Shown piece by piece: positions 1 to 31,301 of a DNA stretch of 31,301 bases. Both the position numbers and the translations under genes were made by a program. Source of the DNA: Paraglomus occultum (lineage: Eukaryota > Glomeromycota > Glomeromycetes > Paraglomerales > Paraglomeraceae); NCBI GenBank assembly GCA_910592205.1, contig CAJVPJ010000270.1, positions 1 through 31,301 on the forward strand. Direction: 5' to 3'. Position 1 is the stretch's first letter; every line of letters begins with the position of its first letter. Under the pieces are notes generated by a model that did no database searches, had not been told where the DNA came from, and saw only the letters and a list, made by a program, of their open reading frames with translations.

Positions 1-80
1 AATAGAAAATCGCTTCTACTCATAATAAATGTGATGATCGGCACGGGTGGTCGTAAAATTTTGGCAGGCCACTGTACATA

Positions 81-141
81 CATTACTTACTTACTTACAT
101 ACATACTTACACACATACATTACTTACTTACTTACATACAC
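81..141. repeat. TTAC/ATAC tetranucleotide repeat
   Basis: Interrupted runs of TTAC and ATAC appear twice around an ACACATACAT spacer. The apparent Tyr/Leu/Thr-rich frames here are repeat translations. Confidence 0.85.
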
Positions 142-570
142 TATTTCTTATCATTCATTCAGAGACCACATTTCCTACACTTTGCTCCGCATTTTCCACA
201 TTTCCATTCATCTCCTTTCAAACTCCGCCTTTGTTTGCTTTTGACACTACATTCTAAAAGTTTAAAGATTCCTTCATACTCCCCTTTTTTACGTAATACT
301 CCCATGTCCCCCTATTATTGAGGAGGAATTCGTTGTCATGGAAAAACGTGTGTTTGGACAGTTTTCGCTCATCACTGTCTAATCGAATAAGGCAAACGCC
401 GGATCAATATAAACAATATACATTTGATAATGATAAGTCATGGTGCACACATGTTACATAATTTATATTGTCGATATTATATATAATGTAAGTATTGTAA
501 ATACTCTAAATATACTGTACTACTGTCCATACTGTATAAGATTATATACTATATATTATATATTATATAG

Positions 571-630
571 TGTTATACGGTGTTATACGGTGTTATACAG
601 TGTTATACAGTGTTATACAGTGTTATATAG
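571..630. repeat. 10-bp minisatellite, six copies
   Basis: Six tandem units of TGTTATAYRG: two TGTTATACGG, three TGTTATACAG, one TGTTATATAG. The units change in order from left to right. An ATATTA-rich stretch precedes it. Confidence 0.95.
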
Positions 631-1245
631 TAGTCATAGTATTCATATTATATAGCCGCACAACGTTTATTATTATCACATTTTCTATTACATTACTATT
701 ACATTGCCATCTGTCCCATCTATTCCATCTTATCCCCCCCATCTTGTTACCCTCTTCTTATTCCACACCCCTCAATACTAATTGCCTACGGTTGGCTGAA
801 CATGACGATTTGCGCAAAAGTGAAATACAATCTATAATACTGTTTGTAATCATAATGTATTACTAGTCGATATTGTTTATTGTTATGGGCAAGAGTGTGC
901 AAGTGTGCGAAGCCTTGAACGAATAAAAGGTGTCGTCTTTAATAACAAGGAAGGTTACAAGAATGTTAAAATGAAAAAGAAGCAGACAAGACTTTTTTTT
1001 TTTTTGTTGCCAATCAATCATGTGTTTGTTATTGGCGAATTGGCTGAGCTTTTTCCTTTCCTCAACCACACCCCCTCCCCCCAACTTTATAGATGAGAAC
1101 TTGTTAGAAAGACGCACAATTTGTATGTACTATTATGTATCACAATCGAACAGTAGCCGGAACACCGACTTGAGATATTGATGTACACAAATATATACAA
1201 CCCACAACTATTATAGACAACTAACGTTTTTCCATTTGATGTGGT

Positions 1246-1335
1246 GCGGGCGATGATGCGGGCGATGATGCGATATGCGAAGTTGCTATTAAGTGGTGTG
1301 TTATTGTTACTGTTACTGTTACTGTTACTGTTACT
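1246..1335. repeat. GCGGGCGATGAT duplicate and TTACTG repeat
   Basis: Two tandem GCGGGCGATGAT units at about 1247-1270 are followed by TTACTG/TTGTTA hexamers from about 1305 to 1335. Confidence 0.8.
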
Positions 1336-1404
1336 TTGATTTTATTTTTATTGTTACTATTCTTATTTATGCTATGTTTGTTGTTGATGTTGTCGTTCCT
1401 TTTC

Positions 1405-1454
1405 TTTTTCTTCTTCTTCTTCTTCTTGTTCTGGTATTCTTGTTCTGGTTGTTC

Positions 1455-1504
<50 letters not shown>

Positions 1505-1550
1505 GCTGCTGCTGCTCTTGTTGTTTTTATTTTTATTGTTATTGTTATTG
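1405..1550. repeat. TTC, TTG and CTG trinucleotide block
   Basis: A TTC run (about 1405-1427) is followed by a long TTG run (about 1454-1505), four CTG units and a tail of TTATTG. In three frames this yields poly-Leu, poly-Cys or, on the other strand, poly-Asn. None is flanked by sequence that looks like protein. Confidence 0.9.
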
Positions 1551-2099
1551 TTATTTATTACGTTGTTGTTTGCCTTGCCTTGGATTTTCATGTCTCCCAA
1601 TTAGGGTAGATATTTCGTACGCCATAACTAATAAGACCAGTACAAACAATGCAGAGGTTACAATTGGACACACACGTTGGAAAGCTTTTTGGCGGAAAAA
1701 GATTATGAAGTAGCACCATCAACAAATGATAATACAAGAACAAGTATAGGAACGATTGGGTCGTGATAAGTAGTGATAGATAATGGGACAACATCGCGGA
1801 ATGATGACAAATCTTTTCACTTGTGATAATTACTTGTTGACATCACAATTACACATGTCCATCTCATACTACCGAAACCTCATACCCATATACTATACAC
1901 TATATACCACACACACCATTTCAAACATTCTAAAACCTCACTTTCACTCCTAAATTCGTTTTATCCATTAACGTGCTCTATTTTTGACAAGTACTTGTTC
2001 TTCCCGTGTATAATAACAATTAGGCTTTCATTCCCGGATAAAAATATCCATATTTAGTTCAATACAAGCTTTTTTTACTTCCCCTCTCTCCCCCTCACC

Positions 2100-2113
2100 C
2101 CACACACACATAC

Positions 2114-2155
<42 letters not shown>
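2100..2155. repeat. CACATA repeat
   Basis: A CA run continues into about eight CACATA-type hexamers, ending in CACAC. Confidence 0.95.
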
Positions 2156-2696
2156 TCCCCTTACTTAAAAATACGCCGCATGCTTGAAAAGACAGAAAAC
2201 ATGTGCCACATTGCATTTAATAATAGAATCAAATGATAACAACTAAAATAGATACAAGATACGACTAACGGCAATAGACTCACGGCAATAGACTCTCTGG
2301 CTGCACGTATCAATAAACCTAAACTGTGTGTTCCAACTCATTTGTATTCCGTACAATTCATCTTACCCTTTTCTTTTTTCATTAGTTTTTAATAACTCAA
2401 ATCGTTCCGGATCTAATCCAAGCCACATGCTCGCTAATATAGAAATGTCGGTAAAGTAAAACCTTAGCCGTTCCACAACTCCCGCTGCGCATTCCATATT
2501 TACTAATCGTGCATGAGACAGTCTAAGCAGAATAAGTCATAGTTGTAAACAGATGACGATAATATAATAGCAGAGCGCTCAAACTAATAGTAATTTTATT
2601 GTTGATATTATTTTATATCATTGTTGATAATATATCTATTATTGTGCTGTTTTGTGCTGTGCTGTGTTGTATTGTGTTGTTGCCACTCTGCTCCAC

Positions 2697-3098
2697 TGTT
2701 ACCATTACTGTTACTGTTATTGTTACTGGTTACTATTACTGTCACGGCTTGTTGCTGCTGGCTGCTGGCTGCCTGCTGCTGCTGCTGGTTGCTGCTGCTG
2801 CCGCTGCTGATTGCTGATGCTGATGTTTGATACTGATGCTGATGTTGTGTTGTTGTTGTGTTGTTGTTGTGTTGTTGTTGTGTTGTTGCTGTTACCTGTT
2901 CGTTACCTGTTGTTGTTGTCACTATTTGTAACTATTGTCACTATTTTGCTATTATTATTTGCTGTGCTGCCACTACTGCTGCTGCTGCTGCTATTGCCGC
3001 TACTGCCGCTATTGCCGCTGATACTCATCCTTCTCCTTATTATTATTATCATTATCATTATCAATTATTATTATTATTATCATTATCATATTACTTCT
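2697..3098. repeat. Compound trinucleotide region (TTA/TTG, CTG, GTT, ATT)
   Basis: Successive interrupted blocks: TTACTG near 2700-2745, CTG/GCT near 2750-2830, GTT near 2843-2895, CTG near 2965-3000, and ATT/ATC near 3037-3095. The antisense Gln/Asn-rich frame at 2608-2922 arises from these blocks. Confidence 0.85.
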
Positions 3099-3570
3099 TT
3101 AATGTCTACAATTGCCCATCTTTATCCAATAAGTCTTTGTACAATTAATTACATATTACACTTATCCGCCCATTTCTCACCAAATTCAACACCACATGCT
3201 TACAATGTTTATACAAGAGGAACCGTCGGCTATTGTTGTCAGTTTTGGGGAGAATGAAAAGTCAGTACTATTATGGAAGTAAGGAAAGGTCATTGCAAAA
3301 ACCGTAAAGCCGACAATAGAACAGGGGGGGTGAGTGTATAAACTTTATGAACAAAGGAACATGAGCAAGGGGGCGAATATGTATGATGATGATGACGATT
3401 ATTATAAAAAGAATGTTGACATCATACTATGATTGTCGTTTAACCATAGACAATAATAATGCTTTTCATACTATTATTGTCATATTTGTTTTTTTTGCTA
3501 TCAAGCCCCGAAACTCTTCGATTTACCATTCTAGATCTGTACTCTGCAAACCGTCCCTCTTTCTCTCTCT

Positions 3571-3592
3571 CACACACACACACACACACGCA
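3571..3592. repeat. CA dinucleotide repeat
   Basis: A CT-rich lead (CTCTCTCT) runs into an uninterrupted CA tract and ends at CGCACAAG. Confidence 0.9.
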
Positions 3593-5044
3593 CAAGAATA
3601 TGCATTTGTCACGGCTTGCATTTCCCTTTTACTGCGATTTACTTCGGATGTTGTCGAATTTTGACGCCAAGGCGTTTACCAGATGACGTGTCCATCAATA
3701 GATGTTTAAAGTAAAACGAATAATATGATGTTTACTTGTTGATTAGTGTAAGTAAATAAAATGCATAAAATCATTTATTTATGATGAATGATTGGCCATT
3801 TGCTATGGAACGAGAAAAAAAAAAGCAAGAAAAAAAATAATTATATTTATTGCATACGTGAGATAATATGAAATAATTGATATAATTTGATTGTAATGCC
3901 TTGTTCATTTAAAATTACCACAGATTGTTTTGATTATGAGCATGATCTCATTTTTACTCATCCATTCTTTGAGCCACCTCCCCCAACTGGTGTGAACATG
4001 AGTTATAATTAATTATACAAGCAAGGATATGTTCCATATGCAAATGTGATCATACAACATCTGATGACCAATGTTCCGTCTCCTCTGCCTATCTGCCTCC
4101 TCTGCCTATCCGCCACTCTCCTCCACCCACATGCCGACCCAATCTAATGCTAATAATGATCACTGTTATCAATCTTTTTGTTCGGCCTTTTTCCACTTGC
4201 CCCAATTTTCTCTAATGCAGGATCTCGGCGCAGTCCAGCATCAAAAGCACCTGACTGTGCTGCACGAGGCGATGCCACGAGACTTGATCATTACAATAAT
4301 CATCAGATATTTATATTATTGGGCTAACTACGGGCTGTAACTATTTAGTGTTACTGTGCATTCAGTGCGACGGTTGTTGCGTTGGGTTAGGGTTGGGTCC
4401 GGTTGAGTAATTATGCAATCTACATTATAAGACTGACAAATAAGTTAGACATGTATATATGCTAACGTCTGTATGCACGTCTAGTGTTCGCGATGTGTCT
4501 GTCCTAACTAAAAGGGAGAAAAAGATGGGCAATAGAATGACCCAGCCATAGAAAAAATTTTTTTCTCTTGTTCCATCACCGATATAACGCTGTGAGATAC
4601 AATAAGATCACTTGTATATTTTTAGAAACGGAGATGGAAAGTTTGTATTTTTTTCGAATCCTAAATTTCCCGGAACAAACCCAAATTTGTAATACGATAA
4701 ACCATTACAATATCGTACACACGAAAACTAAGGTTATTGTTATACATAAATTACTTTATTTATAATCTGTTAACCCGTATCAAAATATTAACTATATTGA
4801 ATTCTATATTTATCACCAGATTGCTTTGTAAATTCTATTTCCCCCCCTTTCATTCTATGTATCCCTTACCCACACACATTATCCTTCTTCTCCTTGTTCA
4901 GTATTGTTGCCCCGCATTCTCGTGACAATGAGAAAAGCGCAAACAGCAACAACAACAACGGTAGCAACGACAACAACAGCAGCAACAGCAGCAACAGCAA
5001 CAACAGTAGCAACAGTAGTAAGCAGCAAGTAGTAAGCAGCAAGT

Positions 5045-5098
5045 AGTAAGCAGCAAGTAGTAAGCAGCGGCAAAGCAAACAGTAAACAACAACAACAA
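5045..5098. repeat. 54-bp dispersed duplicate, copy 1
   Basis: This stretch, containing GTAAGCAGCGGCAAAGCAAA, is identical base for base to 10905-10958, 5,860 bp away. It sits inside a longer CAA/CAG/AGTAGTAAGC low-complexity block (about 4947-5103), but the shared core is not itself a simple repeat, so independent origin is unlikely. Confidence 0.85.
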
Positions 5099-5239
5099 CA
5101 ACCACCCAGCCAAAACATTTCGAGACAATCGCTTAATAAGACAGACGCATACAATCAAACATCTGACAAAATATGCATGAATAAATATAGTACGATTGGG
5201 GCGATTGTTATACTTGGTTTAATTAAGAAAGAAAAATAG

Positions 5240-5263
5240 GTGTGTGTGTGTAAGTGTGTGTAA

Positions 5264-5299
<36 letters not shown>

Positions 5300-5300
5300 G
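5240..5300. repeat. TG and TGTGTA repeat
   Basis: TG tracts are broken by TAAG, then become five TGTGTA-type hexamers. Confidence 0.9.
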
Positions 5301-5890
5301 CGCGATGTGAGTACATTTCCAAAGTTATATGCATAGAATATAGTTTACACAAGATTATTCATTATTTTAAAGTTCATTATCTACAAAATCTAATATCCAC
5401 TTTCATCTCGGAGAACAGAGCATACAATCAAATAAAACTCTTTTTTTTTTTTTCCTTTTCGCAGCGGGTAAAGCCCGAACCCGCTCGGGTGGTGGAAACA
5501 TTGATGTAGGAGTCCCGAAGTTGGTGTTGCATTTTTTTTATTTATGAACTATGCCTGGGGGGGGAAAAGTCAGCAAGTGTTTCCAGGAGAAATGCATATT
5601 TGGTGATAGGTTGAACGGGTAAATGTATAATTCGTATTCTACAACGCACATACATTATTATTATATATTCAATGCATTATCCGTTATCACACCTACCACT
5701 GTGATAATGCAAGAATCAGTTCACGTGTCTATAGTCTATGTGGTACAAAGTGGTCAAAGGGTTGAAAAGAGACAGTATTAGTCTGTATTTTAAAGAGTCG
5801 CGTCTAAATTGGCAATGAAATAAACATGATTTTCCTGTACAAAGATTTTTGCCACTTTGCGGGGTTTTTTTTTCTCATCATTGTCATTTC

Positions 5891-5922
5891 CATTCTCATT
5901 CTCATTCTCATTCTCATTCTCA
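5891..5922. repeat. CATTCT hexamer repeat
   Basis: About five tandem ATTCTC units lie after a T-rich tract. The antisense frame reads as Glu-Asn repeats. Confidence 0.95.
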
Positions 5923-7109
5923 TCTGGTCTCATTTGCCATACACACACACTCCCCCCCCCCCTCGCCTCGACCTTCTTCGTCAAAGTGACAAGTAGCTTA
6001 TCACAAGCTGTTTATTGTGTAATTTTCACTTATTGTATCAATTAAACTACTGCGATGCTTGCTCCTATGTGGCCCTTGCTGCTGTGTCAGTTTTCGTAAT
6101 TGTTTCGGACAAGGGCGAAAAATGCCCCGCGTGTTTTGTTTGAGGCCTTTAGAAAAAAAGGGGTTATATGTATGGAATAACGAATGATACAAAGGGGGGA
6201 GGGTTGGATAAACGGGTTCTAAAACTTGTAAAAATAGGGAAAAAGGGGAGGATAAGTTGAAAAAAAAAAAGATGTGAGGGGATGTGAGGAGAGGGGAGGG
6301 GGGGCAGTGACTCGAACAGAAAAACTTGCTTTGGGTTTTTATCGGGGATTGTCGATTGGTGGCATACTTGTTTATGTATATGTGTAATTATGAATAACTG
6401 ATGCAAGATCTCTTGCTATTGTCATTACTATATTTTTTCTTGTTGTGCTTGTTCGGCTAAATTTGAAAGGATTGTCTCTATGAGCAGCAGGCAAGGCAAG
6501 GCAGGGAACTCGGCAGATGCGATGCAAAGTGTGGTTCATTCACTATGACTCACTTCCGGCATATGCTGTGTAATGTGATGTTTTTCTGAAAGGTTTGAGT
6601 TGGTTTATTTATGATTGATTGTATTACGTGAGAAAGTAAAAGAGTGATATGGTTTTTTTTTAAACATGATAGGTGATGTGGTATAATTGATATAGATTGA
6701 TGATATGATAGGTAAGGTAAACATGATAACGTATGTTATTTTGAACACGATCATGATTACTGCGACTTTTTGGGGTGACATGATTTTTAACTCGTTCGTG
6801 CGTCCCCGCGGGATATTTTGTTATCGTATGATGCAATACGCACATAGCCTACTCATTACCGTAGTTGTTGATCGACACATATGGATGAATATTTATACGT
6901 GACTATTTAATGTAAGGCTTGGCATATGACATTATTAATAGTAATACCATTATGTCACTTGTCAACATTAGATACGAATAAGCTATTAGACACAAAATGA
7001 TTTGCATCATAAAGGGTTATGATGTAAGCTTCCGAATGGAATTACTGCACATGGTAAACGAACGAAATGGCGAACTATGGTTGTTATCAGAGTTTGGGCA
7101 ATTAATTAG

Positions 7110-7292
7110 TGTGTGTGTTGTGTTGTGTCGAATGTGTTGTGTCGAATGTGTTGTGTCGAGTGTGTGTGTTGTATGTGTCGAGTGTGTATGTGTCGAATGT
7201 GTGTCGAATGTGTGCCGAATGTGTGTTGTGTGTGTGTAGATGTAGACGTATGCGTATATGTGTGTGTATGTGTGTATCTGTGTGTATCTGTG
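7110..7292. repeat. 14-bp TGTGTTGTGTCGAA units within a TG-rich tract
   Basis: TGTGTTGTGTCGAA occurs in tandem near 7127-7160. It then degenerates to TGTGTCGAG and TGTGTCGAA forms and to TG/TATG repeats. All three plus frames are open because of the repeat, giving Cys/Val-rich pseudo-ORFs. Confidence 0.85.
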
Positions 7293-7398
7293 GCCGTCAA
7301 TGTAGCCAATCCCCCCCTCCCGTTTTAGCGATGTGCAACTAATATAATGATATCCGAATCAATGATGAACAAGGTCAAGAAATGATGGGGTGGGGGTT

Positions 7399-7431
7399 TG
7401 ACCTGACCTGACCTGACCCGAGCCGACCTGA
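7399..7431. repeat. TGACC pentamer repeat
   Basis: About four TGACC units, then degenerate CCGAGCCGACCTGA, directly after a GGGGTGGGGG run. Confidence 0.85.
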
Positions 7432-8828
7432 TGTAATAATAATGACTATAATTGTCAAACGGGCTTGTATGAAATGCTTAATGTGTGATCATTCATTCAT
7501 TCAGCCTAAATGCATCCATCATTCTCTAAATTTCGATAAAAACTTGTTACAATCACCTTGGCATATTTAAATATCGGTGGTGTAACAGTCGACTGTATGT
7601 ATGCGTATGTATTTATATGTATATATTTATACATATATATCAATAAAATAGGGGAGATGTTGTATATTAAAATTAATCTTTTTTATACTGTGCACATTAT
7701 TTCAATGTTACATTATAATTGCTATTTATGATGTAGATAGTTGTTTATACGTTATCATTCATCTTACAAAGAGCTTACCCCCCTCTATTTCTCGTTTTGT
7801 TTACTGTCAAGTGTCAAATCAACATTTCGGTGGTTCCATCGACCATATTTAGATTCCTGTGTTCCATTGCTGAAATAGTTAGTATTTTGAATAGAAAAGT
7901 GACACGCATATACACAACAGTGTATATTTTGAAACGCTTCTTGCTTGGTCTGGTATATACCCGCATCACCCTTTTTGCTTTATGATTACTTTTTTTTTGC
8001 GGGTAACTCGGCTTAAAATTTGCATAGTGTGTGAAAAATAAACAACAGAAAGTAAAATAAAAAATCTAACGGAAATAGATTACAAGGAACGGACAAATTC
8101 TGTGAATGAAAACAGTGTTTGGCTTTTATTTTATTACACATACTACTAATAGCCATAGTCACAATCGCTGTGTCGCTTAGTTGAGTTAGTACAACATCGT
8201 TATCGCTCATCCTGACGTCCTATCTTTGATTCTATGGAAGAAAAATCTAAAGAGAGCTGCAATTCACAGTCATGTTATTGTCCTTTAGCCGTTTATGAGT
8301 TAACTTTTTTGGCAATTTTCACCTGTTTCATGCATAAGCAATAGGGACAACTTATGTATAAATAAAACTACTTTATTTGATGCGCCATATCGGTCTGCTT
8401 TTGCCGAATCTTTTGTTCAATACAAAAACAGTACTGAATCATTCCGAGATTACAGGTAACTTAAATGGCAATGTATTATAAATATATTACTGATAATAAA
8501 TAGACTACCAGTAGTATTCTATCACACATAAATTATTTCAATTAGTGATCCTTTTTTTCTCATTATCAATAAAATCTCCATTATGCGCACATTTACCCGA
8601 ACATCTTTATTTATTTATACTATTTTACAGTACGTTATCAAGTGTGGCATGGTCTCACTTGTCATTTGGTAAATTCAATCCTGTAATTGGGCGTTTGATC
8701 TTTATGCTAAATGGGAAACGAGTAGTCTTGAAAAAAACCAGCTAGTTCGATCATCTGACTTGCGTTTACATCTTGAATGGAGTTTCTCTTTTTTATCTTT
8801 TTTTACTGATATAGTGTGATTGATTACA

Positions 8829-8877
8829 TAACAACAACAATAACAACAACAATCATAATCATAATAATCGTAATAAT
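8829..8877. repeat. AAC/AAT trinucleotide repeat
   Basis: Mixed ACA, ATA and ATC trinucleotides in an otherwise AT-rich stretch. Confidence 0.8.
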
Positions 8878-9678
8878 CCCAATACTAGCCCATAATCCAC
8901 AGACAGACAAAAGAGGAAGGAGAGAAACAGAGAGCGAGAAAAAATAGACACTTTTACCGCAGAAGCGATTGATAACGCATCATTTAACCGTAAGTAAACA
9001 ATACAGCAATACACAAATATTATTACTGTTATCCTACCAAACTCCTCCACATCACTCCATTTCGCCCATTGTACGCCTTTTCACATTTCCCCTTCCCATT
9101 CTATACAATACCTCCACTCGGAATGAAGGAGTGAGAAAATTCTGCTGTGTGTGGGGTAGATGCGTCGTCACACAAAGCAAAGTTTGACCAGAAAAGAATA
9201 GAAAGATCTTCGGAGTTTGTAGTGTGGAGAAGTTACGTCATGAAAGAAGAATTGATAGAACGATATTAAAAATATGTTATATTATTCATGTGCTTCCTTT
9301 ACTATTTCGGTGACTTGTATGACATTAGAATTACTTGGTTAGCCGCTAATTATACTCTTTTTTTTCTTCCAAACTTGCGATTGTTTGACCTTTTTTTTTT
9401 TTTTTTTACCAATTGCAATCTTTTTCGTCTCTTTGGCAAATATATTTATGAATAAACAATTTGTTCCATATGTTTATTGTTTCCGATATTGTTTCTTTCT
9501 AAACTTAAATGTCATCCAACATTTATTTCCACGTGGATTAATAGAGGTGAAAGGGTCCAATTACAAAGAGTCTACCGCTTTTTCCAAAAACACCATTGGC
9601 TAAAAATTTCAAATTGATAGACAAGACGACAAACATATAGGCATTCAGAAGACGCCAAGGCTTTTGTTAATAATAGGA

Positions 9679-9780
9679 TTAGGGTTAGGGTAACGGTAAT
9701 AGCGTAGCAATAGCAATAGCAATGATATAATAATAGTAATAGTGGTAGCAATGGTAGCAATGGCAGCAATGGTGATAATA
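9679..9780. repeat. Short TTAGGG stretch and AATAGC/AATGGT repeats
   Basis: TTAGGGTTAGGG at 9679-9690 is two telomere-type units. It is followed by AGCAAT and GGTAGCAAT repeats to about 9780. A shorter TTAGGGTTGGG lies at 4387-4397. Both are too short to prove a telomere fusion. Confidence 0.7.
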
Positions 9781-10904
9781 ATAACACAGACATTGGCATG
9801 TGCGCACACAAGCTGTTATAACCAGCATACAAGGAATAAATGGGAATGATATGGGATTAATATTAATAATTGATAGTGAAATTATGATAATAAATAGTTC
9901 AAAGCATACTCTGATAGGTTGCGTATGCCCGAGAACGCATGCTTCCGACTGTCGACTGATCCATTACGAGAATTCTAGAAATAGACAACAATAATCTCGA
10001 AACTCAACATCTCCACCACAAATAAAATGTTTTATTATTAATATTTCGGTCATCCTTACGCGTAATCATTGATACTTGTGTGTTTTCTCCTTTTCATCTC
10101 ATGTCAAAACGGGTTTCTGATTGGTCTCCACACATATAAACCGTTATCGACACATCCCACATGAGAATAGAAATAACGTAATCAAACATTACATGCATTT
10201 AGACAGTCAACAATAACCAACTTGTCAACAATACTTTTTCAACATTACATTATTCATAATAATAATAATATGTGTTTTTTTTTTCTCTCACTCCCACCCC
10301 CCCACTCATCACGTGTACTCAAAGAAGCTTATCACGCAAGTTTTTAATTTTTTTTTTTTTGCAGAAATAAACAAAGGCTTTCTGTCAGCAGTTTATTATC
10401 GTGAGAATACCGTGGACTGATTTGTTCATATTAGCATCAAACATGTTTACCGCCTCCCCCCTCCCATAACTGTGTGTAAATGAAGTTATTTTCCTAATTA
10501 ATTATATCAATCGGTAATCTAATATTACGCAGTGCTAATAAGAACAACTCGCAAAGTACTTTTTGAGATGAAAAGAACTCGTCACAAAGCTAACCACACT
10601 TTGTTATTACTTGATACAGGCATATTATTGTCCTGTGATTTGTTTATGTTTAATTCCCTTTTTATTCGTCCCCGTCAAGTACATTCCCCGTTTCGGAGTA
10701 CAGTATAACAGGATAAGGAGATTGGACACTAATAATTCTAATAACGGTAATGTAGTTGTATTAACACAACGATAATAATTAGGACGTTATCATAATAATG
10801 ATAATGATAACAGTAGTAGCAACAGCAGCAACAGTAGCAGCAGCAATAACAGTAGCAGCAGCAACAGTAGCAGCAGCAACAGTAGCAAGCAGCAAGTAGT
10901 AAGC

Positions 10905-10958
10905 AGTAAGCAGCAAGTAGTAAGCAGCGGCAAAGCAAACAGTAAACAACAACAACAA
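10905..10958. repeat. 54-bp dispersed duplicate, copy 2
   Basis: Identical to 5045-5098 in the same orientation and in the same setting, a CAG/CAA/GTAGCA low-complexity block (about 10801-10995). The flanks are similar in kind but not identical. Long Leu/Cys/Val-only frames across this block are translation artefacts. Confidence 0.85.
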
Positions 10959-13012
10959 TAGTAGCAACAGTAGCAATAACAACAGCAGCAGCAACCGCAA
11001 CACAATAATATAAGAAACAGGTTTTCTTCAAAAACTTTTTTCCATACTGTTTGATCGAATAAAGAATTAACCAACAAAAGTGTAAGTATGCAAACAGTAT
11101 TATTGGCGAATTTGGTATTAGTATTATGATTTACTATTTTCATTGGTATCAATGTTATTGTTTTTGGTTAACCTTACCTTAATACCAACATATTACTACC
11201 ACCTTAATTAACTTTATGTTCCTTGTTAAGCTCTTTTTTTAAGTACCAAGTCTGTATTCATATGTATGAACTTATTAACCATAATGTACTTTCATTCAAT
11301 TATGAATGTTGATAAGTTTTGTACTATTCCGTTTTCTTATGCTGTACTCGAAAGAATTCCATCATAATTCGAGCGTATAGATGTGGGGGAGGTATAACTG
11401 TACCCCCCTGGAATAAGGTTCAATGATAATCCTGATAAAGTAAGAGTTACAAAGCAATGTAATGTGAACAACAACTATCGTAATTCATACACACACGCAC
11501 TTGTTTATACTTTCGGAATTTGTTTCGGAGGCGGTTGATTAAAAAAAAAAACATTCACTGCTGTACATTTCTCTTACCTAATTCTTTCACCTCGGGCTTC
11601 TCCTTTTTTCCACCGATAAAAAAGGGTCATAGAATATACAATCTAATAAACAACATGTTTAAATTAAGAATTTCGGAGAGGAAAAGAGAAATAGAACGAT
11701 AAACAAACTAAACTCTATTATTAGGGGGTAGAAAAAGGGTGTGTCTATTTAGGGGGGTATGTATGGGTTTGTGTGTATGGTTATTATTATTATTATTGAT
11801 ATTAATACTAATACCAAGAATCATCACAAAGTATCATTGTTATGCCATTTTCGATTGGATATCAGAGTTGGTATTACGCAATATTTATCACCTATAAAAT
11901 ATCAAAAACTCTAAATGTGTTTGTATCCCCACAGCACTCAACATCACATTCTTATACAGCACGCTATTATCACATGACAAATGAATAAGGTGAAAAGAAT
12001 AATATGAACTCATGAGATGTTCACTCTTCCAGCCAATGATTACCATCCGTCCCTTTTAACACGCAGCTAGGTCCTGGATCGATCTCCCGCGCAATTTACT
12101 TGTTTAGACATACACACTCGGTTTTTTTCTCCATCCTCTTTTCTCACTGTGCTTCCAACCTGATTTCACCACCTTCCCTTATGCATTCGTTTTTCTTTTT
12201 TTTGCGGGCTACATCATCCGGTCACGATAGTACAGACACACAATTAACGTTACCTTCTTATTCTTTTTGTACCTCGGTTCAAAAAAAAAAAAAAAAGCCT
12301 AAACTACAATCACCTTTGTAATATCAATCTAATCATTTTCTCGAATAACATTCAATCTATGCATTTCTAATTATATTGCTCTTTCCAATCGTGTTCATCA
12401 TTTTTTTTCCCTTCATCGAAAGATTACACATGCCTTATCGGTTCGAGTAAGTGTTCACGGGATCAACACTGTCAAGTAACCCGAGCTCAACGAATGCACA
12501 TAATATGCTTAGTCATGATTATATGGCTTCATTATGGCGTATTATCAAAAGTGTAAGACGTTCTAAAATGGCCCTATCCACTTGCATTGCATTGCCATGA
12601 TCGTACTCAGCGCGCAATGTATCATTCATTCAATTCTCGGCCTTTTGCAGCCCCGGTTGGGCGATAATCACCATAGAACTTATCCTTGTGTTGTACGATG
12701 CAGTCACAAAAAAAAAAGCTCTTATCTGCTGATGATTATTATTACTCACAGGTGTTACCAATAAGACCCGCTGACATCCAGCCAATTCGAAGCCACATAA
12801 AATCTCAGGGGTAAGGGGCAGGGGCCTCAGCTTTTCTACTTTCGTATTTTGTGTTTTATATTTTTAGACCAGGGGAGAAAAGGGAGTGTGACTTGAAAAT
12901 ATCCCTTTCTACTATCGGACGTTGGGATCAGCGTCTCGCGTCTTGACAGAAAGGCGTTTTGGGTGATATTTTTAAGAATTATTCGTATTGAAACAAGGAC
13001 ATTCTTATTGAT

Positions 13013-13046
13013 AAATGAATGAATGCATGTATGCATGAATGAATGA
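13013..13046. repeat. AATG/CATG tetranucleotide repeat
   Basis: AATGAATG flanks a GCATGTATGCATG core. This is about the last simple repeat before the repeat-poor interval. Confidence 0.8.
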
Positions 13047-13070
13047 TACTGAAACAAATATAATTGATAG

Positions 13071-15787
13071 TCTCAAGGCGTAGCTTTATACTTCTTGCAT
13101 CAATGAATCTTTGTCAATCCGAATGTTCTGGCCTGGCAAACTTAATCTCAAAAAGCTGCAAGTTTTTCCGATACGTAGTCGTTCATGAATAAGGCATAGA
13201 CACCACATATTAATTTGAAAACTTCAAACAGTAAACAAGGTGTAAATTCTATTTTCATACACAAAGAGTTTTGACATTCAATCCAATGTGGGATACGCGT
13301 GAAACTAGCGTGGTTTCAGCAAGAAATTTTGCGGAAAACAAGGTTTTATTGACGAAATGTGGTAGGAAATAAACTTTATATTATTCCCATTTGTATTTAA
13401 CTTTAATCTTGTGAAAATCTATTAATAAATTTTCTTTTGGCGAATATGCTTCTCGTTTACGTAAACGTGTTCTTTCAATCTCTTATTAATAATTTACGCT
13501 CAAAATCTAATTACGTTTTAAAAATTTACCTCCGTGTGTACTATTTAATCAGCAACAACTAATATAAGCAGAAGATGACCAAAGTTGGTTTTAATAACAG
13601 TGGACAACATTTTACAGACTCTGTTTATCGTAAAAAAACAAGCTCAAACTTGGACATTCAGAGCAAATTTATTTTAAAAACAGTTTATTTTTTCGTAATC
13701 AAGTGCGATTATTTGCTCGTCGGGAAATATCATTTTATAAACGGTTGTATTTAATTATTTCGATGTGTATTGTTAGCTCTGAAAAGACAGATATTGTTAT
13801 TTCCAACATTTAAAAATCTATTCGTAAAACAACGGCTTTTAATAAGAAAGTGCACTTGTCATAACGACAATATCATATATAAATAATCGATTGCTATTAT
13901 TACATCAATCTTCGTCCGATCTGTGGGTAAATCTGCTTCGCGTCGCGTTTTCTCTTAATTCTGTCGTTTATCTTATTGGTTTTTTACCGCGGAAATCCAA
14001 GTAACCTTTGGTGGGCCCATACTTCACCGTAGACGTTTCAGATAATAAACTTAAAACTACGTTAGTCTTGCTTTGAGATTTTCTGCCAGTCTTGCTCCAG
14101 TAAAGCGTTATTTATAGTCGAATGAATTTCTTGACACAAGTGTACGCTCAACTAAACCGAGAGCGCGTAATACTGTAACATTTTTGATATTAACAATAAT
14201 ATTGAATAATTCTAAATGCGTTTCCATATTAAAATAAACTTATTTTATATCCGTGAAGAAAATTAGAAACTTCTAGCTTTACACTCGTTGAGAAAGAGAT
14301 GATCAATAGCATTCATTAATTAAACATCTCAATTCACTACCAGCGACACTCAAATATAAGCATATCTTCAAAAAAAATAACAAGCCTTTTAGGACTAAAT
14401 TCAAGACACTAGCGACCAGTTATTTTAATAGTGGCATTGACTATCAAGAACTAAAGAAAAAAAACAATGATGAACGTAATTCGGTAATAACTGATTAGAA
14501 ATCTAGTTAATCGATTGCTCCAATCGATAAATTGGATGCCCATAAGCCTCTAAACACGCATAATAGTAAGAGTAATTTTAAACAAAGTTTGATAAAAAAA
14601 AACAACTTGAATATTCAGAAAGTTTACTGAGAAAAATTCTGTTGGTTTACATGATGTTGCATTTCTTTAACCCAAATATTTATAAAAAACGCCATAATTA
14701 TCACAATTCTCCATATTTTCCCATGTTAAAGAAGTCTGCACGTCAAGTAAATGCTTCTAAGAAAAGGCTGGAGAAAGAAACTGTCATTTTTTTTGTGTTT
14801 TAACGCTAGCTCTTCAGATATTTACAAAAAAACGGAAAACATGAATCAATAAACGAGCATTAGACAAGACACACTGAGTCCTGAGAATAATTGAGAAGCG
14901 TACAATAGGAAAATAGCCTTCTCTTCTTTTGAACTAATGCAACGCTAATGTGACGTTCTCTTCTTAGCACCCGCTTTTCCTTTTAGTATTGGGTTTAGTT
15001 AAAGTGTATCCTGAAACGTCCGCATAACTTGGCAATTATATTTATTGAACTCTGAAAGAGTCAATCACAGACACTGCTCATTTCTAACATTTGCTCGGGG
15101 AGGAAAAATCAACGTATTTTAAAGTTTTCATACAAATAATATATTACTTTCGAGTAGGGACAACATACAATACTCGTCGAATCGTAATAGTGAAATACGC
15201 GTCTTGTATACGTGCCTATAATGACCTCTGGGTCTGCGATTTACGTGTCTGTCAATAATGCAATGTAGCTCGATGGCTTTATCAAAAAACCGCTATTACT
15301 CGAATTTCACCTTGTTCTGTGACTTTTAAGAGATGGTGCCAAGAGCGTAGGGCGTAATTAATCAATCATGAGATTATTTCACATATTAAGTTAGTATCTC
15401 AATTTGACCATTTAGTACGTTTCAATGTTCGGCAATGTTACGATTGTATAGAATTATCAATATTAATCCTTTGTTATTTATCGAGCATGGTCACTGGTGA
15501 CATTATCGAGAAAATTCTTATTATTACGAATTGTATGAACTTGCAAAATCAATCAATCCGCAAAAAAAGATCCGTCGTATTCATATCCAACGTCTTTTTC
15601 TCTTATTTTCCCTCTTTCATATCATCACATGTACTCTCTTTTTTGATCTCACAGTCCGATATTAATTAAGTTTGTTAATTGACAAATCAAAGATTTGCTG
15701 TGAAAAATAATTTAATACAAAAAACCAACAAAAATACAAACGAAACCTCTTAAAAATACTTAACACCTAGCCAATACAAAGAAAATG
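13071..15787. other. AT-rich, repeat-poor region without a recognised gene
   Basis: In contrast to the region before it, this interval has almost no microsatellites and only short poly-A/T runs. No ORF above about 60 aa looks coding. It could be unique spacer or an old decayed insertion. Confidence 0.5.
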
Positions 15788-15793
15788 TTTATT
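15788..15793 (-). terminator. AATAAA polyadenylation signal of chs7
   Basis: A canonical AATAAA hexamer lies on the minus strand about 90 nt after the chs7 stop codon. It is the best candidate poly(A) signal for that gene. The hexamer is common in AT-rich DNA, so the assignment rests on position. Confidence 0.5.
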
Positions 15794-15880
15794 AGACTAG
15801 GGGGAATCAGAACAACCGCTTTTATAGTTCACTATCCCCTTTCTCTTCTTTCTCCTCTTTGATCTGACATTCAATGTCTT

Positions 15881-17373
15881 CTAACGAGGATATCCGCCAA
15901 AGGATTGCTGTCCATATCCACCATATCCTTGTTGCGAATAAGCCAGTTCATCCTCAACAAGTAATTCCTTAACCTCCCATACGTTCTGTTTACTTCCGAC
16001 AGAGAATTCCAAATCTTCCTTTGTAATTGAATCCCAATATTTGTATACCATCATCACGGCCAACAGTGTGCAAATGGTTCCAAAGAATAAACCATCAATA
16101 TAATGCTTAACTGTGTCGCAAATTCTGACGGAGAATATGTATATTGTTACTTGTCCAATGATATAGAAAGTAATGCCAAAGAGGATGTCACCCAACGGCC
16201 AACGATCATCGAGAGTCTTGATGACGAGAACGATTTGTAATGCAACGTAGATGACGAGAGCTGCTCCATTGAAGACGTACATTACGATCCAGAGCGCCGT
16301 CGGACTTGTATTGTTGAATGGACCGATACTATGGAATGTTGCAATCGCTACAAAATACACTGCGCTAAAGAGTACAATTGATGAAATTCGGATTGACTAT
16401 ATAGTGAGAAAAAGCGAGAATACGTTAGAACATGGAAAAAAAATGTCAAGTCATCAAAATAGTTGGTGATCGTATATAATTCCCATTGTTTAATGCAGTT
16501 TTCCTTTCCCTTTTTTTTTTTTTTTCGATACTTTACCCAGAGCGATAATGCAGTACCATCTTCGGCAAACTGGAATCCGACAAATCCATTAAGTAAAAGT
16601 ATCCAAAACGTTACTGTGGTGAGACCAACGTGTGCCGCTACAAAGTACTGTTGGGGGAAACGAATTAATCAGTCGACGATAACAACTCGAGCAAAAGGCT
16701 TCATCTAATTAACCGGTTGACTGAGCGCAAGTGCCTATGATCCGAAATTATTATACTCACAGAGTAAGCATTTGATGCGGTTGGAATGATTCCCGACACC
16801 AACAAGAACTCCAGGAATGTAAGCAACATGTAAGAGTAAAAGAACATCACAATCTCCTTTCGACCTATTATTCATCAAACACAATCACAAGATTTAGCCG
16901 AATGCTCACGAAACATGCAAACGATGCTGCGAGTCGAGTTCATACTTACCGACAGCAGTATATTTAGATTTGATATGAATAATCATGATAGTCGTCATTA
17001 TGAGTGCAATCACGTGGATAATAAGAGTAGCTGTATAGAGTAGAGATGTCAACAGACACACATACAAATACACAGACACGCATGAGTAAAGAAGAACTTG
17101 AGAAATTATTGTATCGCTCTCGATCTCTGACATGATTTAGTGTGATAGAAGGGGAGCAAGTACTGTTTTCTTTCACTCGACGTTCTTTCATTTCGCTCTC
17201 ACAGTCGGAAGGGGGGTTTCCTCCTATTTACCTGGTTGAAAGATCAAAGTTCCACCGATTTCGACGTTTCTCGAGTAGCAAGTTGGTTGAATTCCCTGGC
17301 TTGTGCCTACCAGAGGACATACCGTGAGGGCAGCTGTCTCGCATATTGAGTTGAAGTCACCGAAATGTGCCAT
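15881..17373 (-). CDS. chs7: Chitin synthase export chaperone (Chs7 family), five exons
   Basis: Chs7 is an ER multi-pass membrane chaperone that helps chitin synthase (Chs3 type in yeast) fold and leave the ER. Exons on the minus strand: 17373-17232, 17030-16950, 16864-16761, 16647-16537, 16396-15881. All introns are GT-AG (201, 85, 113 and 140 nt) and the joined frame is open, giving 317 aa, close to the yeast length (about 316). The N-terminus starts [12 protein letters not shown] and has Cys 11, 19 and 32 before the [12 protein letters not shown] segment typical of the family. About seven hydrophobic segments follow, near residues 48-66, 81-100, 112-135, 150-168, 180-205, 215-236 and 246-265. 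The stretch [20 protein letters not shown] is a recognisable family motif. The tail (297-317) is rich in Gly, Tyr and Gln. The start is the first ATG giving the conserved N-terminus. Intron 1 holds a CA-rich stretch. The gene is divergent from the coiled-coil gene at 19,705. No damage is seen. The family call is firm; the specific synthase client is unknown. Confidence 0.95.
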
Positions 17374-19704
17374 GCTCTTCGGTTTCGGACTAAATTGCCG
17401 TTATATTTCTCGAATCAAATCAATGAAAAATCTGCAACGTTGTATAGATATTTATTTTTGGGAAAAGAGCAGCGGACGAGCGTCTTTTTCACTATGCGCT
17501 CGAGTGTTAGAACGGGGTCTTTTAAGAATGAAAAAGAGTAGAAAGTGCCCGAGAACCCTTGAATCAAACTTAGTTAAAATAGGCGTAGTCAACTACACGG
17601 CCTCTATCTCCTTTTGTACAATGAATTTGAATAAATTCTCATATGGCTTTGCCGATTAATTCATTCTACAAATGTAGTACGGATTGCCATATTGTGAATA
17701 AACATATGGAAAATCAGAGAGAATGAGGAAACTTGGTAAACATAATGACCCCTTTGAATGAGAAGCAGTTAATTAGTTTGGAAATGTTATTAGTAATGTT
17801 AATATAAGCCTTTCCAGAACAGCCACTGTTGGTTGATTGGATGTGAGAGTGGCGCAAGTGAGGAGCAGGAGGCTGTGTAAACGTCAAAAAACATAAGAAT
17901 GCAAAACGCAAGAATCTGATGTTTGAAAAGAACGTATACAGCCTTGTACAACAATAGAGGGGGAAAGGAGAGGATATCACGTGTGTAGCTTTTGAACAAA
18001 AGAAGGCAATAAGAGAGAGAGAAGAGGCAAAGGCATAGCCAAGAGTTTGATTAGAGAAATACTAACATTGTAGTAGTATTGTAGGAATGATGCAAGCATT
18101 AACAATATGAATTATAATTGAGACGTCATATCGTAGATATGTGCATATATATACACAGTACACATACATGAAACGTATAAGAGATGGAGATGGAGAGATG
18201 TAGATACGAGATTCTTTTCCAGAAGAACCATTTATCGATTATCCCGCAGGGTCTTTATATCACGTACCCCATGTTTAATAGACAACTCTATTTTACCATC
18301 TTATCATCGTGCTTTTAATGCTTGTCTTAATTTGTCGTTCTTTTTCATTACCGTTTCACACAAACATCGTTTCTTCGCTTTGGAAATTAATTTAAACATT
18401 TTAATATTAATATCATCTACACCATCACCGCTATTTTCAACTGCAATATCGTCACAATTGTTATTATTGTTATAATTATAATTATTTAATTTATTTATTA
18501 TTATTATTATTACAATTATTTCAATTCCCCTATTCCCATTCCAGTCATACAGCCATTAATTATTTCCCCCTTCCCCGTCCTCCCCCCAAATGACAACATC
18601 CGCATTAATCTACATCCGATCACTCCCTCATCCGATCATTGCTTCATTCATTTAGTATTGTAGATAAACATTGCCGAATATTTGGTCACGTGATAGTAAC
18701 CTTCTATATAACGGTTAGTATCGGAGGGAGAAGGGAAACGGGAGATGGGGATAATGAGAGTTGGCGAATGTGCGTGTGTGTGTGTGTATGTGTGTATTTG
18801 TATGTTATGTGTATCTGTATGTTCTGTGTGTGTATGTCCTGTTTATACGCTATGTGTATGTGTGTGTGATGTTACGTGCGTTATGTTATATGTGTATTAG
18901 TATGTGTGATGTGATGCTATCTATCTAAGCTCTGTCTAGTACATATCGACAGCACTATAGACGAAGAGTGAAAAAAAAAAAAAAAAAGAGTATCTATCCC
19001 GGATACACTGCATGTAAACTGGATCTTGTTTATCTTTTACATCTTTTTACTATAATAAAATATATACTAATACCATAATATAATCTGCTCGTATTTTGTT
19101 CTTTGTGAAATCTATCGTCACTTCAAGACAATGGGTTTCAGTTCAATTGAAGTTTTTTTCTGTGAACACAATGCACATCAACCACATCAACTACATATCA
19201 AACACATCATTACATCAAACAGACTTGTAATTTATACTGTGTTCCCACTGCACTTGTCACTCTAACCCTTCTTTGCTCGACAGATCAAATCCTCACTTAC
19301 CCCAAACGGCAAATTACACACACATCACAACCAGCCCCCCTCATCTACTACTTTACTGCCCCCGTCGAAAGCATCCTCTACTTTTTGTGCTTCGTCAAGA
19401 GGCAACAGTTTACCTCGTCTACTCACTCTTCCACTTGTATTATCCCCCTTCCCTATCCCTTCCCAAGTAGCTTATATCTACAAAGGTAGCAAAGGTAAGC
19501 CCATCCTAATAGTCGCCTTTCTATACAATACATCTCCGCTAATACAAATATAGAATCGTCGCAACTACTCTAGTACATACTCGGTCGCGTCCTCATCTAC
19601 TCACTTGCAACTTTGATACCTTCTTATCATCCTATCAACTCTGAAGCATTAAAACGTGACTTCTAATTACTATCTCACTTTGAATAAAAGAATAGACTGT
19701 AATA
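17374..19704. promoter_or_regulatory. Divergent intergenic region between chs7 and the coiled-coil gene
   Basis: Both flanking genes read outward, so both promoters should lie here. It holds an ATT-rich stretch (about 18465-18515), the TG tract, a poly-A run (18971-18987) and, from about 19,150, a pyrimidine-rich strand typical of a 5' leader. A GTAAGC at 19495 could be the donor of an intron in the 5' untranslated region, with acceptors possible near 19573 or 19644. No specific operator was identified. Confidence 0.5.
18771..18915. repeat. TG-rich tract in the divergent intergenic region
   Basis: TG runs with TATG and CTGT interruptions lie between the two divergent gene starts at 17,373 and 19,705. 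Confidence 0.85.
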
Positions 19705-22700
19705 ATGGCCGCCACCGTGGATACATACCACGAAGAAGTCGTCAGCGAAGTCGTTGAAGTCGTCGAAGTCGTCCAAGTCGTACAAGTTGAAAATGTAGAT
19801 TCTGAAAAAGTCCAGGCCGACATTAAGACAGAGGAAATAAAACATGATGAAACTTTCCTTGAATCACAACAGACCGAACAAGCAACAATTGTCAACAACG
19901 CAACCACCGACGATATACTGCCCGAAGGTCTGGTCGTCGAAAAATTCGAGCATACTACGTCCACTCGCTCTGTCGAAGAAACACATGCATCAGACCACAA
20001 GGATGCTGAAACTGTCGAAACAAATGCTGGCATTGTCGAAGAATCCGATCAAACTGAAGTCACTGAACATGCTGTCAGCGAGACCAGTGAACATCACACC
20101 GAGGATCATGTAGAGCATACCGAGGACGAGTCGATTGCCGAAACCGATGGCAAAGAGGAATCCCACGAGGAAACTCACGAAAACAGATCCATCTCTGGTG
20201 AATCTGTTGCTACTGAAGGTAAAGAATCCATCAAATCTCCTACCGAACCGCTCACTCCTCCTAAAAGCCCTATTACTGAGGATATCAAGGAAAAAGAACA
20301 CGAGAAAAAGTCTGCAAAACCCACTGCTTCCTCTAAAATAGCAACAAAAACACGACCAAAACCGGGTGTTACCGGAAAGACTACAACGTCTGCAACAACC
20401 ACCACTACTAAAACACGTACTCGCAGCCCATCCGTCTCAAAGACTTCGACTCCCGCAAAGTCGACCACCCGTCAAAACAGCAGCTCTACTGCTACAAAGA
20501 CTGCTACAAAGACTGTAAAACCAACTGTCAGCGCGACTACTACGAAATCTGCAACTGATAGGAAGACTAGCACAACTACTACGCGCCCTAGTACGATAAA
20601 GTCACCAAAAACTCCTACGACCTCTGCGACTGCGACAACCACCCCAAAGAGAACAACTAGCGTCGGATCTACGACTTCCACTCATGCCAAGAAGCCCAGC
20701 ATTTCATCCAGCGTCTCAAAGACAAAAACCACAACCGTCGGTACCAAGCCAACTTCAACAGCAACAAAGCCTGCGGCTAAGGTTACTAATGGTGTTGCAA
20801 AGGCATCCGCATCCACGTCGGCTTCTGCTGCCGCCGAAATTCATGGTTATAAAGAAAAGGTAGGTACATCTACCATTTAATGAATAATTTTGTATTTGGT
20901 AGAATTTTCATTCCTACGTCTAAAATCCATCTAGATCGATGAACTTCAAAAACTCATAGAGGAAAAGGATAATCTTTTGAAGACCCAAGAAAAAGAACTT
21001 GAAACTCTCAAGGCGTCTATAAGCCAGAAATCGCTCGATGGTATATCAGAGGAAGCTCAGATCGATCGCGACGAAGCGCTGTCGAAGGAAGCGGAAATCG
21101 AATTGCTTAGGAAAGAAAGGAAAAGATTAGAAGATGAGCTTTCGGTATGTGCCAACTAATAAATTTTGGTGAGCAACACTGCTTTTCTTTTTCTTGGCAT
21201 GCTTGGAACTAGACACTTGGATTGTCCCATAAACCTTGTTTAGAACCAGAAAGCGACACACGAAGAAATGAAGGCCAAGTATGAGAGCCAGCTTAAAGAG
21301 CTTCGTGAGGCAAATTCTAATATTGAAGCAAAAGAGGCCGAATTAACACAAAAGCTTGAAGTTGAAGAAAGCGTTGCACAACAACTTACTGCATTGCGAG
21401 TGGAGCTTGAGGTAAGAATCCGATTTCCTGGCAAAGCTTTTCTCCTCGTTGCTTTGTAGTTTTCTTATTCTAAAAACTTGTTGCAAATGGTAAATCCAAT
21501 TTGCTGTTAATATTTTTCAAATAGAACAAAAACAATGAAATTGAAAGCGTAAAAGAAGCTCATCTGGAAGAGATTAAAAACTTGCAAGAGGCTCATTTAG
21601 CTGGTATCAAAGAATTAGAACTCCGGCACGCCAAGGATATTGAGCAGGCACGCGAACACGTGCGCGAGCAAGTTAGCATCGAGTTACAGGTTAGAAGTCG
21701 CGCAGAGTCGAAAGGGCTTGTTTTGCTGCTTTAAAAATATACGTCGATGTTTATTTTGTCTTTTTTTTTTTTTTTTTCAGTCTTCCCAGCAGGAGCAGGC
21801 CTCAGAAGTGGGCGTCCTCATTGAACAATTTAAAGCCCAGCACGCCAGAGAGCTCAGTGAGAAAGAACAAGCTTACAACGCGCAATTAGAAAAACTCATC
21901 AAAGAGCGTGAAGAGTTGATAGAAGCTGCCAAAGAAGATGCTCAAGTACATATGTCTTGCATATTATTACCATGTTTACTCTATTTTCTTTTCTCCCCTT
22001 CTGCTTGCTGACAGTTTTGTATTTTGATAGGCAAAACTTCAACACAATGAACAACTCTTGCACCTCGAACGGACGCACGAAGAAGAAGTCAAACAACTCA
22101 CGTCTAAACTTCAAAGCAAGCATGATGGTGCTGTTCAAGAGCTTGCCGCAGTCAGAGATCAGCATTCCCAAGAAAGAGAAGAACTAATCAAAAAGCATGA
22201 GACCGAGATATCTGAGCTCAAAGCACAACACGAAGCTGTGTTGGCTGCAGCCAAAGACGCTGGAGGTAACGATTCGGCTGTCTACGCAAAAGAAATCGAG
22301 ATCCTAAAAGCCGAGCATGCTAAAGAAGTAGAGACTCTGGTCAAAAAATACGAAGAGCAAACCACAAGGCTAGAGAGTTTGAAACAGGAATATGAAAACT
22401 CTGTTGCGGAACTGAAAGAAAAACATGCAAAAGATGTTCAAGAGAAGATGTCCGCTTTCGAGAAAGAAAGTAAGGCTCAAGTAGAAGTCTTGTTGGCAGA
22501 AATCGAAAGTTTGAAGAAGACTGCGTCCGAGGACAAGGAGGTCGAAATGGTAAGTAGGGTGTAGGTTTCTGGCGACTCTTTAAGAAAAGACTTTTTGCGC
22601 TTTAATATTTCAAACGCTTTGGTCGGTTGCTTTTTTGTCTTGCTGTTATAGAAGAGTTGTTCTGACTTTTTGTTGTATATCGACATTGTAGAAACTTATC

Positions 22701-23700
22701 GCAAAACACGAAGCCGAAATAAACGAACTAAAGGAGGCTCATGCCAATGAGTTGGAAGAGTTGGTAAAGTCTGATAATGCTTCCTTTGAAGAACTTGAAA
22801 CATTGCGAAACCAGCTTTCGATTGCCAAAAAACAGAACAATGACTATGAAGATCAGCTGCAGGTACGAGCTATAAATGAGATTTCTTTTTATTTGTCGTT
22901 CGTCAGTAGTGTAACATTTGGCGTTGAATACGAAATGGGCACGTGGCTAAGTATAACAATCATGTTACGAATAGGAATTTACCGAGCACATGAATTCTCT
23001 TGCTAAGGGACACGCTGATGAGATCCAGTCATTAGTGGCAGAAAATAAGCGGGTGCGAATCTGTTTGATTGTAGGCGATCGTGTTTGGGATACGCTAGCT
23101 AACTATATAGATATTTATAATAGAAACATGAAGACGAGATTGAGCAGCTCAAGATAGCTCATGCTGAACAAATGAAGGCATTGGAAGAAGAGACCAACAT
23201 TGTCAAGAGACAATTTGATGATCTTCTCACGATAAAGGATGCAGAAGTTGATGAGCTCAACAAGCGACTTAAGAGTGTAAGCATCAATTACACGAATAGT
23301 TATTGTCAAACTTATAGATTGTTATTTAGTTTGTATTGTCATTTTAGGTTGGAAATGTAGAAGCACTTCACCAAGCGCATAACGCAAAGATTGCCGAACT
23401 AGAGGCGCAACACGCACGAGCAATCGAAGAGAGAGATGAAAAGATCAAGAATACTACCATGGAACTTAAATGGATCGAAGAAGAAAACGATCAGCAAGAG
23501 GCAAGTTTATAATCAAAGACTTGTTGGTGAAACCAAGCCAGATATTTTCAAATCATCATTTGCTAATACATGTTATATTACTTGTTTGTATATAGGCCAA
23601 GATCGAAACACAAAATCAAGAACTCGAGAATTTGCGTGAAAGTAACAAAGCATTAACAAGCGAAATCGAAAAATTGCGAGGAATGATTAGTGGTCATTAG
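19705..23700 (+). CDS. Long coiled-coil protein with acidic head and basic Ser/Thr-rich region, eleven exons
   Basis: Exons: 19705-20859, 20935-21144, 21244-21411, 21525-21689, 21781-21945, 22031-22549, 22692-22862, 22975-23052, 23124-23276, 23348-23500, 23596-23700. The joined frame is open for 1013 aa. Residues 1-200 are acidic, opening with Val/Glu repeats (VVEVVEVVQVV). About 200-370 is basic and very rich in Thr, Ser, Lys and Pro, of the kind often disordered or filament-binding. From about 380 to the end there is heptad-like Glu/Lys/Leu sequence (for example HEAEINELKEAHANELEEL), a long predicted coiled coil. No CAP-Gly, motor or zinc domain is seen. The layout recalls microtubule-associated or tethering proteins such as CLIP-like proteins without the CAP-Gly, but that is only an analogy. 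Every intron is phase 0, and intron 10 has a GC donor (GCAAGT). The exon 8 donor (GTGCGA) is weak, so that boundary is the least sure. The start ATG has A at -3. No orthologue was recognised by name. Confidence 0.85.
23501..23595 (+). other. Non-canonical GC-AG intron (intron 10 of the coiled-coil gene)
   Basis: The boundary reads CAAGAG|GCAAGTTT at the 5' side and TGTATATAG|GCCAAG at the 3' side. GCAAGT is the usual form of a GC donor. The nearest GT lies seven bases further on (GTTTAT) and would shift the frame, ending the protein after a short non-coiled-coil tail. Using the GC donor keeps phase 0 and continues the heptad pattern into the last exon. Confidence 0.7.
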
Positions 23701-24474
23701 TAGAATGACATAATCGCGCTTGATTATTGTGTATCGGTCATCGTGTCTGCGAAAAGTGGGGATGTGCTATTGGAACCAATTAATATACAAGTGGGAATAT
23801 TAAAAGTTCCTTCTTTTTCCTTTTCCTTTTTTTTTTCTCCCCTTTTCCCTTTCCAACGCCATATATTGCAAATGTTTTGTCATTGGTAAATAGTTGGCGC
23901 TTCCCTTTTTTTATTAAATCATTTCTATAAACCGAATATATTTTTTACTGCTCATTTCTCTAATGGACATTTTTAATCGCATTGTGCTACCCACATATAT
24001 TCTTATTTTCGTTATCATTTTCAGGTTTTTGGTTCGTTATTGAAAAGAGAATTTGTTGAAAAAAGCTATTGACTTGATTATTCTATTAATGCTTACTTGG
24101 ACCAAGTATTGCATTCATTTCTTTAGCAACCCCATCCCCATTTCTCGCTTTTTTATCGCATCATTTACATTCCTTTTTTACTCTTCGGTCACTTTAATTA
24201 ACGAATCTTGCTTTTTATCCAACCCAAATTTTCTCATTCTTCTTCCAGAGTCCCAGCGAATGAATTCGCAATTATTGGGCGGATATTTGAACCCTAGTTT
24301 TAAGACTATGGGGATGATACATACTGTCTCAAATGGGAATATGGCGAAGTTTGTTGGGGAGGAATTTTCTCCGCCTGTCTATTATCCTCCCTTTGGTTTC
24401 TTTATTTATTGCGGAGTTTGGGTTATAAATATATGTTAGGTTTCTTGTATCTATTTGTTGATTGTTTATTATAT
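23701..24474 (+). other. 3' flank of the coiled-coil gene, no gene recognised
   Basis: After the stop codon come AT-rich sequence and C/T-rich runs (about 23811-23855). The open frame at 24053-24439 has a hydrophobic, Phe/Ile-rich make-up from T-rich DNA. An acceptor-like TCTTCTTCCAG precedes a more protein-like part (from about 24250), yet an equally plausible frame exists on the other strand, so neither is called. Confidence 0.4.
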
Positions 24475-24774
24475 TTATAGTTTCAGTGTTAAAATTTGTA
24501 TTAGTATGTATGGGCTTGTGGGATAGTTTGAAGGATCAGTGAATTTGTACAAGTTAAAACAAAAAGAAAAAAAAAAAGAGTAAGCAAACTCATATATCGC
24601 ACACTTGTTGGAAATGAGATTATCAATTGATTCGTTGCCATAAACGGCTTTGTAATAATTGAGCAAAGTAGTCAGTGGCTGGATATCTTTTAACCAGTTG
24701 TCGATATAGACGTTGTATGGCAGATTACTGAAAGTAGGAGTTTGTTTGCTATCCCGCGATTGTTGACTCGACAC
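24475..24774 (-). other. Possible coding fragment, unassigned
   Basis: A minus-strand open frame begins after TTATTAG and reads through VYIDNWLKDIQPLTTLLNYY and KAVYGNESIDNLISNKCAIY before becoming Phe-rich over a poly-A/T tract. It lacks an ATG at its open end (GTG only). The upstream AG could be a splice acceptor, but no partner exon was found. The first 60 residues look protein-like; the rest does not. It may be a gene remnant like those at 27-29 kb on the same strand. Confidence 0.25.
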
Positions 24775-25231
24775 TAATAATGATTAAAAGAATTCGTGGC
24801 ATGGATTCATTCGATTGATTTAATGACGACGTAGTTGTTGTGTATGACTGTCTTTGTACATTGTGTTGTCGTTCTTGTTCTCATCGCCATCACTTGCCGA
24901 TTACGTATTATGTTATCACGTTACCTTGTTGTTATCACTTTTCCACCTCCAAATCCGGACTGGTGTAACAATCGCATATCAAAAGTCGGACCTTTTGGTA
25001 TCAATTCCGCTCAGCTTTGTACATGTCCTCATGTTATTACCCACACCTCCAAGAATCACATCCTACACACAGAACAAATACTCATTCTCGTCCTCCCTCT
25101 TTATCAACCGGATGACTTGCGTATACGAGACTTTGCACGGACGCGCGCCCCTTCGAAATAACGATAAGAAGAAAAATATCTTTATTGAAATGCACGACGC
25201 CTACGACGTGAACACCGGCCACAGCCAGCTA

Positions 25232-25267
25232 AATGCATGTGCACTCGTAAGAGAGTGGACATGCATT
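25232..25267. repeat. Near-perfect 15-bp hairpin
   Basis: The arms 25232-25246 (AATGCATGTGCACTC) and 25253-25267 (GAGTGGACATGCATT) pair with one mismatch around a 6-nt loop. It sits at the left edge of the fragmentary 25-27 kb zone, in sequence that is GC-richer than its flanks. It could be a mobile-element end, an RNA hairpin or a terminator-like stem. The function is unknown. Confidence 0.6.
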
Positions 25268-25390
25268 ATAACATAGCTATCGTGTGGCCACCAACACAAG
25301 CCCGCGGGAAGCGAGTGAGTGAGCGCATGCTCACATACGACTTATGGTGAGCTATTAGATATATGGTCGGGGAGGGTGGAACGCTAACAC

Positions 25391-27146
25391 TTGCGGGTAA
25401 ACCCATCAAAAGCACGAGTGAGAGCGAAAGCGATAACATGCAGTGAATTAAACGTTATGGATGATAAACTTTACATGATAGTCGAGTACGAGTCACTAAC
25501 AAATTTCGTTGAACCTATAAACACCTTTCATCACGATTTCTCTATAGAAACGCTTCAGATATCTCAGTTGACAAAGGGTTCCTATAGAGAACCAACAGTA
25601 CCCGGGCTTTCTGGATATTTCGCTTATGTATTTTTATATTTATATGAAATATGTACTTTATTCGGTAATAAAAGCACAGTAAAGACCTCAAAACTCTTAA
25701 CACTCGTGATTGATTGGAACGACGCGGGGCTTCAATGATACTCACACTCAAGATTGTCGCGGGGAAAACCAAAGCGGCTATTATTGCAAGCCTGATGGCG
25801 CACGGGGCAGGCGACTAATTGTGTTTGAACCTAATTTTCGTTTTTCGAAACAGTTCAGTACTTGGGTTACTAATATAGAAGAAACTTTACGAGATAATGT
25901 TATACATATTTTAGATACTTTGAGTGTCAGACGCGAATGTTTGTTTATAGGTTTTATATTTAATGCTATCGTTTGCTGGCGAAAAGAATGAAATAAAAAC
26001 GTATGTTTGTGTGTTGCGGAAATAATAATAAAGCTGGGGGTTTGCCTTTCTGGCAATCACGATTTGATGACACAAGTCACCACCACCTATCGCCACCGGG
26101 AAAGCGGTTGGGGGAATACCTACATATAACAAAACACCCTTACCCTATAACGAAGAAAAAGGGCGGAACGGACCCACATCATTATATTCAGGTCACTGTG
26201 TACTATTTTTCGTGTAGAAAAGCGATAGTTCCTCGCGATAATTAAGTGTAGAAAATCATATTATATTCGATTACATTACTAGTTACATAACCACTATACT
26301 GGATAATGCAATCTTAAATTCTAACCTAAATATTTTTTGAATCTTGCGTATTTTTCTTCGCCGTACTAATTTCTGTACGGGTCTATCACATACACAGGAA
26401 GTGATAATTTACTCAGGGACGCAAACCGGTGATAAGGGATATATCACTTTTTGGGGTCATTGCTGGAAGAATTTCTCATCAGTGTTTATGTTGCGGTTTG
26501 GACTGAAGAGTAACACTGGAAGAGAAAAACGTAGTTTATCGGTGGTGTATTAGTATAACGGATTTATACAAACAATAAATCGGAAAACTACGCAACGAAA
26601 GAGTTCGATGAACGAACGTATTCGAAGCACATTCTAAACGTCAAGAGAAAAGATGGTCAATAGACGGAATTTCGAATATTATAAAAATGAAATATCTATT
26701 ATCTTCGAGACCCCATACAATATACATACATTGAAATACGATCCACTTACCCAGATAGACAAGGCAACTACCCACTGCCGGTTACCGTTACCATCCAAGT
26801 CAACATTTCCGAAAAAAGAAAAGGGAGATCACGTTGTCATAAAAATAATACGGTGAATTAACAAACGCAGCAAGACAGAAAACAGATCGAAAGAAAGAAT
26901 CGTAAGACAAAGTGCTTGAAATCTTTTAGACGTTCGTTGTTCTTCCCAGTCATTGTTGTCATTGTATCAGCTTCGTGGAGATTAAACAAGAATGAAAGAG
27001 CAGATAATCCAAATTATACAGAGAATTTGATAACTAATGAAGATAGTGGCAGAAAAAGGCAGGGAAAGAGAATCAAAAGAGAGAAGTTGCTGAATAGCTG
27101 GCTAACGATGAATGCGGCACCCTGCGACAAAACAAACGAGTATTAA
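25391..27146 (+). other. Unassigned ORF-like fragments in changing frames
   Basis: Open plus-strand stretches with coding-like composition lie at 25391-25738 (includes DDKLYMIVEYESLTNFVEPI), 25710-25991 (includes RRLIVFEPNFRFSKQF), 26003-26245, 26344-26553 (includes TGDKGYITFWGHCWKNF), 26653-26856 and 26916-27146. A shifted frame at about 25738-25818 reads LTLKIVAGKTKAAIIASLMA. The pattern would fit a decayed gene or mobile element, but no family was recognised and chance ORFs are not excluded. No signal peptide or metal-binding motif is clear. Confidence 0.2.
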
Positions 27147-27423
27147 AATACAAATCGGAACATTTCGTACAATTGACGTATGCTTGAACACCGTTCCAAA
27201 CCCACCACAGCAACATAACCATACGTACGCATTCAGCAACCTCCTTGCCGCTCTGATAACATCGGTTAGTGCATAAAAACTAGTGTCATCTTGCGCGAAC
27301 AATGCACATGGCTAACTGTTCAACATAGCCCCAACGGCCAATTCTTCCTTTGCTCCACCTCCGCCATCCCGTTTTTCATCTGCACCCTTGTAAGTATTGG
27401 CTCCGTAACTACGCTAACATCAG

Positions 27424-28705
27424 TCACTGCACTACAAATGCTTGCGTGTTAGCTGCGTTCAAAGAACTACTGAAGTAACATACGACTTCTCCGTATTCTT
27501 GAAATATTTCAATCATCTAGAGTTGTAGAGGGAGTGCATTCAGCGAAAAGCTAGACGCGTAGTGGAATGTCGTCGACTTCTTTAAGGTGAGATCGGATAG
27601 AGTCGACACTCGTCGGAGGCAAGCTTTGATGTCGTGCGTTTTACGATAAGAAGACAAATGTGCGCGTCACCAGGGAAGGATAGAAGTATACAACTGTTCC
27701 AATCGGTCTGGAGATCGGCGTAAGTTTTTCGTATTCGTAAAGTTTATGTGGCGTTGAGGTCAGGATCGAAACTTTTATAGGCTATTTGGAGATTGATAAA
27801 TAGCATTACCTTTGACCTCGCGTTCTGCTATCGGTGAGAAGTAAACAAATTTAATACCCGCTAATTTGAGATCCTCAATAAATCCTAACATATACAACAA
27901 AAAAGAGAACTCAGCTCGTTGCCCTGCGTTCCTTAAATTGTAACTTCCTCCTCCATTACTTTGTTCCAAAAGACATTATAATTACCACTTTTGGTTCATG
28001 ACTTAATGTTGCCATACTTAAAAATATCTGTCCGTTTATCACTTCCTCATAGAACTTTTATTCATCGACATGCGTGACTTGATCGTCGAATACAGAATCA
28101 TGAAGATTAGCTTCCAGTTGACAGAAGATTTCTCCGTTTGATAAGTTGCGAGCTGGAGAGGTCGGTTGGTGTGGTAGAGAGGAAAGGAGTATAGAGATAC
28201 TGATTGAGACGTTACAGTCGGATGGCGCATATATGACATAATCTTCGGGTGAGGGTGGTAGCATGATAAACGCAATGTCAGAAGACAATGAGGGGGTCAC
28301 TTTCGGTATTTATTGGACGGTAGGCATAGGCTATGGAGGTCGTTTACAATGGCGAAATCGGATCCATCTAATAGACGTTGTAAATTACCCATTGTTCAGT
28401 ATATCTAACAACATTGCTTAATACATGCATGCTTGGAGTATGTAAAATACCATTTAATCTCGTTCCCATAAAAATCTTGTACTCACCGTTTTATAGGTTT
28501 TAATCCTAATAATCAGAGCAGGGTCCTTCCTCTTCATATATCAACGAAACCATAACTGGTAATCATCACGTACGCGTTCGAGTAGTGATGGACGATAAGG
28601 AGCAAAAGCGACAAATGTCTGAAGAGCATCGTCAGTGAATCCTATTTCCTTGCCTAATTGGCATAATTTGTGAAATAAATAAGGTAAACGCTTAGAATCG
28701 TACAT
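27424..28705 (-). pseudogene. Broken gene of unknown function next to the Fanzor remnant
   Basis: On the minus strand an ATG at 28705 opens MYDSKRLPYLFHKLCQLGKE and FVAFAPYRPSLLERVRDDY, then hits a TGA (28543-28541) with coding-like sequence resuming right after (YMKRKDPALIIRIKTYK). Further fragments follow in shifting frames: GNLQRLLDGSDFAIVNDL, SSDIAFIMLPPSPEDYVIYA, LSNGEIFCQLEANLHDSVFD, KFYEEVINGQIFLSMATLSH, AEFSFLLYMLGFIEDLKLAG, IKFVYFSPIAEREVKGNAIY, and SDLTLKKSTTFHYASSFSLN, ending near 27424. The amino acid make-up is that of a soluble globular protein of roughly 400 aa. No catalytic motif was recognised. It reads as one gene carrying several stops and frameshifts. I have a faint impression of a multi-copy Mucorales hypothetical family but cannot confirm it. 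It shares strand with the Fanzor remnant, about 235 nt downstream of it. Confidence 0.55.
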
Positions 28706-28939
28706 TGTCTGGTTGTTTTAGTTTTGGCATAGTAGAACTGGTTCCGAAACCGGTCCTCAGAGAACTTGTGCATCCTGCGGCCTTGACATGATTTTTGAGT
28801 ATTAGTATTTAGTTGGCTATTGTGGTCTCATTCGATCTAATTGCACAGACAGTATCGGAGGTTATCTCCTACAGAAAAACCAATCATCCACGATAAAATT
28901 ATTTTATAAATGTCATGGTTATAAATGAACATTGATCAT

Positions 28940-29790
28940 TCAAGCGGGGTAGGCCCCAGTTCCAAGTCACCCTGGCTCAGATGTTTCAGAAGGATGTTGG
29001 TGCTGCGTTATGGTCTCTGTCAATCTCAAAACCGCATTCATTGCACTTGTAAACCTAAATCATTCTTGACATATTCACAACGCCCGCGTCTTGGATGTGC
29101 CAATGCTCGTTACAGAAATTCAACAATCTTCCTGGATATTCCCTAATCTTATGCATCAAATGTTTTCGCAATTGGTGACGTGACGGTGTCAACATCATCC
29201 TCGCAGTCTTGCTTTGTCTCGAATATGGGTAACAAGATGACTTTGTAATCATCACACAGCTCTCGCAATCTTCTGATGGCAATGGTTTGGACATTGACCA
29301 GTAGTCGCAACATCTTACGTTTCAACATGTGTTGTTTGAAGAACTTTTACTGACAGATTTTTTGCTTTGGTATCTATCACACCTACGTTGGTCGCAAGTA
29401 AACGTGCAATAAATATGGTTTAACATTATGATGCAGTTGTGGAGTGATTGACAATTGTTAAATGATCTGGCGAAATGTAACGCGCATTGTTTTGCCACAA
29501 ATGAAAGAGCCATCACTAGTAAGCTATACAAGTTGCGATCAAGTGCAATGTGCGTTGTCTGCAAGAAAAGCGAGCACGATAGGGCAATACACGTAGTAAA
29601 CCCACTACGACCGATGGAAAGACTCAGAATGTGTAGCAGACATTTCAAATAACATAGGAACCCAACCTCCGGGGAAACTGGCGGAATAATTCGACTAATA
29701 TTTCCCATATTAAAATTACGGCGCGTACACATATGGATTCCGACTCGGCAGAAAATATTGTTAGAGTTGTTGGATCGACTTGTGCACAGA
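28940..29790 (-). pseudogene. Degraded Fanzor / eukaryotic TnpB-like (IS607-type) RNA-guided nuclease, C-terminal half
   Basis: Minus-strand fragments in several frames follow the order of the TnpB/Fanzor nuclease core. A possible RuvC-I motif (VDPTTLTIF, from 29779) comes first. Then CDRYQSKKS (about 29390) and the helical KFFKQHMLKRKMLRLL stretch. RuvC-II is VILLPIFETK with its Glu at 29218-29220. Next are RMMLTPSRHQLRKHLMHKIR and EYPGRLLNFCNEHW, then zinc-ribbon remnants (GRCEYVKNDL and CNECGF). RuvC-III is FEIDRDHNAA near 29013-29027, followed by NILLKHLSQG and a TGA at 28942. Active Fanzors cut DNA guided by an element-encoded RNA. Here there are several frameshifts, at least one in-frame stop, a small deletion in the zinc ribbon, and no recognisable N-terminal half. 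A spacing of about 270 nt between GNISRI and CDRYQSKKS is longer than expected and suggests an inserted or degenerated stretch. The family call for 28,940-29,400 is strong; the part upstream of 29,400 is weaker. The gene cannot make an intact protein. Confidence 0.75.
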
Positions 29791-29988
29791 AATGTAGATT
29801 TGCTAAGATGCATTTATTAAAGTACTTGCACTCTTTTCACCAAAGTTTAATAGCCCAACCAAGCAGACGCGATCGACGTCCTACAGTCTGTTGGGCATCA
29901 TTTCATGTCATTTCCTCACCCCGACGATTTCAAACTAATGATCCATACGCTAAGGAGCAAATCAGTTGTTCTGGACAATTCGTGCGTC

Positions 29989-30855
29989 TCATGCATTGTC
30001 GGGAATTTCTTGATATTCTTGTTGAGAAGCGAGTTGCTTGTAATAGCTCCACACAACCAAATTGAAATGCAACTAAAATTTTAATATATATAAAATAATT
30101 AGACAAGTTATTGTGAATAAGAGAAATGAAACATTTGATGTCTTGTTATACACAAATGTCAAGTAAAAGTATTAAAGATCCTACCTGAAGCAGCCACCAA
30201 AGAGTAGCAGTTATAGTGAACGCAACCACTGTACGGACTTCGTCTGAACAGTCATCCAATTTTGAGCAATCGTCAGAAACAGTCAAGGAAAGGATAACAG
30301 TTTCGAATACGATTGACGAAAGAAGCAAGACGATGTAGCTCCAGTAAAATACGGCAAAGACTTTGACGAGTTTGAAATTATTCTGAGTTGGAAGGAAAGA
30401 AGAGCGTGCAAAGAGAAGAGATTGGGTCAGCGCGTGAAAATAACTTTGACCATAGATGGCATAGTATGGAGTGCCGGCCTTATGCATTAATAGTATCCAA
30501 TACCTTCTGAACGCCATAAAACCCGGAAAAGCAGAGTAATGCAGCAACCAAATAGAAAATAGTCAAGAAAATGGTAAGCCCGCGTCCTTCATCGGCAATC
30601 GGTCTAGCAACGGCAGCCAGTAAGTTGAGCACCTGCAGTAAAAGCAGAAGGAGTGAGTGTACGCCGTAGCAGTCTATATCGTACGAGAGTTTCTATGGTT
30701 ATATGGTACCGTGCCCAGAATGGCCAATGTCTGAGTTGCTGGTCTTTGAGAGTTTTTATAGAGCTTTTGAGTTTAATATCAAGACTTGTTACAAGAACAG
30801 GACGTCAACTTATTTTTTACCTCAAGTCAACGCAAAAAAGACACTTTTCAACCAT
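29989..30855 (-). CDS. Small tetraspan membrane protein, five exons, function unknown
   Basis: Exons on the minus strand: 30855-30821, 30743-30710, 30632-30504, 30382-30185, 30072-29989. All introns are GT-AG (77, 77, 121 and 112 nt). The joined frame is open and yields 159 aa ending at a TGA. The order is a short cytosolic head (MVEKCLFCVDLR), TM1 about 14-33, TM2 about 43-64, a short KNN loop, TM3 about 75-100, a loop with Cys105 and Cys111 in an acidic setting (possible disulfide), TM4 about 117-140, and a short tail (QEYQEIPDNA). The four-helix layout and short charged tail resemble small fungal tetraspan proteins of the MARVEL-like kind, but I cannot name the family. A phase-2 junction after codon 11 followed by phase-0 junctions all agree, which supports the model. 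The two first exons are only 35 and 34 nt, so they are the least certain part. No damage is seen, in contrast to the broken genes beside it. Confidence 0.8.
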
Positions 30856-31027
30856 TGTTTGAGCAGTAAACCGACAAGGTGACGAATTCCCGACTGTATA
30901 AGAATACGGACATTTTTCACACGGGGTTAGATTACGTAGATTGCAGGGGTCAGAATAGTAACACTGACATTCCCATGATCCAATAGACTGTGGTTATTTT
31001 AACACGTAATAATAATAATAATAATGC

Positions 31028-31150
31028 GACCCGTTCTGGGATTTGACTCATTCTGAAAACGGGTCAAACCGTTTTTGCGACGTTATCACACACATTGTGT
31101 ACTTTATTGGTGCAAGAGATTATTCTAACGTGACAATCCCGAAACGGGTC
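31028..31150. repeat. Imperfect 15-bp inverted repeat with ACGGGTC motifs
   Basis: GACCCGTTCTGGGAT (31028-31042) and ATCCCGAAACGGGTC (31136-31150) are inverted copies with two mismatches, enclosing about 93 bp. A third AACGGGTC lies inside at about 31058-31065. The left arm is next to an ATA repeat and the right arm abuts a CAA repeat. The arrangement resembles a small non-autonomous element or an element end. No target-site duplication was established. Confidence 0.45.
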
Positions 31151-31227
31151 AACAACAACAACAACAACAATAGGGCATGTTGTAACAAAACCAGACAAGT
31201 GAACATTTTATAATAATAAGGCTGATT

Positions 31228-31301
<74 letters not shown>
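31150..31301. repeat. CAA tract and long TTG tract at the window edge
   Basis: A CAA repeat (about 31150-31170) is followed some 60 bp later by a TTG repeat (31229-31301) that continues to the last base. The two tracts are reverse complements and could form a stem. The tract touching the end suggests that the contig or window stops inside a microsatellite. Confidence 0.9.

Follow-up and report, generated by a model that had tools for sequence, protein, structure and literature searches.

The last part of a Fanzor2 gene, interrupted by eight frameshifts, lies on the minus strand of a contig of Paraglomus occultum, a member of the Paraglomerales within the Glomeromycota, and is almost certainly a dead fragment left by an IS607-type transposon. 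The window, by which is meant the whole stretch of DNA that was analysed (31,301 nucleotides), is the whole of contig C270 in an assembly of 32.3 Mb and 1408 contigs. The copy that it holds is an ordinary dead example of an already known kind of element.

The remnant was delimited with a custom, frameshift-tolerant protein-to-DNA aligner, by which both strands of the whole window were compared with four references: P0026 (Scutellospora calospora, 521 aa) and P0032 (Cetraspora pellucida, 577 aa), both predicted proteins, together with P0002 and P0011. One minus-strand locus scored 408, 398, 231 and 218 against P0026, P0032, P0002 and P0011, respectively, while the maximum reached anywhere else in the window, with any of the four and on either strand, was 80. 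The alignment, on the minus strand, begins at 29387 (P0026) or 29423 (P0032) and finishes in both cases at 28939; a stop codon can be read from the sequence at 28938-28936, directly after ...LGPTPLE, and PIFET, DRDHNAA and NILLKHLSQGDLELGPTPLE all fall within the aligned minus-strand region. Identical residues number 100 of 146 relative to P0026 (68%) and 98 of 154 relative to P0032 (64%), each alignment passing through eight frameshifts and no in-frame stop along the chosen path; identity of the remnant to other proteins is lower (P0003, 53%; P0014, 49%; the bacterial P0250, 43%; the Lipomyces P0194, 40%). Similarly, in a profile search of the whole genome, PF07282 (Cas12f1-like TNB) matched minus-strand positions 29174-29001 with 28.4 bits against a cut-off of 26.3, and the excised piece alone scored 26.4 bits against the same cut-off. 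The match is thus significant and best on the minus strand, which bears out the decayed, minus-strand Fanzor in several frames that a preliminary description had proposed; in place of the span given there (28940-29790), the supported extent is 28936-29423, positions 29424-29790 being without a supported alignment. The features of the remnant, including two motifs named in that description, are as follows.

28936-29423, minus: C-terminal remnant, almost certainly from a Fanzor2 of IS607 type, running from the end of the RuvC-I linker through RuvC-II, the zinc ribbon and RuvC-III to the tail and stop; 8 frameshifts
29001-29174, minus: TNB / OrfB zinc-ribbon match (PF07282, 28.4 bits, and residue map)
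29013-29021, minus: RuvC-III D-R-D, kept, mapping to P0026 494-496
29106-29108, minus: codon of the alternative catalytic Glu (Ealt), kept, mapping to P0026 E461
29218-29226, minus: I-F-E of the preliminary description, aligned to P0026 R-F-E; not the catalytic Glu
29771-29779, minus: V-D-P of the preliminary description, outside the supported alignments and read as chance

Catalytic residues and missing parts

Three catalytic positions are invariant in all 13 relatives of full or nearly full length: the RuvC-I Asp, which stands in a DPG motif in each of them, a Glu that precedes the first Cys of the zinc ribbon by exactly six residues, and the DRD. Residues around ILLPxF vary among the same 13. 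Passages in Yoon et al. (2023; PMC10711439) designate this pre-ribbon Glu as Ealt and treat DPG plus Ealt as the fingerprint of Fanzor. The window copy contains the RuvC with C4 zinc ribbon (PF07282) by which the TnpB/Fanzor superfamily is recognized, as well as the RuvC2 Glu six residues before the ribbon (Ealt) by which Fanzor is recognized. The DRD named in the preliminary description was recovered at 29021-29013, and its zinc-ribbon remnant was likewise confirmed, with three of the four Cys kept (29079-29077, 29045-29043 and 29036-29034) and the first falling at a frameshift.

The claim that all three RuvC positions could be traced did not hold. The Glu of the proposed IFE (codon 29220-29218) occupies a column in which E, Q, K, R, N or T occurs among the 13 relatives, and IFE was rejected as the source of the RuvC-II catalytic Glu on account of this variability and of the invariant Ealt elsewhere (29108-29106). 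This serves as a correction for the reading of such remnants, in which the Glu beside the zinc ribbon counts and the Glu of the ILLPxF motif does not. The proposed VDP, the sole D-P pair in the three minus-strand frames of 29990-29425, was rejected as RuvC-I: it lies outside the alignment and at the wrong distance, 350 nt upstream of the alignment start, whereas in P0032 the RuvC-I Asp precedes the residue at that start by 24 positions, and the search for RuvC-I itself (P0032 residues 326-395 against 29900-29381) scored 23, below the six best of 100 shuffles (36-43). We read VDP as a chance motif. With RuvC-I not found in this search and Ealt and DRD kept, the traceable catalytic positions are two of three. 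The nearest copies in the genome read DPD (L010) and DSD (L011) in place of DPG.

Searches of 31301-29388 for the remaining parts of the element were negative at the level of shuffled sequence. The TnpA of P0026 scored 35 (20 shuffles: mean 33.4, maximum 41), and the N-terminal half of the Fanzor part of P0032 scored 45 (20 shuffles: mean 37.2, maximum 47), in agreement with the earlier statement that the N-terminal half is missing. The N-terminal profile HTH_OrfB_IS605 is over its cut-off in P0003 and P0014 and below it in P0032.

Relatives and the Fanzor2/IS607 assignment

By DNA similarity, the nearest copies in the genome are L010 on contig C68 (81% over 126 columns) and L011 on contig C52 (88% over 51), similarity to the window being confined to these stretches and one 27-column piece. 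In a tree of 42 rows, none of them a named Fanzor1 protein and with the window row filling 34% of columns, the window copy forms a clade with L010, L011, L040, P0026 and P0032 (support 100/98), within which the four P. occultum copies group with modest support (87/90). A second, more distant group of Fanzor copies from the same genome (L012, L014, L015, L021) appears in this tree. A protein search with P0032 returned 454 matches at E <= 0.001; among the best 120 of these 454, P0032 itself aside, only P0026 (67%) exceeds 51% identity. Relatives occur among predicted proteins of Scutellospora, Cetraspora, Gigaspora, Dentiscutata, Diversispora and Rhizophagus clarus. When the family profile was compared with solved structures, the best match was the TnpB-like mimivirus L79 protein (PDB 9b0l, E 1.7e-43), which we take to be a distant viral Fanzor2-like protein.

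The connection to IS607 is made through these relatives. The gene model of P0026 includes a Resolvase domain, and that of P0032 a weaker Resolvase match (21.1 bits, cut-off 23.3) together with MerR (21.9 bits, cut-off 21.6); a TnpA-like remnant (score 76) lies near L011. The TnpA-Fanzor fusion in the P0026 and P0032 models may be real or may be a modelling error. The IS607-like character proposed earlier therefore stands at the level of the family, TnpA having gone undetected in the window itself. By eye, Fanzor2 seems to start before tnpA has ended, the two overlapping in different frames, in L025, P0003 and P0047; also by eye, a TnpA-like stretch of L025 continues directly into Fanzor2 in one frame. 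The window remnant has its C-terminal tail in common with P0026 and P0032, which differ from it in being full-length, TnpA-joined and undecayed, all as predicted in gene models. Compared with IS607-type Fanzor2 as outlined in parts of two papers (Bao and Jurka 2013, PMC3627910; Yoon et al. 2023, PMC10711439), the window shares Ealt, the zinc ribbon and DRD, its relatives have the IS607 TnpA and its intact relatives DPG; unlike those elements, the window copy is a frameshifted fragment in which RuvC-I, the N-terminal half and TnpA were not found. Against the Fanzor2 reading it must be noted that the RuvC1 DPG and TnpA, which with Ealt define Fanzor2, went undetected in the window copy.

Of the alternatives, a decayed Fanzor1 that had been taken up by a DDE transposon or a Helitron is the one that survives best, and it is nonetheless very improbable. 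It could draw on the second Fanzor group in the genome, one copy of which (L020) adjoins a frame that presumably encodes a Tc1/mariner transposase, on published work portraying Fanzor1, in the portions available, as widespread in related fungi, and on the sharing of Ealt and zinc ribbon between Fanzor1 and Fanzor2 (passages in PMC10711439). It is opposed by the IS607 TnpA present within the same gene model in the closest relatives of the window copy, by the separation of the window clade from the second group at 100/98, and by HTH_OrfB_IS605 in the wider-family relatives P0003 and P0014. Slightly less probable again is that a working, intron-bearing gene, or a zinc-ribbon domain with a host function, has been mistaken for a wreck; the surviving catalytic Glu and DRD and a tail well preserved up to the stop codon would fit such a gene, whereas eight frameshifts in about 150 codons, the loss of one ribbon Cys at a frameshift, the undetectable N-terminal half and the single unspliced frames of P0002, P0003, P0006 and P0007 (metagenome contigs) speak against it. 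Chance resemblance can be dismissed, for although the short motifs VDP and IFE are weak on their own, and VDP is apparently chance, the gap between 408 and 80 refutes it, with independent support from the PF07282 match.

Fanzor loci elsewhere in the genome

A census of the dead Fanzor2 fragment's relatives combined matches to PF07282 (24), TnpA (20), P0032 (68) and P0003 (90), merged within 2.5 kb; the protein queries were used because PF01385 and PF00239 were near-empty (one genome match under the cut-off and one match, respectively). The merged matches define at least 55 loci. Fanzor-bearing queries hit at least 52 of these; among the 52, C52:26551-26772 is TnpA only, leaving at least about 51 Fanzor loci. 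TnpA matches occur at a minimum of 16 loci and are joined to a Fanzor match at a minimum of 12. Forty-three loci besides the window were fetched; one TnpA locus and eight Fanzor loci stayed outside this set. Of the 43, 40 carry one or more frameshifts or stops, although frameshift counts of the more distant copies are rough because the references come from other fungi; L051 scores no more than background (56), and L032, at 81, is near that level. The other three (L016, L017, L019) are unbroken but amount to merely 53-54 codons at contig ends. The intact relatives that the preliminary description had hoped for in this genome were thus not seen in the 43 fetched loci, and copies at assembly gaps may exist.

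The three unbroken pieces belong to a second group, with the tail ...GIFLRALLDGA, and L017 and L019 share 97% identity across 192 bp. Contigs C109 (L017, position 1), C1356 (L019, position 1) and C1149 (L016, end) break inside Fanzor copies, as though recent copies had interrupted the assembly at these points. At L020 and L013, decayed Fanzors are adjoined by transposase frames of Tc1/mariner appearance, which we take to be Tc1/mariner transposases. Conserved ends were not obtained for the window copy, its nearest relatives, L010 and L011, being without a C-terminal end. Two copies of another family, L024 and L027, can be aligned across about 2.1 kb, and their common sequence extends roughly 130 nt beyond the Fanzor stop.

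A further copy, L025 (C327:1-4500), contains a Fanzor2 with six to nine frameshifts at 880-2045. It is 96% identical in residues to the metagenome protein P0002 (340/355) and 91-92% identical to P0009 and P0020 of Diversispora epigaea (234/257 and 266/289); for comparison, P0048, a chaperone of P. occultum, shows 61-75% identity to the proteins from other genera with which it was compared. Either horizontal transfer or contamination may account for L025.

History and meaning of the element

The surroundings of the remnant include two features with recognizable relatives.

26221-28784, minus: decayed, 5'-truncated P-type-ATPase-like gene copy, whose longer counterpart lies on contig C557 (L053)
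15881-16396, minus: exon of a chitin-synthase-export chaperone, 100% identical to a P. occultum protein (next named hit: P. brasilianum, 91%)

Window and C557 DNA are 72% identical over 2814 alignment columns up to 28666 and 73% over 75 columns up to 28732, and a weak protein match of the ATPase-like copy reaches about 28784 (E 8.6e-4); P-type-ATPase Pfam matches of the C557 copy itself are under cut-off (26.8 bits against 27.3, others weaker). Since this similarity ends between 28732 and 28784, the Fanzor stop lies some 150-200 nt from the truncated end. Similarity to C557 DNA beyond 28732 scored 21.5, equal to the 95th percentile of shuffles (21.5), and, with similarity fading near 28732-28784, no empty site was obtained from the C557 paralogue. 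On the other side of the remnant, where the preliminary description had placed a tetraspan gene, no Pfam family matched the two ORF pieces at 30146-30692 above its cut-off, so that the tetraspan label is unsupported. A 58-column repeat at 31173-31229 also occurs at L012:337-393 (83% identity), and a long TTG/CAA repeat runs from 31226 to the contig end at 31301.

By analogy with its relatives and with published work on the family, the intact element would have comprised a serine recombinase, TnpA, conferring mobility, and the RNA-guided nuclease Fanzor2, which would have taken its guide RNA from the right end of the element and cut matching DNA. Of Fanzor2, the window retains just the closing part, with about eight frameshifts, and RuvC-I, the N-terminal half and TnpA are undetectable within the power of the searches; as a frameshifted fragment lacking these parts, it could presumably give rise to neither nuclease nor transposase. 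The likeliest history is that the element inserted, in the same orientation, beside or within the P-type-ATPase-like gene copy, and that a later deletion took the 5' ends of the two together. A single insertion and a single subsequent deletion would account for the 5' truncation of Fanzor2 and ATPase-like copy alike; this order of events has roughly an even chance of being correct, and the truncation history is not proven.

Taken alone, the locus matters little, being a dead copy, mainly a fossil, of a known kind of RNA-guided nuclease. As part of the genome, it belongs to an extensive collection of decayed Fanzor2/IS607 elements in P. occultum. No paper linking Fanzor or IS607 elements with arbuscular mycorrhizal fungi was found in a literature coverage that was partial, so that absence from print is unproven. 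One paper, in the part available, describes P. occultum as an early-branching mycorrhizal fungus that is repeat-poor (PMC9453076). Tentatively, and with the balance tilted against it, IS607-Fanzor2 elements may have passed through the arbuscular mycorrhizal fungi, in part by horizontal transfer, staying intact in some lineages and going extinct in P. occultum, where a graveyard of about 51 loci would persist within a genome that is among the smallest of the group. If true, the loss of these RNA-guided elements would form one part of the shrinkage of the P. occultum genome that can be read.
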